DNA of 64,000 bases from Hydrogenovibrio halophilus DSM 15072 (GCF_000384235.1 NZ_KB913033.1:1929164-1993163), one strand, 5' to 3'. Positions 1 through 64,000 are shown, counted from the stretch's first letter. Notes: a model not told the origin generated them from the letters alone. Translations and numbers: made by a program.

Positions 1-89
1 TTGACCCGAAGCGTCTCGCAGCGGATATTGGATCCTGTCCCCGGCATCATGGTTTTCACCAGGCCTGGTCAATTTTGTCTGTCGGCGTA
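1..89. other. Left-edge intergenic stretch
   Basis: I see no coding sequence here. The only recognisable element is one copy of the 12-bp palindrome ACCAGGCCTGGT at 58-69, followed by an AT-rich tail (CAATTTTG) identical to the tail of the copy at 30843. Confidence 0.6.
58..69. repeat. First of 20 copies of the palindrome ACCAGGCCTGGT
   Basis: Copies begin at 58, 4443, 14697, 17028, 18078, 20460, 23702, 30843, 33741, 35237, 39022, 40977, 44316, 47612, 47997, 52144, 55182, 57157, 61309 and 62762. Seventeen are the exact 12-mer; 17028, 33741 and 40977 end in C instead of T. Intergenic copies are often followed by an AATTTTG-like tail. The core holds an AGGCCT and two CCWGG sites. Confidence 0.95.
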
Positions 90-629
90 TCAGGCCGGTT
101 CATTGGGCGGATCGTCATCGGTCAGAGGCGGCACGGCGTCGGCCTGATTCATCGCCTGTTGGTTGCGTTGGCGGCATTGCAGGCACAGATTGAGCAGTTG
201 TTTGACCAGCTCGGCGATTTCCGGTTGATGGGTGGCCTCAAGCAAGTGATTGTAAAAACAGGTGTGGGTGCGGATCATGTCGTTGACCAGTTGATGCGCT
301 TCCACTGGCGTCATCAGGTAATGAGTCCGTTCCATCAGATTGGGCGCGGGGTGGTCGTAGTCCAGATGCGGAATTTCCCAGGGCGGAATGCGCGGCAGCT
401 CCACGTTTTTGAGCGCCTGCAGCACGATGTCCAACTCCTCGCTCAGCGCCGGGCTGAAAGCTTCGAACACTTCGGCGGCGGCGACGTTGTGATGCGCGCG
501 CAAGGCATGGGCGAAAGTGTCGCAGTGATACAGGGTTTCTTCGATCATTTCCGAAGCGGTGGCCACCACCCAGGCAAAGTTTTTGTTGGTGGTTTTGACA
601 TGCGGGTGCGGGGCGTTGGTCAGGCTCAT
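90..629 (-). CDS. Hypothetical helical (possibly ferritin-like) protein downstream of korB
   Basis: A 179-residue protein of unknown function. It is predicted soluble and mostly alpha-helical, with Glu and His spread over the helices (EVFEAF near residue 53; VEAHQLVNDM and TCFYNHLLEATH further on), which recalls ferritin-like four-helix proteins. That resemblance is weak and I see no clear ExxH pair. There is no signal peptide or membrane segment. Its start overlaps the korB stop by four bases (626-629), so it is translationally coupled to the 2-oxoacid oxidoreductase and may be an accessory or oxygen-protection factor. The C-terminal tail is acidic and proline-rich. Confidence 0.7.
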   Translation of the reverse strand: MSLTNAPHPHVKTTNKNFAWVVATASEMIEETLYHCDTFAHALRAHHNVAAAEVFEAFSPALSEELDIVLQALKNVELPRIPPWEIPHLDYDHPAPNLMERTHYLMTPVEAHQLVNDMIRTHTCFYNHLLEATHQPEIAELVKQLLNLCLQCRQRNQQAMNQADAVPPLTDDDPPNEPA

Positions 630-1519
630 AACACCAGCTCCTGTTCAATCTCGTCCAGGCTGTGAGTGGCTTCGGATGCCGGCGCATAGACGGGTTGGTC
701 GGCCTGATAAAAAATGCCGGTATCAAAGCCGTCGCTGGCATGAATCGCTTGCGCCGCCTCCAGTTTGTTGGGCGTGGGTTCGATGTTCAGCGGCCGCATC
801 TGTTTCTGCCAGGCCTTTTGTTCGGGGCGGAAGGTCACGCACGGGCTTTTGATTTCGATCACCGAAAAGCCCTTGTGTTCGATGCCGTCGCTGATCAATT
901 TGGTCAAACCTTTGGGATCGCCGGAAAACCCACGGGCGATGAAGCTGGCACCGGCGGCCAGCGCCACGCCCAACGGATTGAAGGCGGTGATGCCGGTGCC
1001 GTGCGGGGCCAGTTTGCTGTGCCAGTCAGGATCGCTGGTGGGCGAGGGCTGGCCTTTGGTCATGCCATAGACTTCGTTGTCCATCACCAGATAGGTCATG
1101 TCCATATTGCGCCGACAGGCGTGCAGAAAGTGGTTGCCGCCAATGGAGTAGCCATCGCCGTCGCCACCGGCCACCAGCACGGTCAAATCCGGTCGGGCCA
1201 TTTTCAGCCCCGCCGCAACGGCCAGTGCCCGACCGTGTACGCCGTGAAAGCCGTAACTGCTCAAATAGGCAGGCAGGCGCGAGGAACAGCCAATGCCGGT
1301 GATCATGGCCAGTTCTTCCGGCGGCCGATTCAACCAGGCCAGCGCTTTGGTCAGCGCCCGCAGCACAAAGAAATGGCCGCACCCCGGACACCAGACCGGA
1401 TGATTCTGCGACAGATAATCGTTGGGTTTGGCCGGACGGACTTCGACCGGCGTCTGATCCAGACGTTCCACCGCCTGAGCCTTGTTCATCTGGGTCTTGG
1501 TCGCTTCCGTCATGTTCAT
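626..1519 (-). CDS. korB: 2-oxoacid:ferredoxin oxidoreductase, beta subunit
   Basis: TPP-binding catalytic subunit (297 residues) of a 2-oxoacid, probably 2-oxoglutarate, ferredoxin oxidoreductase. It interconverts 2-oxoacid + CoA and acyl-CoA + CO2 + reduced ferredoxin in the cytoplasm. Diagnostic stretches are HPVWCPGCGHF near residue 40, GIGCSSRLPAY, and the GDGDGYSIGGNH TPP/Mg motif followed by NEVYGMTKGQ. Its start overlaps korA by four bases, so the two subunits are made together. Sulfur-oxidising gammaproteobacteria with an incomplete TCA cycle often carry this enzyme in place of 2-oxoglutarate dehydrogenase; whether it runs oxidatively or reductively cannot be read here. Confidence 0.92.
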   Translation of the reverse strand: MNMTEATKTQMNKAQAVERLDQTPVEVRPAKPNDYLSQNHPVWCPGCGHFFVLRALTKALAWLNRPPEELAMITGIGCSSRLPAYLSSYGFHGVHGRALAVAAGLKMARPDLTVLVAGGDGDGYSIGGNHFLHACRRNMDMTYLVMDNEVYGMTKGQPSPTSDPDWHSKLAPHGTGITAFNPLGVALAAGASFIARGFSGDPKGLTKLISDGIEHKGFSVIEIKSPCVTFRPEQKAWQKQMRPLNIEPTPNKLEAAQAIHASDGFDTGIFYQADQPVYAPASEATHSLDEIEQELVL

Positions 1520-3300
1520 TTGCCCTCCTTGGTCAGTCGGCGCAAGGTGCTGGCCAGCTCGCCCGGCGTAAACAGAATCGGACCGGAGCGGGCAATGGAT
1601 TGGCTGGATTTGGGCAGCGCCTGTTCGCTCAGCAGATAATGAAAAAGCTGGCCACTGGCGTTCTGTTCGACCACAAACACCTGTTGGCCTTTGCAGAGTT
1701 GGCGCAGAGTGTTGCTTTGCAGTGGCATCAGCAGGCGCAGACCCAGCAGCGAAAACTGCTCGTCTTTTTTGGCTTCGGCATTGTGGCGGGCCACCGCCTG
1801 CTTGCAGGCCTCGAACGAGGAACCCCAGGTGATGATCAAGCGTTTGCTTTTGCTCGCTGGCAAGTAAGTGGCCCAGTCATCGCCGTAGTCGAATTCGGTG
1901 AGTTTGCGCGCGCGCTTTTCGGTCTGCGCACTGTGGTCGCTGGCCGATGACGACGGCAGCCCGGTTTCGGTGTGCTCCAGTCCGTCGGCGGTATAGGCCC
2001 CGTGTTCCATTCCGGGCTGGGTCAAAGGCGAAATCCCCGAATCGGTCAGAGCATAACGGTGATAGTCGGCTGGGTCATTCGGGTGCGCCAGCAGGCGCGT
2101 CAGCCCACGGGTTTCGGCCATGTCCTCAAACGGGCTGGGGTCGCAGATCAGGCGTGATTGGCCCAGATGCTGGTCGGTGGCCAGAATCACCAGCGTTTGC
2201 AGGCGCTCGGCCAGCCCCAGCGCCCATTGGGTCACAGGCACACTTTCGCTCACATTTAAGGGCGCGACCACAATGTGCGGCGCTTCCCCGTGCAGCCCAT
2301 ACAGAATCTGGTTGAGATCGCTCTGTTCCGATTTGGTGGGAATGCCGGTGGACGGGCCGCCGCGCATCACCGTGATCACCAGCGCCGGGGTTTCGCTGGC
2401 CACGGCCAGCCCCATGGCTTCGGTCATCAGTGCCAGACCGGGACCGGAGGTGGCGGTCATCGACGGCTGGCCGCCAAAGGAGCCACCAATCACCATGTTC
2501 ATGGCCGCCAGTTCGTCTTCGGCAATCAGCACCTGGCCGCCGCGTTTTTCGATGCGCGGCGCCAGATACTCGACAATGTCGGTCGCGGGGGTGATCGGGT
2601 AGGCCGCCGCCAGCTTCAAGCCGCCACGCAAAGCGCCGATGGCGCAGGCTTCGTTGCCACTCAGGTGCCAGCGGGGTTTGTCCGTCGGCTGCCAGTTCTG
2701 CAAGGGCGACGGTTTGGCCGCTTCCACCAGCGTCTGCCCCAGTCGCACTGTCTCCATCGACAGCCGGACCGCTTCTTCGCCTTTGCGTCCCAGCGTTTTT
2801 TGCAGTGCCTGTTCAATGTGGGTGTCGGCCAGCCCCAGGCGCTGAGCAATCACGCCCAACCCCAGCATATTGATCCGCCCACCCTGAATCTGCTTGAGCG
2901 TGGTCATCAGCGGCAAGGGGGTGCAATCGGCCCCGGAATCGACCACGCCCTGTGGTGGCTTTTCGCGGCTGTCGTCGTAGAAAATCTGGGTGTCAGAGGT
3001 CAGCGGAATTTCATCGGCAAAGCGCATGAAGTTTTTCCAGTCCAGCGCCAGATGCAGATCGGTGGCTTCGGGCAGGGTTTCAATCGGCTGATCGGACAGA
3101 TTCAGAAACACCGCCGACTCCCCGCCGCGAATCTGCGGACCGAAACTGCGGGTCATCGCGCCGTAAAAACCAGCCTTGCCAAAGGCTTCCAGCAGAATCA
3201 GTCCCACTGTGACTGCACCGGCACCCCCGGCCCCGGAAATGGATACGCTCAAACGGTGATCGGCAGGAATGGGGGCGGGAATCAAGGCCGTGGCTGTCAT
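1516..3300 (-). CDS. korA: 2-oxoacid:ferredoxin oxidoreductase, fused gamma-alpha subunit
   Basis: Large subunit (594 residues) with the gamma domain at the N-terminus (residues ~15-190: SISGAGGAGAVTVG, SFGPQIRGGES) fused to the pyrimidine-binding alpha domain (from ~215: GNEACAIGALRGGLKLAAAYPITPATDI). This fused form is common in KorAB-type enzymes. It works with the downstream korB product. The ATG at 3300 is preceded by AAAGGA. An insert around residues 440-470, rich in Thr, Ser and His, separates the alpha domain from the last domain (LIITWGSSFEA). It is the first gene of a three-gene minus-strand operon. Confidence 0.92.
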   Translation of the reverse strand: MTATALIPAPIPADHRLSVSISGAGGAGAVTVGLILLEAFGKAGFYGAMTRSFGPQIRGGESAVFLNLSDQPIETLPEATDLHLALDWKNFMRFADEIPLTSDTQIFYDDSREKPPQGVVDSGADCTPLPLMTTLKQIQGGRINMLGLGVIAQRLGLADTHIEQALQKTLGRKGEEAVRLSMETVRLGQTLVEAAKPSPLQNWQPTDKPRWHLSGNEACAIGALRGGLKLAAAYPITPATDIVEYLAPRIEKRGGQVLIAEDELAAMNMVIGGSFGGQPSMTATSGPGLALMTEAMGLAVASETPALVITVMRGGPSTGIPTKSEQSDLNQILYGLHGEAPHIVVAPLNVSESVPVTQWALGLAERLQTLVILATDQHLGQSRLICDPSPFEDMAETRGLTRLLAHPNDPADYHRYALTDSGISPLTQPGMEHGAYTADGLEHTETGLPSSSASDHSAQTEKRARKLTEFDYGDDWATYLPASKSKRLIITWGSSFEACKQAVARHNAEAKKDEQFSLLGLRLLMPLQSNTLRQLCKGQQVFVVEQNASGQLFHYLLSEQALPKSSQSIARSGPILFTPGELASTLRRLTKEGK

Positions 3301-3475
3301 GGAAATCCTTTCTGGAAAGCGTCCGAAAAACTATAGCAAAGTTTGCCTACAAAAAAAACAAAGTGTCACGCTCGTTCATTTCAGGCGTCATGCCTGTGAA
3401 AGCCGACATCGTTCACATCCTTGTGTGCTGATCGGTCAGGTCCGTTCGTGACAGTCAGGTGTCATCGGCTTTGAC

Positions 3476-3504
3476 TTGACCTTTTCAGCGCGACCGCTCA
3501 GAAT
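3476..3504 (+). promoter_or_regulatory. Possible sigma70 promoter for the membrane protein at 3529
   Basis: TTGACC at 3476-3481 and CAGAAT at 3499-3504 are separated by 17 bp, ahead of an AAAAGGAGG ribosome site. The rest of 3301-3475 holds no gene I can recognise. Confidence 0.4.
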
Positions 3505-3528
3505 GAATCAAAAAAGGAGGATGACAGC

Positions 3529-3936
3529 ATGGGTTCACAGGTATCGGTTCAATCGAAGCAGGGTGGTCTTCTATCCACATTGGGCAAAATCCCCTGGATG
3601 TTGCTGGTTGTCGGCTTTCTGATCGCGGCGCATGTGATGCAGATTTCGCTGGAAGGCACGCCCGGTTACGTCTTTATCGGCGTCGCCATTGCGGTTTTGT
3701 TTATCGAGATGTTCAAATCCGGCGACATCAGCGCCATGGCTTTTCTGCTGGACCAGTTCTGGGCGGTATTGAACGTAGCGTTGGCCAGTGGTTTGTTGAC
3801 CTTCTTGTATTTTGTCGAAGGGGTGCAGCCGCATTTTTACCATTGGGCCGGGTTTGCGATCATTCTCGCCGACGCGCTGCTCAATCCGTTCAATGCCTTC
3901 CGCATGGCATTGCGTAACTTTGACGTGCAGGGGTAA
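3529..3936 (+). CDS. Small integral membrane protein, function unknown
   Basis: A 135-residue hydrophobic protein with about four predicted membrane segments (residues ~24-40, ~45-63, ~80-95, ~103-120) and a short polar N-terminus. It has a strong ribosome site (AAAAGGAGG) seven bases before the ATG. I do not recognise the family. The next gene, a small lipoprotein, starts three bases after its stop, so the two are probably co-expressed envelope proteins. Confidence 0.75.
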   Translation: MGSQVSVQSKQGGLLSTLGKIPWMLLVVGFLIAAHVMQISLEGTPGYVFIGVAIAVLFIEMFKSGDISAMAFLLDQFWAVLNVALASGLLTFLYFVEGVQPHFYHWAGFAIILADALLNPFNAFRMALRNFDVQG

Positions 3937-3939
3937 ACC

Positions 3940-4122
3940 ATGTCACGGACCCACTGGATCGTTGGCGGGGCCTTGCTGATGGCGTTGAATCTGACCGGTT
4001 GCGCCAGTTACGACGCCGAAAAAGCCAAGGCCGAAGCCGAACGCAAAGCCGCTCAGGAAGAACGGGCCGAACGCTCGCATCGCCAGATGGATCGGGCGTT
4101 GGACAAACCCTCTTCTCAATGA
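3940..4122 (+). CDS. Small lipoprotein with charged helical tail
   Basis: A 60-residue protein with a lipoprotein signal peptide (hydrophobic core then LNLTGC, so Cys21 would be lipidated). The mature part is a very charged helix rich in Glu, Lys, Arg and Ala (AEKAKAEAERKAAQEE). A ribosome site AGGGG precedes the ATG. Short Lys/Glu-rich helical lipoproteins of this type often sit in the envelope with no known enzymatic role; the function is not known here. Confidence 0.7.
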   Translation: MSRTHWIVGGALLMALNLTGCASYDAEKAKAEAERKAAQEERAERSHRQMDRALDKPSSQ

Positions 4123-4159
4123 GATGGCCCTTTCCACCCCGACAGGAATGACCTGAAGC

Positions 4160-5062
4160 ATGTGGCAGCGTTTCAAACAATCCCTCGGCCCCAAATCGAT
4201 CCAGGCCACCAGAGCGCCCAAAGGCCGTGGCGGGCCGGTCCTGACTCTGTCGCATCCGCTACCAAATTCGCAAAACTGGCCAGCGCACCCCAGTGTCTGT
4301 GCCGAATCGGGTCGGGCGTTTTTTCAGTGCAAACCCACTCGCCGACGCGGATCGGTCGCGCTCAAAGTCACGCCCGAACGCATTACCTTTCTGGTGCCGA
4401 ATGTTCTAAGCAAAAAACAAATGGCCACCACCTTTGAAAATCACCAGGCCTGGTTGTTTTCCAGTCTGCATCAGCAATTACAGCGCTTGCAGCAACAACG
4501 CCAACAAAGCCCGTTTCACCTTCAATGCGACCATCCCTTCGCGTTGCTGGGCGAAGAGTGGACATGGCAACTGACGCCCTGCGACAAGATCCAAGTCCAC
4601 CCCAAAGCCAGCATCGACTGGACGCAACGCCACTGGAAAGTGCGCGCCACCCCGGCCGATGTCGCCACCATCCAACAAGCCTTGGGCACTGACCCAACCC
4701 GCCTGCCCGAGCGCTTGCAAACCGTGTTCAGAAAACTATGTCAGGCCCGCCTGACTCAATGGCTGTCAGAAACCTTGCCAGACAGAGCCGCACAAATCGG
4801 CGTGCAACCCACAGACTGGCAAGTTAAACACTACCGCGCCCGATGGGGCAGCTGCGATCACAAAGGCCGCGTCCGCTTCCACTGGGCCATCGCCCTGATG
4901 CCGGAATCCGTCGCCGATTATGTACTGGTCCACGAACTCTGTCATCTGATTCACTTTGATCACTCCAGACACTTTTGGCAGCAGGTCGCCCAACACAGCC
5001 CAAACTTTCAGGAAGCAGAACGATTTCTAAAACGGGAAGGCGCTGGGTTGATGTGGGTGTGA
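4160..5062 (+). CDS. ygjP: YgjP-like metal-dependent hydrolase (M48/SprT-like)
   Basis: A 300-residue protein of the YgjP/DUF45 group. The C-terminal third carries the zinc-protease signature YRARWGSCD (residue ~223), then VLVHELCHLIHFDHSRHFW, in which HELCH provides two zinc-binding His and the catalytic Glu and the later HSRHFW supplies the usual downstream His. No signal peptide is obvious, so it is probably cytoplasmic. The first ~60 residues are basic and variable, making it longer than the ~240 typical of the family, so a later start is possible. One ACCAGGCCTGGT palindrome (4443-4454) lies inside the gene and encodes His-Gln-Ala-Trp. Confidence 0.8.
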   Translation: MWQRFKQSLGPKSIQATRAPKGRGGPVLTLSHPLPNSQNWPAHPSVCAESGRAFFQCKPTRRRGSVALKVTPERITFLVPNVLSKKQMATTFENHQAWLFSSLHQQLQRLQQQRQQSPFHLQCDHPFALLGEEWTWQLTPCDKIQVHPKASIDWTQRHWKVRATPADVATIQQALGTDPTRLPERLQTVFRKLCQARLTQWLSETLPDRAAQIGVQPTDWQVKHYRARWGSCDHKGRVRFHWAIALMPESVADYVLVHELCHLIHFDHSRHFWQQVAQHSPNFQEAERFLKREGAGLMWV

Positions 5063-5231
5063 GGCTGGCATGACTCTAACTCCTGAAACTGAACATTTAT
5101 TTGTATATGAAAAAAATATTGTTTTAACATTTATTTATATGCGTTGTTATATTTATTAATATAATTAACCAAAAAAAATAACAATAATAAAAAACAAATA
5201 ATGATAAAAATTAAATTTAAATGAGGTTAAA
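5063..5231. other. Very AT-rich junction at the edge of the foreign block
   Basis: From about 5085 the sequence switches abruptly to almost pure A/T. I see no ORF or tRNA. A GAGG ribosome site at ~5222 serves the next gene. This composition break marks the left edge of the accessory block. Confidence 0.55.
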
Positions 5232-5774
5232 ATGTTAGGGGTTGATTGGGCAAAATTGTTTACTAGTCTGATTTCATCATTAGGTGCTGTTTTTGCTGTA
5301 TATAAACTTTGGTTTCAACGAAGGCTAGAGGACTACAAAAGAAAGTTAGAAAATAATAGTAAGTTGTTCGAAATAGAGATTGAATTGTTGAAAGAAGTAA
5401 GTGTAATCAATATTAAAGCACAGAATCCCCAAATAAACATTCGTGTTCAGCCACCAGTATATGAAGCATTCGCCAGTAAGCATTGCGAATACATTGATGG
5501 CCTAAATTGATTGAATGAAAGTTATGCATTTGTTTTGACACTAGAACTGCGCCATAAGCTGCAAGAATTGATTGCTAGGCTTGAGCGTTACACTGGTTTG
5601 GTAGAATCTTGTAAATCACGAAACACAACCTACGAAATGGGAAAATATTGTGTTTACGAGAACTTTAGTAAAGAACAGACTCAAGAAACTACATCGGTAA
5701 TGAACGAGTTTGATGCATTCTTTCAGCTTATTCAGCGAAAGGTGTTCAAAACAGCGGGAAGAAATGAAATTTAA
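5232..5774 (+). pseudogene. Membrane-anchored coiled-coil protein interrupted by an in-frame TGA
   Basis: One continuous reading frame of 181 codons is interrupted by a single TGA at 5508-5510. The part before it (92 residues) has one N-terminal membrane segment (residues ~10-28) and a charged coiled-coil helix (residues ~30-60). The part after it (from the TTG at 5511, about 87 residues) is helical. There is no ribosome site for a restart. Either the gene is broken by one nonsense mutation, or a 92-residue membrane protein is followed by remnants. I do not recognise the family. AT-rich codon use differs from flanking genes. Confidence 0.55.
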
Positions 5775-5778
5775 AATG

Positions 5779-5824
5779 TGGTTAACGGGGCCGCTGCACT
5801 GTCCCCATTACCAACGGCGTTATG
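5779..5824 (+). other. Possible integron attC-like recombination site
   Basis: The stretch begins with GTTAACGGGGCCG and ends with CAACGGCGTTATG. TAAC/GTTA and GCCG/CGGC can pair as the outer arms of an imperfect hairpin, and GCGTTATG resembles the R' core of attC sites. The next ORF starts at the ATG inside this core, as is common for gene cassettes. The match is imperfect and no folding was run. Confidence 0.4.
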
Positions 5825-7144
5825 ACTGAGGTGATAAAATTGAGTGAGATGTTTGAAATAGCCTATGCGGCTGCATCGAATAGGCTATGCTTTTTTACGG
5901 GAACAGGATTCTCCAAGGCAGCTTCAGATAATTCTGCACCGAGTTGGCAAGGTCTTCTCGAGGAAGTTTGTGAGCTACTTCCAAACGAGGATAGTTTGAA
6001 AAACGGTTTGTTCCCAGAAGGGAAGAGCAGCCCCTTGAGCCTAGAAGAGGCTGCTCAGGTGATTTCAATTGAACTAAGTTCGTATGGAAAAAGTATTCAC
6101 GAAGAGGTTTCTAAAATAATTTCACGAATTAAACTAAAAGGCGACAATGACCATCTGAGTGAATTCTTCTCATCAAGAGCATTTAGGGTTGTTACGACCA
6201 ATTATGATAAGCTCGCAGAAGAACTAACATCTGATAATGAGTGCCACTCAATAGCCCCTGGGTTGCCAATCCCCAAGTCACCCGCGAGTGTGAAAATCTA
6301 TCATGTCCACGGATCTATAGATTCTCCGCACAACATGGTTTTAACTTCTGATGACTATTTTAAATTTATCAATAATCATTCTTATTTTTCGAGAAAGTTA
6401 AGCACAGTTTTGCACGAGAACACTGTTGTTATATTGGGTTATTCTCTTGGTGATACAAACCTAAAAGCAATAATGAGCGACTATAAAGGTTTCTCAAAAA
6501 GCCATGTTGTGGGGGCTAATATTTTTCTCGTAGCAAGGTCTTTAGTGGATCAACATGTAAAAGACTATTATTCTCATTGTTACGGAATAAGGGTCATTGA
6601 TAACTTGGATATCTATGATTTTTTTCAAGAGTTAAATGAAAAAATTCCACGAGTGGAACGGATTGTTGATAAATCGATAAAGCATATTAGGAAGGTAATT
6701 TATGATGAGCGGTCTTTCAAGAAAAGTTATCTTAGTCTTGAAGACTCTTTTTCAAAAATAATTTCTTCGCTATCGGCGGAAGGCTTAAGCTTGGAAAACG
6801 AAAGGGTAGTTGAAGTTCTTGGAGAAATTATTGATGCTAAACGGGAACTAACTACTGAGAACAATGCCTGGGAGCAATATGTGCATTTTGCAAAGTGGCT
6901 TATTTACTTGGGAACGATTTTTGAGATAGAAGGAACATCTATCGAAAAAATATACTTGAATGCTGTTTTGAGATCAATGCAAACAATGAGCAAGAGTTTA
7001 ATAATTGGATATTCATGGCATGCCTATAAAGCATGGAATGCTAGATGGCCATCTATAATTTCATCGAATCGCTCGTTGATTCGTAAATATATTGAAGAAA
7101 AAACAAATGATGTAGATGCTTTAGCTGTAGTGAATAGTATTTAG
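5822..7144 (+). CDS. SIR2-like domain protein, candidate anti-phage effector
   Basis: A 440-residue protein whose first ~230 residues are SIR2-like: FFTGTGFS (24-31, the nucleotide-binding loop), TTNYD (125-129), YHVHGS (160-165, with the presumed catalytic His) and GYSLGD (206-211). Stand-alone SIR2 domains in bacteria are mostly NAD-consuming effectors of phage defence. The C-terminal half (~235-440) is helical and unrecognised; it would be the sensing part by analogy. The start is uncertain: the ATG at 5822 lies in the attC-like core without a ribosome site, whereas a TTG at 5840 follows GAGGTG. AT-rich composition and cassette setting suggest transfer. Confidence 0.75.
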   Translation: MTEVIKLSEMFEIAYAAASNRLCFFTGTGFSKAASDNSAPSWQGLLEEVCELLPNEDSLKNGLFPEGKSSPLSLEEAAQVISIELSSYGKSIHEEVSKIISRIKLKGDNDHLSEFFSSRAFRVVTTNYDKLAEELTSDNECHSIAPGLPIPKSPASVKIYHVHGSIDSPHNMVLTSDDYFKFINNHSYFSRKLSTVLHENTVVILGYSLGDTNLKAIMSDYKGFSKSHVVGANIFLVARSLVDQHVKDYYSHCYGIRVIDNLDIYDFFQELNEKIPRVERIVDKSIKHIRKVIYDERSFKKSYLSLEDSFSKIISSLSAEGLSLENERVVEVLGEIIDAKRELTTENNAWEQYVHFAKWLIYLGTIFEIEGTSIEKIYLNAVLRSMQTMSKSLIIGYSWHAYKAWNARWPSIISSNRSLIRKYIEEKTNDVDALAVVNSI

Positions 7145-7267
7145 GGACCATAAGAAGTGTCATACCAATGCAGGTACGGTGCGCCCTTTACATTGCGTCT
7201 GCAGGCTACATTCCAAGAACGCGCATGCTACAAGCGTTAGCTGTCTCTATACTGATGGAGGAATTTC
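7145..7267 (+). other. Intergenic stretch ending in an attC-like core (GCGTTAGCTGT)
   Basis: The core AAGCGTTAGCTGT at 7232-7244 matches the 3' end of many integron attC sites, and the next ORF starts 24 bases later behind a strong GGAGG. I could not find a convincing complementary R'' arm upstream, so the left half may be degenerate. Confidence 0.45.
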
Positions 7268-7762
7268 ATGAACTTTAACTCTTTTTATGCGGATATTCTA
7301 GCCACACTGATTGGTGGTGTGGTCTTGGCTGTTTTATTCTTTTGGTTCAGAGAAAAGGTCGTGCCCTTGCCAAGGATAACTGGGCGCTGGTATTTCGAGA
7401 TGCGCACAGTTGATACTTCTTACAAGCCCTACGATAACATGATCCTTAGATACGTCACTATCCTCTGGCGCGAAGGTAGCCGAGTTGAAGGAACGGTTGA
7501 GAAAACCTATGAAAATTCTTCTACCGGAGAACGAGACTTTGTTGGAACGAATCGTACTCGAGGTAAGGTCGAAGGTTACATGGAAAAAAACTATTTCGGT
7601 AAGGATAAAATTTTTTTGCATGTAGTCGAAGATGGTCATGGGCGCGAGTCCACAAACTTCTATGAACTCGTGGTGGATTCAAATTTGGTAATGGAAGGTA
7701 CATTTAGTTCAATGGTAGCTAACCAATCAGGCACGGTTAAATGGCAAAGAAGCAAGTTCTAA
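7268..7762 (+). CDS. Membrane-anchored beta-strand-rich protein, unknown
   Basis: A 164-residue protein with one N-terminal membrane segment (residues ~10-27) followed by a domain with regularly alternating hydrophobic residues that suggests a small beta-barrel: ITGRWYF (~37-43), RVEGTVEKTY, TRGKVEGYMEKNY, LVMEGTFSS and GTVKWQR at the end. The GxW start and G-rich turns recall lipocalin-like barrels, and the layout recalls membrane-anchored beta-barrel effectors, but I cannot assign a family. Strong ribosome site GGAGG. Its last 22 bases overlap the next gene, so the two proteins are translationally coupled. Confidence 0.7.
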   Translation: MNFNSFYADILATLIGGVVLAVLFFWFREKVVPLPRITGRWYFEMRTVDTSYKPYDNMILRYVTILWREGSRVEGTVEKTYENSSTGERDFVGTNRTRGKVEGYMEKNYFGKDKIFLHVVEDGHGRESTNFYELVVDSNLVMEGTFSSMVANQSGTVKWQRSKF

Positions 7763-8427
7763 ACTTTCTGTTTTGGGTGCTGGTAATCCCCCTAATAGTT
7801 ATTTCTCGATGGTTTGAGAAAATGTCATCAGAGAGGTTCCGGACTGATCTGGAGCAATGTCTTGATGTCGTAGACCAGTTTAAGGAGTCCGTGCCATACC
7901 CGTTTGTTAGAGTATTGATTGAAGCCGAAGATCATCGTAACGCATATCACTTCGGTGTTGACCCAATCGGAGTGCTTCGTGCTGTATGGGTTTGGCTAAT
8001 TTATGGACATACTCAGGGTGCAAGTACTATTGAGCAGCAGTTTGTTAGGGTAGTGACAGGCCGTTATGAACGTACTGCAGTCCGAAAGTTACGAGAGCAG
8101 TTGTTGGCCATAGCCATCGTTAGGCATCGCCCAAAGAAATCAATTGCATCGGCCTATTTGGCAATTGCATTCTTTGGTAGTGGCTGTGTTGGCCTAGATG
8201 GGTTGAAGTCCCACTTTGGGCACCGCTTCCATAGTGCTAGTGCAAAGCAGGCGCTTCGCTTTGTAACTCGACTTAAATATCCTCGTCCTCTTCAGCCAAG
8301 TGCGCGCTGGCACTCTAAGGTCAATGCGAGGTGTGAGGCTATTTGGTTACGCCGCGATTTAGGGGCTAACAAATCATTACAGCGGACGTTCAAAAAAGAT
8401 GGGATTTCCTTTTTTGGGACTAATTGA
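7741..8427 (+). CDS. GT51 peptidoglycan transglycosylase-like protein
   Basis: A 228-residue protein with an N-terminal membrane anchor (~7-22) and the lipid II polymerase signatures of GT51: EDHRNAYHFGVD (motif 1, catalytic Glu), QGASTIEQQFVR (motif 2) and VRKLREQLLAIAI (motif 3). It is close in length to monofunctional MtgA but diverged (GASTIEQQ in place of GGSTITQQ). No transpeptidase domain is present. It lies in a foreign cassette block rather than near cell-wall genes. The last ~20 codons read through an attC-like half site (NKSLQRT), so the true C-terminus was probably altered by truncation of that site. Confidence 0.75.
   Translation: MAKKQVLNFLFWVLVIPLIVISRWFEKMSSERFRTDLEQCLDVVDQFKESVPYPFVRVLIEAEDHRNAYHFGVDPIGVLRAVWVWLIYGHTQGASTIEQQFVRVVTGRYERTAVRKLREQLLAIAIVRHRPKKSIASAYLAIAFFGSGCVGLDGLKSHFGHRFHSASAKQALRFVTRLKYPRPLQPSARWHSKVNARCEAIWLRRDLGANKSLQRTFKKDGISFFGTN
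8363..8390 (+). other. Left half of an attC-like site at the end of the cassette block
   Basis: GGGGCTAACAAATCATTACA followed by GCGGACG matches the usual start of attC sites (R'' core GCTAAC then AAATC). The right half is missing: the sequence runs into unrelated DNA and a hairpin-repeat fragment at 8456-8490. It encodes Asn-Lys-Ser-Leu-Gln-Arg-Thr at the end of the GT51 gene, a read-through tail often seen in cassette proteins. Confidence 0.5.
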
Positions 8428-8504
8428 GAGAAGTGCATAATGTTTGGGCGGGTTTTTGAGGGTCCTTCGGCTTTTCTTGGGACGACGGGTTTATTCGCCG
8501 GATA

Positions 8505-8534
8505 GAAAAAACGCGGCTCGATGGCCGCGTTTTG
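8505..8534 (-). terminator. Intrinsic terminator of the oxidase/sulfide dehydrogenase operon
   Basis: Stem ACGCGGC (8511-8517) and GCCGCGT (8524-8530) around a 6-base loop. On the minus strand the stem is followed by a run of T, just after the last small gene of the operon. Confidence 0.75.
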
Positions 8535-8545
8535 GTTGGTGCTTA

Positions 8546-8644
8546 TCAGATGGAGACCGTGGTCACCATGCTCAGTAACCAGATCAGAAAGATGGAGCCG
8601 AAGGTCAGTATGGCTCCCCAGATGATGGCTTTCATTCCGCTCAT
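8546..8644 (-). CDS. 32-residue single-span membrane protein
   Basis: A small ORF starting MSGMKAIIWGAILTFGS and ending in VTTVSI, with one hydrophobic helix covering most of its length. A GGAGGG ribosome site lies before the ATG on the minus strand. It starts one base after the di-heme cytochrome c gene and ends before the operon terminator, so it is the last cistron. Its size and position suggest a CydX/CcoQ-like accessory subunit of the oxidase encoded upstream; this is inference from context. Confidence 0.65.
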   Translation of the reverse strand: MSGMKAIIWGAILTFGSIFLIWLLSMVTTVSI

Positions 8645-9361
8645 TTAAGATCCCTCCAGATTGGCATAATACTGGGCCAGCGCTTCGATTTCGGCGTCGG
8701 TCAGTGGTTTGGCCAGTTGCGACATGCCCTGGCTGACGTCGTTGTGACGTTCGCCGTCTTTGTAGGCCTGCATGGTGCGTTGGAAATATTCCGGCACCTG
8801 TCCGGCCAGCGCCGGGGTGATGCCATTGCCCTGACCGTTCACGCCGTGGCACGAAGAGCAGGGCACCAGCAGCCGCGAGGCGTCGCCTTTTCGTACCAGT
8901 TTGTCGGCCATTTTAAAGCGTTCGTCCGACAGGTTCTGCTGAATTTCCCAATCGGACAAAGACTGGTCGGCATAAAACGCGGCCACATCAGCGATTTCCT
9001 GATCGCTCATGGCCTGAGCCAGCTTGACCATGATGTTGGCCTGGCCGTAATCTTCCCAGCGGCGGGCGTCGCGATAGTCCAGCATCATTTTCATGGTGTA
9101 TTCCGGTGTTTGCCCGTTCAGTGAACTGAAATTACGCGAAGGGGACTGGCCGTTTTCGCCGTGACAGGAGGCGCACATCATTTGGGTGTGCACGGTCTGG
9201 CCCCGTTCGACATTGCCTTTGGGCATCTCGTTCAGTGTCTGGTTCAGAGACTGATGCGTCCAAGCCTCGGCCTTGAGCTTGTCGCCGTGGCCGCCGGCCA
9301 GCGCCAGCGCAGGCACCAGCACACAGGCACTGATGGCTGAGTGGATGGATGTTTTTTTCAT
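8645..9361 (-). CDS. Di-heme cytochrome c (c4/FccA-like)
   Basis: Periplasmic electron carrier of about 238 residues with a Sec signal peptide (MKKTSIHSAISACVLVPALALA) and two heme-binding motifs, CASCH and CSSCH, each followed by a Met-containing region, as in cytochrome c4 and the FccA subunit of flavocytochrome c. I chose the ATG at 9361 because AAAAGG precedes it and the signal peptide starts there; an upstream ATG at 9385 is less likely. It directly follows fccB and probably accepts electrons from it. Confidence 0.85.
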   Translation of the reverse strand: MKKTSIHSAISACVLVPALALAGGHGDKLKAEAWTHQSLNQTLNEMPKGNVERGQTVHTQMMCASCHGENGQSPSRNFSSLNGQTPEYTMKMMLDYRDARRWEDYGQANIMVKLAQAMSDQEIADVAAFYADQSLSDWEIQQNLSDERFKMADKLVRKGDASRLLVPCSSCHGVNGQGNGITPALAGQVPEYFQRTMQAYKDGERHNDVSQGMSQLAKPLTDAEIEALAQYYANLEGS

Positions 9362-9395
9362 AACCTTTTTCCCTTTTGAATCCATGGTTTCCGCC

Positions 9396-10727
9396 TTAAT
9401 AGAACACGTCTTTGACGAATTCGCGGTGCCAGTTTTTCTGATAGACCGCTTCCAGAATCGGCTGGGCCGGTTTGTCGGTAATCTCTGACACGCCCGCTGA
9501 GTCGCCTTTGGGTTGAATCAGACCGTCGCGGACTTCGTAAATCGCGGCAATGGAGACGCCGTAATTCTGTCCGGCCAGGCTGTAGCAGACATTGGAATAA
9601 ATGGCTCTGCCCGGCGATTCGCCTTTGAGCGTGTCGGCCACGGCTTTGGCGCAGACCTTGGCCTGCGAGTTGGCCGAGTAGCCGGATTTGGGCATGGCGT
9701 CGGCAATGGTGCTGTCGCCCAGCACATACACTTCATCATGGCGCATGGATTCAAAGGTGTGGCGATTGATCGGGCACCAGCCGGACTCGTCGGTCAGATC
9801 CAGATTTTGCGCCAGCTTTCCGGCCCGCTGGTTGGGGATGATGTTGATCAAGTCCGCCTGAAAATCTTCGACCACCGCCTGAACCTGATTGGTTTTCGGG
9901 TCCAGTCGCGTGACCTGGCCGCCATCGGAACCGGAAACCCACTCAATCAGGCTGTTATCGGTTTTGTAGCCATACAGGCGTTCCCACGCTTTTTTGAAGG
10001 GCACGTCTTTGGTGAAACGGTCCTTGGGATCGAGCACAATCACCTTGCCGGTGGGGTTGTGTTTTTTCAGGTATTCGGCAAAGAACGAAATCCGCTCATA
10101 AGGCCCCGGCGGACAGCGGAACGGGTTCTGCGGCGGGGCGATGATCGCGGTGCCGCCCTGTGGCAGGTTTTCCAGTTGCTGTTTCAGCTTGAGGGTTTGC
10201 GGCCCGGCTTTGTAGGCGTGCGGATGGGTGGTGTCGGCCACCTGTTCGTTGAAGCCTTCGATGTTGTCATAGACGAAATCGATGCCGGGGGAGACCACCA
10301 GTTTGTCGTAAGACACGACCTCGCCTTTCTGGGTGCGGACGGTTTTTTGGTCAAAGTCCGCGCCCACCACCCTGTCGATGATCACGTTTACATTGTATTT
10401 GGAACGAATCGTGTCCAGATTGAAAGTCAGTTCGTCCAGTGTGTGCATGCCCACCAGCACATCGTTGCTGCGCAGGCAGGTGATGTATTCCGGGTATTGC
10501 TCGATAATGGTGATTTTGACGTCCGGGTCGGCAAAGCGCAGGTATTTGGCAAAAGTGGACCCGCCGACGCCACCGCCCAGAATCACCACATGCGCGGCGG
10601 ATTGGGCGAAGGCCTTGTTGCTGGCCCCGAAAATGCCGGTCGCGGCCACCGCAGAGGCCCCGAACAGTTTGACCAGATCCCGGCGTGTGATTTTGCGATC
10701 AAAGGTTTGTTGTTCCAGTCGGCTCAT
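9396..10727 (-). CDS. fccB: Flavocytochrome c sulfide dehydrogenase, flavoprotein subunit
   Basis: A 443-residue periplasmic flavoprotein that oxidises sulfide and passes electrons to cytochrome c. It has a twin-arginine signal (ITRRDLVKLFG, residues ~13-23), then an FAD-binding fold (HVVILGGGVGGSTFAKYL). Three functional cysteines of the family are visible: the FAD-attachment Cys in YPEYITCLRSN, and the redox disulfide pair in RCPPGPYERI and NVCYSLAG. The C-terminal flavocytochrome-binding domain is complete. It lies between a mono-heme and a di-heme cytochrome c; its start overlaps the mono-heme gene by four bases. Confidence 0.9.
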   Translation of the reverse strand: MSRLEQQTFDRKITRRDLVKLFGASAVAATGIFGASNKAFAQSAAHVVILGGGVGGSTFAKYLRFADPDVKITIIEQYPEYITCLRSNDVLVGMHTLDELTFNLDTIRSKYNVNVIIDRVVGADFDQKTVRTQKGEVVSYDKLVVSPGIDFVYDNIEGFNEQVADTTHPHAYKAGPQTLKLKQQLENLPQGGTAIIAPPQNPFRCPPGPYERISFFAEYLKKHNPTGKVIVLDPKDRFTKDVPFKKAWERLYGYKTDNSLIEWVSGSDGGQVTRLDPKTNQVQAVVEDFQADLINIIPNQRAGKLAQNLDLTDESGWCPINRHTFESMRHDEVYVLGDSTIADAMPKSGYSANSQAKVCAKAVADTLKGESPGRAIYSNVCYSLAGQNYGVSIAAIYEVRDGLIQPKGDSAGVSEITDKPAQPILEAVYQKNWHREFVKDVFY

Positions 10728-11188
10728 TGTTGACCTCCCATGGCGTTTTTGGCGGCCTCGGATGCCTTGTAGGCTTCCTCCAGCTCGGTGTTTTGCCAGG
10801 CTTTGTAGGGTTGTTTTTCAAACCAGATGGCCATGGCGTGGATTTCTTCGTCGGTAAAGCCGCGTGCGACCCGGTCCATGATCACCGCATCGCGCGAGCC
10901 GTCCCGATAGGCCAGCATGGCGCGCTCAAAGGTTTCCACCGGCAAACCGGCCAGCGGCGGCATGGCTTCGGTCATGGCCTGTCCGTTGGTGCCGTGACAG
11001 GGCGCGCATTGCTGCGCCATGGCTTCGCCCAATTTGGCTGTGATCGATGACGATTTGGCGTCGTCCTGCGCCTGCGCGGGTGTGCCTGCAAACAGGCTTA
11101 AGCTCAGGCACAGACCAGAAAGTCTGAGTGTGTTGTTTGTCATTGTTTTGCTCCTTTTACTGTGCCCAGACCCAAAAACCGACGGCAA
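10724..11188 (-). CDS. Mono-heme class I cytochrome c
   Basis: A secreted cytochrome c of about 150 residues with a signal peptide (LCLSLSLFAGTPAQA) and one CAPCH heme site near residue 62, followed by MPPLAGLP and a C-terminal helix typical of c4/FccA-type domains. The ATG at 11146 (MTNNTLRL), which follows GGAGCAAAAC, is a likelier start than 11188. It is co-transcribed with fccB and the oxidase and probably shuttles electrons between them. Confidence 0.8.
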   Translation of the reverse strand: MPSVFGSGHSKRSKTMTNNTLRLSGLCLSLSLFAGTPAQAQDDAKSSSITAKLGEAMAQQCAPCHGTNGQAMTEAMPPLAGLPVETFERAMLAYRDGSRDAVIMDRVARGFTDEEIHAMAIWFEKQPYKAWQNTELEEAYKASEAAKNAMGGQQ

Positions 11189-12404
11189 AGAATTGCACCA
11201 TCCATAGCAAGAGAATCCAGATGGCGGCGGTGCCCATGCGATCCACGGTGGCGCTGGGGGTATACACGCCTTTGGTCTGGCCGACCTTCCAGGCCACGGT
11301 GAGGTAATAGCTCAAAACAGCACCGCCCAATACCGCAAAGGTAATAAAGAACAGCGCGGTCGAGTACCAGTCCATCACCACCTTGTAGTCCATAAAGTCG
11401 TAGCCGAAAAAGCCTTCCAGAATGCCGTAGCGCAGCATTTCACGGGTGATGGCGACCACCAGGCCTGCCACCACGGCCATGGGCAAAGCCATGTAGCTGC
11501 AGAGGGGCGAATTGTCTTTGAGTCGAACCTTGGCCCAGAGCGCGTAGGCGACCAGTGCCACGCCCCCGGCAATGCCCCAGAAGGAGGTGCCGAAGTCACC
11601 GGCGGTGTCGGGCAGGGTCATCATCCAGCCGATGTAAAAGACCAGCGCGATGGCGGAACCGACCGAAATCCATTTTTTGCCTACTGCCGCGGCAAAGTCC
11701 AGATAGTCCATGTCGGCGTCTTCACGCACCATTTTGAAACGGCGGTAGGTCACCATCATGGCCCCGGCCACCGGAATCGCCATGCTGATAAAGAAGCCGA
11801 AGCGCCACAGGTTGCTGGCATGCAGTTTGGAGCCGGAATAGTCCATCTGTCCGTTTTGCATGTACCAGCTCTGCCACAGTTCCGGGTGCAGCATCTGCTT
11901 GGTCAGGTTGTGCATGATGTAGCCCACGACCAACAGCAGGATCACACTCAGAATCATCGACCAGCGCGCTTTGGGCGCGGTGTTTTTGTCCTGTTGCTTG
12001 GCGTTCTGGAAGTAATAGAAATACATCGACCAGTAAGCCAGAATCAGAATCAGGATAAAGGCGATGACCCAGTCGGCCGAGAGCACATTGGAGGTGTACC
12101 ACTGCGGGTCATAGATGACCTGCACAAACAGCAGCGGGGCGACCCCGATCACAATCGCGACCGAAACCGAGACTTTGGCCACCTCGAGCATGGCCGCACT
12201 CAGGCGATGCCAGTAGGGGCGATTGCTGAACGCGCCCACCAGGGTGACCCCGGCGGTGCCCAGCATCAGTTGCACAAAGAAAATGTGCAGGGCAAAAGTG
12301 AGTACCCCCAGTGTCATAAAGACAATGGGATAGGTCGGAACCCCTGCGGGATTGCGCAGGGCATACATCATGTCGGTGATGTGTTGAACGTTTCCTGCAT
12401 CCAT
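11157..12404 (-). CDS. Second membrane subunit of a cytochrome bd-superfamily oxidase
   Basis: A 415-residue integral membrane protein with about nine hydrophobic helices (for example near residues 25-50, 80-100, 110-130, 145-165, 200-220, 245-265, 275-290, 300-325, 360-380). It is encoded directly after the c-heme-carrying CydA-like subunit with a 4-base overlap (12404), the usual arrangement for two-subunit bd-type oxidases. It contains His and Glu residues within helices (AITREMLRYG, FALHIFFVQ) but I did not see canonical CydB motifs. Assignment rests on partner and topology. Confidence 0.65.
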   Translation of the reverse strand: MDAGNVQHITDMMYALRNPAGVPTYPIVFMTLGVLTFALHIFFVQLMLGTAGVTLVGAFSNRPYWHRLSAAMLEVAKVSVSVAIVIGVAPLLFVQVIYDPQWYTSNVLSADWVIAFILILILAYWSMYFYYFQNAKQQDKNTAPKARWSMILSVILLLVVGYIMHNLTKQMLHPELWQSWYMQNGQMDYSGSKLHASNLWRFGFFISMAIPVAGAMMVTYRRFKMVREDADMDYLDFAAAVGKKWISVGSAIALVFYIGWMMTLPDTAGDFGTSFWGIAGGVALVAYALWAKVRLKDNSPLCSYMALPMAVVAGLVVAITREMLRYGILEGFFGYDFMDYKVVMDWYSTALFFITFAVLGGAVLSYYLTVAWKVGQTKGVYTPSATVDRMGTAAIWILLLWMVQFFAVGFWVWAQ

Positions 12405-13885
12405 TAGTTTGCCTCCTGTGAGGTTGCGGTGTTGAGGCTGACGATGGCGGCTTTTTGCTGCTGGCCGTCGCCGGATTCCTGCACCAGTGCTTTCTGTTTG
12501 CGCTCGGCAATTTCTTTGTCAATCGCCGCGGTGATCGCCTCTTGTCCGCCTTCGTTGTTGAGCAACAGGTAGGACGCCAGTGCCGTGACCTCTTTTTCGG
12601 TCATGGGCATTTTGGGCATGTAGGCGATGGTGCCGGGTTCGATCACGCCGCGAATGTAGTCTTCCATCCGAGCCTGAGTCATGCCCTCGGGGAAGTAGCG
12701 GTGCAGCGGACGGATCCCGGTACGGCTGGGCGAGTGGCAGTTGGAGCAATAGGTCATGGTGATGAATTCACCGGCCTGAATATGATTGCCTGCGTTCACC
12801 TCGCGCAAATGTTCCGGTGTGAAAGGGTGCGCTTTGAGCAAACCGACTTTCTCCAGCGTTGGCAATTGCGATTCGATGTCCATGCCGGGCACGTCGCGTC
12901 CGATCACCTGGTTGGAATAAACGTATTGACCGGCGACCCAGGGCTTGCGCATGGATTCGCGCGCGGTTTCTTCCGGCCACAGACCCGCCACCAGAATGAT
13001 GATGGTCATGGCACCGGCAAAGCCCTGTACCAGCAAGCGCGGTTGAATCATGGTGACAATGAAATAACCCAAAGTCCCGGCCAGAACCGCCATGATGCTG
13101 GGTTCAAAATAATCGGGCAGACGGTTTTCCATCACCAGCAGCGCCTGTTCGGGCACGGAGGTGATGTACCACTGGAATAGGGCCGCGCCGATCAGGGTAC
13201 TGATGATGCCCAGCCAGCCGAGTTTGCGTGTCATTTCCTTTTTGAAGGCCGCGTCCTTGATGGTGGAGACGACAATGCCCCCGACCACGGCGGTCATGGT
13301 GAACATAAAGGCGACCCGCATGCCCATCTGCACAAAGGTGTTGGTGCCGTAAAAGCCGTTGAGGTAACCGCCTTCGGCGAACCACTGTTCTTTGCCGGGC
13401 AGCATCATGAACGACAGTATGCCGATGATGATCACCATGGTCGCCAGTGAAGAAATCCCGAAAATCAGGGAAATTTTCATGTGGGTCTTTTTATCAACCT
13501 TACCCACCAGGTACACGATCATGTAAACCCCGACCACTTCGATCACAAAGAACACCCATTCGGTGGCCCACTTCCACACAAAGGAGTGAATCAGAGCGCC
13601 GATGCCATTGGGGCTGCCCACGGTGGTGGAGTACCAGATGCCGGGCCCGGTGATGGAACCGGCAACATAGGTGAACACCAGTAGAAACAGACCGTAGCGT
13701 TTGACGAAGTCCAGATAGTCCGGCCGGTCTTCCTTGTAGGAGCGGTAGGAGAGGTAAGCGAAAAGCATGGCCGCACCAACCGAGGTGTGGGAGGCGAGCA
13801 CATGGAAGGTCGCAATGATCCCGATCACCCAGCCGGAGCCAAGATTGGGCTCAAACCAGGTGGGGTAGAGGCTGATCAGTTCCAT
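12404..13885 (-). CDS. Cytochrome bd-superfamily oxidase subunit I with fused c-type heme domain
   Basis: A 493-residue protein. Residues ~1-310 form a CydA-like membrane part (FHVLASHTSVGAAML; GSITGPGIWYSTTVG; WATEWVFFVIEVVGVY, with a membrane Glu as in CydA). From ~330 a periplasmic domain carries one heme c site (YCSNCHS, ~390) and MPKMPM as possible Met ligand. The CydA Q-loop signature GRQPW is absent. This fits the known branch of the bd superfamily that carries cytochrome c domains and probably takes electrons from cytochrome c instead of quinol. It is first in the operon, ahead of cytochromes c and fccB. Confidence 0.7.
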   Translation of the reverse strand: MELISLYPTWFEPNLGSGWVIGIIATFHVLASHTSVGAAMLFAYLSYRSYKEDRPDYLDFVKRYGLFLLVFTYVAGSITGPGIWYSTTVGSPNGIGALIHSFVWKWATEWVFFVIEVVGVYMIVYLVGKVDKKTHMKISLIFGISSLATMVIIIGILSFMMLPGKEQWFAEGGYLNGFYGTNTFVQMGMRVAFMFTMTAVVGGIVVSTIKDAAFKKEMTRKLGWLGIISTLIGAALFQWYITSVPEQALLVMENRLPDYFEPSIMAVLAGTLGYFIVTMIQPRLLVQGFAGAMTIIILVAGLWPEETARESMRKPWVAGQYVYSNQVIGRDVPGMDIESQLPTLEKVGLLKAHPFTPEHLREVNAGNHIQAGEFITMTYCSNCHSPSRTGIRPLHRYFPEGMTQARMEDYIRGVIEPGTIAYMPKMPMTEKEVTALASYLLLNNEGGQEAITAAIDKEIAERKQKALVQESGDGQQQKAAIVSLNTATSQEAN

Positions 13886-14124
13886 AAGCCAATATCCTTA
13901 TTTATTAAGTGGGTTTATCCTGAGCAAGGAAAATTTATAGTACGCAGTGAATTTTACGGATGGATGACACAATTGGAACTAGAAATAATTTATGTGGCTC
14001 GTGCATAAAAACTAATGATCTGGTCAAAATCGTTATCTATGGGAGGTTGAGAGGGCCTGTGCGTTGCACAATGGTTGCGAAATTTCGGCTTGTGCCGGAT
14101 TAGAATGTGTATTCTAATAAGGTC
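13886..14124. promoter_or_regulatory. Divergent control region between the oxidase operon and the TetR gene
   Basis: This 239-bp gene-free stretch must hold the promoters of both flanking transcription units. The only clear site is a perfect inverted repeat next to the tetR start, listed separately. Confidence 0.5.
14100..14117. promoter_or_regulatory. Palindromic operator candidate for the adjacent TetR protein
   Basis: A perfect inverted repeat TTAGAAT-GTGT-ATTCTAA, 7-bp arms and 4-bp spacer, ends seven bases before the ATG at 14125. This is the size and position expected for an autoregulatory TetR operator. It also argues against the GTG start at 14107, which lies inside the palindrome. 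Confidence 0.6.
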
Positions 14125-14805
14125 ATGTCATCCATTCAGCCCATTTCATCCACCAACGAGCCAGCGCCTTGGCCGCGTTCGTTTTTTTACAGTCTGAAGC
14201 TGCCGGCTTCACAGAAGAAGGTGTTGGATTCGGCGCTGGTGCTGTTTGACCAGCAGGGGTACTTCAGTACCTCCATTGCCGATCTGGTCACCCATTCCGG
14301 GGTCAGTTCCGGTTCGATTTATCATGCGTTTGGCGACAAGGAAACTATCGCCCGGCGTCTGATGCTGGCACTGCTGGAACAGTTGGAACAGGCGCAGACG
14401 CGGATCATCGGCGAGCATGACGGCGGCTGGGAGCGTTACCGCCATCTGGTGGACTGGATGATGGGCGAAGCGCAGACCCACCCGCACGCCATGCGCTTTA
14501 TCCTGCAGGCGCGGCATCAGGAATTTTTGCCGGAGCAACCGCCGGTGTGTGCGCAGCAGCCGTTTGTGACCCTGCGCCGGGTGCTGGTGGAGGCGCAGAA
14601 CGCCGGGGAAATCGCTTCCATGCCACCGATGCAGGCGGCGGCGCTGGCGTATGGGCCGGTGTTGCGTTGGATTCAGTTTTATTTGGACGGTTTGTTACCA
14701 GGCCTGGTCAAAAGTGAATGGCAATCACTGGCGCAACAGGCCTGGCAAAGTCTGGCAAACACATCAGAGCGCAAAGCGCAGAATGCAATCAAGGAGCAAG
14801 CATGA
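14125..14805 (+). CDS. TetR/AcrR-family transcriptional regulator
   Basis: A regulator of about 226 residues with an N-terminal helix-turn-helix (VLDSALVLFDQQGYFSTSI...SGVSSGSIYHAFGDKETIARR) of the TetR type and a C-terminal ligand domain of unknown specificity. It overlaps by four bases the downstream metallo-beta-lactamase-fold gene and lies divergently to the oxidase/fccB operon, either of which could be its target. An ACCAGGCCTGGT copy (14697-14708) is inside the gene. Confidence 0.85.
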   Translation: MSSIQPISSTNEPAPWPRSFFYSLKLPASQKKVLDSALVLFDQQGYFSTSIADLVTHSGVSSGSIYHAFGDKETIARRLMLALLEQLEQAQTRIIGEHDGGWERYRHLVDWMMGEAQTHPHAMRFILQARHQEFLPEQPPVCAQQPFVTLRRVLVEAQNAGEIASMPPMQAAALAYGPVLRWIQFYLDGLLPGLVKSEWQSLAQQAWQSLANTSERKAQNAIKEQA

Positions 14806-15902
14806 AGTTTTCAAAAACGTTATTGGCCTCGGCGATCATGGGGCTGTCAGTGAGCGCGCAGGCCAGTCAGGATCCGTATGTGGCGGGCTTTGATGCCTAT
14901 GCAAAAGAAATGCAGGCGGCCAATGCCTCCACGGCCAGCTCGTTTGATACCTATGCCAAAGATGTGGCCGGAACCCTGAAAAAAGCCGGTTACATCGGTC
15001 CGACTCTGTCTTTGCCTGAGCCGGTCAAGGTGACCGATGGCGTCTACACGGTGGTCGGCAGCCTGATCTGGCACAACCCGACCAATTTCGGCTTGAACAA
15101 CAACCTGACCTGGATGGAGTTCGAAGACGGCGTGTTTGTGTTCAATGCCGGACCCAACCCGGCTGTGGCCGGTTCGTTTCACCGCATGATCAAGGAACAC
15201 ACCGACAAGCCGGTCAAGTGGGTTGCGGTGGAAAACTCGCAGGGCCACGCTTATCTGGGCAGCAGTTACTGGGTCGATGTGGGGGTGAAAAACCTCTATT
15301 CGCATGACGTGGCCAACCAGGATTTTGACCAGAATTTTGATCACATCAAGCAGCATTGGGGCGAGCGGGTTGGTCATGAAATCACCGATTCGGCGCGCAA
15401 TGTGTCGGATCAATTCACCGAATTCAGCGACAAAATGGTGGTGGACGTCGGTGGCGGCGAAGTGGTCGAGCTGTTGAACTTTGGGCCGGGTCACACGCCT
15501 GGGTCAACATTGGTGTATGTGCCGTCGCGCAATCTGCTGCTGACCGGCGATGTGGGCTACAACAGCCGCATGCTGGCGCTGTTTTCCTACACCAACACCC
15601 AGCACTGGGTCGAAACCTTTGAGACCATGATGGATTACGTGCCCGAAGACGTGCTGGTGATTCCGGGGCACGGCGCGCCGACCGATATGGCCACAGTGAA
15701 GGAAGACACCCACGATTATCTGGTGTACATGCACCAGGAAGTGGAAAAAGTGATTGAAGCGGGCGGCGACGCGACCGCAGCCGAAGGCATTGACCAGTCG
15801 ATGTATTCCGACCGTTCGGTGTATGAGCAGACCTACAAAAACAACGCCCGCCACATTTTTAAGGAAATGACCGGCGGCGATCTGGGTGAAAATTTTGAAT
15901 GA
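14802..15902 (+). CDS. Exported metallo-beta-lactamase-fold protein with a degenerate metal motif
   Basis: A 366-residue protein with a Sec signal peptide (MKFSKTLLASAIMGLSVSAQA) and a metallo-beta-lactamase fold. The canonical HxHxDH metal motif is replaced by ENSQGH (only the last His remains), while later ligands persist: GPGHTPGS (His), TGDVGY (Asp) and PGHGAPTD (His). This suggests a one-metal or altered active site. I chose 14802 because AAGGAGCAAGC precedes the ATG. It is coupled to the upstream TetR gene. Related exported proteins occur near sulfur or quinoprotein oxidation genes; the substrate is unknown. Confidence 0.75.
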   Translation: MKFSKTLLASAIMGLSVSAQASQDPYVAGFDAYAKEMQAANASTASSFDTYAKDVAGTLKKAGYIGPTLSLPEPVKVTDGVYTVVGSLIWHNPTNFGLNNNLTWMEFEDGVFVFNAGPNPAVAGSFHRMIKEHTDKPVKWVAVENSQGHAYLGSSYWVDVGVKNLYSHDVANQDFDQNFDHIKQHWGERVGHEITDSARNVSDQFTEFSDKMVVDVGGGEVVELLNFGPGHTPGSTLVYVPSRNLLLTGDVGYNSRMLALFSYTNTQHWVETFETMMDYVPEDVLVIPGHGAPTDMATVKEDTHDYLVYMHQEVEKVIEAGGDATAAEGIDQSMYSDRSVYEQTYKNNARHIFKEMTGGDLGENFE

Positions 15903-16072
15903 TGGTTGCCTCCCGTAAAAATTCACACACCGACCCTTTCCAGTCGGTGGCTTGAACCGTTTGCGTTCGTTCTTGGCCTTCTTGCGTCTCTGACCGGAAG
16001 GTCTTTTTTTGTCTGTCACATGGCTGTCAGAGTGATCGATTACACTGGTGCTCTGGAAGAGGAGCAGCGAAT

Positions 16073-17302
16073 ATGAGACCTGGCAGTTGGGACGTGTTCT
16101 GGCGTTTTTTGTGGCTGGGGTGCCATGCCTTTGGCGGTCCGGCGGCGCATGTGGCGTTTTTTCAGCGCACCTTTGTTGAGCGGCTGGGCTGGTTTGAGGC
16201 GGCGGCGTTTGAACGCTGGCTGGTCTGGTCGCAGATGTTGCCGGGACCGGCCAGTTCTCAACTGGGCTTTTTGCTGGGGTATCAGCGCGCAGGATGGGGC
16301 GGCGCACTGGCGGCTTTTGTTGGGTTTACCTTGCCCACGGCCACCATTCTGGGCGTGTTTGGCTGGCTGGGACAAACCTATTATGCCAGTCTGGCCCCGC
16401 TGATGCAGGGCTGGCTTTGGGTGGCCGCTGCGGTGGTCTCACTGGCGGTGGTGCAAATGAGTTCGGCTCTGGGCAAACGCTGGGGTTTGTGGGGCATCGG
16501 AGTGTTGAGCGGCGCCCTGTTTTTGTTGACGCCGTTGCCCGTCTGGGGCTTGATTCTGTTTTGGGGCGGCGTGGGGGCCGTCTGGGGCTTTGTGCCTTTG
16601 CGGCCACAAGAACCCGTGACAGACGGGATGGCGGATGGCATGTTGCGGGAGCGTCGGCCAAGCCTGTGGCAGAGCCGTTTGCTGCTGTTGACGGCGCTGG
16701 CACTGTTTGGGTTGGCGCTTGCGTTACCGCTGGTGCTGACCACCCTCAGTGGCGTGTTTGCGCAATCGGTTCTCACCGGGTTTCAGGTGTTTGGCGGCGG
16801 GCATGTGATGTTGCCGTTGCTGGAACAGGACTGGGTTGCGCCCGAAGGCCCCTTGTCTGCCGAGGTGTTTATGGCCGGGTATGGCGCGGTGCAGGCCATG
16901 CCGGGGCCGATGTTCGCGTTTGCCAGTTTTCTGGGGATTCAGACGGTCGGTCTGGCCGGGGCGCTGGTGGCCACACTGGCCATTTTTCTGCCGGGGTTTC
17001 TGTTGTTGATGGGCGGGTTGCGTTATTACCAGGCCTGGCAGAAACAGCCCCGGATCGCCGGTGGGCTGGCCGCGATCTATGCGGTGGTGGTGGGGTTGCT
17101 GGCCGCCGCCTGGCTGAATCCGATTCTGGTGCATGCGTTGTCCCTGACCTCGGTCACACTGTCCGGCGTCACCAGCGGCCCCACTCTGCTCGCTTTGCTG
17201 ATGCTGGCGATCAATCTGGTCTGGTTGCGCCGACAAGGACCGATTTGGGCGCTGTTGCTGCTCAATCCGCTGGTCGCCGGGTTTATGGCTCAGAGTTTAT
17301 GA
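16073..17302 (+). CDS. chrA: Chromate transporter, CHR family
   Basis: A 409-residue integral membrane protein of the long-chain CHR family, with two homologous halves: FLWLGCHAFGGPAAHVAFFQRTFVE near the start and VFGGGHVMLPLLEQDWV at ~245, each followed by a Pro-rich helix (SQMLPGPASSQLG; QAMPGPMFAFASF). The family exports chromate by proton or sulfate exchange. In a sulfur oxidiser it could also handle sulfate-like anions; that is speculation. An ACCAGGCCTGGC copy (17028-17039) lies within the gene (Tyr-Gln-Ala-Trp). Confidence 0.88.
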   Translation: MRPGSWDVFWRFLWLGCHAFGGPAAHVAFFQRTFVERLGWFEAAAFERWLVWSQMLPGPASSQLGFLLGYQRAGWGGALAAFVGFTLPTATILGVFGWLGQTYYASLAPLMQGWLWVAAAVVSLAVVQMSSALGKRWGLWGIGVLSGALFLLTPLPVWGLILFWGGVGAVWGFVPLRPQEPVTDGMADGMLRERRPSLWQSRLLLLTALALFGLALALPLVLTTLSGVFAQSVLTGFQVFGGGHVMLPLLEQDWVAPEGPLSAEVFMAGYGAVQAMPGPMFAFASFLGIQTVGLAGALVATLAIFLPGFLLLMGGLRYYQAWQKQPRIAGGLAAIYAVVVGLLAAAWLNPILVHALSLTSVTLSGVTSGPTLLALLMLAINLVWLRRQGPIWALLLLNPLVAGFMAQSL

Positions 17303-17656
17303 ATCAGACTGCTTGAACGGGTGGTCGTAATCGGCCGGTTCGTCCGAGTAGGCGCACACATTCCAGTCCGCGGCCAGCCCGTCTTCGGCCAGACAACAAT
17401 TCTGGAAAAACGCCTGAATCTCACTGCGCTGGCAATGGGCTTCAAAGCTTTCGATGTCGGCCCAGATTTCATGAAACACAATCGGAAAGCTTTCCCCGTC
17501 TGCAAACGGCGTGGTTAAGCGGCGCGTGACCACGTATTGCAGGCAGCCGTCTTCGCGCAAGGTATTGGGCTCCAGCGATTGCAAGGTCTCAAACAGGCGT
17601 TTTTCCTGGCCGGGTTTGGGCTGGAACTGGGCAGTGCAATAGACTTTCTTCGACAT
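17297..17656 (-). CDS. Antibiotic-biosynthesis-monooxygenase (ABM/YgiN-like) domain protein
   Basis: A 119-residue protein with the ferredoxin-like ABM fold pattern: VYCTAQFQPKPGQEKRLFETLQSL, EDGCLQYVVTRR, FPIVFHEIWADIESFEAHCQRSEIQAF. Members include quinol monooxygenases and heme-degrading enzymes, but many have no known substrate. It is convergent with chrA and overlaps its end by six bases. Cytoplasmic, no signal peptide. Confidence 0.75.
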   Translation of the reverse strand: MSKKVYCTAQFQPKPGQEKRLFETLQSLEPNTLREDGCLQYVVTRRLTTPFADGESFPIVFHEIWADIESFEAHCQRSEIQAFFQNCCLAEDGLAADWNVCAYSDEPADYDHPFKQSDS

Positions 17657-17761
17657 GAATTTTTCCTGATTTTAAACGAATGACCTGCGCCATTTTACGC
17701 GATTCACGGCCAGATTTGATAGACTGTCGTTTTCCTTTGTTACCGACTGACTGATGCCCCA

Positions 17762-20710
17762 ATGATGACTGCCAATCATGTGATGATCGCCGCCAACAGC
17801 CGCCTGACCCGGACCCTGATGCAGCAACGGGTCACGGACGGGGTGATCGCCGAATCCCGTACGCGGGAGACGCCGGAGATTCTGACTTGGGAACAGTGGT
17901 GGCGTGACTGGGAAGCGCGTCAGGTGATTCAGGGACGACTTTCGGCGCAGACTTTGCCCCAGCGGGTGCTGAGCCCGTTTGAGGCCACGCAGCAATGGGC
18001 GCACCTTTTGCACCGGCATCTCAGCGACCAACCGGCGTTTGCCTTGTTTGACGGCCCGGACACGGCACGGGAACTTTACCAGGCCTGGTCGTTATGGCAC
18101 GAATGCGTTCTGGGATTTGAGGGCGAATCGAGCCCGGTTGTGGCCACCGAAAACGATCTGGCCGCGTTTCTGGCGGAGCACAGTCATTCCGGTGAGGCCC
18201 GATTGTGGCACGCTCTGGCGGATCACTATCGCCAGTTTCTGCACCAACACCGTTTTCTGGATGGGCCGACGTATCAACGCTGGCGTTATCACCAGCTCAA
18301 AACCCAGGTGGAGGCGGGCGCGGCGGGTCTGCCGGAAACGCTGACTCTGGCCGGTTTTGATGAATGGCCTCCGGCCATGAGGTCGGTGATTGCGCTGATG
18401 CGAAATGCCGGGGTCACGGTAAACGAAGACGCCAGCGCCGAAGTCGCCCGACCACAGGTGCAAACCGCGGTGCTGCCCGATGCCCGCAGCGAATGGCACC
18501 AGGCGGCTCATTGGGCGGCGCAGACCCTGGCTGAATTGTCGGAGAGCCGCCCACTGGCGCAGATACGGATTGGTCTGGTGGCACCCGACTGGCAGGGCCT
18601 GCAACCGCATTTGAAGCGCGCACTGGATGAAGCATTGCATCAGACCTTTGGCCAGCCTTTGTCGGGGTTGTCCGACACCGCCGCATCCACGCCGTCTCTG
18701 GTCAATTTTTCCCAGGGCGACGCTCTCAGTCAGTTGCCGATTGTCGACAATGCGCTGCAGACGCTGGATCTGGCTTTGCAGCCGGAAAAACCCCTTTCTT
18801 ACCAGGTCTGGTCAGATTGGCTCTGTTCGCCTTATACCGCTGGCTTGCGCACTCAGCGACAGGCGCTGGACAAGCGTTTGCGCCGCTGGCAGTGGTCGCA
18901 GGTGGTCTGGCCGTCGTTGCTGAAACACCTCAAAACCGAGGCATCGGGCCATGCGCGTCTGCCCACCCGGCTGGCGCGCGGGTTTGAGACGGTGCTGGCA
19001 CGCGAGGCCGTTTCCCGTGTGAGTGTGGGCGAGTTTGTCGAGCGGGCGCGTCAGCTTCTGGCCGACCTGGCCTGGGCCGATCCGGCGGGTTCTTCCAGCA
19101 AAGCCGCCTCAGACGTTTCTTTCGCAGGCGAAAAGACCAGTCTCAGCAGCCGCGAGCAGCAACAGAAACAGGCGTTTCTGGAGGCGCTGGACGCTTTCGC
19201 CGGTCTGTCCCTGAGTCCGTGCGAGCAGCGTCCGCATCAGTGGCTGACCCTGTTGCGCCGATTTCTGTCGGAACGGGTGCATCAGCCGGAATCGTTGGCG
19301 GAAGCGCCGATTCAGGTGATGGGGATGCTCGAAGCCGGTGGGCAGGCGTTTGATGCGCTCTGGGTGTTGCAATTGACCGATCAGAACTGGCCGCGTCCGC
19401 CCAAACCCAATGCGTTTTTGCCGGTGGCGCTTCAGCGCGCGCATGCCTGTCCCCGCAGCAGTGTGGAACGCGAGTTTGATTATGCCCAAGGCGTGACCGA
19501 ACGTTTGCGTCAGTCCGCGCCACAGAGTGTCTGGTCTTACCCGCGTCTGGATGGCGAGGCCACGGTGCTGCCTTCGCCGCTGATCGAGGCTGTCTTGCTG
19601 GCCGACCGGGATCAGGCTTCGCCATCGGCGACGTCGTATGCCGTCGAAGGTGCCCGGCCGGATTTGATTGCCCGACAGGCAGTGGCAGACCCTGTGATCT
19701 GGGTGCGGGACGACCGCGCGCCGCCAGTGGAAGCCGGAGAGGAATTGCCCGGCGGTGTGGGCATTCTGACCGCCCAGAGTCAATGCCCGCTGATGGCTTT
19801 TATGGACTTCCGCCTCGGGGCCCGTTATGGGCTGGAAGAGGTGGAAGACGGGGTGCCCCGGCACCATCTGGGCACGCTGGTGCACTGGGTGCTGGAACAC
19901 TTCTGGCGGGCGCAACGCACGCAGGCGCAGTTGCTGGCTCTGTCCGATTCCGAACGCGAAACGCGGGTGGCCGATCTGGTGCAAGAGGGACTGGCGGAAC
20001 TGGCCGACCGTTATCCCGCCACGCTGCTGAAACTGGAGCAGCGCCGCTTGACCCGGCTGGTACTGGATTGGCTGGCACTGGAAGCGGCCCGTTCGCCGTT
20101 TGAGGTGGTGGCGTTTGAGCAGGCGTATCCGATTGAACTGGCGGGCATGCGGCTTCAGATCAAGGTGGATCGGGTGGATGCGCTGGCCGGAACCGCGCCG
20201 GAGCAGCGCCATTTGCTGCTGGATTACAAAACCGGCAAAGCCAGCGCCAAAGACCTGTGGCAATGGCCGATCAAAGCGCCCCAGTTGGCCGCTTATCTGT
20301 ATGCGGTGGACGATGTGGGCGCACTGGGTTATGGCATTCTGCACAGCGACGACGGTGTGCGGGTATCGGCGCTGCTGGCGGATGGCGAAGCGATTGAACT
20401 GACCGGCCGCCAGATTGATGTGTCTGCCGAGGCGAAAAAAGACGGGCGGACCGATTTTGACCAGGCCTGGTATGAAGCCTTGCAGACTTTGAAACAACAG
20501 GTCTGGCAACTGGCCGAAGGCATTCAGCAGGGGGACGCGGCGATGTGTCTGATGCCCGGTCGCAGCGAAAAGGATCTGGCCTATGCCGCCGCCCAGCTGG
20601 CAATGCGACTGCCCGAAGCCCGTTATCAATGGGAAGAAGCCAATCATACCGAGCCCATGACCGATCCCATCACCGACCCCGCCACCGACACTCAGGAGAC
20701 GCAGGCATGA
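17762..20710 (+). CDS. AddB-like DNA repair protein with PD-(D/E)XK nuclease
   Basis: A 982-residue partner of the downstream UvrD-type helicase, of the gammaproteobacterial 'probable DNA repair' type. The N-terminus (HVMIAANSRLTRTLMQQRV) lacks a Walker A motif, as expected for an inactive helicase-like scaffold. The C-terminal nuclease shows LLLDYKTGKAS (~820) with the catalytic Asp and Lys, and an iron-sulfur-type Cys in QSQCPLMAFMDFRLGAR. Together the pair would process double-strand ends in place of RecBCD. Two copies of the palindrome repeat (18078, 20460) lie inside. An ATGA overlap couples it to the next gene. Confidence 0.85.
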   Translation: MMTANHVMIAANSRLTRTLMQQRVTDGVIAESRTRETPEILTWEQWWRDWEARQVIQGRLSAQTLPQRVLSPFEATQQWAHLLHRHLSDQPAFALFDGPDTARELYQAWSLWHECVLGFEGESSPVVATENDLAAFLAEHSHSGEARLWHALADHYRQFLHQHRFLDGPTYQRWRYHQLKTQVEAGAAGLPETLTLAGFDEWPPAMRSVIALMRNAGVTVNEDASAEVARPQVQTAVLPDARSEWHQAAHWAAQTLAELSESRPLAQIRIGLVAPDWQGLQPHLKRALDEALHQTFGQPLSGLSDTAASTPSLVNFSQGDALSQLPIVDNALQTLDLALQPEKPLSYQVWSDWLCSPYTAGLRTQRQALDKRLRRWQWSQVVWPSLLKHLKTEASGHARLPTRLARGFETVLAREAVSRVSVGEFVERARQLLADLAWADPAGSSSKAASDVSFAGEKTSLSSREQQQKQAFLEALDAFAGLSLSPCEQRPHQWLTLLRRFLSERVHQPESLAEAPIQVMGMLEAGGQAFDALWVLQLTDQNWPRPPKPNAFLPVALQRAHACPRSSVEREFDYAQGVTERLRQSAPQSVWSYPRLDGEATVLPSPLIEAVLLADRDQASPSATSYAVEGARPDLIARQAVADPVIWVRDDRAPPVEAGEELPGGVGILTAQSQCPLMAFMDFRLGARYGLEEVEDGVPRHHLGTLVHWVLEHFWRAQRTQAQLLALSDSERETRVADLVQEGLAELADRYPATLLKLEQRRLTRLVLDWLALEAARSPFEVVAFEQAYPIELAGMRLQIKVDRVDALAGTAPEQRHLLLDYKTGKASAKDLWQWPIKAPQLAAYLYAVDDVGALGYGILHSDDGVRVSALLADGEAIELTGRQIDVSAEAKKDGRTDFDQAWYEALQTLKQQVWQLAEGIQQGDAAMCLMPGRSEKDLAYAAAQLAMRLPEARYQWEEANHTEPMTDPITDPATDTQETQA

Positions 20711-23700
20711 CCCAATCTTCGTTGCCCTTTGACGATGCGGACCACCTGCCCGAAAACGTTTCGCAGGAACATTCGTTACAGGCCGCCGTCTGGCAGACGC
20801 TGACGGTGGATGCCGGGATCGACGACGGTCAGGCCCGTTATCAGGCGGTGGACCCGACTCAGTCGTTCATTGTTCAGGCCCCGGCGGGGTCGGGCAAAAC
20901 CGCGTTGCTGACCCAGCGTTTTCTGAGTTTGTTGTCGGTGGTGGACGCGCCGGAAAACATTGTCGCCATGACCTTTACCAAAAAAGCCGCGGCCGAAATG
21001 CGCGAACGGGTGGTCGCGGCCTTGGCCGAAGCCAAAAAGCCCCTGAGCGCCGGAAGCAATGTGTTTGAGCAGAATACCCATCGGCTGGCACAGGCGGCGT
21101 TGCAGCGTGATCGCCAATGCGGCTGGCGGCTGGAACACAATCCCGGCCGTCTGCGCATTCGCACCATCGATTCGTTGAACAGCTATCTGGTTCAGCAGAT
21201 GCCTTATCTGTCGCGTCACGGTATGGCCAGTCAGATTGCCGATCAGCCGGAAGCCTTGTATCGGCAAGCGGCCAACCGGGCCTTGAGCGATTGCGAGGAT
21301 GCCCAGGCGGAAGCCGCGGTGATGACGCTGCTGCGGCTGGTCAATGGTTCCTATGCTCGCGCCCAGAACCAGTTGGCCGACATGCTGGGCAAACGCGATC
21401 AGTGGATGGGCAGTCTGCTGCCGTTTCTGGCGGGCGAAGACGACGCCGAAGCCGATCATGCGGCGCGGGACATGTTGCAGACCGCGCTCAACGATCTGGT
21501 GCAGCAGGAAACCCGTGCCGCGTTGGCCCGGTTGACGCCATTGACCCGAATTCTGAACGAGGCGGTGGCTTTGGCGCGTGTGGCCCAGGCCAATGGTGCC
21601 AAGGGGCTGGAAGGCGTGGCTCTGCCGGAAGGGCTGGACGCCGGTTCGGATCGGTCGGTCTGGCGGACACTGGCGGACTGGCTGCTCACCGGAAAAGGCG
21701 AGTGGCGAAAGAAAATGAACAAGCAGCAGGGCGTTCTGTCGCCCTCCGAGGTCAAGGGCGAAGAAAAAGTTCAGCGCCAACAGTACAAAGAGCAGGTTGA
21801 AGCATGCCTGCTCGGCTTGCGTGAGGCCGATGCCGATCAGCAGGCCGCGGCGGCGCTGGCGACTCTGGCCGGACTGCCCGACCCGGCTTACGACGACGAA
21901 TCCTGGCAAGCGTTGCAGCACCTGCTGCATCTGCTGCGCCGGGCGGCGGCCCATCTGAAACTGGTGTTTCAGCAGCAGGGCGAAAGCGATTACATTGAAA
22001 TCGCCCAGGCCGCGTCCCGTGCCCTGGGTGAGCCGGATGCGCCCACCGATTTTGCCCAGCAACTGGATTACCGATTGCAGCATTTGCTGATCGATGAGTT
22101 TCAGGACACCTCGGTGTCGCAGTTTGCGCTGCTGGAAAAACTGATCGCCGGTTGGTCGCCCGGCGATGGCCACAGTCTGTTTCTGGTCGGCGACCCGATG
22201 CAGTCGATTTACCGCTTTCGGGAAGCCGAAGTGGCCAATTTTCTGCAGGCCTGGCACCACGGTTTGGGCCAGTTGGCGCTGACCTCGCTGACCCTGACTG
22301 TGAACTTTCGCGCCAGCCGGGGCCTGGTCGATTGGGTCAATCAGGCCTTCGCCACTGTGATGCCGCCCGAAGACGACATGACCACCGGGGCCGTGTGTTT
22401 TGCCCCGGCGCAATCGCAAAAGCATGACCCGGCCGAGACGGTTCAGTGTCATGGCGGGTTTGAACCGGAAACCGATCTGGCGCAGGTGGTGGCGCAGGTG
22501 CGTCAATGGCAACAGACCCGGCCCGATGGGGCCACGCTCGGCATTCTGGGTCGCAGCCGCAGCCACCTCAAACCGATTGCCCAGGCGCTGAAAGACGCCG
22601 ACATCGCTTTTCGTGCGGTGGAATTGGAAGCCCTGTCCGAGCGGCAGGAAATTCAGGATTTGCAGGCACTGACGCTGGCGTTGACGCATCTGGAAGACCG
22701 CGCCGCCTGGCTGGCGCTGCTGCGCTCGCCGCTGGTGGGCTTGTCTCTTGAGGACCTGTTCGCGTTGCTGGGGGATCGGGCCCGTTTTCATGATGCCGTC
22801 TGGTCGGCCCTGACCGATTCGCAACGGGTGCAGACGCTGACCGAGGCAGGGCAGGCGGCGCTGGCACAGGCCATGCCGGTGCTGGCCGATGCCTTGCGGC
22901 TGGAGGGCGCGCTGCCGCTGAGCGAGCGGGTGATGCAGGCCTGGTTGCAACTGGGCGGGGCCCGCACCCTGACCACGGAAACGGCCCGCGACAACGCCCG
23001 GGTCTGGCAGCGGATGCTGATGGAACTGGAGATGGCCGGTACGTCCGTGTCTGGCCCCACGCTGGCGCAGGCACTGGCCGATCTGTATGCCTTGCCCGAT
23101 ACGTCGCAGGCCGCCGAACAGGTGCAGTTGATGACCATTCACAAGTCCAAGGGGCTGGAGTTTGATACGGTGATTCTGCCGTCTCTGGCCAAAACCGGCC
23201 GCAGTGATGACGAGCCTTTGGTGCAGTGGTTGAGTTTCAAACAGGACGACGCGCTGGGACAGACCCAGACCCGCTGGGTGCTGGCCCCGCTGATGCAAAA
23301 GGGCAAATCCGCGCGCGCCCAGGCGGACACTCGGCTGAACCAGCTGATCAAAACCTTTGACCAGCGCAAGCAGCGGCATGAATTGTCGCGTCTGCTCTAT
23401 GTGGCCACCACCCGGGCCAAGCGCTGCCTGCACCTGTTTGTGTCCATGCCGCCGGGCCGCAAGGCGTTTGACGACCCGGAAAACCTGACCCCGCCCAAGG
23501 GCAGCTTGCTCGACATTTTGTGGCCGGTGCTGGACACGACCCTGCGGGACCGTTTTGTCCAGTGGGTGGAGCAAGGCGGAGAACCCGAACGCAACGACGA
23601 CGAGCCCCAGGCCAGTGCGGTTGCCAAGGTGGCGCGCCGCCGCCCGGATGTGCCTGCGTTTGAGCCGTTGACGCCCGGATCGCCAGTGGGACAGGAAAAT

Positions 23701-24435
23701 TACCAGGCCTGGTTAAAACAGCAATCGCAGTGGCAGCGCTATCAACAGCGGCATCAGCCCAGTGCGACTCAGACTTCCGAGTCAGTGGGGGCGGAAATGC
23801 CGCAGAGGGAGTCGGCCTCAAAAGCCAACCTCGCCGGTTCGGCAGCCGACAGCGTGTTTGGCAAGACGGTCGGCAATCTGGTGCATCAGGTGCTGCAGCA
23901 CTGGGCGCTGGCGGAAAACGCTGAGGCGGATCTGGCTCGATTGGAAACCCTGCAGCCCTGGCTGCGTCAGCAATTGGGTGCGGCATTGCCGTCTGCGCAA
24001 GTGGCGGCGGCGCTGACGCGGGTGATGGCCTGTCTGCACAATGCCCTGAATCATCAGCGGGTGCGTTGGGCATTGAGTGATGACCACCTGTCTGCCCACT
24101 CGGAATGGGCCCTGTCGGAAGTGGTGCCGATGGGGGATCAGGCCCTGGGTTTGCACACAAAGGTTCTGCATACGGTGGTGGACCGCGCACTGGTAGATGA
24201 GCGGGGACGGCGCTGGATCATCGACTACAAAACCAATGCCGGACCGACGATGCTGACTGAGGCAGACAAAGCGGCGTTTGTCGAGCAGATGAAACAGGCT
24301 TATGCGCCTCAGCTCGGCCGTTACGGTGAGTTGATTGCCCGGCTGGAATCGCGCCCCCAGACGCAGGTGCTGTATCTGTGTGCGCTGGACGCCTGGGTGG
24401 TGGTCCGGGAAGAACCGGACGCGCAAGTGGATTGA
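20707..24435 (+). CDS. UvrD-family helicase-nuclease (AddA/RecB-like)
   Basis: A 1242-residue superfamily 1 helicase with C-terminal nuclease. Motifs in order: Walker A APAGSGKTALL (~58-68), LLIDEFQDTS (Walker B), LVGDPMQSIYRFREAEV, TVNFRAS, LMTIHKSKGLEFDTVILPSL and LLYVATTRAKRCLHLF, then the nuclease site WIIDYKTN near the end. It works with the AddB-like protein in recombination repair. I chose the ATG at 20707 overlapping the addB stop, not the upstream in-frame ATG. Residues ~1010-1050, a low-complexity linker, contain the palindrome copy at 23702 (Tyr-Gln-Ala-Trp). Confidence 0.88.
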   Translation: MTQSSLPFDDADHLPENVSQEHSLQAAVWQTLTVDAGIDDGQARYQAVDPTQSFIVQAPAGSGKTALLTQRFLSLLSVVDAPENIVAMTFTKKAAAEMRERVVAALAEAKKPLSAGSNVFEQNTHRLAQAALQRDRQCGWRLEHNPGRLRIRTIDSLNSYLVQQMPYLSRHGMASQIADQPEALYRQAANRALSDCEDAQAEAAVMTLLRLVNGSYARAQNQLADMLGKRDQWMGSLLPFLAGEDDAEADHAARDMLQTALNDLVQQETRAALARLTPLTRILNEAVALARVAQANGAKGLEGVALPEGLDAGSDRSVWRTLADWLLTGKGEWRKKMNKQQGVLSPSEVKGEEKVQRQQYKEQVEACLLGLREADADQQAAAALATLAGLPDPAYDDESWQALQHLLHLLRRAAAHLKLVFQQQGESDYIEIAQAASRALGEPDAPTDFAQQLDYRLQHLLIDEFQDTSVSQFALLEKLIAGWSPGDGHSLFLVGDPMQSIYRFREAEVANFLQAWHHGLGQLALTSLTLTVNFRASRGLVDWVNQAFATVMPPEDDMTTGAVCFAPAQSQKHDPAETVQCHGGFEPETDLAQVVAQVRQWQQTRPDGATLGILGRSRSHLKPIAQALKDADIAFRAVELEALSERQEIQDLQALTLALTHLEDRAAWLALLRSPLVGLSLEDLFALLGDRARFHDAVWSALTDSQRVQTLTEAGQAALAQAMPVLADALRLEGALPLSERVMQAWLQLGGARTLTTETARDNARVWQRMLMELEMAGTSVSGPTLAQALADLYALPDTSQAAEQVQLMTIHKSKGLEFDTVILPSLAKTGRSDDEPLVQWLSFKQDDALGQTQTRWVLAPLMQKGKSARAQADTRLNQLIKTFDQRKQRHELSRLLYVATTRAKRCLHLFVSMPPGRKAFDDPENLTPPKGSLLDILWPVLDTTLRDRFVQWVEQGGEPERNDDEPQASAVAKVARRRPDVPAFEPLTPGSPVGQENYQAWLKQQSQWQRYQQRHQPSATQTSESVGAEMPQRESASKANLAGSAADSVFGKTVGNLVHQVLQHWALAENAEADLARLETLQPWLRQQLGAALPSAQVAAALTRVMACLHNALNHQRVRWALSDDHLSAHSEWALSEVVPMGDQALGLHTKVLHTVVDRALVDERGRRWIIDYKTNAGPTMLTEADKAAFVEQMKQAYAPQLGRYGELIARLESRPQTQVLYLCALDAWVVVREEPDAQVD

Positions 24436-24491
24436 TAATTGCTTGTGCAGAGAGTAATATCTCGCTAACGCATTCGGATGGAGGAAATCTG

Positions 24492-25055
24492 GTGGCACAA
24501 GAATCGAAGATGAAAGAGTTTTTGACCTTTAAATTGGGCAAGGAAGAGTTCGCGGTGGCGATTGACCGCGTTCAGGAAATCCGCGGCTGGGAAAAACCAA
24601 GCCCCTTGCCCAATGTGCCCAGTTACGTCAAAGGCGTGGTGGATCTGCGCGGTACGGTGGTGCCGGTGCTGGATCTGCGCGAACGCTTCAAACTGCGCGC
24701 GGAAGTGGACGCCACCACGGTGGTGATTGTGGTTCAGATTCTGACCGCTCAGGGCGAGCGGGTGGTGGGTCTGGTGGTGGACGCGGTTTCGGACGTGCAT
24801 GCGTTCGACATGAATGCGCTGCAACCGCCACCGGACATTTCCAGTTCGGTCGACAACCATTTCATGCAGGGGCTGGCCACGATCAGCGAATCCGGCAAAG
24901 CGGTGACCAAGACCCAGGACATCAATCAGAAAGACCCGAATGCCAAAGTCGAAAAAGGGCATATGGTGATCTTGATTGACATTGACCGTCTGGCCACAGA
25001 CGGTTTGTTGGAACAGGTCGCGAATGTGGACGATGTGCCGCTTCGCAACGGCTAG
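24492..25055 (+). CDS. cheW: CheW-like chemotaxis adaptor
   Basis: A 187-residue CheW domain protein (FLTFKLGKEEFAVAIDRVQEIRGW, VKGVVDLRGTVVPVLDLRERF, VVGLVVDAVSDV, GHMVILIDID). CheW links chemoreceptors to the CheA kinase. It is an orphan here, with no receptor, cheA or flagellar gene nearby. I chose the GTG at 24492 because GGAGG lies seven bases before it; an internal ATG at 24510 is the alternative. It is slightly longer than usual (~160) because of an insert around residues 115-140. Confidence 0.88.
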   Translation: MAQESKMKEFLTFKLGKEEFAVAIDRVQEIRGWEKPSPLPNVPSYVKGVVDLRGTVVPVLDLRERFKLRAEVDATTVVIVVQILTAQGERVVGLVVDAVSDVHAFDMNALQPPPDISSSVDNHFMQGLATISESGKAVTKTQDINQKDPNAKVEKGHMVILIDIDRLATDGLLEQVANVDDVPLRNG

Positions 25056-25104
25056 CATCCTGTCGGATCAAGCCTGCGGAATGACGCGGTTCGACTGCCC
25101 GGCA

Positions 25105-26721
25105 TCAATTTGACGGACGTTTTTGGATGGCGTGTCTGGGCGTCAGGCGCGTCGGAGCCGTTGGTTCCACCCGATCCGGGTGGTCCAGATTGAAGTGAAG
25201 CCCGCGGCTTTCCTTGCGCTTGATCGCGCTTTTGATCATCAGTTCCGCCACTTCGGTCAGGTTGCGCAGTTCCAGAAAATCGCTGCTGACCGTGTGGTGG
25301 CGGTAAAACTCATGGATTTCGTCCTTGAGCATCCGCATCCGTTTCAGCGCCCGCTGCAGCCGCTTGTCGGTGCGGACAATGCCCACATAATCCCACATCA
25401 CCCGCCGAACCTCATCCCAGTCATGACTGACCAGCACTTTTTCCTTGGGCTGGGTGACCTGACGGTCGTCCCAAACAGGAATTCGACTTTCACACAGCGA
25501 CAAGGCCGGGTCAAAGCTTTCCAGAATCGATTCGTAAGCGGTTTGCGCAAACACCAGTCCTTCCACCAATGAATTGCTGGCCAGCCGGTTGGCCCCGTGC
25601 AGGCCGGTGTAGGCGGTTTCGCCAATGGCATAGAGATGGTCGATCTCGGTCTGGCCGTGCAGGTCGGTGGTGATCCCACCGCAGGTGTAGTGGGCGGCTG
25701 GGACCACCGGAATCGGGTCGCGGGTGATGTCGATGCCGACCTTGAGGCAACGCGCATAAATGGTGGGAAAATGGTTGAGGATAAAGGCTTCCGGTCGGTG
25801 ACTGATGTCGAGGTAGACACAGTCGAGGCCGTGGGTTTTCATTTCCTGATCAATGGCGCGTGCGACCACGTCGCGCGGGGCCAGCTCGGCCCGTGAATCG
25901 TAGTTCGCCATAAAGGCGGTGCCGTCCGGGCGTTTTAAAATCCCGCCTTCGCCCCGAACCGCTTCGGAAATCAGAAACGAACGGTCTTTGGGGTGAAACA
26001 GACAGGTCGGATGAAACTGGTTGAATTCCATATTGGTGACCGAACAGCCCGCACGCCAGGCCATGGCTATGCCGTCGCCAGTGGAGGTGTCCGGGTTGCT
26101 GGTGTACAGATAGGCCTTGGACGCGCCGCCAGTGGCCAGAACGGTTTTCTGGGCCACCAGTGTGGCCACAATCTGGGTGCTCTGGTTCAGAACATAGCTG
26201 CCCAGACACTCACGTCGGTCTTCGGACAGAATCAGGTCCACGGTCATGTGATTGGGCATCAGGGTAATATTGGCCGTTTGTTTGACCTGATCCAGCAGGG
26301 TTTCGGTCACTGATTTGCCGGTATGGTCGGCGGCGTGAATCACCCGGCGGTGGCTGTGACCGCCTTCCTGGGTCAGATGGTAGCTCTCCGCATCGTGTTT
26401 GCTGAAAGGCACGCCCAGATCAATCAGTTCGTAAATGGCTTCGGCCCCTTTTTCCGCCACCAGACGCACGGCTTCGGGGTCGCACAGACCGGCACCGGCT
26501 TCGATTGTGTCTTCAATGTGGGATTCCACCGAATCGAACGGGTCCAGCACCGCCGCAATGCCGCCCTGAGCGTAAACCGAACTGCCTTCATTGAGCGAGG
26601 CTTTGGCCACCACCATGACCTTGGCGTGTCTGGCCAGTTTCAGGGCGACCGAGAGGCCGGCAATGCCGCTGCCGATTACCAGAATGTCGGTGCAGTATTT
26701 GGGGTAAGTCTGTGAGGTCAT
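25105..26721 (-). CDS. nadB: L-aspartate oxidase
   Basis: A 538-residue FAD enzyme making iminoaspartate from aspartate, the first step of NAD synthesis. It has the FAD-binding start (DILVIGSGIAGLSVALKLA), GSSVYAQGGIAAV, the substrate-loop signature HRRVIHAADHTGK, and the HGANRLASNSLVEGLVFA motif near the C-terminus that marks the fumarate reductase/NadB family. Length is normal. It is monocistronic and convergent with cheW. Confidence 0.93.
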   Translation of the reverse strand: MTSQTYPKYCTDILVIGSGIAGLSVALKLARHAKVMVVAKASLNEGSSVYAQGGIAAVLDPFDSVESHIEDTIEAGAGLCDPEAVRLVAEKGAEAIYELIDLGVPFSKHDAESYHLTQEGGHSHRRVIHAADHTGKSVTETLLDQVKQTANITLMPNHMTVDLILSEDRRECLGSYVLNQSTQIVATLVAQKTVLATGGASKAYLYTSNPDTSTGDGIAMAWRAGCSVTNMEFNQFHPTCLFHPKDRSFLISEAVRGEGGILKRPDGTAFMANYDSRAELAPRDVVARAIDQEMKTHGLDCVYLDISHRPEAFILNHFPTIYARCLKVGIDITRDPIPVVPAAHYTCGGITTDLHGQTEIDHLYAIGETAYTGLHGANRLASNSLVEGLVFAQTAYESILESFDPALSLCESRIPVWDDRQVTQPKEKVLVSHDWDEVRRVMWDYVGIVRTDKRLQRALKRMRMLKDEIHEFYRHHTVSSDFLELRNLTEVAELMIKSAIKRKESRGLHFNLDHPDRVEPTAPTRLTPRHAIQKRPSN

Positions 26722-26862
26722 CTGTCAGCCTGTTGTGTCAGTGAGGCAACGCCGGGTGCCGAAAGCCTTGAAAATCTGCATAATGGTAGCATAAAGCATG
26801 GAACACTTAAGCCGTGATGCCAAACGTTGATGGCAGCCACTCTGGCAGCCAAGGAGAGATTT

Positions 26863-27351
26863 GTGAATCCGACCCACCCGCAAGACCTGACCACGGCGTC
26901 AGAACAGATACTGGCCGAAGGCGAGGTGATTGAGCTGGACGGCGATCAGGCGCTGGTGCGCACCCATTCACAGAGTGGCTGCGGGGGCTGTCAAAGCCAG
27001 AAAACCTGTGGTACCGGCGTGTTGGCCAACTGGCTGGTGCCGCAGGCACAGAACGAAATCTGGGTCGACAATACCCTGGGCGTGCAGCTCCATGATTCGG
27101 TGCGCCTGTCCATGAAAAAGTCAGAATTAATCAAACATTCGCTGATGGGGTATGGGTTACCCTTAATCGGTCTGTTTTCGGGCGGTGCCCTGGCGACCGT
27201 GCTCTGGCCGTCTTCGAGCGGTTTTTCAGAAGCCATGACCGCGATTTTCGCGTTTGGCGGTCTGCTGTTGGGCTGGTGGTTGCCCAGAAAAGTCTGGGTG
27301 CCCCACAAGCCGGCACTGCATGACGCATTATTAAAGGAGAAACAGGAATGA
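26863..27351 (+). CDS. rseC: RseC/SoxR-reducing-system-type membrane protein
   Basis: A 162-residue protein with the N-terminal cysteine cluster SGCGGCQSQKTCGTG (~38-52) and two membrane helices near residues 90-110 and 120-140, as in RseC of the sigma-E/SoxR-reducing systems. The GTG at 26863 follows AAGGAGAG; upstream ATGs have no ribosome site. It is coupled (ATGA at 27348) to the periplasmic protease DegP, the common rseC-mucD envelope-stress arrangement, although no rpoE or rseA is seen here. Confidence 0.85.
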   Translation: MNPTHPQDLTTASEQILAEGEVIELDGDQALVRTHSQSGCGGCQSQKTCGTGVLANWLVPQAQNEIWVDNTLGVQLHDSVRLSMKKSELIKHSLMGYGLPLIGLFSGGALATVLWPSSSGFSEAMTAIFAFGGLLLGWWLPRKVWVPHKPALHDALLKEKQE

Positions 27352-28850
27352 TAAAAAGCAACGCCGCAATGGGGCCGTCTCCAAAGGCCGCACACTTTAT
27401 CAAGGTCGCGGCCAATGGGTTGGTTTTGCTCCTGGTGCTGATGACCCTCAACCTGGCACAGGCGCAGGCCAAGCCACCAACGGAAGGCACTGCTGCGCAA
27501 GGGGCACCCGGCATGATGTTGCCGGATTTTTCAAAGCTGGCGCGTGATCACAGCCCGACGGTGGTCAACATCAGTACCACCCGCGAGGTTGAGCAGCGGG
27601 TGCCGCCTCAGTTCCGGGGGCTGCCGGATGAAATGCTGCGGCATTTTTTCGGTATGCCCGGTCAGGGACAGGGCGAAGGCGATGAACGTCCCAGCCGCAA
27701 GGAATCCTCTCTGGGGTCCGGCTTTATCATTTCGGAAGACGGCTTTATTGTCACCAATCACCACGTGATCGATGGCGCGGACGACATTGTGGTCAAACTC
27801 AGTGATCGCCGGGAAATGGCTGCAGAAGTGGTTGGGTCCGATAAACGCTCGGACATCGCACTGCTCAAAATTGACGCCGAAGGGTTGCCGGTAGCCGACA
27901 TCGGCACGGCCAAAAATTTGCAGGTCGGTCAGTGGGTGCTGGCCATCGGCGAACCGTTTGGGCTGGATTATTCGGTGACACATGGCATTGTCAGTGCGTT
28001 GGGACGCACTTTGCCCAATGACACCTATGTGCCCTTTATTCAGACCGATGTGCCGATCAACCCCGGCAATTCCGGTGGGCCTTTGTTGAACACCGCTGGG
28101 GAAGTCGTGGGCGTGAACGCCCAGATATTCAGTAATAGCGGCGGCTCCATGGGACTGTCGTTTTCGATTCCGATCGACATTGCGATGAATGTGGTCAAGC
28201 AGCTCAAGGAAAACGGCAAGGTGGTTCGCGGTTTCCTCGGTGTGGGCATTCAGGAAGTCTCGGGCGATCTGGCGGAAAGCTTTGGCATGGAACGGCCGAT
28301 GGGCGCACTGGTCAACTCGATCTCGCCGGATTCGGCCGCCGAAGCGGCTGGCGTGGAACCGGGCGATGTGATTCTGTCCTTTGCCGGGAAAACCATTGAC
28401 AAGTCCGGTGACCTGCCTCCGGTCGTCGGGTCGTCTCCGGTGGGCGAACCGTTGCAGATGACCATTCTGCGCAATGGTGAGCGTCAGAAATTGACGGTGG
28501 AACTCAAGGCATTGGGTGACATGGCCGTGGCCGAGCGTCGTCAGGCGCCCGAAAGCGAAGGCCCGGATCGCAATGATGCGCTGGGCGTGGCGGTGGAAGC
28601 TGTGCCGGAAGAGGCCCTGGCCCAGCGTGATCTGCCGTTCGGCGTGGGCATCAGCGATGTCAAACACGGTGGCCCGGCCTACAATGCCGGCATGAAACCC
28701 GGCGACATTCTGGTGACCATCAATTTTCAGCCGGTCAAAACGGTGGCGCAATTCAATCAGCTGATGGAAAACATGCCCAAAGGGCGTTCCATCCCCATAC
28801 GCATTGTGCGTGGCAAACGCTCGATGTTTTTGCCGGTCGTGCTGGAATAG
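27348..28850 (+). CDS. degP: Do-family periplasmic serine protease (DegP/MucD)
   Basis: A 500-residue envelope protease/chaperone. It has a signal peptide (membrane helix ~22-42), the catalytic triad His in TNHHVIDGAD, Asp in RSDIALLKID and Ser in NPGNSGGPLL, then two PDZ domains (GFLGVGIQEV from ~297 and FGVGISDVKHGGPAYNAGMKPGD from ~425). Length and order are typical of MucD/DegP. It is translated from an ATG overlapping the rseC stop, followed by a strong terminator. Confidence 0.93.
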   Translation: MIKSNAAMGPSPKAAHFIKVAANGLVLLLVLMTLNLAQAQAKPPTEGTAAQGAPGMMLPDFSKLARDHSPTVVNISTTREVEQRVPPQFRGLPDEMLRHFFGMPGQGQGEGDERPSRKESSLGSGFIISEDGFIVTNHHVIDGADDIVVKLSDRREMAAEVVGSDKRSDIALLKIDAEGLPVADIGTAKNLQVGQWVLAIGEPFGLDYSVTHGIVSALGRTLPNDTYVPFIQTDVPINPGNSGGPLLNTAGEVVGVNAQIFSNSGGSMGLSFSIPIDIAMNVVKQLKENGKVVRGFLGVGIQEVSGDLAESFGMERPMGALVNSISPDSAAEAAGVEPGDVILSFAGKTIDKSGDLPPVVGSSPVGEPLQMTILRNGERQKLTVELKALGDMAVAERRQAPESEGPDRNDALGVAVEAVPEEALAQRDLPFGVGISDVKHGGPAYNAGMKPGDILVTINFQPVKTVAQFNQLMENMPKGRSIPIRIVRGKRSMFLPVVLE

Positions 28851-28920
28851 GAAGGACGACGCGGCAACAAAGATGCGTTTTCCGTTCAGATCACGTAAAA
28901 TAGCGTCAATTCATTGACCC

Positions 28921-28988
28921 GCTGAGTGTTTTCGCTCAGCGTTCCCCTTGAAAAGGGGCCAAAAGGGTGACTTGTCACCCTTTTTTTT
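28921..28988 (+). terminator. Run of three hairpins ending in an intrinsic terminator
   Basis: GCTGAGTG/CGCTCAGC (28921-28940), CCCCTT/AAGGGG (28943-28958) and AAAAGGGTGAC/GTCACCCTTTT (28961-28984) followed by a T run. The last is a classic terminator of the rseC-degP unit ahead of lepA. Confidence 0.75.
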
Positions 28989-29030
28989 ATTCTTCTGTTT
29001 TATTTTGAACCGTTTTTACTTGAGGCAGGC

Positions 29031-30836
29031 ATGGCCACACAGCTCAAACACATACGAAATTTTTCCATTATTGCGCACATTGACCATGGCAAATCCACGC
29101 TTTCGGATCAGTTTATCCGTTTGTGTGAGGGCCTGACCGAACGTGAAATGTCCGAGCAGGTTCTGGATTCGATGGACCTGGAAAAAGAGCGGGGCATTAC
29201 CATCAAGGCGCAGAGTGTCACGCTGAACTACCCGGCGGACGATGGCAATGTCTATCAGCTCAATTTCATCGACACGCCGGGGCATGTGGATTTTTCCTAT
29301 GAAGTGTCGCGCTCACTGGCCGCCTGCGAAGGCGCTTTGCTGGTGGTGGACGCGTCTCAGGGGGTCGAGGCCCAGACCGTGGCCAACTGTTACACCGCGA
29401 TTGAGCAGGGACTGGAAGTGTTGCCGGTGCTCAATAAAATCGATCTGCCCGCCGCCGAACCGGAACGGGTGGTGGACGAAATCGAAGAAATCATCGGCAT
29501 TGAAGCCCATGACGCGGTTCAGGCCAGCGCCAAGTCCGGGATCGGGGTCAAGGAGACGCTGGAAGAAATCGTCAAGAAAATCCCGCCGCCGGAAGGCGAT
29601 GTGGATGCGCCCTTGAAAGCCCTGATCATCGATTCCTGGTTTGATAACTACCTGGGCGTGGTGTCGCTGGTACGACTGATTGACGGCACCATCGGCAAAA
29701 AAACCAAAATGCGCGTCTCCTCCACCGGCGAAGAATACCTGGTGGATCAGGTCGGGGTGTTCAATCCCAAGCGCACCCCGACCAAGTTTTTGCGCGCCGG
29801 GGAAGTCGGCTTTGTGATCGCCGGGATTAAGGACATTGATGGCGCGCCGGTCGGGGATACGCTGATGGAGGCCGGGCGCGTGGTGGATCGTCTGCCCGGG
29901 TTCAAACCGGCGCAGCCCCGCGTTTTTGCCGGGTTGTTTCCGATCAGCTCCGAAGATTTCGAAGATTTGCGCGAGGCTTTGCGCAAGCTGCGTTTGAACG
30001 ATGCGGCCCTCTATTTTGAGCCGGAAAGCTCGGACGCGCTTGGGTTCGGGTTCCGTTGCGGTTTCCTGGGCATGTTGCACATGGAGATCATTCAGGAGCG
30101 GCTGGAGCGCGAATACGGTCTGGACCTGATCACCACCGCGCCGACGGTGGTGTATGAGGTGGTGACCAAAAAAGGCGAAACCCTGAACATCGACAACCCT
30201 TCCAGTCTGCCGGACTTGGCGACGGTGGAAGAAATTCGCGAGCCGATCATTGTGGCCAATATTCTGGTGCCGGAAGAATTTGTGGGCGCGGTGATGAAGC
30301 TCTGCATTGAAAAACGCGGGGTTCAGAAAGACATGCAGTATGTGGGCAAACAGGTGTCGCTGACTTACGAAATGCCTTTGAACGAAGTGGTGCTCGACTT
30401 TTTTGACCGGCTGAAATCCACTTCACGCGGTTATGCGTCGATGGAATACGAGTTCCGTCGTTTCCAGGCCGACGATCTGGTCAAGCTGGAATTTCTGGTC
30501 AACAGTGAGCCGGTGGATGCGCTGGCGGTGATTGTTCACCGTTCCAAATCGGTGCCGCGCGGCAAGATGCTGATCGAAAAACTGCGCAAAATTATTCCGC
30601 GTCAGATGTTCGATGTCGCCATTCAGGCCGCAATTGGTGCTAAAATTATCGGCCGGACCAATGTGAAAGCCTTACGTAAAAATGTGACCGCCAAATGCTA
30701 TGGCGGCGATGTTTCGCGTAAAAAGAAACTGCTGCAGAAGCAGAAGGAAGGCAAAAAGCGCATGAAGTCCATCGGCAGTGTGGAACTGCCACAGGAAGCG
30801 TTTCTGGCCGTGCTCGATACGTCGGAAGACGACTGA
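29031..30836 (+). CDS. lepA: Elongation factor 4 (LepA)
   Basis: A 601-residue ribosome-binding GTPase. G-motifs are [29 protein letters not shown] and NKIDLP, followed by the EF4-specific C-terminal domain with the basic tail region [24 protein letters not shown]. It acts in the cytoplasm in translation under stress. Full length and closely matching the family. It is the first gene of the lepA-lepB-rnc-era-recO-pdxJ-acpS cluster. Confidence 0.97.
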
Positions 30837-30928
30837 ATTTTTACCAGGCCTGGTCAATTTTGTCATGAATTGCCCGGCCAAAGCCTTGGATTTTGAAAGG
30901 CGCAGACACAGCAAAGTGAGCCAATAGC

Positions 30929-31696
30929 ATGAGTTTTGAACTGATTCTGGTGATTGTCACCGCCATCACCGGCGTGATTGTCTATGTGGATAAGGCGGTG
31001 TGGGCACCCAAGCGGGCTCGATCGGTCACCGGCGATAAACAGCCGGTGGTGGTCGAGTACGCCCGCTCACTGTTTCCGGTGTTTCTGATTGTGCTGGTGT
31101 TGCGCTCCTTTGTGATCGAGCCCTTTCGGATTCCGTCCGGCTCCATGTACCCGACCCTGCAAATCGGGGATTTTATTGTGGTCAATAAGTTCGCCTACGG
31201 AATCAAGCTGCCGGTGACCCAGACCAAACTGATCGACACCGGCGAACCCGAACGCGGGGACGTGGCCGTGTTCAAATACCCCAAGGACCCGGATGTGGAT
31301 TACATCAAGCGCATTGTGGGTTTGCCGGGGGATGAGATTTCCTATATTGAGCGCACCTTGTTTGTGAACGGACGCTCGGCGATGCAGCATTCGCTGGGGG
31401 ACTACGATGGTAACGGAGCCGGGGATGTGATGGACGGCACGGCGCTGATACTGGAAACCCTGGGAGACCGCCAGCACCGGATTCTGCTTGATCATGCCAA
31501 ATCCAGTCAGGATCTGGTGTCGGTGACCGTCCCGGACGGGCATTATTTTGTGATGGGCGATAACCGCGATCACAGTAACGACAGCCGTTTCTGGGGCTTT
31601 GTACCGGAAAAGAATCTCAAAGGGGAGGCTTTCGGCATCTGGATGAACTGGGACGATGGCATTGATTTCAACCGCATCGGCAAGGGCATTGACTGA
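30929..31696 (+). CDS. lepB: Signal peptidase I
   Basis: A 255-residue membrane protease that removes Sec and Tat signal peptides. It has two N-terminal membrane segments (residues ~2-20 and ~50-65), the catalytic Ser in FRIPSGSMYPTL, the catalytic Lys in DVDYIKRIVGLPGD, and the box MGDNRDHSNDSRFWGFVP. Its stop overlaps the rnc start at 31696. One palindrome copy (30843) lies in the lepA-lepB gap. Confidence 0.95.
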   Translation: MSFELILVIVTAITGVIVYVDKAVWAPKRARSVTGDKQPVVVEYARSLFPVFLIVLVLRSFVIEPFRIPSGSMYPTLQIGDFIVVNKFAYGIKLPVTQTKLIDTGEPERGDVAVFKYPKDPDVDYIKRIVGLPGDEISYIERTLFVNGRSAMQHSLGDYDGNGAGDVMDGTALILETLGDRQHRILLDHAKSSQDLVSVTVPDGHYFVMGDNRDHSNDSRFWGFVPEKNLKGEAFGIWMNWDDGIDFNRIGKGID

Positions 31697-32406
31697 TGGG
31701 CGCAGAAACCGAACAGGAAAAACGCTTGGGCCAGCTTTCGGCCAAGTTGGGCTACACGTTTAAAGACCCGTCGTTTCTGGTGCGGGCCCTGACGCATCGG
31801 AGCATGGGCGCCAAAAACAATGAACGGCTGGAATTTCTGGGCGACAGCCTGGTCAATTTCATGATTGCCGATGCCTTGTTCCATCAGTTTGGTGGCATTT
31901 CAGAAGGCGATCTGAGCCGGGTCCGGGCCCATCTGGTCAAGGGCGAAACCCTGGCCAAAATCGGCCGCGAATACGACCTTTCCGATTATCTGATGCTGGG
32001 GCCCGGTGAGTTGAAAAGTGGCGGTTACCGCCGGTCGTCGATCATTGCCGATGCGGTCGAAGCGATCATCGCGGCGGTGTACGAAGACGGCGGGCTGGAC
32101 GCCTGTCGGGACTTCGTCACCCGCATTTATCAGGGGCGGATGGCCGATCTGGACCCGGACAAGGTGGGCAAAGACCCCAAAACCCGTTTGCAGGAAATTC
32201 TGCAGGCACGACAGGCCGACCTGCCCGAGTATTCGGTGATCAGTGTCAATGGCCCGGCCCACGCGCAGGAATTTACCATCAGTTGTTTTGTCGGGACAAT
32301 GGATCGTAAATTTGAAGCCGTGGCCACCAGCCGCCGCAAGGCCGAGCAATTGGCGGCCGAAGAAGCATTGCAAGTATTGGAAAAAGGGAATGACGATGAC
32401 GGATAG
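31696..32406 (+). CDS. rnc: Ribonuclease III
   Basis: A 236-residue double-strand RNA endonuclease for rRNA and mRNA processing. The catalytic signature NERLEFLGDSLVNFMIAD carries the metal-binding Glu and Asp residues, with a second acidic site in ADAVEAIIAAVYEDGG. The C-terminal double-strand RNA-binding domain begins near residue 160 (DPKTRLQEILQ) and ends in KFEAVATSRRKAEQLAAEEAL. It overlaps lepB and era. Confidence 0.95.
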   Translation: MGAETEQEKRLGQLSAKLGYTFKDPSFLVRALTHRSMGAKNNERLEFLGDSLVNFMIADALFHQFGGISEGDLSRVRAHLVKGETLAKIGREYDLSDYLMLGPGELKSGGYRRSSIIADAVEAIIAAVYEDGGLDACRDFVTRIYQGRMADLDPDKVGKDPKTRLQEILQARQADLPEYSVISVNGPAHAQEFTISCFVGTMDRKFEAVATSRRKAEQLAAEEALQVLEKGNDDDG

Positions 32407-33304
32407 CGCCTATCGCGCCGGGTTTGTGGCCGTCGTGGGTCGCCCCAATGTGGGCAAGTCCACACTGATGAACTGCCTGATCGGACAAAAACTCAGCATC
32501 ACTTCGCCCAAGCCGCAGACCACGCGCCATCGCATTCATGGCGTGGTCACCAACGACCAGGCGCAGATTGTGTATGTGGACACCCCCGGGATGCATCTGG
32601 GGGCGGAGAAATCCCTCAACCGCATTATGAACCGTACCGCCAGTGGCGCGCTTTCGGGCGTGGATGTGATTGTGATGGTGGTGGAAGCCGGCCGCTGGTC
32701 GCGTGAAGACGAAGCGGTGGCTCAGAAATGCGCCCAGCAGTCGATTCCGTTGATCATTGCCATCAACAAAATCGATCTGTTCAAAGACAAATATTCGCTG
32801 TTGCCTTACCTGGAAAAGGTCGGCAAGAAAGTGGCCTACGACGAGATCATTCCGCTGTCGGCCTACAACCAGTCGGGCATCAAAACCCTGCAGGAAGCGC
32901 TGGTGTCCCGGTTGCCCGAGCAACCGATGATTTTCCCGGAAGAGACGCTCACCGACCGTTCCACCCGCTTTCTGGCATCGGAAATCATTCGTGAAAAACT
33001 GATGCGTTTGCTGGGGGCCGAGGTGCCTTATGGGGTTACGGTGGAAATCGAACGCTTTGACTGGGACGAGGCCGCCAATCGCTGGGAAGTGCACGGGCTG
33101 ATTCTGGTGGAACGCCCCGGGCAGAAAATGATTGTGATCGGCAAAAAAGGTCAGTTGCTCAAACAGGTGGGCATTCAGGCCCGTCGGGACTTGATCCAGC
33201 TGATGGACGCGCGGGTGCATCTGGAACTTTGGGTCAAAGTGAAGGAAAACTGGTCCGACGACGACCGGGCGCTGGCCAGCTTGGGCTATGATCCGAACAT
33301 TTGA
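32396..33304 (+). CDS. era: GTPase Era
   Basis: A 302-residue 16S rRNA-binding GTPase required for 30S assembly. G-motifs: VVGRPNVGKSTLMN, TTRHRIHGV, DTPGMHLG and NKIDLF; the C-terminal KH domain includes MIVIGKKGQLLKQVGIQARRDL. I prefer the ATG at 32396, seven bases after AAGGG, over the one at 32390; both overlap the rnc end. Confidence 0.95.
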   Translation: MTDSAYRAGFVAVVGRPNVGKSTLMNCLIGQKLSITSPKPQTTRHRIHGVVTNDQAQIVYVDTPGMHLGAEKSLNRIMNRTASGALSGVDVIVMVVEAGRWSREDEAVAQKCAQQSIPLIIAINKIDLFKDKYSLLPYLEKVGKKVAYDEIIPLSAYNQSGIKTLQEALVSRLPEQPMIFPEETLTDRSTRFLASEIIREKLMRLLGAEVPYGVTVEIERFDWDEAANRWEVHGLILVERPGQKMIVIGKKGQLLKQVGIQARRDLIQLMDARVHLELWVKVKENWSDDDRALASLGYDPNI

Positions 33305-33340
33305 CGCCGCAATACCGTCACACACGGCGATGCGCCGCTG

Positions 33341-34069
33341 ATGGCACTGGAAATCAGCCAGCCCGGCTATGTTCTGCACCAGCGTGCCTATCGCGAAACC
33401 AGTGCGCTGGTCACCTTTCTGACCCCGCAACAGGGCAAGGTCACCGCGGTGGTTCGCGGATTGCGTTCGGGTCGAAAAAACGGGGCCGGTCGGCGTGCTC
33501 TGTGTCAGCCGTTTCAGCCATTGCATCTGAGTTGGCGCGAAGGCCGACGGGATCTGGTGAATCTGGCCGGGATGGAAGCCGCAGGCATCCGCTTTCCCCT
33601 GTTTGGCGAAGCCGGGTTCTGCGGGCTCTATGTCAATGAGCTGATTTATCGGCTTTTGTATCCGGGCGTGGCGGTCGATCCGTTTTTTCAGGCTTACGAA
33701 CAAACCCTGTATCAGCTGGCCGATGCCGAAAACCGCGCCGACCAGGCCTGGCAATTGCGTCAGTTTGAATGGGTACTGCTCGATACTTTGGGCGTGCGCA
33801 TCAACTTTACCGAAACCGTGGATGCGGAGCCGATCAGCGCCAGCGGGCATTATGCTTTCCGGGCCGGGGTCGGGTTTGCGCCCGTGGATCAGACCAGCGC
33901 CGAACGGGCTTTGCCCGGTCGGTGCCTGCAAGCGTTTTCACAGGGTCAGTATGATCCGCAGTGTCTGAGCGTGTGGCGTTTTGTCTTTCGACAGGCGATT
34001 GATCAGGCATTGGGCGGCCAGCCAATTCAGGCCAGAGCCTTGTTTACACCAAACTCATACCAAGATTGA
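33341..34069 (+). CDS. recO: DNA repair protein RecO
   Basis: A 242-residue protein of the RecFOR pathway that loads RecA at gaps. The N-terminal OB domain reads [34 protein letters not shown]; a helical domain follows ([14 protein letters not shown]). Zinc-finger cysteines are absent, as in other gammaproteobacteria. A palindrome copy (33741, Asp-Gln-Ala-Trp) is embedded in the helical domain. Confidence 0.92.
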
Positions 34070-34079
34070 GAGGAAACCG

Positions 34080-34817
34080 ATGAAACCGATTTTTCTGGGC
34101 GTTAACATTGATCACGTTGCCACCTTGCGCCAGGCACGGGGCACCCGCTACCCGGACCCGGTCAAGGCCGCTCTGGATGCCGAGATGGCCGGCGCAGACA
34201 GCATTACCCTGCATTTGCGGGAAGACCGCCGTCACATTCAGGACGCCGATCTGCACCACTTGGTTGAGATGCGTCAGACCAAAGTCAATCTGGAAATGGC
34301 GGCCACCGACGAAATGCTAAAAATCGCCCTGAAAACCAAGCCCGAAGACGTCTGTCTGGTGCCGGAACGGCGTCAGGAACTGACCACCGAAGGCGGTTTG
34401 GACGTGGCCGGTCAGGTGAAGTCGCTGACGCCTTTGTGTCAGAAACTGGCCGAACAGGGCACGCGTGTGAGCCTGTTCATCGACGCCGAGGAAGCGCAGA
34501 TCCGGGCCGCGGCGGAAATCGGCGTACCGGTGATCGAACTGCACACTGGGGTGTACGCGGAATTGAACGACCCGAAAGCGATTGAGCAGGAACTGGTGCG
34601 TTTGCAGGCCGCGACCGATCTGGCCGTGTCGCTGGGGCTGACGGTCAATGCCGGACATGGCCTGCATTATCATAATGTGGCGGCCATTGCCGCGATCAAA
34701 GACATCGAAGAACTCAATATCGGTCATGCCATCATTGCCCAGGCCGTGTTCTGTGGATTGCCCACCGCCGTGTCCGACATGAAGCGGATGATGGTCGAAG
34801 CCAGAAAGATCGCCTGA
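34080..34817 (+). CDS. pdxJ: Pyridoxine 5'-phosphate synthase
   Basis: A 245-residue TIM-barrel enzyme joining deoxyxylulose phosphate and aminoacetone phosphate to give pyridoxine phosphate. Signature regions: [20 protein letters not shown] (N-terminus), [33 protein letters not shown] and [10 protein letters not shown]. The ATG at 34080 follows GAGAGGAAACCG; longer upstream frames run into recO and are not used. Confidence 0.95.
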
Positions 34818-34820
34818 GCC

Positions 34821-35216
34821 ATGATTACCGGCATTGGCACCGATCTGGTCGAGATCGCACGGATTGAACAGTTGTTGTCCCGCCGTGGGCAGGCGTTTGT
34901 TCAGCGGGTTCTGACGGAATCCGAACAAAGTGAATGCGCCCGCTGCGATTTTCCCGAGCGCTTTCTGGCCAAACGCTGGGCCGCCAAGGAAGCGGTGGTC
35001 AAAGCGATGGGCACCGGCTTTACTCAGGGCGTTTCCTTCCAGGGCATCGAAATTGGCCATACCCAGACCGGTCAGCCGCTGGTGCAGTTATCCGGTGCGA
35101 CCCTGGCGCAGGCCGAATTGCTGGGGATCGAACGCTGGGCCCTGAGCCTCAGTGACGAACGCCATTATGCGGTCGCCTTTGTGGTGGCCGAAGGCGGCGG
35201 CATGGCCATGCTCTGA
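34821..35216 (+). CDS. acpS: Holo-[acyl-carrier-protein] synthase
   Basis: A 131-residue phosphopantetheinyl transferase that activates acyl carrier protein. It carries the family motifs GIGTDLVEIARI (metal-binding Asp) and RFLAKRWAAKEAVVKAMGTG. It starts three bases after pdxJ, the common pdxJ-acpS pairing, and ends the lepA cluster. Confidence 0.94.
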   Translation: MITGIGTDLVEIARIEQLLSRRGQAFVQRVLTESEQSECARCDFPERFLAKRWAAKEAVVKAMGTGFTQGVSFQGIEIGHTQTGQPLVQLSGATLAQAELLGIERWALSLSDERHYAVAFVVAEGGGMAML

Positions 35217-35336
35217 GCCTTTTCGACCCGTTTTTTACCAGGCCTGGTAAATTTTGGGTCCCACCCTTGAATAATCCCAACCTGCCCTCATATCTCAGTC
35301 ATCGTTTTTTGTTTTTTCATTTGCTTTTTATTTGAT

Positions 35337-35360
35337 CTGACCGGTCGTTGACCCGGTCAG
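35337..35360 (+). promoter_or_regulatory. Hairpin in the htpG leader
   Basis: Perfect 8-bp arms CTGACCGG and CCGGTCAG with an 8-base loop, ending about ten bases before the AGGAGA ribosome site of htpG. It could be an operator or an mRNA structure. Confidence 0.35.
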
Positions 35361-35384
35361 CGAACCTTTACCAGGAGACAGAGT

Positions 35385-37277
35385 ATGAGTCAGACCGAAA
35401 CCCATGCGTTTCAGACCGAAGTCAATCAACTGCTCAAGTTGATGATCCATGCCCTTTACAGCAACAAGGAAATCTTTCTGCGCGAGCTGATTTCCAATGC
35501 GTCCGACGCCCTGGACAAGCTGCGTTTCGAAGCCGTGTCCAATGACAAACTGTCCGAAGGCGAGTCCGACCTGCAGATCATCGTCGGCGCAGACAAGGAC
35601 GCACGGACCGTGTCCATTGTCGACAACGGCATTGGCATGACCCGTGACGAAGTGGTGGAAAACATCGGCACCATCGCCAATTCCGGCACCAAAAAATTCC
35701 TGGAAAATCTGACCGGCGATCAGGCCAAAGACAGCCATCTGATCGGTCAGTTCGGGGTGGGCTTTTACTCGTCGTTTATTGTGGCCGACAAGGTCACCCT
35801 GACCACCCGCAAAGCCGGTGAAGATCAGAATACGGCGACCCGCTGGGAGTCCACCGGCGAAGGCGAATACACGCTGGAAACCGTGGAAAAAGCGGAAAAA
35901 GGCACTGAGATCGTTCTGCACCTGAAAGAGGACATGGACGAATTCCTGGAGCCGCAGCGTCTGAAGCACGTGATCACCACCTATTCCGATCACATCAACT
36001 TCCCGATCAAAATGTGGGAAGCGCAAACAGACGACGAAGGCAAAGAAACCGAAGAGAAAACCCTGGAGCAGGTCAACAAAGCCACGGCGATCTGGACCCA
36101 GCCCAAGTCGGAGTTGTCGGACGAGGATTACAATAACTTCTACCAGACCATTTCCCACGACTTTGAAGCGCCTCTGGCGCACATGCACAACAAGGTCGAA
36201 GGCACGCTGGAATACACCTCACTGCTTTACCTTCCCAAACGCGCGCCGTTTGACCTGTATGACCGCGACCGCCGTTATGGTCTGAAGCTGTATGTGAAGC
36301 GTGTGTTCATCATGGACGACGCCGAGCACCTGATGCCGACCTATCTGCGCTTTGTGCGTGGGGTGATTGACTCCAACGATCTGCCGCTGAATGTGTCGCG
36401 TGAAATTCTGCAGAGCAACAAGGTGGTCGACAAAATCCGTGCGGCCTCGGTCAAGCGAGTGCTGGACCAGTTGGGCAAACTGGCCAAAGCCGACGACCCG
36501 AGCGATTACCACACCTTTTGGGATCAGTTCGGCAATGTGATGAAAGAAGGCATCATCGAAGATTTTGCCAACAAAGACAAAATCGCCAGTCTGCTGCGTT
36601 TTGCCTCCACTCACGACACCTCGGTCACCGAACAGCGGGTGTCCTTGGCCGATTACATCGATCGCATGAGCGACGATCAGGAAGCGATTTACTACCTGAC
36701 CGCGGAAACCCACGCCGCCGCACTGGGCAGCCCGCATCTGGAAATGTTCCGTAAAAAGGGCATTGAGGTGTTGTTGCTGACCGACCGCATTGACGAGTGG
36801 GTGGTGTCGCACCTGACCGAATTTGAAGGCAAGCCTTTGAAGTCCGTGGCCGCCGCCGATCTGAAAGAGTTGGACGACGATGCGGACAAGGACTTGACCG
36901 AAGAAGACAAAAAAGCCCGTGAAGAACTGACCGAAAAGGTGAAAAAGGCGATTGAAGATCAGGTGGCCGACGTCAAAATCACCCACCGCCTGACCGATTC
37001 ACCCGCTTGTGTGGTGCCAGCCGAAGGCGACATGACGCCGCAGATGATCCGGATGATGGAACAGATGGGGCAGCCTGTGCCCAAACAGAAGCCGGTGTTG
37101 GAGCTGAACCCCGATCACGCGCTGGTGAAAAAACTGGAAGCATTGGAAGACGAAGCCAAGCTCAAAGAGTGGTCTTTGTTCATGCTGGAGCAGGCGCAAC
37201 TGGCCGAAGGCGATACGCTGGAAAGCCCGGGGGCGTTTATCAAGCGGATGAACACGCTGTTGAGCGAAGTGATCTGA
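35385..37277 (+). CDS. htpG: Chaperone HtpG (Hsp90)
   Basis: A 630-residue Hsp90 homologue. The N-terminal GHKL ATPase shows NKEIFLRELISNASDALDKLR, VDNGIGMTRDEV and the GVGFYSSFIVADKV lid region; the middle domain has RGVIDSNDLPLNVSREILQ; the C-terminal dimerisation domain ends in AFIKRMNTLLSEVI. It has its own promoter region (35217-35384) containing one palindrome copy, and is followed by a strong terminator. Confidence 0.96.
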   Translation: MSQTETHAFQTEVNQLLKLMIHALYSNKEIFLRELISNASDALDKLRFEAVSNDKLSEGESDLQIIVGADKDARTVSIVDNGIGMTRDEVVENIGTIANSGTKKFLENLTGDQAKDSHLIGQFGVGFYSSFIVADKVTLTTRKAGEDQNTATRWESTGEGEYTLETVEKAEKGTEIVLHLKEDMDEFLEPQRLKHVITTYSDHINFPIKMWEAQTDDEGKETEEKTLEQVNKATAIWTQPKSELSDEDYNNFYQTISHDFEAPLAHMHNKVEGTLEYTSLLYLPKRAPFDLYDRDRRYGLKLYVKRVFIMDDAEHLMPTYLRFVRGVIDSNDLPLNVSREILQSNKVVDKIRAASVKRVLDQLGKLAKADDPSDYHTFWDQFGNVMKEGIIEDFANKDKIASLLRFASTHDTSVTEQRVSLADYIDRMSDDQEAIYYLTAETHAAALGSPHLEMFRKKGIEVLLLTDRIDEWVVSHLTEFEGKPLKSVAAADLKELDDDADKDLTEEDKKAREELTEKVKKAIEDQVADVKITHRLTDSPACVVPAEGDMTPQMIRMMEQMGQPVPKQKPVLELNPDHALVKKLEALEDEAKLKEWSLFMLEQAQLAEGDTLESPGAFIKRMNTLLSEVI

Positions 37278-37301
37278 TCAGCCATCTGGCCTTCAGGCAT
37301 A

Positions 37302-37328
37302 AAAAAACCGGCTGCGGCCGGTTTTTTT
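37302..37328 (+). terminator. Intrinsic terminator of htpG
   Basis: AACCGGC/GCCGGTT stem with flanking A and T runs; symmetrical enough to serve the convergent gene at 37352 too. Confidence 0.8.
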
Positions 37329-37351
37329 GTGCCCGTCTAAAAGCAAAAATC

Positions 37352-37633
37352 TCAGACCATCCGCCCCATGTGGCTGTTCCAGAGGCTGCCGAAAATCAAG
37401 CTGAACACAATGCCGGTGATGAATACAATGTACCAATAGCGGCGCATCTTTTTGCTTTGAGTCCGTTCTTCTTCGGTCATGGCGCTTTCATCGGGCCGGT
37501 CCTTGAAAAACACCAGCATCAAACCGATGGCACCAATGAACCCGGCGACGTTGGCCAGATAATGGACTCCGGAAAGCATTGAACCGATGCCCAGCGCCAG
37601 AATGATTGAATACATTATCAGTAGATTTCGCAT
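37352..37633 (-). CDS. Small two- to three-span membrane protein
   Basis: A ~93-residue protein with hydrophobic segments near residues 2-20, 23-41 and 65-85 and a charged linker (EESAMTEEERTQSKKMRR type). The start at 37633 follows AGAGGTG; an ATG six codons upstream is also possible. I do not recognise the family. It converges on htpG with a shared terminator. Confidence 0.6.
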   Translation of the reverse strand: MRNLLIMYSIILALGIGSMLSGVHYLANVAGFIGAIGLMLVFFKDRPDESAMTEEERTQSKKMRRYWYIVFITGIVFSLIFGSLWNSHMGRMV

Positions 37634-37708
37634 AACACCTCTTTGTTTCATGCAGGGAGAAAACGTTGTGGAGCTTGTTCGAGTATTCTAAAAAAATGGA
37701 GGCGGAAT

Positions 37709-38021
37709 ATGTATAAATTATGCTTTTATGTGCCAAAGGTTTACGCAGAAACGGTCAAAACAGCGGTTTTTGATGCAGGCGGCGGGCAAATCGGCAATTA
37801 TGACCGCTGCAGCTGGCAGGTGGACGGCAGCGGACAGTTCCGTCCCCTGGCTGGCAGTCAGCCGTTTCTGGGCCAGGCCGATCAGGTTGAAACCACTGAG
37901 GAGACGCGTGTGGAAATGGTGGTGGCAAAAGACAAAAATCAAAGCCGTGATCATCGCGCTGAAGGAAGCGCATCCGTTTGAAACCCCAGCGTATGACGTG
38001 ATGGAAGTGCTTGATTTTTAA
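37709..38021 (+). pseudogene. NIF3/YqfO-like domain protein with a frameshift
   Basis: The start (MYKLCFYVPKVYAETVKTA) behind GGAGGCGG, and the end (EAHPFETPAYDVMEVLDF) in the next frame, together form one ~103-residue protein of the stand-alone NIF3-type domain. The frames join cleanly at the run of five A at 37934-37938: removing one A gives VVAKDKIKAVIIALKEAHPFET. It is a recent indel, a slippage site or a sequence error; as written the product loses its conserved HPFETP end. Confidence 0.7.
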
Positions 38022-38272
38022 AACAATAGGCGTTTTTACGGAAAGGCTGAGTCGTTTATAAGGGATTATAAAATTTATCTATTAGTATAGGTGGTTTTTA
38101 TATTAGGAAATCGTGATATTGTTTGATAGAATCAAATCGTTGAAGCAATTTTTCAACATCCTCCTCGATTATCGCTTCGCTTATCGGGTCGGACTTTTGA
38201 CCGATCTGGTGGCTTGGAAGCAGACCCCGCAACGCATTGCGTCGTTGGCGGGGTTTTTTTTGCCTGAAATCT
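38022..38272 (+). other. Non-coding stretch with strong terminator; possible small RNA
   Basis: No ORF is evident. An AT-rich promoter-like segment (38060-38100) precedes several hairpin-capable stretches (GTTGAA/TTCAAC near 38139-38157) and ends in a classic terminator, CCCCGC-AACG/CGTTG-GCGGGG then eight T, at about 38226-38264. It may only be the 3' region of the NIF3-like gene. Confidence 0.35.
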
Positions 38273-38287
38273 GATCAGGGTGACGGT

Positions 38288-38995
38288 TTAACGCTTTGGC
38301 GCCTGATCGTCCACCTTGATCAACTGAATGGTGAAAATCAGGGTTTCATTGGGGCCGATGACTTCACCGGCGCCTTTGGAGCCGTAGCCCAAAGCAGGGG
38401 GCACAAAAATTTCCCATTGCGCGCCGGTCTTCATCATTTTCAGGGCTTCGCCCCAGCCTTTGATCACGTCGCTCAGCTGAAACTCAATCGGCGTGCCGCG
38501 TTCAAACGAACTGTCAAAGACGGTGCCGTCAATCAGGCGGCCTTCGTAATGCGCGGTAATGTAATCGTCCTCGGTGGGCGAGCGGCCATCGCCGGACTCA
38601 ATCACGCGGTACTGCAAACCGCTGTTGGTGACTTTGACGCCGTCCTTGTTTTTGTTTTCGGCCAGAAACGCACTGCCTTCCTGCGCATTGGTCTGCCCCT
38701 GTTGTTTGCGGGCTTCTTTCTGGCGATCCAGCACCTGTTGCTTGATTTCATCAATGGCGCTTTGCATTTCGCTTTCACTCAGGCGCGGGTCCTGTCCGGC
38801 AAACACGTCTTCCATGCCCTGAACCAGCGCCGGAATGTCGATGTCGATGCCTTGCTGTTCAAAGTTTTTGGCGATGTCGGAGCCGAGCGTATAGCTGGCT
38901 TTCTGTTTGGTGGATTCGAGCTTGGCTTCGGCCTGCGCCAGAGTGGTGCTCATGGCCAGCAGGATGCCAGCCGAAAGTTGGGTCAATCGTTTCAT
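38288..38995 (-). CDS. FKBP-type peptidyl-prolyl isomerase (FkpA/Mip-like)
   Basis: A 235-residue exported foldase. Signal peptide MKRLTQLSAGILLAMSTTLAQA, an N-terminal helical dimerisation domain (ASYTLGSDIAKNFEQQGIDID to ~110), then the FKBP domain with HYEGRLIDGTVFDSSFERG, VIKGWGEALKMMKTGAQWEI and PPALGYG. A longer upstream frame from a TTG is not a plausible start. A 26-bp perfect palindrome (39015-39040) lies 20 bases before the ATG. Confidence 0.9.
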   Translation of the reverse strand: MKRLTQLSAGILLAMSTTLAQAEAKLESTKQKASYTLGSDIAKNFEQQGIDIDIPALVQGMEDVFAGQDPRLSESEMQSAIDEIKQQVLDRQKEARKQQGQTNAQEGSAFLAENKNKDGVKVTNSGLQYRVIESGDGRSPTEDDYITAHYEGRLIDGTVFDSSFERGTPIEFQLSDVIKGWGEALKMMKTGAQWEIFVPPALGYGSKGAGEVIGPNETLIFTIQLIKVDDQAPKR

Positions 38996-39014
38996 AAAAG
39001 TTGGTTTCCATATG

Positions 39015-39040
39015 AAAAACCACCAGGCCTGGTGGTTTTT
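39015..39040. repeat. 26-bp perfect palindrome extending the ACCAGGCCTGGT core
   Basis: The 12-bp core (39022-39033) is extended on both sides to a perfect 26-bp palindrome with A5 and T5 ends. It is the longest version in the window and lies in the leader of the FKBP gene, so it may also act as an operator or hairpin. Confidence 0.9.
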
Positions 39041-39230
39041 GGGTTGAAGGTTGAATAAACCCGGAAAATTCATAAATGATGCACCATCTCGCTTGCCCCT
39101 TGATTCCACAAGAAATATTTCTTCAGTCGGTCGTAATCGTTGATACGACACTCCTTCAGAAATTTCCTTGTGAAAACAATTGCCTTCGCGATATTGGCGC
39201 AAATTTATGAAATTTCCGGGTTAAATCGGG

Positions 39231-40250
<1,020 letters not shown>

Positions 40251-40339
40251 TTATGCTAAAATTCTAACGTTTTTCATCCTTCCCTGCATTGAAAATAATG
40301 TGCAGCTAACGTGATTGGTCAATAAGGTTCAGGTCAGGC

Positions 40340-42901
40340 ATGGCGTTCAAACCAGCGGGTTTCAAAAAAGACAAAGCGCACTCAGAAGACGCCGATCTGG
40401 CAGTCAATGAGCCGATGAGTGTCCACTGGCTGGTCAAGGACACCATTTTTCTGGTGTGTTCGGCGCTGGCGCTGTTTATGTTTGCCGTGCTCTTTACCTA
40501 TCACCCCGGTGACCCGGCGTTTGATACGGTCGAATCCATCACCGGGATCGATAACGTCGGCGGCTACACCGGGGCCTGGCTGTCGTCGTTCATGCTCTAT
40601 TTTCTGGGCGTTTTTGCGTTTCTGATTCCGGTGGGACTGCTGATTTCGGCGGTGGTGACCCTGAAAATCCGCGTGGGCCGTGAAGTCAATCTCAACCGCT
40701 TTTTCGCCAGTCTGTTCGGGCTGGTGCTGATGGTGATTGCCGGTTCCGGGCTGTCAACGCTCTATCTGGAGCCCGATCTGGGGTGGGTGGCGCTGCCGTT
40801 TTCTGGCGGCGGGGTGCTGGGCTATGAGCTGTCCAGCTGGTTGATTGCCCAGGTCGATCTGCTGGGGACCACGCTGGTGCTTCTGACCGTGTTTGTGATC
40901 GCCTTCAGCCTGTTTACCAGTTATTCGTGGATGACCATTATGGATCACACCGGGCAACTGGCCAGATGGCTTTTTGACCAGGCCTGGCAATTTGGCCAGT
41001 CCGGAATGGCCTGGGGCCGTGAACAGTGGGCTCAGCATGGTGAACCGATGCAGGCCACCGCCAGTGCGGCTTCCGAACGGGAGACAGACGGGTCTTCCCG
41101 TTCCGGCCCGGCGATCATTCTGCCGTCGGAAACCGACGAAAAAGGCAAACGCACCAAACCCCGAGTCATTGCCGCGCTGGCCAAAAAAGTCAAAGCCAAA
41201 ACGCCCAAATTACAGGCCGACGAAGCGGCTCAGCGCGATGTGGATGAGCAGCACAAAGACGGCCCTGATCTGACGCCCAAAGCGAAATCCACTGGCAAAG
41301 GCGCAGGCAAGGGGGCCGACAAGAATGGCGATCAAACACCTGAATCCAGCGCTTCCGGGGTCACGGTCAAAAAACGGGCTTCGGCCAGTGAAACCGTGCC
41401 TGACCAGTCCAGCGGCGAGTTGCCGGGCGTGGACCTGCTCAGCCCGGTGCCGGATTACGACGAAGGCTTCAGCGAAGCCGAACTCAAGTCGTTGTCGGCC
41501 CAGCTGGAAGAGCGTCTGAAAGAGTTCGGGGTGACGGTGCAGGTGGAAGCGGTGCAACCCGGCCCGGTGGTGACGCGGTTTGAAGTCCTGCCTGCGCCCG
41601 GCGTCAAAGTGAACCAGATCAACAATCTGTCCAAGGATCTGGCGCGGGTGCTGTCGGTCAAATCGGTGCGGGTAGTGGACGTGATTCCCGGCAAATCGGT
41701 GGTGGGGATTGAAATCCCCAACGACGAGCGCGAGGTGGTCAGCTTTCGCGAGATGATCGCGTCGGAGACCTTTCAGAATGCCAAATCGCCGCTGACCGTG
41801 GCGCTGGGCAAAGACATCGCCGGCAAGCCGGTGGTGGCCGACATTTCCAAAATGCCGCACCTGCTGGTGGCCGGGACCACCGGCTCGGGCAAATCGGTCG
41901 GGGTCAACAGCATGATTCTGAGCATGCTCTACAAAAGCACGCCGGACGAAGTGCGCATGATCATGGTCGATCCCAAAATGCTGGAACTGTCGGTGTACGA
42001 AGACATTCCGCACCTGCTGACCCCGGTGGTGACCGACATGTCTGAAGCGGCCAACGCCCTGCGCTGGAGCGTGTTTGAAATGGATCGGCGTTATCAGTTG
42101 ATGGCCAAGCTCGGGGTGCGCAACATCGCCGGGTTCAATGCCAAGGTGCAGGGCGCGATCGACAAGGGCGAACCCATTGTGGACCCGCTGTACAAACAGA
42201 GCGCCAATTTCGGCATGGAGACTTCGGAGCCGCCGCCGACGCTGGAACCTTTGCCCTACATCGTGGTGGTGGTGGACGAATTCGCCGACATGATCATGGT
42301 GGTGGGCAAAGAGGTGGAACAGCTGATCTCGCGCATTGCCCAGAAGGCGCGGGCAGCGGGCATCCACCTGATACTGGCGACCCAGCGACCTTCCGTGAAT
42401 GTGATCACCGGCCTGATCAAGGCCAATATTCCGACCCGAATGTCGTTTATGGTCAACACCAAAATCGATTCGCGCACCATTCTGGATCAGGGTGGGGCCG
42501 AAGAGCTGCTGGGCATGGGCGACAGTCTGTACATGCCACCCGGCACCGGTTCGCCCAAGCGGGTGCATGGCGCGTTTGTGTCGGATGAGGAAGTGCATGC
42601 GGTGGCCGATTTTGTCAAATCCCAGGGCGCGCCCCAGTATCTGGAGTCGGTCACGCAGGGACCGCAGGCCGATGGCAACGACACTCTGGAAAAAGACGCC
42701 GAACAGGATGCGCTCTACGATCAGGTGGTGGCGTTTGTGGTCGACAACCAGAAGGTCTCGGTGTCTTCGGTGCAGCGCCATTTCAAAATTGGCTATAATC
42801 GGTCGGCCCGCATTGTCGAGGCCATGGAAAAAGCCGGCATCGTCTCGCCGATGAAAGGCAATGGCAACCGCGACGTACTGGTGCCGAAATCACACGAATA
42901 A
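40340..42901 (+). CDS. ftsK: DNA translocase FtsK
   Basis: An 853-residue septal DNA pump. Four N-terminal membrane helices (residues ~30-190), a low-complexity linker rich in Lys, Ala and Asp (~235-370), then the RecA-type motor with Walker A GTTGSGKSVGVN, Walker B YIVVVVDEFADM, and the C-terminal gamma winged helix (VSVSSVQRHFKIGYNRSARIVEAMEKAGIV split across ~815-845) that reads polar KOPS sequences. A palindrome copy (40977, Asp-Gln-Ala-Trp) lies where the membrane part meets the linker. Confidence 0.95.
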   Translation: MAFKPAGFKKDKAHSEDADLAVNEPMSVHWLVKDTIFLVCSALALFMFAVLFTYHPGDPAFDTVESITGIDNVGGYTGAWLSSFMLYFLGVFAFLIPVGLLISAVVTLKIRVGREVNLNRFFASLFGLVLMVIAGSGLSTLYLEPDLGWVALPFSGGGVLGYELSSWLIAQVDLLGTTLVLLTVFVIAFSLFTSYSWMTIMDHTGQLARWLFDQAWQFGQSGMAWGREQWAQHGEPMQATASAASERETDGSSRSGPAIILPSETDEKGKRTKPRVIAALAKKVKAKTPKLQADEAAQRDVDEQHKDGPDLTPKAKSTGKGAGKGADKNGDQTPESSASGVTVKKRASASETVPDQSSGELPGVDLLSPVPDYDEGFSEAELKSLSAQLEERLKEFGVTVQVEAVQPGPVVTRFEVLPAPGVKVNQINNLSKDLARVLSVKSVRVVDVIPGKSVVGIEIPNDEREVVSFREMIASETFQNAKSPLTVALGKDIAGKPVVADISKMPHLLVAGTTGSGKSVGVNSMILSMLYKSTPDEVRMIMVDPKMLELSVYEDIPHLLTPVVTDMSEAANALRWSVFEMDRRYQLMAKLGVRNIAGFNAKVQGAIDKGEPIVDPLYKQSANFGMETSEPPPTLEPLPYIVVVVDEFADMIMVVGKEVEQLISRIAQKARAAGIHLILATQRPSVNVITGLIKANIPTRMSFMVNTKIDSRTILDQGGAEELLGMGDSLYMPPGTGSPKRVHGAFVSDEEVHAVADFVKSQGAPQYLESVTQGPQADGNDTLEKDAEQDALYDQVVAFVVDNQKVSVSSVQRHFKIGYNRSARIVEAMEKAGIVSPMKGNGNRDVLVPKSHE

Positions 42902-42940
42902 AAGTCCCGGTTGAGCGGGCTCATACGAAAAGGAATGCGA

Positions 42941-43600
42941 ATGCCGACATGGATCAGGAAAAACACAGCCGGGCGGACAGGCCAATGGGTTCTGACGCTG
43001 GGTATGTGGCTGTTTGCGTCCACGTCCGTTTGGGCGGAGCGCGCCGACATTGCTCACCTGGATGCGTTTCTGGATTCGCTGGAAACCTATCAGGCTGATT
43101 TTGTGCAGACGCAGCCGGACGAATCGACGTTTTCCCAGAATCGCTCGGAAGGGCATTTTGTGCTGGAGCGTCCCGGTCTGCTGAAATGGGTGTACCAGTC
43201 GCCCACGTCCCAGACCATTGTGGTGGACGGGCAGAACGTGTGGATATGGGATCAGGACTTGGATCAGGTTACGGTGCAGAATCTGAACGAACTGGAACGC
43301 GATTTTCCACTGAGTTGGCTGCTGTATGACGCACCGCTGACCGAACGTTTTACCATCATCGCCGGGTCGGTCAAAGACGGGGTGCACTGGTTCAATCTGC
43401 AGCCTCGCGAAGGCACGTTTTTTCAGAGTCTGGAAGTGGCGCTGGATGAAAACGGGCGGCTGGTTCAGTTGTGGATGTATCAATCTTCGGACAACATCAC
43501 CAAGGTGCGTTTTGAAAACATCCAACAGAATGCACCGGTTGCGATGGACCAGTTCCGTTTTCAACCCCCGAAAGGGGTGGACGTGATCGGGCTGGAGTAA
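42941..43600 (+). CDS. lolA: Outer-membrane lipoprotein carrier LolA
   Basis: A 219-residue periplasmic chaperone moving lipoproteins to the outer membrane. Signal peptide ending TSVWA, then the LolA pattern LDSLETYQADFVQTQ, SEGHFVLERPGLLKWVY, IVVDGQNVWIWDQDLDQVTV. I chose the ATG at 42941, six bases after AAGGA. It follows ftsK as in many gammaproteobacteria and is followed two bases later by rarA. Confidence 0.93.
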   Translation: MPTWIRKNTAGRTGQWVLTLGMWLFASTSVWAERADIAHLDAFLDSLETYQADFVQTQPDESTFSQNRSEGHFVLERPGLLKWVYQSPTSQTIVVDGQNVWIWDQDLDQVTVQNLNELERDFPLSWLLYDAPLTERFTIIAGSVKDGVHWFNLQPREGTFFQSLEVALDENGRLVQLWMYQSSDNITKVRFENIQQNAPVAMDQFRFQPPKGVDVIGLE

Positions 43601-43602
43601 GC

Positions 43603-44991
43603 ATGGAGTTTCAAGCCTACCAGCCCTTGTCCGACCGTCTGCGCCCCAGCACCCTGGCCGATTACGTGGGTCAGGGGCATCTGCTGGGGCCGGGTCGGGC
43701 GTTATCGCGCATGTTTGACAGTGGTCGCCTGCATTCGATGATTTTCTGGGGGCCGCCGGGCACCGGCAAAACCACCCTGGCGCGTTTGATTGCGCACCAG
43801 TCCGATTTGCAGTTTCTGAACCTGTCGGCGGTGCTGGACGGGGTCAAGGAAGTGCGTCAGGCGGTGGTGCAGGCGCAGAAACAGCGCGACCAGTTCGGGC
43901 AGGGCACGCTGCTGTTTGTGGACGAAGTGCATCGGTTCAACAAGGCGCAGCAGGACGCGTTTTTGCCGTATGTGGAAGACGGCACCTTTGTGTTCATCGG
44001 TGCCACCACCGAAAATCCGTCGTTTGAACTCAATAACGCCTTGCTTTCCCGGGCGCGGGTGTATGTGCTGCGCTCGCTGGAACGGGACGATCTGGCGCAG
44101 GTGCTGAACCGGGCGCTGACATTGCTCAGCGACGATCTGGGGCATCCGCTGGCGGTGACCGAAGAAGCGCAAAAAGCCCTGATTGATTACGCCGATGGCG
44201 ACGCACGACGTCTGCTCAACGTGCTGGAACAATCGGTGGATTTTGCCGAGCCTTTTGCGACGCTGGAGACGGACGAAACCCTGCCGCCATCAATCCAAAA
44301 CCCAACCCAAAACTTACCAGGCCTGGTGGTTTTGACCCTGAACCATTGCACCGAGGTGCTTCAGGGCGGGGTGCGGCGTTTTGACAAGGGCGGCGAAGCG
44401 TTTTACGACCAGATTTCGGCCCTGCACAAAAGCGTGCGCGGCTCGGCCCCCGACGCGGCGCTGTACTGGCTGACCCGAATGCTGGACGGTGGCGTGGACG
44501 CGCGCTATCTGGCGCGGCGTCTGATCCGCATGGCCAGCGAAGAAATCGGCAATGCCGACCTCAAGGCGCTTGGGGTGGCGGTGGACGCCGCCGAAGCCTA
44601 CGAACGCCTGGGGTCGCCCGAAGGCGATCTGGCACTGGCACAGGCCGCGGTCTATCTGGCGGTGGCTCCCAAATCCAATGCGGTCTACAGCGCCTACAAA
44701 ACCGCGCTGAAAGACGTGAAAACGCATGGTTCGGAGGAAGTGCCGTTGCATCTGCGCAATGCCCCGACCAAGCTGATGAAGCAGCTGGATTACGGCGAAG
44801 GCTATCGCTACGCCCACGATGAGCCGGAGGCGTATGCGGCCGGCGAAACCTATTTTCCGGAGACCATGCCCGAGCGCCGCTATTATCAGCCGGTGCCCAG
44901 AGGGCTGGAAATCAAAATCATGGATAAAATGCAGCGACTGGCACAGATGGATCAGGCCTCCAACCGGCAACGTCGCAAAAAGGACGCATGA
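43603..44991 (+). CDS. rarA: Replication-associated recombination protein RarA
   Basis: A 462-residue AAA+ clamp-loader-like ATPase acting at stalled forks. LRPSTLADYVGQGHLLGPG, Walker A FWGPPGTGKTTLARL, Walker B TLLFVDEVHRFNKAQQD, sensor ATTENPSFELN, and the C-terminal helical part QISALHKSVRGSAPDAALYWL. Residues ~225-246 (DETLPPSIQNPTQNLPGLV) look like an extra linker and include the palindrome copy at 44316, read as Leu-Pro-Gly-Leu-Val; relatives are shorter here as far as I recall. Confidence 0.93.
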   Translation: MEFQAYQPLSDRLRPSTLADYVGQGHLLGPGRALSRMFDSGRLHSMIFWGPPGTGKTTLARLIAHQSDLQFLNLSAVLDGVKEVRQAVVQAQKQRDQFGQGTLLFVDEVHRFNKAQQDAFLPYVEDGTFVFIGATTENPSFELNNALLSRARVYVLRSLERDDLAQVLNRALTLLSDDLGHPLAVTEEAQKALIDYADGDARRLLNVLEQSVDFAEPFATLETDETLPPSIQNPTQNLPGLVVLTLNHCTEVLQGGVRRFDKGGEAFYDQISALHKSVRGSAPDAALYWLTRMLDGGVDARYLARRLIRMASEEIGNADLKALGVAVDAAEAYERLGSPEGDLALAQAAVYLAVAPKSNAVYSAYKTALKDVKTHGSEEVPLHLRNAPTKLMKQLDYGEGYRYAHDEPEAYAAGETYFPETMPERRYYQPVPRGLEIKIMDKMQRLAQMDQASNRQRRKKDA

Positions 44992-45395
44992 TGGGATTGC
45001 ACTGGACACAGTTGATGATGGTGGCCTTCGGCGGGGCCCTGGGGGCAATGAGCCGCTTTGCGCTTTCCCACTGGGTGTATGCCTGGTTGGGGCGCGGTTT
45101 TCCCTGGGGCACGCTGGCGGTCAATGTGCTGGGGGCGTTTGCCCTGGGCATGCTGGTGATGGCGTTCATGTCCAAATGGCCGACCTCGGTCGAGGTCAAA
45201 ACCTTTTGGGTGGTGGGCTTTCTGGGCGCGTTTACCACCTTTTCCACGTTTTCGCTGGAAACCTATCAGTTGCTGCAAACCGCGCACTGGTGGAAGGCCG
45301 GGGCCAATATTGCCCTGAATGTGGTCGTGACATTGCTCGCCATCGGTGCCGGTCTGGCGCTGGGGCGCTGGTTGTTTGGCTCCTCAGCGGGCTGA
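44988..45395 (+). CDS. crcB: Fluoride exporter CrcB/Fluc
   Basis: A 135-residue four-helix dual-topology channel for fluoride. The family motifs GGALGAMSRFALS, GTLAVNVLGAFALG and GFLGAFTTFSTFSLE are intact. It overlaps the rarA stop by four bases. No crcB riboswitch is visible because it lies inside an operon. Confidence 0.93.
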   Translation: MMGLHWTQLMMVAFGGALGAMSRFALSHWVYAWLGRGFPWGTLAVNVLGAFALGMLVMAFMSKWPTSVEVKTFWVVGFLGAFTTFSTFSLETYQLLQTAHWWKAGANIALNVVVTLLAIGAGLALGRWLFGSSAG

Positions 45396-45504
45396 AACAC
45401 AGAAGAATCAAGTAAGAACCAAAAACACCGAATTTTGTCATGAGCCTTTTGTCTGTGATCAGAGAGCTCGTCATATCAAATGAAAACACTGAACGGGGAA
45501 ATAA

Positions 45505-46794
<1,290 letters not shown>

Positions 46795-46842
46795 TGGTCC
46801 GGTCACAACCTGGCCATAAAACCGAAATTTTTTGATAAAACC

Positions 46843-46876
46843 GGGCGCTGACGGTTGCAATTTCGGGTCAGCGCCC
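46843..46876. promoter_or_regulatory. 10-bp perfect inverted repeat covering the tRNA-Ser promoter
   Basis: GGGCGCTGAC (46843-46852) and GTCAGCGCCC (46867-46876) flank a 14-base loop containing the -35 box and abut the -10 box. It could be the serS terminator, without a T run, or an operator. Confidence 0.5.
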
Positions 46877-46882
46877 TATAAT
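46855..46882 (+). promoter_or_regulatory. Promoter of tRNA-Ser
   Basis: TTGCAA (46855-46860), 16-bp spacer, TATAAT (46877-46882), about 12 bases before the mature tRNA. Confidence 0.75.
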
Positions 46883-46894
46883 ATCCACCCATCA

Positions 46895-46985
46895 GGAGGA
46901 CTGGCTGAGCGGTCGAAAGCGACGGTCTTGAAAACCGTTGTAGGTTAGTAGCCTACCTGGGGTTCGAATCCCTAGTCCTCCACCA
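46895..46985 (+). tRNA. tRNA-Ser (anticodon TGA)
   Basis: Acceptor stem GGAGGAC/GTCCTCC with encoded CCA at the 3' end, D-arm CTGAGCGGTCGAAAG, anticodon loop CTTGAAA (TGA, reads UCA/UCG-type serine codons), a long variable arm typical of class II tRNA, and T-arm GGTTCGAATCC. Confidence 0.95.
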
Positions 46986-47027
46986 AATTTGATGTGTTGG
47001 TCGTCACAAAAAACCGGCACAATGGCA

Positions 47028-47056
47028 TTGACAGCACCAACGTCAATCACTACAAT
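47028..47056 (+). promoter_or_regulatory. Promoter of tRNA-Arg
   Basis: TTGACA (47028-47033), 17-bp spacer, TACAAT (47051-47056). Confidence 0.75.
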
Positions 47057-47071
47057 ACGTTTTCTTTTCAA

Positions 47072-47148
47072 GCGCCCGTAGCTCAATTGGATAGAGTACT
47101 CGGCTACGAACCGAGCGGTTGGGGGTTCGACTCCTCCCGGGCGCGCCA
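47072..47148 (+). tRNA. tRNA-Arg (anticodon ACG)
   Basis: A 77-nt cloverleaf: GCGCCCG/CGGGCGC acceptor, AGCTCAATTGGATAGAG D-arm, CTACGAA anticodon loop (ACG; A34 normally becomes inosine), GGGGTTCGACTCC T-arm, encoded CCA. Confidence 0.95.
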
Positions 47149-47156
47149 CTATTGCG

Positions 47157-47194
47157 AAACCCCGTTTGGTCATTGGATCAAACGGGGTTTTTTT
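47157..47194 (+). terminator. Terminator after tRNA-Arg
   Basis: AAACCCCGTTTG / CAAACGGGGTTT stem with a 9-10 base loop and T run. Confidence 0.85.
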
Positions 47195-47248
47195 ATGTCT
47201 GGCCGTTCTGTTAAGTCAATCGGCTGGATATGGCAGAAGAGACAGACC

Positions 47249-47280
47249 TGTCGTCTTGAGCGAAGCCGAAGGACCTTTTC
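47249..47280 (-). repeat. Fragment of the dispersed hairpin repeat
   Basis: TCGTCTTGAGCGAAGCCGAAG followed by GACCTTTT is one half-unit, in reverse orientation, of the repeat arrayed at 56345-56815. Confidence 0.6.
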
Positions 47281-47313
47281 CGACAGGCACAGCCATGAAG
47301 TGCCCGTGTTAGG

Positions 47314-47580
47314 CTAACGATGCTTGTATTGAGTCGGGCAATAGCCTCTGAGCACCTCTTTGCTGCGCAAGGCATTGTGCTTGGTTTTGCGACCACTCAC
47401 GCGCTTGCGCCAGCGACGAAAAGACGCAGGTTTCAATTGCCGTCGCATCAACGGAATCACATCCTTTTCCTTCAGCCCAAACTGGCTTTCAATCGCCTCA
47501 AAAGGCGTGCGATCCTCCCAAGCCATTTCAATGATTCTGGCGGTATCGCTTTCAGTCAACTCACAAGATATTTTATTCAT
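47314..47580 (-). CDS. TIGR03643-type small conserved protein
   Basis: An 88-residue protein of a small conserved family: IIEMAWEDRTPFEAIESQFG, VIPLMRRQLKPASFRRWRKRV and SGRKTKH are its hallmarks. The pattern looks like a helix-turn-helix-like basic protein, but function is unknown. The ATG at 47580 is a better start than the upstream frame through repeats. Confidence 0.75.
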   Translation of the reverse strand: MNKISCELTESDTARIIEMAWEDRTPFEAIESQFGLKEKDVIPLMRRQLKPASFRRWRKRVSGRKTKHNALRSKEVLRGYCPTQYKHR

Positions 47581-48007
47581 ACATAAACTATACATAAATG
47601 TATAAAAAATAACCAGGCCTGGTAAGTTTTGGACAGGATTGTTCCTCCTGTCATGCAAATCGTATCTCAAATCATCACGACCGCACCGCCTGTCATGACG
47701 ATAGAACCCCTTGTCATGCCGACCCATTCCCCTTGTCATGCCGACCAAAGCGGAGGCATCTTTCAAAGGATGGCACGGCAGTCAGGAGGTCCTTCGACTG
47801 CGCTCAGGACGACAGTGCTGTGTTATGGCTATCATACTACCCGTCCCCCTTGTCATGCCGACCGAAGCGGAGGCATCTTTCAAAGGATGGCACGGTAGTC
47901 AGGAGGTCCTTCGACTGCGCTCAGGACGACAATGCTGGTTCACGGCGAGCTTATCTCACCCAAAACGAAGTAAATAACACGCTTTTGGCAAGAACTACCA
48001 GGCCTGG
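47581..48007. repeat. Gene-free repeat region
   Basis: Palindrome copies at 47612 and 47997 bracket two ~80-bp direct repeats (47735-47815 and 47852-47932, offset 117 bp) of the GTCATGCCGACC...GGAGGCATCTTTC...CCTTCGACTGCGCTCAGGAC hairpin type. No gene is seen. Confidence 0.8.
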
Positions 48008-48616
48008 TTATTTTTCGGGGGGATCACAATGGATTTCCGTCGGCATACACAGCAACATGGCAAGCAATCGCTCAGGCAGGGCTGCCAGTTGGTCGGGCCG
48101 GTATTTGGCAAAGCCGCGCAAGCCATAAATGTGGGTCATCACAATTTTGGCGAGCATGTCCGGGTCTTGGCTGACCAGCGGCACCTTTTCGGCCACCGCT
48201 TTTTCAAAAAACGTTTTCAGGCGCTGCTCCATCTGTGCAAACAACCCCTGAATGTGGGTCAATTGTTCCTGATCGTCGATGTCTGCGTCAAACAGGGCGT
48301 TGACCATAAAGCAGCCCTGCGGCGTATCAACGCAGAAATTCAAAAAGAAGGCGTAAAACGCTTCCAGTGTTTCCAGCGCTGGGCGTTCCTGCGTCAGCAC
48401 TTCGTCAAGCTGGGTGACCATCTGCTCGGCATAGGCCTCCAGCGTTTTGCGATAAAAGGTGCGTTTGTTGCCAAAGGCCCCATACAGGCTGCCGGGTTTG
48501 AGCCCGGTGGCGTCCACCAGATTGGTCATGGAGGTGGCGTCAAAGCCTTTGTGCCAGAAGGTTTCCATGCCGTTTTTCAGGGCGGTGTCCGGGTTGTATT
48601 GTTTGGGTCGGGCCAT
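48008..48616 (-). CDS. TetR/AcrR-family regulator, probable local repressor
   Basis: A 202-residue regulator: RPKQYNPDTALKNGMETFWHKGFDATSM then helix-turn-helix DATGLKPGSLYGAFGNKRTFYRKTLEAY. The C-terminal domain resembles regulators responding to electrophiles or thiol reagents, but its ligand is unknown. It is divergent from the AhpD-like gene at 48742, with operator-like motifs in between (48658-48703). The same motif lies in front of doxX at 55111. The stop codon overlaps the last base of a palindrome copy. Confidence 0.85.
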   Translation of the reverse strand: MARPKQYNPDTALKNGMETFWHKGFDATSMTNLVDATGLKPGSLYGAFGNKRTFYRKTLEAYAEQMVTQLDEVLTQERPALETLEAFYAFFLNFCVDTPQGCFMVNALFDADIDDQEQLTHIQGLFAQMEQRLKTFFEKAVAEKVPLVSQDPDMLAKIVMTHIYGLRGFAKYRPDQLAALPERLLAMLLCMPTEIHCDPPEK

Positions 48617-48657
48617 GGTGGTTCCTGTCTGAATCGTGAAACTCTATTTTAATTGTT

Positions 48658-48673
48658 ATTGAATGACTGTTCA
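48658..48673. promoter_or_regulatory. Operator-like site A, shared with the doxX-hvf operon
   Basis: ATTGAATGACTGTTCA, an imperfect palindrome (TGAA..TTCA). It matches ATTGAATGATCGTTCA at 55111-55126 in 14 of 16 positions. Confidence 0.55.
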
Positions 48674-48689
48674 AATTTTGCCAGAATGC

Positions 48690-48703
48690 TGAATGAGTAT
48701 TTA
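48690..48703. promoter_or_regulatory. Degenerate second operator-like site
   Basis: TGAATGAGTATTTA repeats the left half of site A exactly 30 bp further on, about three helical turns. Confidence 0.35.
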
Positions 48704-48741
48704 AAAATAACGCCAGAATCATTTCTGGCAGGAGCCGATGT

Positions 48742-49275
48742 ATGCGATTTTTGCCCGTCTCAACCGAGACCGGAAATCAGGAAGCCGTTGCGGTGCTGAA
48801 TCAATCCAAACAGGTGTTTGGCATGGTGCCCAATCTGCTGCGTTATATGGCGATTGAACCCAGACTGGCGGATGCCTATTTGCATGTGACCCAGATTTTT
48901 GCCGCCAGCAGTCTGTCGGAAAAAGAACAGAATCTGGTGTTGCTGACCGCCAGCGCAGTGCAGCAATGTCGTTATTGTCTGGCCGCTTATACCATGCTGG
49001 GCAAGCAGGCGGGTTTGACCGATGCACAGATCGACCGGATCAAACAGGGGCAGCCGCTGGACGATCCGAAGCTGGAAGCCTTGCGTGGCCTGACTGTCAA
49101 CCTGATTGACACCCGCGGGCAGGCCGATTCGGCTGTTCTGGTGGCGGTTGAGCAGGCCGGTTACGGACCCGAACAGGTGCTGGCCGTGGTATTGGGCATC
49201 AGCCTGAAGGTGATGAGCAATTACACCAACCATCTGGCGGGCACGCCGATTGATGACGCGTTTCAGCCCCAATAA
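48742..49275 (+). CDS. AhpD-like carboxymuconolactone decarboxylase-family protein
   Basis: A 177-residue all-helical protein of the AhpD/CMD peroxidase-related group. The redox pair is present in QQCRYCLAAYTML, but the His normally four residues after the second Cys (CxxCxxxH) is Tyr. N-terminal NQSKQVFGMVPNLLRYMA is typical. It probably reduces peroxides or is a decayed relative. An AGGAG ribosome site precedes the ATG. Control by the divergent TetR is likely. Confidence 0.8.
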   Translation: MRFLPVSTETGNQEAVAVLNQSKQVFGMVPNLLRYMAIEPRLADAYLHVTQIFAASSLSEKEQNLVLLTASAVQQCRYCLAAYTMLGKQAGLTDAQIDRIKQGQPLDDPKLEALRGLTVNLIDTRGQADSAVLVAVEQAGYGPEQVLAVVLGISLKVMSNYTNHLAGTPIDDAFQPQ

Positions 49276-49286
49276 GGAGTTCGTGT

Positions 49287-49595
49287 ATGCGAACCACGCG
49301 CGATATTTTTACGGTTTCGGGCGTGGCTGGCACCACGTTGTTGGTCACAGCCAATCTGTATGTTCCCTGGACCGTGTATCTGTGGTTGTTGTGGGCCCCT
49401 TATCTGGGGCTGGGCATTTACGATATGACCCAGCCGCGTCATACCATTTTGCGGCTTTACCCGGTGATCGGGCACTTGCGCTATCTGTTTGAAGCCATTC
49501 GCCCGGAAATTCAGCAGTATTTCGTGGAAGACGATACCAGCGGGATGCCGGTCAGCCGGGAATTTCGTTCGCTGATTTATCATGTAGCGCGTAAA
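49287..49595 (+). pseudogene. N-terminal fragment of an FMN-binding glutamate-synthase-family protein
   Basis: About 103 codons: two membrane helices, then HTILRLYPVIGHLRYLFEAI, RPEIQQYFVED and EFRSLIYHVARK, the classic start of membrane-anchored FMN-binding glutamate-synthase-like proteins. The frame is intact until the insertion sequence at ~49594. The rest of the gene resumes at 50927 after the element, but roughly 80 family residues between are missing. Confidence 0.85.
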
Positions 49596-50926
49596 ACCCC
49601 GTCGTTCACGGCGGGGATATAAGCGCTTAAACTTGAAATGTGTTACAATACTTTGTATGAAACAAGTCATTCGCAAAGCTTTTAAATTCAAACTCATGCC
49701 AAATTCTGACCAAGTACAGAAGATGATTGAGTTTGCCGGTGCGAATCGGTTTGTTTGGAACAAGGCTTTGGCAAAAAATCTGACTTTGCTTGAAGATAAA
49801 AAGCCTTTGCTCTGGTATCAGGAAATGAACTTTTGGCTTGGATTCTGGAAGAAATCGAATGAATACGGCTTTCTGAAACAGGCGCACTCCCAGTCACTTC
49901 AGCAAACGTTAAAACAACTGGAGAGAGCGTTTAAAAATGGGTTTGATAAAAAGCAACCTCTGAAGCGTATACCAAGATTTAAACGCAAAGGGCAAAAGGA
50001 TTCATTCAGTTATCCGCAAGGATTTAAACTGGATGGAAATAGCGTTTTCCTACCTAAAATCGGCTGGGTGAAATATCGAAGTAGCCGAAAGGTTGTCGGT
50101 GAATTGAAAAATTGCACGGTTTCACGGCGTGGAAAACATTGGTATGTGTCTGTTCAAGTCGAGTATGAAGCGGAGATACCGCGCCATAGCGCTAATTCAA
50201 TCATCGGTCTTGATTTGGGTGTAAAACGCTTCATTACTTTGTCTGACGGCTCATATATTGAGCCGATAAACAGCTTCAAGATACTGGAAAAGAAGTTGGC
50301 TTTTGCTCAGAGCAGGCTGAGTAAAAAAGTCAAGTTCTCTTCCAACTGGAAGAAGCAAAAACAACGCATTGCACGTCTGCATGAGAAGATCGCCAATGCG
50401 CGTTTGGATTTCCTTCATAAAACCTCAACCAGCATCAGCAAAAACCACGCAATGATTGTTGTTGAGGATTTAAAGGTAAGAAATATGTCCAAATCCGCCA
50501 AAGGCAATATCGACAAACCTGGCAAGAACGTCAAAGCCAAGTCCGGTCTGAACAAATCCATTCTGGATCAAGGATGGGGCATGTTCATTCAAATGCTTGA
50601 GTACAAGCAAAACTGGCTTGGCGGTGATGTTTTGAGAGTTGATCCAAGGCACACCTCACAAACCTGTCCAAAATGCCAGAATATCAGTCGTGCGAATCGC
50701 AAAACCCAAAGTGCTTTTGCGTGTACAGAATGTGGATTTAAAGCCAATGCCGACTTGGTAGGGGCTTTGAATGTGCTTGCCCGAGGGCATCGGGTGTTAG
50801 CCTGTGGAGTTGAAACGTTGGTTTCGACGTTGAAGCAGGAACCTGTGGGTAGTATTGATACACGCCCACTCTTAACGGCTTAACGCTGTTAGGAATCCCC
50901 GTCCTTTAGGGCGGGGAGGATGTCAA
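49594..50926 (+). mobile_element. IS200/IS605-type element carrying tnpB only
   Basis: The left end has the hairpin CCCCGTCGTTCACGGCGGGG (49597-49616) and the right end CCCCGTCCTTTAGGGCGGGG (50898-50917), followed by AGGATGTCAA. TCAA (50923-50926) is the right cleavage tetranucleotide known from IS608. No tnpA is present, so movement would need a TnpA in trans. The host frame resumes at 50927. Left boundary is accurate to a few bases only. Confidence 0.85.
49657..50883 (+). CDS. tnpB: RNA-guided nuclease TnpB
   Basis: A 408-residue TnpB with an intact RuvC-type site: Asp in IIGLDLGVKRF, Glu in IVVEDLKVRNM, and Asp in ANADLVGALNVL, plus the zinc finger CPKC...CTEC. The N-terminal part (RKAFKFKLMPNSDQ, FVWNKALAKN) is complete. 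TnpB proteins are guided by a transcript from the element's right end and cleave DNA at sites matching the flank. The product looks functional although the host gene is damaged. Confidence 0.93.
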   Translation: MKQVIRKAFKFKLMPNSDQVQKMIEFAGANRFVWNKALAKNLTLLEDKKPLLWYQEMNFWLGFWKKSNEYGFLKQAHSQSLQQTLKQLERAFKNGFDKKQPLKRIPRFKRKGQKDSFSYPQGFKLDGNSVFLPKIGWVKYRSSRKVVGELKNCTVSRRGKHWYVSVQVEYEAEIPRHSANSIIGLDLGVKRFITLSDGSYIEPINSFKILEKKLAFAQSRLSKKVKFSSNWKKQKQRIARLHEKIANARLDFLHKTSTSISKNHAMIVVEDLKVRNMSKSAKGNIDKPGKNVKAKSGLNKSILDQGWGMFIQMLEYKQNWLGGDVLRVDPRHTSQTCPKCQNISRANRKTQSAFACTECGFKANADLVGALNVLARGHRVLACGVETLVSTLKQEPVGSIDTRPLLTA

Positions 50927-50942
50927 CACAATACCGGGGAAG
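50780..50942 (+). ncRNA. Predicted right-end guide RNA of TnpB
   Basis: By family rule the guide scaffold covers the end of tnpB and the right end, with the guide just after TCAA (from 50927, CACAATACCGGGGAAG). The 5' boundary is a guess; the guide position follows from the element end. Confidence 0.4.
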
Positions 50943-51970
50943 GCGGTTTGAGTCCGTACCATCTGGAAGAAGGCGGGGATCTGGTCTGGCAGATCGGCAC
51001 CGGCTATTTTTCCTGCCGAACGCCGGAAGGCGATTTCGACTCCGAATCCTTCGCACGCAAAGCACAGCATCCAGCGGTCAAAATGATTGAAATCAAGCTC
51101 TCGCAAGGCGCGAAACCGGCCCACGGGGGCATTCTGCCCGCCGCCAAAGTCACGCAGGAAATCGCCGAAATCCGGGAGGTGCCGCTGGCCAAAGACATAC
51201 TGTCGCCACCGGCGCACACGGCGTTCCGCAATCCGACCGAATTGCTGCAATTTATCACGCGTCTGCGCGAACTGTCCGGTGGCAAGCCGGTGGGGATCAA
51301 GCTCAGTGTGGGTAAGGAATCGGAGTTTTTGAGCCTGTGCAAAGCCATGCTGGACACGCAACGGATGCCGGATTTCATTACCGTGGATGGGGCCGAAGGC
51401 GGCACCGGCGCGGCTCCGATTGAGTTTACCAATTCGGTGGGCACGCCCTTGCGCGACGCCTTGCATTTTGTGCATTCGGTTCTGATCGGGTGTGGCCTGC
51501 GTGATCAGGTGCATGTGATCGCTTCGGGCAAAGCTTTTTCCGCATTCCATGTGTTTCGTTTGCTGGCGCTGGGCGCCGATCTGGTCAATTCGGCACGTGG
51601 GATGATGTTTGCCCTGGGCTGCATTCAGTCGCGCCAGTGCCATTCCGATACCTGTCCGACCGGCGTGGCCACTCAGGACCCGACCCGTTATCGCCATCTA
51701 GACGTCAGCGACAAAGCCAAACGGGTGGCCAATTATCAGGTCTCGGTGATTCATCATTTGATGGAATTGGTGGCGGCGACCGGCATGCACTGCCCCAGTC
51801 AAATTCAGCCCTGTCACATAAAGCGCCGGATCAGCCCGACTCAGGTCTGTACTTATGAAACCATTTACCCCTTGCTGGAAAACGGTCAGTTGCTGGACGC
51901 GTCCCGCCGACCGGATGAATGGGAACAGTGGTGGCAACAGGCCAATCCCAAAGACTGGCCGGAGAGTTAA
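50927..51970 (+). pseudogene. C-terminal part of the FMN-binding glutamate-synthase-family protein
   Basis: 347 codons in frame directly after the element: HNTGEGGLSPYHLEEGG, QIGTGYFSCR, VKMIEIKLSQGAKPAHGG, GGKPVGIKLSVG, FITVDGAEGGTGAAPIEF and the iron-sulfur Cys region CIQSRQCHSDTCPTGVATQDP. This is the barrel with FMN- and cluster-binding parts, but without the segment preceding HNTGEGG. The two fragments sum to ~450 residues against ~530 in the family. Probably inactive. Confidence 0.85.
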
Positions 51971-52024
51971 TCTGTGACTCCCTTTGAGCCGGAGAGCACT
52001 TTTATGGCGCAGTACGGTCTCTGC

Positions 52025-52140
52025 AAGACCCTTCGGCTTCGCTCAGGGTGACGGGGGATTTGTCATCCCGACCGAAGCGGAGGGATCTTTTAAGGGTTTG
52101 TACGGTATTAGGAAGCGTCTTCGGTTTCGCTCAAGCATTT
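52025..52140. repeat. Dispersed hairpin repeat copy
   Basis: AGACCCTTCGGCTTCGCTCA and GTCATCCCGACCGAAGCGGA followed by GGGATCTTTT are the two halves of the repeat arrayed at 56345; a third, decayed half follows to ~52140. The remaining 51971-52173 holds only a palindrome copy at 52144. Confidence 0.75.
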
Positions 52141-52173
52141 GTCACCAGGCCTGGTTAAAAACCAGTCTGGTTT

Positions 52174-53013
52174 CTATGCGGTGCCTGATTGCAGGCTTTC
52201 GCTGTGATCAATCGGGTGGGGGTTTCCTGTGGGTGTGGCCACCAGCCACTGGTTTTCCAGCCATTGCGGGATCAGGGCGGCGGCGGCTTCGATCACTTGA
52301 TCGGCACTGAGACCGGGTTGGGTGCCCAGTTGATCCGCCAGATTTTCAACCACTTCGGAAACCGGTTTTTCGGCCCCGGCAAAGCGGTGCATCAGCGCAA
52401 ACACCGGCGCCGTGATTTCGGCAAAATGCACCTGATCGTCGGCGTCACGAGACACCAGCAACCAGGTCTCGGCCGGTTGGATGGCTTGCGGGTCGGCATC
52501 GGCCGCAATCCGGTGAACCGGCCAGTCATAACGCAACGGCCACACCAGTGGCGACAATTGCAGGACCGGGTCCTGATCGATTCGAACGCGGCTGAAAGGC
52601 GATGGATCAAACGGTTCGATTGACACCGCCAATTCCACCCATTCGTAGTGGGCCAGCGCCTGCAGAAACGGAAATCCGCTTTTCTCTTCTCCGACTTCGG
52701 GTTCGGTTTGCAGAAATCTCAGCCACTCCTGCCCCAGTTGGTGAAAATAAGGCGTGCGTGCGCCGTGGTGCTGCATAAAACGGCGCACCAGTCGTGCCCA
52801 GTGCTCCGGTCCGACCAGCCGTTGCATCACCGGAAACATGTTGCTCAGCAAGCTGTCGAAGTTGTTGAAAAACAGCGATTCGTAGATGGCCAGCCGTCGC
52901 GGCTCGATGGCCTCGCCGTCAACGGCCTGGGGGTCATAGCGCTTTTCGGGATCGCGCAGGTGCTGGGCAAAATGCTGTTGCAGCGTTTGAAAAGAGCGGG
53001 TATCACGGGACAT
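52174..53013 (-). CDS. hvfC: DUF2063 RiPP maturation partner (HvfC/BufC-like)
   Basis: A 279-residue protein whose N-terminal DUF2063 domain (TLQQHFAQHLRDPEKRYD, RLAIYESLFFNNFDSLLSNMFPVMQRLVG, ARLVRRFMQHHGARTPYFHQLGQEWLRFLQ) is the partner of DUF692 iron enzymes. In characterised systems it binds the precursor leader and presents it. A second, winged-helix-like domain follows (~150-265). It starts two bases after the DUF692 gene, so the two subunits are coupled. Confidence 0.85.
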   Translation of the reverse strand: MSRDTRSFQTLQQHFAQHLRDPEKRYDPQAVDGEAIEPRRLAIYESLFFNNFDSLLSNMFPVMQRLVGPEHWARLVRRFMQHHGARTPYFHQLGQEWLRFLQTEPEVGEEKSGFPFLQALAHYEWVELAVSIEPFDPSPFSRVRIDQDPVLQLSPLVWPLRYDWPVHRIAADADPQAIQPAETWLLVSRDADDQVHFAEITAPVFALMHRFAGAEKPVSEVVENLADQLGTQPGLSADQVIEAAAALIPQWLENQWLVATPTGNPHPIDHSESLQSGTA

Positions 53014-53015
53014 GA

Positions 53016-53867
53016 TTAACTGGCCTTTTGTTGGCGGCTGGCACGCAGTCGGTTCTGACGGGCACGGATTTGGTCGACTTCTTCCATCAGCTCCGGGAAG
53101 GGCGGAATGTTGAAGTCACGCTCCAGCAAGGTGGGTTTCAATCCGTGGGTCTGATAGGTAAAGTCCAGCAGCTCCCAGACTTCGGCCTGAATGTCCTGAC
53201 CGTGGGTGTCCACTTTCAGGTCTTCGGCCTCGTCAAAATGCCCGGCCATGTGCAGGTACATGATGCGATCACCCGGCATGGCTTCAATGAAAGTCTGTGG
53301 GTCATAGCGATGATTGGTGGCGTTGACAAAGGTGTTGTTCACATCCAGCAACAGGCCGCAGTCGGCTTCGTCAATGACCGCGTTCACAAACTCGGCTTCG
53401 GTCATGTCGGATTGGGTCTGGGCGTAAAACGAGATGTTTTCAATCCCGATTTTCTGTTCCAGTGTGTCCTGAACCTGACGGATGCGCTCGGCCACATAAT
53501 GCACCGCTTCTTCGGTAAACGGCATTGGCATCAAGTCATACAGCAGGCCCTGTTCGTCGCCGCAGTAGCTCAAATGCTCGGTGTAGCAGTGAATGTCGTG
53601 GCTGCGGAAAAACTGTTTCAGTTGCTGAAGGTAGTCGGTGTCCAGTGGGCGCGGTCCACCCAAATCCAGCGACAGGCCATGACAGGTAAAGGGAAACCGT
53701 TCGGTCAGTCGGCGCAGACGTTTGCCAAAAGCGCCGCCCAGGCCAATCCAGTTTTCAGGGGCGATTTCAAAAAAATCGATGACGGCGTCATCGGGCACGT
53801 CGTGGATAAAATCCCGCCGCAGCCCCAGGCCAACGCCATCGATCGGTTTGCGTCCGGTGTAAGCCAT
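53016..53867 (-). CDS. hvfB: DUF692 multinuclear iron enzyme (HvfB/BufB/MbnB-like)
   Basis: A 283-residue TIM-barrel enzyme. Expected metal ligands are all visible: His63 (CHGLSLDLG), Glu97/His98 (YTEHLS), Glu143 (GIENISF), Asp175 and Asn residues (LLDVNNTF), His206/His210 (YLHMAGH), Asp220/His222 (VDTHGQD) and Glu249 (LLERDF). Relatives convert Cys in peptides to oxazolone/thioamide or thiooxazole groups. Here the substrate would be the EGKCG protein upstream. I chose 53867 because AAAGGA precedes the ATG. Confidence 0.9.
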   Translation of the reverse strand: MAYTGRKPIDGVGLGLRRDFIHDVPDDAVIDFFEIAPENWIGLGGAFGKRLRRLTERFPFTCHGLSLDLGGPRPLDTDYLQQLKQFFRSHDIHCYTEHLSYCGDEQGLLYDLMPMPFTEEAVHYVAERIRQVQDTLEQKIGIENISFYAQTQSDMTEAEFVNAVIDEADCGLLLDVNNTFVNATNHRYDPQTFIEAMPGDRIMYLHMAGHFDEAEDLKVDTHGQDIQAEVWELLDFTYQTHGLKPTLLERDFNIPPFPELMEEVDQIRARQNRLRASRQQKAS

Positions 53868-53891
53868 GCGCTTTCCTTTTTTTAAAACAAA

Positions 53892-53927
53892 CAAAAACGC
53901 CCACAATCATTGCGCATTGCGGGCGTT
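53892..53927 (-). terminator. Attenuator-type terminator between the precursor and enzyme genes
   Basis: On the minus strand AACGCCC (53921-53927) and GGGCGTT (53896-53902) form a stem followed by a T-rich tract. It lies after hvfA and before hvfB, so it would give more precursor than enzyme. Confidence 0.6.
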
Positions 53928-53954
53928 GTCGTTATCGCGTTTTAGCGATGGAAA

Positions 53955-54413
53955 TCAACGACCGCCGCACTTGCCTTCGCCACATTTACCTTCCATGCCT
54001 TTTCCCATGCCTTTGGAATGCTCGGGACGACGGCCTTCACCGCATTTACCTTCCATGCCTTTCTTGGCACCGTTGCCGCATTTGCCTTCACCGCACTTGC
54101 CTTCGCCGCATTTTCCTTCCATGCCCTTGCCTTTGGCGTGCTCGGGACGACGGCCTTCACCGCAGCGGCCTTCCATGTCTTTCTGGCCGCCGCCGCACTT
54201 GCCTTCGCCACATTTGCCTTCCATGCCTTTGCCTTGTTCGGGGCCTCTGCCACCACCGCACTTGCCTTCGGCCAGGTGGGTGTTTTCATAGCCCTGTTCC
54301 ATTTCCTTGATCCCAAATGGGCTGTCGGAGGCAATGGCTTTGCCGGTAAAGGCAGCGGCGGTCGCTGCGCCAGCCATTTTCAGAAAATCGCGACGGGTGT
54401 TTGATTCGCTCAT
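53955..54413 (-). CDS. hvfA: Cys-repeat RiPP precursor (HvfA-like, EGKCG repeats) with Tat signal
   Basis: A 152-residue precursor. Residues 1-28 form a twin-arginine signal (NTRRDFLKMAG, cleavage after AIA). After a short spacer the rest is low-complexity repeats: nine EGKCG and one EGRCG motif, ten Cys in all, spaced by Gly/Lys/Met-rich linkers (GMEGKCGEG). The matching EGKCG protein of Haemophilus is modified by HvfBC into a copper-binding product. A strong AAGGAG ribosome site precedes the ATG. The Tat signal would fit export after modification in the cytoplasm. Confidence 0.88.
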   Translation of the reverse strand: MSESNTRRDFLKMAGAATAAAFTGKAIASDSPFGIKEMEQGYENTHLAEGKCGGGRGPEQGKGMEGKCGEGKCGGGQKDMEGRCGEGRRPEHAKGKGMEGKCGEGKCGEGKCGNGAKKGMEGKCGEGRRPEHSKGMGKGMEGKCGEGKCGGR

Positions 54414-54492
54414 GGAATGCTCCTTCCTTTGATTGACAGTTCTGTAGTTTGCAAACCGCATAAAATTTGTTGTTTTTCATGCGTTTGTTGCA

Positions 54493-55095
54493 TTATCTTT
54501 GTTTCATCATACGCCGTTGAATCCAGTAATCCAAGCTCAAATAACGACCGCCGCCCAAAAACAGCAATGCCAGTAACATCAGCAGGTAGGTCACGGCCCA
54601 TTCCACGCCGTTGTTGCTGATCACAAAGCTTCCGGTTTCGGTCAGCCAGTCATAGTGACCGTGTTCTTGTAGCAGGTTTCTGGCGGCGTCCAGGCGCTCC
54701 ATCGCCCCTTCCAGATTGGCACTGGGCCAGGGAGACATGGGGTCGTGAATGGCTTGCCAGCCGTTTTTCCAGTGCACCGACACGGCGGCCACAATCATGG
54801 TCACAATCAATGGCAAGGTCGCCCAACGCGTGGCCAGTCCTAACAACAGCAATACGGCCCCACCGACTTCGGCGGCAATCGCCAGACTGGCCATCACTTC
54901 CGGGAAGGGCATGCCCAGCCCCCAGTCCGGGTTGCCAAACCATTGCACCGTGCCTTCGAACCCGGCGATTTTGTTGGTGCCCGCCACCCAGAAAACGGCG
55001 GCCAGATAAATCCGCAGTGGCAGAGTCGCCAGAAAGTCCAGGTGCTGAAGGCCCTGCATCAGCCGGGTATGAATCTGAGTGAGTTGGTTCAACAT
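54493..55095 (-). CDS. DoxX-family membrane protein (BufD-like)
   Basis: A ~200-residue DoxX protein with four membrane segments (LPLRIYLAAVFWVAGTNKIAG, MASLAIAAEVGGAVLLLLG, ATLPLIVTMIVAAVSVHW, WAVTYLLMLLALLFLGGG). DoxX proteins are regular members of bufferin-type operons, and others belong to thiosulfate:quinone oxidoreductase. It is first in the doxX-hvfA-hvfB-hvfC series. The start is the ATG at 55095 or a GTG at 55101; AAAGGA lies just upstream. Confidence 0.85.
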   Translation of the reverse strand: MLNQLTQIHTRLMQGLQHLDFLATLPLRIYLAAVFWVAGTNKIAGFEGTVQWFGNPDWGLGMPFPEVMASLAIAAEVGGAVLLLLGLATRWATLPLIVTMIVAAVSVHWKNGWQAIHDPMSPWPSANLEGAMERLDAARNLLQEHGHYDWLTETGSFVISNNGVEWAVTYLLMLLALLFLGGGRYLSLDYWIQRRMMKQR

Positions 55096-55110
55096 CGGCA
55101 CATTTCCTTT

Positions 55111-55126
55111 ATTGAATGATCGTTCA
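55111..55126. promoter_or_regulatory. Operator-like site upstream of doxX
   Basis: ATTGAATGATCGTTCA, the same motif as at 48658-48673 in front of the TetR/AhpD pair. It lies about 16 bases before the doxX start on the minus strand, overlapping the likely promoter/ribosome region. Confidence 0.55.
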
Positions 55127-55253
55127 TTAAAAATCTAGCAGATGCAGAGACAGGATGCAAGTAAAAGTGCGCCGCATGATGACCAGGCCTGGTAAAAATT
55201 GGTCTCCCGGCGAAGGCTTTGATAGGATGAAAGGAATCAAAAGGAGTCAAATC

Positions 55254-56306
55254 ATGCGTTATAACTTTCTGGGACACACCAATATCAAAGTCAGTGAAAT
55301 TTGCCTTGGCACCATGACCTGGGGCGAGCAGAACACGCAGGCCGAAGCATTTGAGCAGATGGACTATGCGCTGGCGCAGGGCGTGAACTTCTGGGACACG
55401 GCCGAGCTTTATCCGGTGCCACCGAAGGCGGAGACCTATACCCGCACCGAAACCATCATCGGCAACTGGCTGGCTCAGAGCGGTCGGCGCGACGAAGTGG
55501 TGCTGGCAACCAAAATGGCCGGGCCGGGCGAGTTTGTGGAACACATTCGGGGCGGTGACAGTCGCTATACCGAAAAACAGGTTGATCAGGCGCTGGATGG
55601 GTCTTTGCAACGCTTGCAGACCGATTACGTGGATTTGTACCAGTTGCACTGGCCTGAACGACCGACCAATTTTTTCGGGCAATTGGGTTACAAGCCGCCG
55701 TCTGCGGAGGAAAAGCCCGATGATCTGACCCTGTTCAGCGAGACGCTGGAGGCCTTAAGCTGCCAGGTGAAAGCGGGCAAGATCCGCACCATTGGTCTGT
55801 CCAATGAAACGGCCTGGGGCACCATGAAGATGCTGCAGATTGCCCGTGAAATGGGGCTGGAAAAAATCGTGTCGGTGCAGAATCCGTATAACTTGCTCAA
55901 TCGCAGTTTTGAGGTGGGGTTGGCGGAAATCGGCTACGAAGAACAGGTGGGGTTGCTGGCCTATTCGCCGTTGGCGTTCGGGGTGCTGACCGGAAAATAC
56001 TTGAATGATGCCCGGCCTGAAAACGCTCGTATCACGCTTTTCCCACGATTTGACCGTTATCTGAACGAGCAGGCCACACTGGCGACGGAAGCTTACGCCC
56101 AATTGGCGCAGGAAAACGGTTTGTCGCTGGCACAAATGGCATTGAGTTACATCAATTCACGTCCGTTTGTGACCGCCAACATCATCGGCGCGACCAATAT
56201 GACGCAGCTGAAGGAAAATATTGCCAGCATCGATGTGACCCTCAATGACGAGGTGCTGGCCGGGATTGAAGCGATTCACCATCGCTATACCTACCCTAGT
56301 CCTTGA
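55254..56306 (+). CDS. tas: NADP(H)-dependent aldo/keto reductase (Tas-like)
   Basis: A 350-residue (beta/alpha)8 oxidoreductase. LGHTNIKVSEICLGTMTWGEQN at the start, catalytic Asp and Tyr in NFWDTAELYPVPP, Lys in VLATKMAGPG, His in YQLHWPER, and the C-terminal NADP site (IIGATNMTQLKENI). Related proteins reduce aldehydes and ketones. A ribosome site AAGGAG precedes the ATG at 55254. It is divergent from doxX. Confidence 0.9.
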   Translation: MRYNFLGHTNIKVSEICLGTMTWGEQNTQAEAFEQMDYALAQGVNFWDTAELYPVPPKAETYTRTETIIGNWLAQSGRRDEVVLATKMAGPGEFVEHIRGGDSRYTEKQVDQALDGSLQRLQTDYVDLYQLHWPERPTNFFGQLGYKPPSAEEKPDDLTLFSETLEALSCQVKAGKIRTIGLSNETAWGTMKMLQIAREMGLEKIVSVQNPYNLLNRSFEVGLAEIGYEEQVGLLAYSPLAFGVLTGKYLNDARPENARITLFPRFDRYLNEQATLATEAYAQLAQENGLSLAQMALSYINSRPFVTANIIGATNMTQLKENIASIDVTLNDEVLAGIEAIHHRYTYPSP

Positions 56307-56344
56307 GGTTGTTGGTCAAATCGGGTCACCCCAGTCTGCATTCT

Positions 56345-56815
56345 GTCACCCCGACCGAGGTGGAGGGATCTTCTCCGTCTCGCCCACACTCAAAAGCCCC
56401 TTCGGCTTCGCTCAGGGTGACAGGGCGTTTGTCATCCCGACCGGAGCGGAGGGATCTTCTTCGTCTTGCTCTCACTCAAAAGACCCTTCGGCTTCGTTCA
56501 GGGTGACAGGGCGTTTGTCATCCCGACCGGCGCGGAGGGATCTTCTCCGTCTCGCTCTCACTTAAAAGACCCTTCGGCTTCGCTCAGGGTGACAGGGCGT
56601 TTGTCATCCCGGCCGAGGTGGAGGGATCTTCTCCTTCTCGCTCTCACTCAAAAGACCCTTCGGCTTCGCTCAGGGTGACAAGGCGTTTGTCATCCCGACC
56701 GAGGCGGAGAGATCTTCTCCGTCTAGCTCCCACTCAAAAGACCCTTCGGCTTCGCTCAGGGCGACAAGGCGTTTGTCATCCCGACCGGCGCGGAGGGATC
56801 TTTTTCGTCTTGCCT
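56345..56815. repeat. Tandem array of an 86-bp hairpin repeat, 5.5 units
   Basis: Units start at 56345, 56431, 56517, 56603, 56689 and 56775, exactly 86 bp apart. Each has GTCATCCCGACCG...GGAGGGATCTT in the first third and AGACCCTTCGGCTTCGCTCA with GGGTGAC in the last third; these two segments are near-complementary, so each unit can fold into one long hairpin. Units differ by a few substitutions. No gene is seen between 56307 and 56865. Confidence 0.92.
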
Positions 56816-56865
56816 GATTGAAAAATCGTTGAAGTGCGCTTGGAAAACAGATCAATACGTCGGTT

Positions 56866-58389
56866 TCAAAGGATTTTGTGGCCTTGCAAAAAGGGCACGA
56901 ACCGTTGCACAAACCCGTCGGCGGTTTCCAGCGCCGTGGCTTGATCCTGGCCTTCCCGGAAAGGGCCGTCGGCCAGTTGTTGCATCAGGGTCTCGGCCAG
57001 CGCCGCGATTTCGCGTTCGCCTTCCAGCCAGGCCAGGGTCAGGACCTTTTCCTGCGGCGTGACTTGAATGCCGCCGCCGGTGACCGGGCTGGCCAGATGC
57101 AGCAATTTGTCCTTGTCCGCATGCGCGGTGAGCAGATGGCGGTTGAGGGCGTCGCAACCAGGCCTGGTCATTTCCTGGTCGGCTTCGGACTGGGCACTGT
57201 GCCATTCACCTCGGTGAGCAAAAATGAAGGCGGCCTGTACCAGGGTCATCAAATCCATGCCTTCGATCTGATTGAGGCGGTCGGCCATTTCCCCCAGCGA
57301 ATGCGGTTGGTAATCGCTCATCAAATCCAGAATCGGGTCGTAAATCTGTGGGCTCAGGTCCATCACGCCCAATACGCCTTCGACCACCAGTGAAATGCGA
57401 CCGCGCGGTTTGGTCAGTATCACCCGTTCCTGGCGGAAAGACGCGGCCATTTGCGCGGCGCTCAGTGGCTGCGCGCCCTTGTGCCAATAGTCCTTGCGAA
57501 AGGCCTTGTCGACACAGAAGTCGCGGGCGGTTTCCCTCAAGGCCGTGTCGGGAATCCGGTCGAGCAGCGTCTGCTGCGCTTCGGTCAGGTTCAACGGGTC
57601 AATCAGGTCCAGATAATGCGCGCTGCTGGCAAAGGTCAATTTGGCCGAATGCAGTTGGTCGGCCAGATCGGCAAAATCCATCGGCGCCCAGTCACGGTTG
57701 AAATATTCATGCGCCAGATAATGCGGGTCCTGAGCCAACAGTTCCTGCAGTTTGTTGGCCGCAGCGGGATGACTGCGGGCGTGGGCCGGCGCGGTATCAA
57801 ACAGTTGTTTGGCAAAGGCCAGCGCCTCGCGAATGTTTCTGGCGCTGCCAGCGCCCGCTGCGCCCAGCCGATCGACATGCCGGGTCAAGAGTTTGCGCAA
57901 TGGCATCATTTGCGCCCAGCCGACTTGGGTGTTGTAGCTCAGGTACACCACGCCGCCGACTTTGAGGTGACGCCGCAAAAATTCGATAATCACCGCCCGG
58001 TTGTCGCTCGAGACCCAGGTCCAGACGCCATGCAGGGCAATGAAGTCAAACTGGGGCAGGTCGTCCCGCTCTAAAAACGTCGCAAAATCGTCGTCGTAAA
58101 AATGGGCCTGAGCCCCGGAGACCTGCACCAGATTCTGCGCGAAACCGGCCTGTTGCGGCAGAAAATCGGTGCCCCACCACTGAACGGGGCTGGCGCTGGC
58201 ATGCATGGCGCAGCTCAGCCCTTGTCCAAATCCCAGTTCGCAGGCGGTGGTGTCGGCATCGAGTTGCGGCGGTTGCAGCCCGGCATTAAAAAACGCCAGC
58301 CGCATCGCCAGTGGATTGAGTTCCTTGAAGTAGCCATAGGTGTAGCCAATGTCAGAAGTGTAGCCCTCGGTCCAGTCGGTGGTCTGCAT
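56866..58389 (-). CDS. SAM-dependent methyltransferase with regulatory domain
   Basis: A 507-residue protein: an N-terminal class I methyltransferase (ACELGFGQGLSCAMHA binding SAM, then YDDDFATFLER and FDFIALHGVWTWVS) followed by a 'methyltransferase regulatory' helical domain (from ~200, LAHEYFNRDWAPMDFADLADQL) and a winged C-terminal portion. Such proteins modify unknown targets. A palindrome copy (57157) encodes Thr-Arg-Pro-Gly in the C-terminal third. No partner gene is adjacent. Confidence 0.8.
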   Translation of the reverse strand: MQTTDWTEGYTSDIGYTYGYFKELNPLAMRLAFFNAGLQPPQLDADTTACELGFGQGLSCAMHASASPVQWWGTDFLPQQAGFAQNLVQVSGAQAHFYDDDFATFLERDDLPQFDFIALHGVWTWVSSDNRAVIIEFLRRHLKVGGVVYLSYNTQVGWAQMMPLRKLLTRHVDRLGAAGAGSARNIREALAFAKQLFDTAPAHARSHPAAANKLQELLAQDPHYLAHEYFNRDWAPMDFADLADQLHSAKLTFASSAHYLDLIDPLNLTEAQQTLLDRIPDTALRETARDFCVDKAFRKDYWHKGAQPLSAAQMAASFRQERVILTKPRGRISLVVEGVLGVMDLSPQIYDPILDLMSDYQPHSLGEMADRLNQIEGMDLMTLVQAAFIFAHRGEWHSAQSEADQEMTRPGCDALNRHLLTAHADKDKLLHLASPVTGGGIQVTPQEKVLTLAWLEGEREIAALAETLMQQLADGPFREGQDQATALETADGFVQRFVPFLQGHKIL

Positions 58390-58480
58390 AAGTGTTCCGT
58401 TGTGTCAGCCTTGGTGTCAGAATGGGTGCCAGAATGGGTATGAGTGTAATCAAAAAAACGAGGTTGGCAAGGTCAAACCA

Positions 58481-58930
58481 TTATGCCTGCTGAGCATAGG
58501 GCACAATGAAACCCGCGGGAATCGGGCGCGGCCGGTGCTGGGTCAGGTCAATGCAGACATAGACGCTGGTCGCTTCAAACACGCATTGGCCATCGGTTTC
58601 ACGCACAAAGGCAAAGTGTCGCTCGCGTCGGCAACAGCCGATTGGCTTGCCCAGCCAGGTGTGCAGGATCAGGCCATCGTTTTTTCGGCATTCTTTCAGA
58701 TAGCGCATCCGGTGTTCGTGCACCACCATAATCCGGTTCAGGGTTTTCTGGGTGTCGGCATCAATGCCGACCGCATTGGCATGGGCCCAGGCCACGGTCT
58801 CCATCCAGCTAAGATACTGTTTGTTGTTGACGTGCCCCAGAAAGTCGAGTTCCTCTGTGGCGACCCGGTGGCGCTGTGAAAACCGAGCATTGGCTGAAAC
58901 AGGTGTTTGAGTGTCGGGGATGGCGGGCAT
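58481..58930 (-). CDS. Acyl-CoA thioesterase (hotdog fold, FadM/YbgC-like)
   Basis: A 149-residue hotdog protein. FSQRHRVATEELDFLGHVNNKQYLSWME is the 4-hydroxybenzoyl-CoA thioesterase-type signature (Asp near DFLGHVNN), then VHEHRMRYLKECRKNDGLILHTWL. It hydrolyses acyl-CoA of unknown chain length. Divergent from aroC. Confidence 0.85.
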   Translation of the reverse strand: MPAIPDTQTPVSANARFSQRHRVATEELDFLGHVNNKQYLSWMETVAWAHANAVGIDADTQKTLNRIMVVHEHRMRYLKECRKNDGLILHTWLGKPIGCCRRERHFAFVRETDGQCVFEATSVYVCIDLTQHRPRPIPAGFIVPYAQQA

Positions 58931-58997
58931 TGTTCTGATGCGGCTTTTTGGTTTTTGCTAAAATAGGCCCATTTTACAGAATTGATTGGACAAACGT

Positions 58998-60128
58998 ATG
59001 GCAGGAAACAGCCTCGGACAGAATTTTCGCGTCACCACTTTTGGCGAAAGCCACGGCCCCGCTTTGGGGTGCATCGTTGATGGGTGCCCACCGGGCCTAG
59101 CTTTGGACGCCAGTGACATTCAAAAGGAACTGGACCGGCGCAAGCCCGGTCAGATCAAGCACGCGACCGCCCGGCGCGAGGCGGACGAGGTCGAGATTCT
59201 GTCCGGCGTGTTTGAAGGCAAAACCACCGGCACGCCCATCGGCCTGCTGATTCACAACACCGATCAGCGTTCCAAGGACTATTCCAAAGTGGCGGAAACC
59301 TTCCGTCCGGCCCACGCCGATTACACCTATACCCAAAAGTATGGGTTTCGCGATTATCGCGGCGGCGGTCGTTCGTCGGCGCGTGAAACCGCGATGCGCG
59401 TGGCGGCGGGGGCGATTGCAAAAAAGTATTTGCAACAACGGCTTGGGGTGGAGATCAAAGGCTATCTGTCACAACTTGGGCCGATAGAGATCGCCGATGT
59501 GCCCTGGCCGTTTGACAACGACAATGCCTATTTCTGTCCCAACGGGGCCAGGCAAGCTGAGATCAGCGCTTACATGGACGAGCTGATGAAGCAGAAGGAT
59601 TCGGTGGGGGCCAAAATCACCATTCTGGCGCATCAGGTGCCGGTGGGGCTGGGCGAACCGGTGTTTGACCGTCTGGACGCCGATCTGGCCCACGCGCTGA
59701 TGAGCATCAATGCGGTCAAGGGCGTGGAAATCGGTGACGGTTTTGCGGTGGCCGCGCAAAAGGGCACCGAACACCGGGACGAGCTGAACCCGGACGGCTT
59801 TGCTTCCAATCACGCGGGCGGCATTGTCGGCGGCATTGCCACCGGCCAGGACATTGTGGCGCGCATTGCCCTCAAGCCCACGTCCAGCATTATGACGCCG
59901 GGCAAAAGCGTGAACACGCGCAATGAGTCGGTCGATATGGTCACCAAAGGCCGACACGATCCCTGTGTCGGTCTGCGGGCCACGCCGATTGCGGAAGCGC
60001 AAATGGCGATTGTGATTTTGGATCATTATCTGCGCCACCGGGCGCAGAACGCGGACGTGGTTCCACCCATGCCCGATCTGGCGCGTATAGACGAAGCCAG
60101 CGATACCGACGTCGCTTCTCAGCCATGA
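58998..60128 (+). CDS. aroC: Chorismate synthase
   Basis: A 376-residue FMN enzyme that makes chorismate from EPSP, last step of the common aromatic pathway. Signatures [42 protein letters not shown] and [17 protein letters not shown] are intact. The ATG at 58998 starts MAGNSLG, as in homologues. Confidence 0.96.
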
Positions 60129-60144
60129 GATCGAATGATTTAAC

Positions 60145-61323
60145 ATGAGCCAGGCGGCGCCGTTTTACCGACAAGCCTACCCCAAACTCTCGGCCTTTTA
60201 TCTGGTCTATTTCATGCTGTTTGGGGCCTTGATTCCCTACATTTCGCTTTACTATCAATCGCTGTCTTTCAGCGCCATTGAAATCGGCCAACTGATGGCG
60301 GTGTTCATCGGCACCAAAATCGTGGCCCCCAATCTGCTTGGCTGGCTGGCGGACAAAATGTATGGTCCGGTTGTCTGGTTGCGTATCTGCGGCCTGCTCA
60401 CGGCCCTGTTCAGTCTGGGCTGGTTGGTCACGCAGAGTTACTGGGGCCTGCTGTTGACGGTGTTTGGGTTCAGTTTCTTTTTTCATGCCGCCTTGCCGTT
60501 GTTCGAAGCCTATACCTTCAGTGTGCTGCATGGCCAGAAAGCGCTTTACGGTCGGGTGCGTCTGTGGGGCTCTATCGGCTTTATTCTGGCGGTGCTCTGG
60601 GGCGGCTGGCAGCTGGACTGGCTGAGCGAGGCGTCTTTGCCCTGGCTGCTGGTGGGATTGGCCTGGCTGATCTGGCTGGTGACCTTCTGGGTCAGGGCTG
60701 ACCACGCGGTGCCGCAGTCGCACCATGTCACTGAGGGCTTTGTGCGGGTGCTGAAACGTCCCTGGGTCTGGAGTCTGCTGCTGGTCAGCGGCCTGATTCA
60801 GTTTTCGCATGGCACCTATTACGGTTTTTACAGCATTTTCCTGACCGATTTTGGTTACAGCAAAACCTTTGTGGCCTGGCTTTGGGCGATTGGGGTGATC
60901 GCGGAAATTGCGGTGTTTTTCTGGATGGTGCCGATGTTTGAGCGTTATTCGGTGCGTTTTCTGCTGTTGCTTAGCCTTGTGCTGACCGCGGTGCGCTGGG
61001 GCATGATTCCGCTGGTGCCGGAGTCGTTGCCACTGCTGATTGTGGCGCAAACGCTGCATGCCGCCAGTTACGGCCTGTTTCACGCCGCCGCCATTTACCT
61101 GATTGACCATTATTTCATCGGACCCAATCAAAGCAAGGGTCAGGCGCTGTATGCGTCGTTCAGTCACGGGCTGGGTGGGGCACTGGGCATGCTGGTGGCT
61201 GGTTACGCCTGGGCCTGGGGCGGGGCGGACGTGAGCTTTGCCATCAGTCTGGTCGCGGTGGTGATCGCCATGGGCATCGCCTGGCGCTGGGTGCGAGAAC
61301 CGATTATGACCAGGCCTGGTTAA
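60145..61323 (+). CDS. MFS transporter, HcaT/phenylpropionate-type
   Basis: A 392-residue, twelve-helix major facilitator protein. SAFYLVYFMLFGALIPYISLYY, GWLADKM and GRVRLWGSIGFILAVLWGG place it in the PPP/HcaT-like group, whose substrates are mostly unproven. It starts 16 bases after aroC. The stop codon follows directly on a palindrome copy (61309-61320), so the last residues are Thr-Arg-Pro-Gly. Confidence 0.85.
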   Translation: MSQAAPFYRQAYPKLSAFYLVYFMLFGALIPYISLYYQSLSFSAIEIGQLMAVFIGTKIVAPNLLGWLADKMYGPVVWLRICGLLTALFSLGWLVTQSYWGLLLTVFGFSFFFHAALPLFEAYTFSVLHGQKALYGRVRLWGSIGFILAVLWGGWQLDWLSEASLPWLLVGLAWLIWLVTFWVRADHAVPQSHHVTEGFVRVLKRPWVWSLLLVSGLIQFSHGTYYGFYSIFLTDFGYSKTFVAWLWAIGVIAEIAVFFWMVPMFERYSVRFLLLLSLVLTAVRWGMIPLVPESLPLLIVAQTLHAASYGLFHAAAIYLIDHYFIGPNQSKGQALYASFSHGLGGALGMLVAGYAWAWGGADVSFAISLVAVVIAMGIAWRWVREPIMTRPG

Positions 61324-61396
61324 ACAGGATGGTTTGACCTTGACGGGTTGGTGCTTCCGTATGAATTTTCTGCATGCATGGATTAAAAAGATGAGA

Positions 61397-61425
61397 TTGA
61401 CAGCCTGTCAGCAAACGGTCAGAAT
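61397..61425 (+). promoter_or_regulatory. Promoter of metY
   Basis: TTGACA (61397-61402), 17-bp spacer, CAGAAT (61420-61425), about 40 bases before the start codon. No SAM riboswitch pattern is seen. Confidence 0.55.
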
Positions 61426-61467
61426 CCGATGCATCTGTTTTGCAAATAACCCCATTGAGGAGAGATG

Positions 61468-62739
61468 ATGAAACTGGAATCCATTGCCCTGCACCATGGT
61501 TACGAATCCGAAGCCACCACCAAATCGGCGGCGGTGCCGATTTATCAGACCACGTCTTACACTTTCGACAACACCCAGCACGGGGCCGATCTGTTTGATT
61601 TGAAGGTGCCGGGCAATATTTACAGCCGCATTATGAACCCGACTTGCGATGTGCTGGAAAAGCGCGTGGCGGAAATGGAAGGCGGCATTGCCGGTCTGGC
61701 GGTGGCGTCGGGCATGACCGCGATCACCTATGCCATTCAGACCATTGCCCAGGCCGGTGACAACATTGTTTCCACCAGCCAGCTGTATGGCGGCACCTAC
61801 AATCTGTTTGCGCATACCTTGCCGCGTCAGGGCATTGAAGTGCGCATGGTCAAGGCCGATGACTACGACGGTTTTGCGGCCGCCATCGACGACAAGACCA
61901 AAGCCATTTTCTGTGAATCCATCGGCAACCCGGCCGGCAATGTGGTGGACGTGGCGCGTCTGGCCGAGATTGCCAATGCTCACGGCATTCCGCTGATGGT
62001 CGACAACACCGTGGCCACGCCGTATCTGTGCCGTCCGATTGAGCTGGGGGCGGACATTGTGATCCATGCCCTGACCAAGTTCATTGGCGGGCATGGCACC
62101 ACCATCGGCGGTTTGATTGTGGATTCCGGCAAATTCGACTGGGCCGCGGACCCGGAAAAGTTCTCGCTGCTGAACGAACCCGATCCGTCTTACCACGGGG
62201 TCAGCTACACCCGCGATGTGGGCGAAGCCGCTTTTATTACCCGCGCACGTGTGGTGCCGCTGCGCAACACTGGCGGGGCGCTGTCGGCGCACAGTGCGTT
62301 CCTGCTGTTGCAGGGGCTGGAAACCCTGGGACTGCGAATGGAGCGCCATTGTGAAAACACCCTGGCCGTGGCCAAACATCTGCAACAGCATCCGAAAGTG
62401 GATTGGGTCAATTACGCGGCACTGGAAGGGGACCGTTATTACGACGTCTGCCAGAAAACCACCGGCGGTTATGGCTCCGGGATTTTGAGTTTTGGCGTGA
62501 AAGGCGGTCGTTCCGCAGGCGCGCGTTTCATTGATGCGCTGCAGATGATTCTGCGACTGGTCAATATTGGCGACGCCAAATCCCTGGCCTGTCACCCGGC
62601 GACCACCACCCACCGTCAGCTGAGCCCGGAAGAACTGGAAAAAGCCGGGGTGTCCGAAGATCTGGTGCGTCTGGCCATCGGCATTGAACACATTGACGAC
62701 ATTCTGGCCGATGTGGATCAGGCGCTGGAACACGTTTAA
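61468..62739 (+). CDS. metY: O-acetylhomoserine sulfhydrylase
   Basis: A 423-residue PLP enzyme using sulfide and O-acetylhomoserine to form homocysteine. ATTKSAAVPIYQTTSYTFD, IYSRIMNPTCDVLEKRVAEMEGG, SQLYGGTYNLF, and the PLP Lys region VIHALTKFIGGHGTTIGG are typical, as is the C-terminal SLACHPATTTHRQLSPEE. Two ATGs (61465, 61468) follow GAGGAGAG. The use of free sulfide suits a sulfide-oxidising cell. Confidence 0.94.
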   Translation: MKLESIALHHGYESEATTKSAAVPIYQTTSYTFDNTQHGADLFDLKVPGNIYSRIMNPTCDVLEKRVAEMEGGIAGLAVASGMTAITYAIQTIAQAGDNIVSTSQLYGGTYNLFAHTLPRQGIEVRMVKADDYDGFAAAIDDKTKAIFCESIGNPAGNVVDVARLAEIANAHGIPLMVDNTVATPYLCRPIELGADIVIHALTKFIGGHGTTIGGLIVDSGKFDWAADPEKFSLLNEPDPSYHGVSYTRDVGEAAFITRARVVPLRNTGGALSAHSAFLLLQGLETLGLRMERHCENTLAVAKHLQQHPKVDWVNYAALEGDRYYDVCQKTTGGYGSGILSFGVKGGRSAGARFIDALQMILRLVNIGDAKSLACHPATTTHRQLSPEELEKAGVSEDLVRLAIGIEHIDDILADVDQALEHV

Positions 62740-62818
62740 GACGTGTTGAAGCTCAAAAACTACCAGGCCTGGTGAAAACCGGGTCGAATTAAACGAATTG
62801 AATGTAAAAGGAGGCTCT

Positions 62819-63214
62819 ATGCGTATCCTGCACACGATGCTGCGCGTTGGCGATCTGCAAAAGTCGATTGATTTCTATCAGAATGTCCTGGGCATGAAAT
62901 TGTTGCGCCAGAAAGACTATCCCAAAGGCGAATTTACCCTGGCCTTTCTGGGCTATGGTTCGGAAGAGGAAGAAGCGGTGCTGGAACTGACCTACAACTG
63001 GGATCAGTCCGAGTACGATTTGGGCGACGGCTATGGCCACATTGCGATCGAAGTACCGGATGTGTACGAAGCGGCGGAGAATGTGAAAAAAGCCGGCGGC
63101 AAGGTGATCCGGGAAGCCGGTCCCATGAACGCAGGCAGCACCATCATCGCCTTCGTCGAAGACCCGGACGGCTACCAGATTGAGTTCATCGGGGAAGACC
63201 ACGTTCGAAGCTAA
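62819..63214 (+). CDS. gloA: Lactoylglutathione lyase (glyoxalase I)
   Basis: A 131-residue metalloenzyme that converts the methylglyoxal-glutathione adduct to lactoylglutathione. [50 protein letters not shown] and [14 protein letters not shown] carry the His, Glu, His, Glu metal ligands. The start follows AAAAGGAGG. Short form typical of Ni-dependent enzymes. Confidence 0.94.
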
Positions 63215-63241
63215 AGCGGGGAGAAATTCGAAATTACTGCA

Positions 63242-63328
63242 ATGTTGTCAGCCGTGCTGGTTACGTTGAGCCTGGTCTTGATTAACCGGAAAATACTTCG
63301 AAAAATTGACCAGTTAGAGAGGATGTAA
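63242..63328 (+). CDS. Possible 28-residue micro-membrane protein
   Basis: MLSAVLVTLSLVLINRKIL followed by RKIDQLERM: one hydrophobic helix then a basic/amphipathic tail. The ribosome site is weak and distant. It ends three bases before the next small ORF. Confidence 0.3.
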   Translation: MLSAVLVTLSLVLINRKILRKIDQLERM

Positions 63329-63330
63329 TC

Positions 63331-63420
63331 ATGGATATTCTACTTGTTCTGGCCGCTTTCATTGTGATCGGCGGTATTTTATTTGCCGTATACGAAGCCA
63401 TTACGCACAAATCTTCCTGA
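63331..63420 (+). CDS. 29-residue single-span membrane protein
   Basis: MDILLVLAAFIVIGGILFAV then YEAITHKSS. AGAGAGGAT lies seven bases before the ATG, a good ribosome site. Function unknown. Confidence 0.5.
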   Translation: MDILLVLAAFIVIGGILFAVYEAITHKSS

Positions 63421-63453
63421 CGAAGGATAAAAATTCCTGGTTGATATCAGCCG

Positions 63454-63591
63454 TCAAGCATCCTCTGCTTTTTTCGATGCGGCGCGTTTTTTGCGCTTCT
63501 GATATTTGAAGTAGGCGTGCAATCCCAGGTGGGCGAGCACCAGCAGTACCACCACGCCGATCATGATCTCACCGATGTAATGAATCCACAT
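63454..63591 (-). CDS. 45-residue single-span membrane protein downstream of the RND pump
   Basis: MWIHYIGEIMIGVVVLLVLA then a strongly basic tail (QKRKKRAASKKAEDA). AAAAGGA precedes the ATG. It follows the RND gene on the same strand; co-expression is possible. A fragment of the dispersed hairpin repeat (~63609-63632) lies between. Confidence 0.55.
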   Translation of the reverse strand: MWIHYIGEIMIGVVVLLVLAHLGLHAYFKYQKRKKRAASKKAEDA

Positions 63592-63683
63592 TGTGTTTGT
63601 CCTTTTTCTTGGCTTCGCTCAAGCTGACCGGGCCTTTGGGGTATTTTAACCCAAAGGGCTGATCCGCGCAGGCGGTTGCGTCT

Positions 63684-63998
63684 TCAGTCCTTGATCGGTT
63701 TGACCGATTTGAACCACTGCTGCATCAGCACAAAGAAGACCGGCACCAGGAAAATGCCCAGCGTGGTCGCACTGATGACGCCACCCAGAATCACATTGCC
63801 GATGGCGTTGTGCGCGCCGGAACCGGCACCGCTGCTCATGGCCAGTGGCACCACCCCAAACCCAAACGCCAGAGACGTCATCAGAATCGGACGCAGACGC
63901 ATTTTGGCGGCTTCGATGGTGGCCGAAATCGCATCCAGTCCGTCTTCCACCAGTTCTTTGGAGAACTCCACAATCAGGATCGCGTTTTTGGTTGCCAG
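63684..63998 (-). CDS. RND efflux pump inner-membrane subunit, C-terminal end only
   Basis: The last ~104 codons of an AcrB/HAE1-type transporter, cut by the window edge: [46 protein letters not shown] is the conserved central membrane signature, followed by [34 protein letters not shown]. Substrate class cannot be told from this end. Confidence 0.9.
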
Positions 63999-64000
63999 CC

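Follow-up and report, generated by a model that had tools for sequence, protein, structure and literature searches.

Which electron donor feeds the relatives of cytochrome bd that lack a quinol site? Such enzymes make up a sizeable part of the superfamily, with donors guessed mainly from sequence, and the question is raised anew by a locus in the 64,000-nucleotide stretch of Hydrogenovibrio halophilus DSM 15072 analysed here (the window), where an oxidase of this kind lies beside a sulfide dehydrogenase flavoprotein. A first-pass annotation described a six-gene set on the minus strand at 8546-13885, and all six open reading frames were found there. In the order of transcription they are A, a CydA-like subunit with a C-terminal heme c domain (12404-13885; open reading frame call, domain search and model); B, a second membrane subunit that is CydA-like (CydA′-type) by fold and alignment (11157-12404); c1, an exported mono-heme cytochrome c (10724-11143, with its start ATG at 11143); an FccB-like sulfide dehydrogenase flavoprotein with FCSD domains and a Tat twin-arginine pair R15R16 (9396-10727); c2, an exported, c4-like di-heme cytochrome c (8645-9385); and X, a 32-aa peptide with a single transmembrane (TM) helix (8546-8644). 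The gaps at the successive junctions A/B, B/c1, c1/FccB, FccB/c2 and c2/X are −1, 13, −4, 10 and 0 nt, c1 lying directly upstream of fccB with a 4 nt overlap, and X is followed on the same strand by a strong terminator-like hairpin with a U-run next to it (8508-8533). Neighbouring genes thus overlap or stand at most 13 nt apart, as in the single, putatively co-transcribed operon that had been proposed.

Divergent from the operon lies a gene for a TetR-family regulator (14107-14805, plus strand), and at its start a perfect palindrome TTAGAAT-N4-ATTCTAA (14100-14117), with arms of 8 nt if extended, is a likely candidate for the TetR operator; the regulator may have a role in operon control. The palindrome is also present in Thiomicrospira WB1 with a different spacer. 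A metallo-beta-lactamase-fold protein weakly resembling SoxH-related hydrolases (14718-15902) is likewise divergent from the operon and adjoins it in three close relatives. Just past the other end is a transglycosylase-domain protein (PF00912; 7741-8427), and further out a SIR2_2 domain protein similar to ThsA and other SIR2 defence proteins (5822-7144), which is followed by a membrane-type open reading frame of unknown kind.

The pairing of flavoprotein and oxidase extends well beyond the window. Within the window's own family all 23 copies with full context have the arrangement A-B-c1-FccB-c2, and three paralogous copies consist of A-B-c1 without FccB. These paralogous sets (loci L032, L033 and L034) each span about 7300-10370, and the one in L033 sits beside a divergent histidine kinase and a Fis-type response regulator. 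A scan of named genomes, taken from the best 80 of 202 matches and hence leaning to close relatives, yielded 79 loci, found in Thiomicrospira, Thiomicrorhabdus, Hydrogenovibrio, Thioalkalivibrio, Halothiobacillus, Guyparkeria, Thiothrix, Thiomonas, Thiobacillus, Hydrogenophaga, Rhodoferax, Tepidimonas, Thiohalocapsa and others, and among these best 80 of 202 matches FccB adjoins A-B in 67 of the 70 evaluable loci. In a less biased class-wide sample of 369 genomes, A was present in 10 and FccB (PF09242) in 110, and the two adjoin in 8 of the 10 A-bearing genomes, one of them detected by tblastn alone. At a generous 1% random adjacency this has a probability of about 4e-15, a figure to be read with the reservation that shared descent makes the draws not independent. 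The class-wide sample rules out chance or window-specific linkage, and since the same set recurs across more than 12 genera, the linkage of the gene set is not a matter of chance. In the tree of A a branch with support 94 sets the Fcc-linked proteins apart from the paralogs and from the unlinked types of Methylococcus, Thiobacillus and Gallionella. The FccB linkage therefore appears to be ancient and near-invariant, with one origin as the simplest reading rather than a proven one, and the earlier view that the linkage of sulfide dehydrogenase and bd-type oxidase is informative on the electron donor is supported. As a separate observation, Thiomicrorhabdus heinhorstiae (L057:4030-13435) has a second operon copy 5757 bases downstream, with at least 2650 bases identical, which is either a recent tandem duplication or an assembly artefact.

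The order of the genes is A-B-c1-Fcc-c2 in most hosts and c1-Fcc-A-B-c2 in Halothiobacillus and Guyparkeria, while Methylococcus-like loci have A-B-c2 without FccB. This suggests two modules, c1-FccB, which has the classical FccA-FccB layout, and A-B-c2, the cytochrome cbd oxidase. In the Thiomicrospira group c1, FccB and c2 split together into a near and a far set, the identity of FccB to the window's copy being 78-97% in the former and 41-47% in the latter, whereas across both sets the identity of A remains 76-94% and that of B 67-94%. Because the three share this split while A and B stay similar, the comparison indicates block-wise exchange or divergence of c1, FccB and c2, set in an A-B frame that is itself conserved. 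In the FccB tree, a branch with support 100 separates the operon proteins from 22 classical FccBs that include the two other FccBs of this genome. These patterns bear on an alternative that we regard as unlikely though worth weighing, namely that A-B-c2 serves as a copper-free cytochrome c oxidase of general use and that FccB-c1 shares only its regulation under sulfide and delivers electrons to the common cytochrome c pool, there being neither a complex nor a route reserved for the two. Judging from gene content FccB is not a requirement for the oxidase, the three paralogs and the Methylococcus type working without it, and the variable gene order likewise suits a general oxidase; a dedicated partner, however, better fits both the separate branch of the operon FccBs and the joint divergence of c1-FccB-c2.

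The identification of the flavoprotein itself was confirmed by two FCSD domains above cut-off (FCSD_central, PF21706, 139.7 bits; FCSD-flav_bind, PF09242, 56.6 bits) and by its match to 1fcd (E=4.9e-119). Its C84, C205 and C381 align to C42, C161 and C337 of 1fcd, which we take to be the flavin attachment site (Cys42) and the redox pair (Cys161 and Cys337). The redox cysteines 205 and 381 are kept in 67/67 operon FccBs, and the flavin-attaching Cys84, retained in the window copy, has given way to Pro, Gly or Ala in 45 of the 67; position 437 carries an I-to-F change in all of them. Proteins without Cys84 (from L074-L130, for example L082, L103 and L117) show the motif YIRPYGSSEV. The alignment suggests that the Cys84-less proteins are sulfide dehydrogenases with non-covalent FAD, whose chemistry or potential may not be that of classical FCSD. 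The loss of the covalent-flavin cysteine, the universal change at 437 and the divergent TetR gene and SoxH-like hydrolase beside the window operon could also be accommodated if the flavoprotein acted on another sulfur substrate (polysulfide, persulfide or an organic thiol) and served detoxification or O2 scavenging instead of energy gain; we judge this very improbable, given that the redox cysteine pair and both FCSD domains are intact and that many hosts are named sulfur oxidisers.

Subunit A has 493 aa, with 8 predicted TM helices and then the C-terminal heme c domain. In the domain search it matches the Cyt_bd_oxida_I and cytochrome c models with scores below cut-off in both cases, so automatic annotation would easily miss it. 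AlphaFold models of A and B were built on 46-sequence alignments, and that of A (pLDDT 77, moderate confidence) has cytochrome bd subunit I as its best match (6rx4_A, Z 23.7 over 303 residues). Searching solved structures with the single sequences of A or B gave no match, and profile searches against structures matched the cytochrome c part and nothing else; the folds of the membrane parts are thus predicted ones. A global hhalign run against canonical CydA gave no alignment, and local hhalign alignment of sub-regions placed H28, E116, E310 and R313 of A on H19, E107, E445 and R448 of Escherichia coli CydA. All 87 of 87 sequences, distant relatives included, share H28, E109, E116 and E310 as well as the heme c ligands, namely those of the CxxCH motif (CSNCH at 380-384 in A) and the Met ligand M423. 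The spacing of E109 to E116 is 7, versus 8 for E99/E107, and the profile alignment is gapped there. The heme b558 ligand position H186 is F or L in all 87 sequences, and around the M393 position the 87-sequence alignment shows no Met common to all. The Q-loop is shrunk to about 16 residues between TM6 and TM7, a remnant RKPW (313-316) stands at the place aligned with GRQPW of canonical CydA, and helix 9 is missing, with the heme c domain in its place. By analogy with CydA topology, eight helices and an N-terminus outside would make this domain periplasmic. The lost heme b558 ligands and quinol loop fit a cytochrome c-fed enzyme. The first-pass annotation's description of a CydA-like protein with a fused CSNCH heme domain accordingly stands, and its claim that the GRQPW signature is absent is true of the motif as such, with a degenerate form remaining. 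In the comparison of heme and proton-channel residues with the bd superfamily that it had suggested, H19, E107 and E445 are matched, H186 and M393 lost and the E99 region gapped. Among the distant relatives of A and B, three pairs (L147:6578-9351, L205:2120-4864 and L206:176-2927) have a heme c motif in both membrane subunits, and the L147 pair lies near genes that, read by eye, resemble those of soluble methane monooxygenase.

The second membrane subunit had been noted without further assignment; it is present, and CydA-like rather than CydB-like. The model of B has a CydA chain as its best match (7ose_A, Z 26.2 over 343), and CydB chains rank lower in the structure comparison, which rules out CydB as its identity. 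A and B are related to each other by profile alignment, and through this alignment H40 and E322 of B, invariant in 46/46 sequences as is R325, could be placed; inspection by eye found no equivalent of E99/E107 in B. No usable profile alignment of B with CydA was obtained, so its identity is drawn from fold and A-B similarity, by which B is modelled as a CydA-like partner and not as CydB. PF02322 (CydB) had no match in the genome, and A-B is the only bd-type oxidase that could be recognised there. An initial concern that the membrane subunits might lack heme b/d ligands or belong to a non-oxidase family was not borne out, as the active-site ligands H28, E116 and E310 of A and H40 and E322 of B are all in place in a predicted CydA fold. 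Conservation of peptide X extends over 18 sequences, all of them from the Thiomicrospira group, and since the differences among these are concentrated at codon position 3 (829, 448 and 2423 at positions 1, 2 and 3), the pattern marks X as a real gene. The 32-aa peptide has no match in Pfam or NCBIfam, so that CydX as its identity finds no support from family models; it would be a small accessory peptide. That the membrane part is not an O2 reductase and passes heme c electrons to another acceptor such as NO or quinone is highly improbable, since, for all that the active-site heme type is not readable from sequence, the active-site ligands match those of O2-reducing bd enzymes, neither the Q-loop nor the b558 ligands are present, and under copper limitation the Methylococcus relative takes the place of a copper oxidase (PMC4831470).

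Gene content, fold, the retained and lost ligands, the FccB clade and the near-invariant linkage, as established by sequence and structure prediction, make it probable in our view that the operon is a dedicated respiratory module leading from sulfide through cytochrome c to O2 and bypassing the quinone pool, bc1 and copper. Electron direction and route, O2 as the substrate, complex formation, energy yield and physiological role are what we infer from them. FccB would be exported by Tat, and sulfide would be oxidised at its FAD and the Cys205-Cys381 disulfide, from where electrons would pass to the heme partner c1. Di-heme c2 would carry electrons to the heme c domain of A, and from there they would reach two active-site hemes inside A, where O2 would be reduced to water, the protons being drawn from the cytoplasmic side; B would replace CydB as a CydA-like partner. 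With neither quinol loop nor heme b558 nor copper present, such a chain would bypass quinone pool and bc1 and would need no copper. Little copper is available where sulfide abounds, and copper oxidases are poisoned by sulfide; a copper-free chain would suit sulfidic habitats. The sulfide-to-oxygen chain avoiding the quinone pool that was envisaged from the start thus draws support from the lost b558 ligands and quinol loop, the kept active-site ligands and the FccB linkage. Since the genome also has one heme-copper oxidase and two further FccBs, redundancy is possible. More speculatively, and with less confidence than an even chance, we propose a sulfide oxidase supercomplex in which FccB, c1 and c2 are docked on a CydA-CydA′ cytochrome cbd and deliver sulfide electrons to O2 without quinone, bc1 or copper, the covalent flavin having been given up in most members of the flavoprotein branch; if true, aerobic sulfide respiration would have in it a distinct branch that spans many proteobacterial sulfur oxidisers.

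The near-invariant FccB partner offers a concrete donor hypothesis with many cultivated hosts, and the module, if true, would be an aerobic sulfide chain needing neither quinone nor copper. A survey of the context of fccAB across diverse sulfur oxidisers reported that no neighbours are conserved (PMC6382920). Our search of the openly licensed literature for papers joining FccB with a bd oxidase, in which not every match was read, found none that describes this cluster, and a Guyparkeria pangenome paper leaves the oxidase unmentioned, though a Guyparkeria genome (L115) carries the operon. The Murali 2021 study reportedly classed the bd superfamily into qOR, OR-C and OR-N, and the oxidase type of the window is probably its OR-C group. 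Novelty is limited to the dedicated FccB link, the oxidase type having already been proposed, and Murali 2021 could reduce it.

How, then, does the operon compare with known systems? MCA1187 of Methylococcus capsulatus was named ‘cytochrome cbd’ and proposed to be a copper-free cytochrome c oxidase, with transcript and proteome evidence that includes MCA1185 and MCA1187 proteins in inner membranes of copper-limited cells (PMC4831470), so that the statement that cytochrome c-linked bd enzymes are known mostly from sequence has to be qualified for this type. Cytochrome cbd (MCA1185-1187) corresponds to A in being CydA-like with 8 TM helices and a C-terminal CxxCH, and in lacking Q-loop, H186/M393 and helix 9, and genes for a second membrane protein and a di-heme cytochrome c likewise adjoin it; unlike the operon, its cluster has no FccB and no mono-heme c, its proposed donor is the ordinary bc1 chain and its expression is tied to copper limitation (PMC4831470). 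OR-C and OR-N are described in citing papers as bd superfamily members without quinol site that are reportedly cytochrome c-fed, OR-N being reported next to ACIII or in nitrite oxidisers (PMC10839748, PMC12342949); A-B shares with them, by this description, the superfamily and the missing quinol site. FccAB (1fcd) resembles the operon flavoprotein in FCSD domains, redox cysteine pair, Tat export and a heme subunit gene directly upstream, but the operon FccB belongs to a separate branch that is fixed to the oxidase operon and mostly without the flavin-attaching cysteine. With E. coli cytochrome bd-I (CydABX) the operon has in common the CydA fold, the active-site heme ligands and a small single-TM peptide, and it differs in having no b558 site, Q-loop or CydB, and in carrying a heme c domain in place of helix 9.
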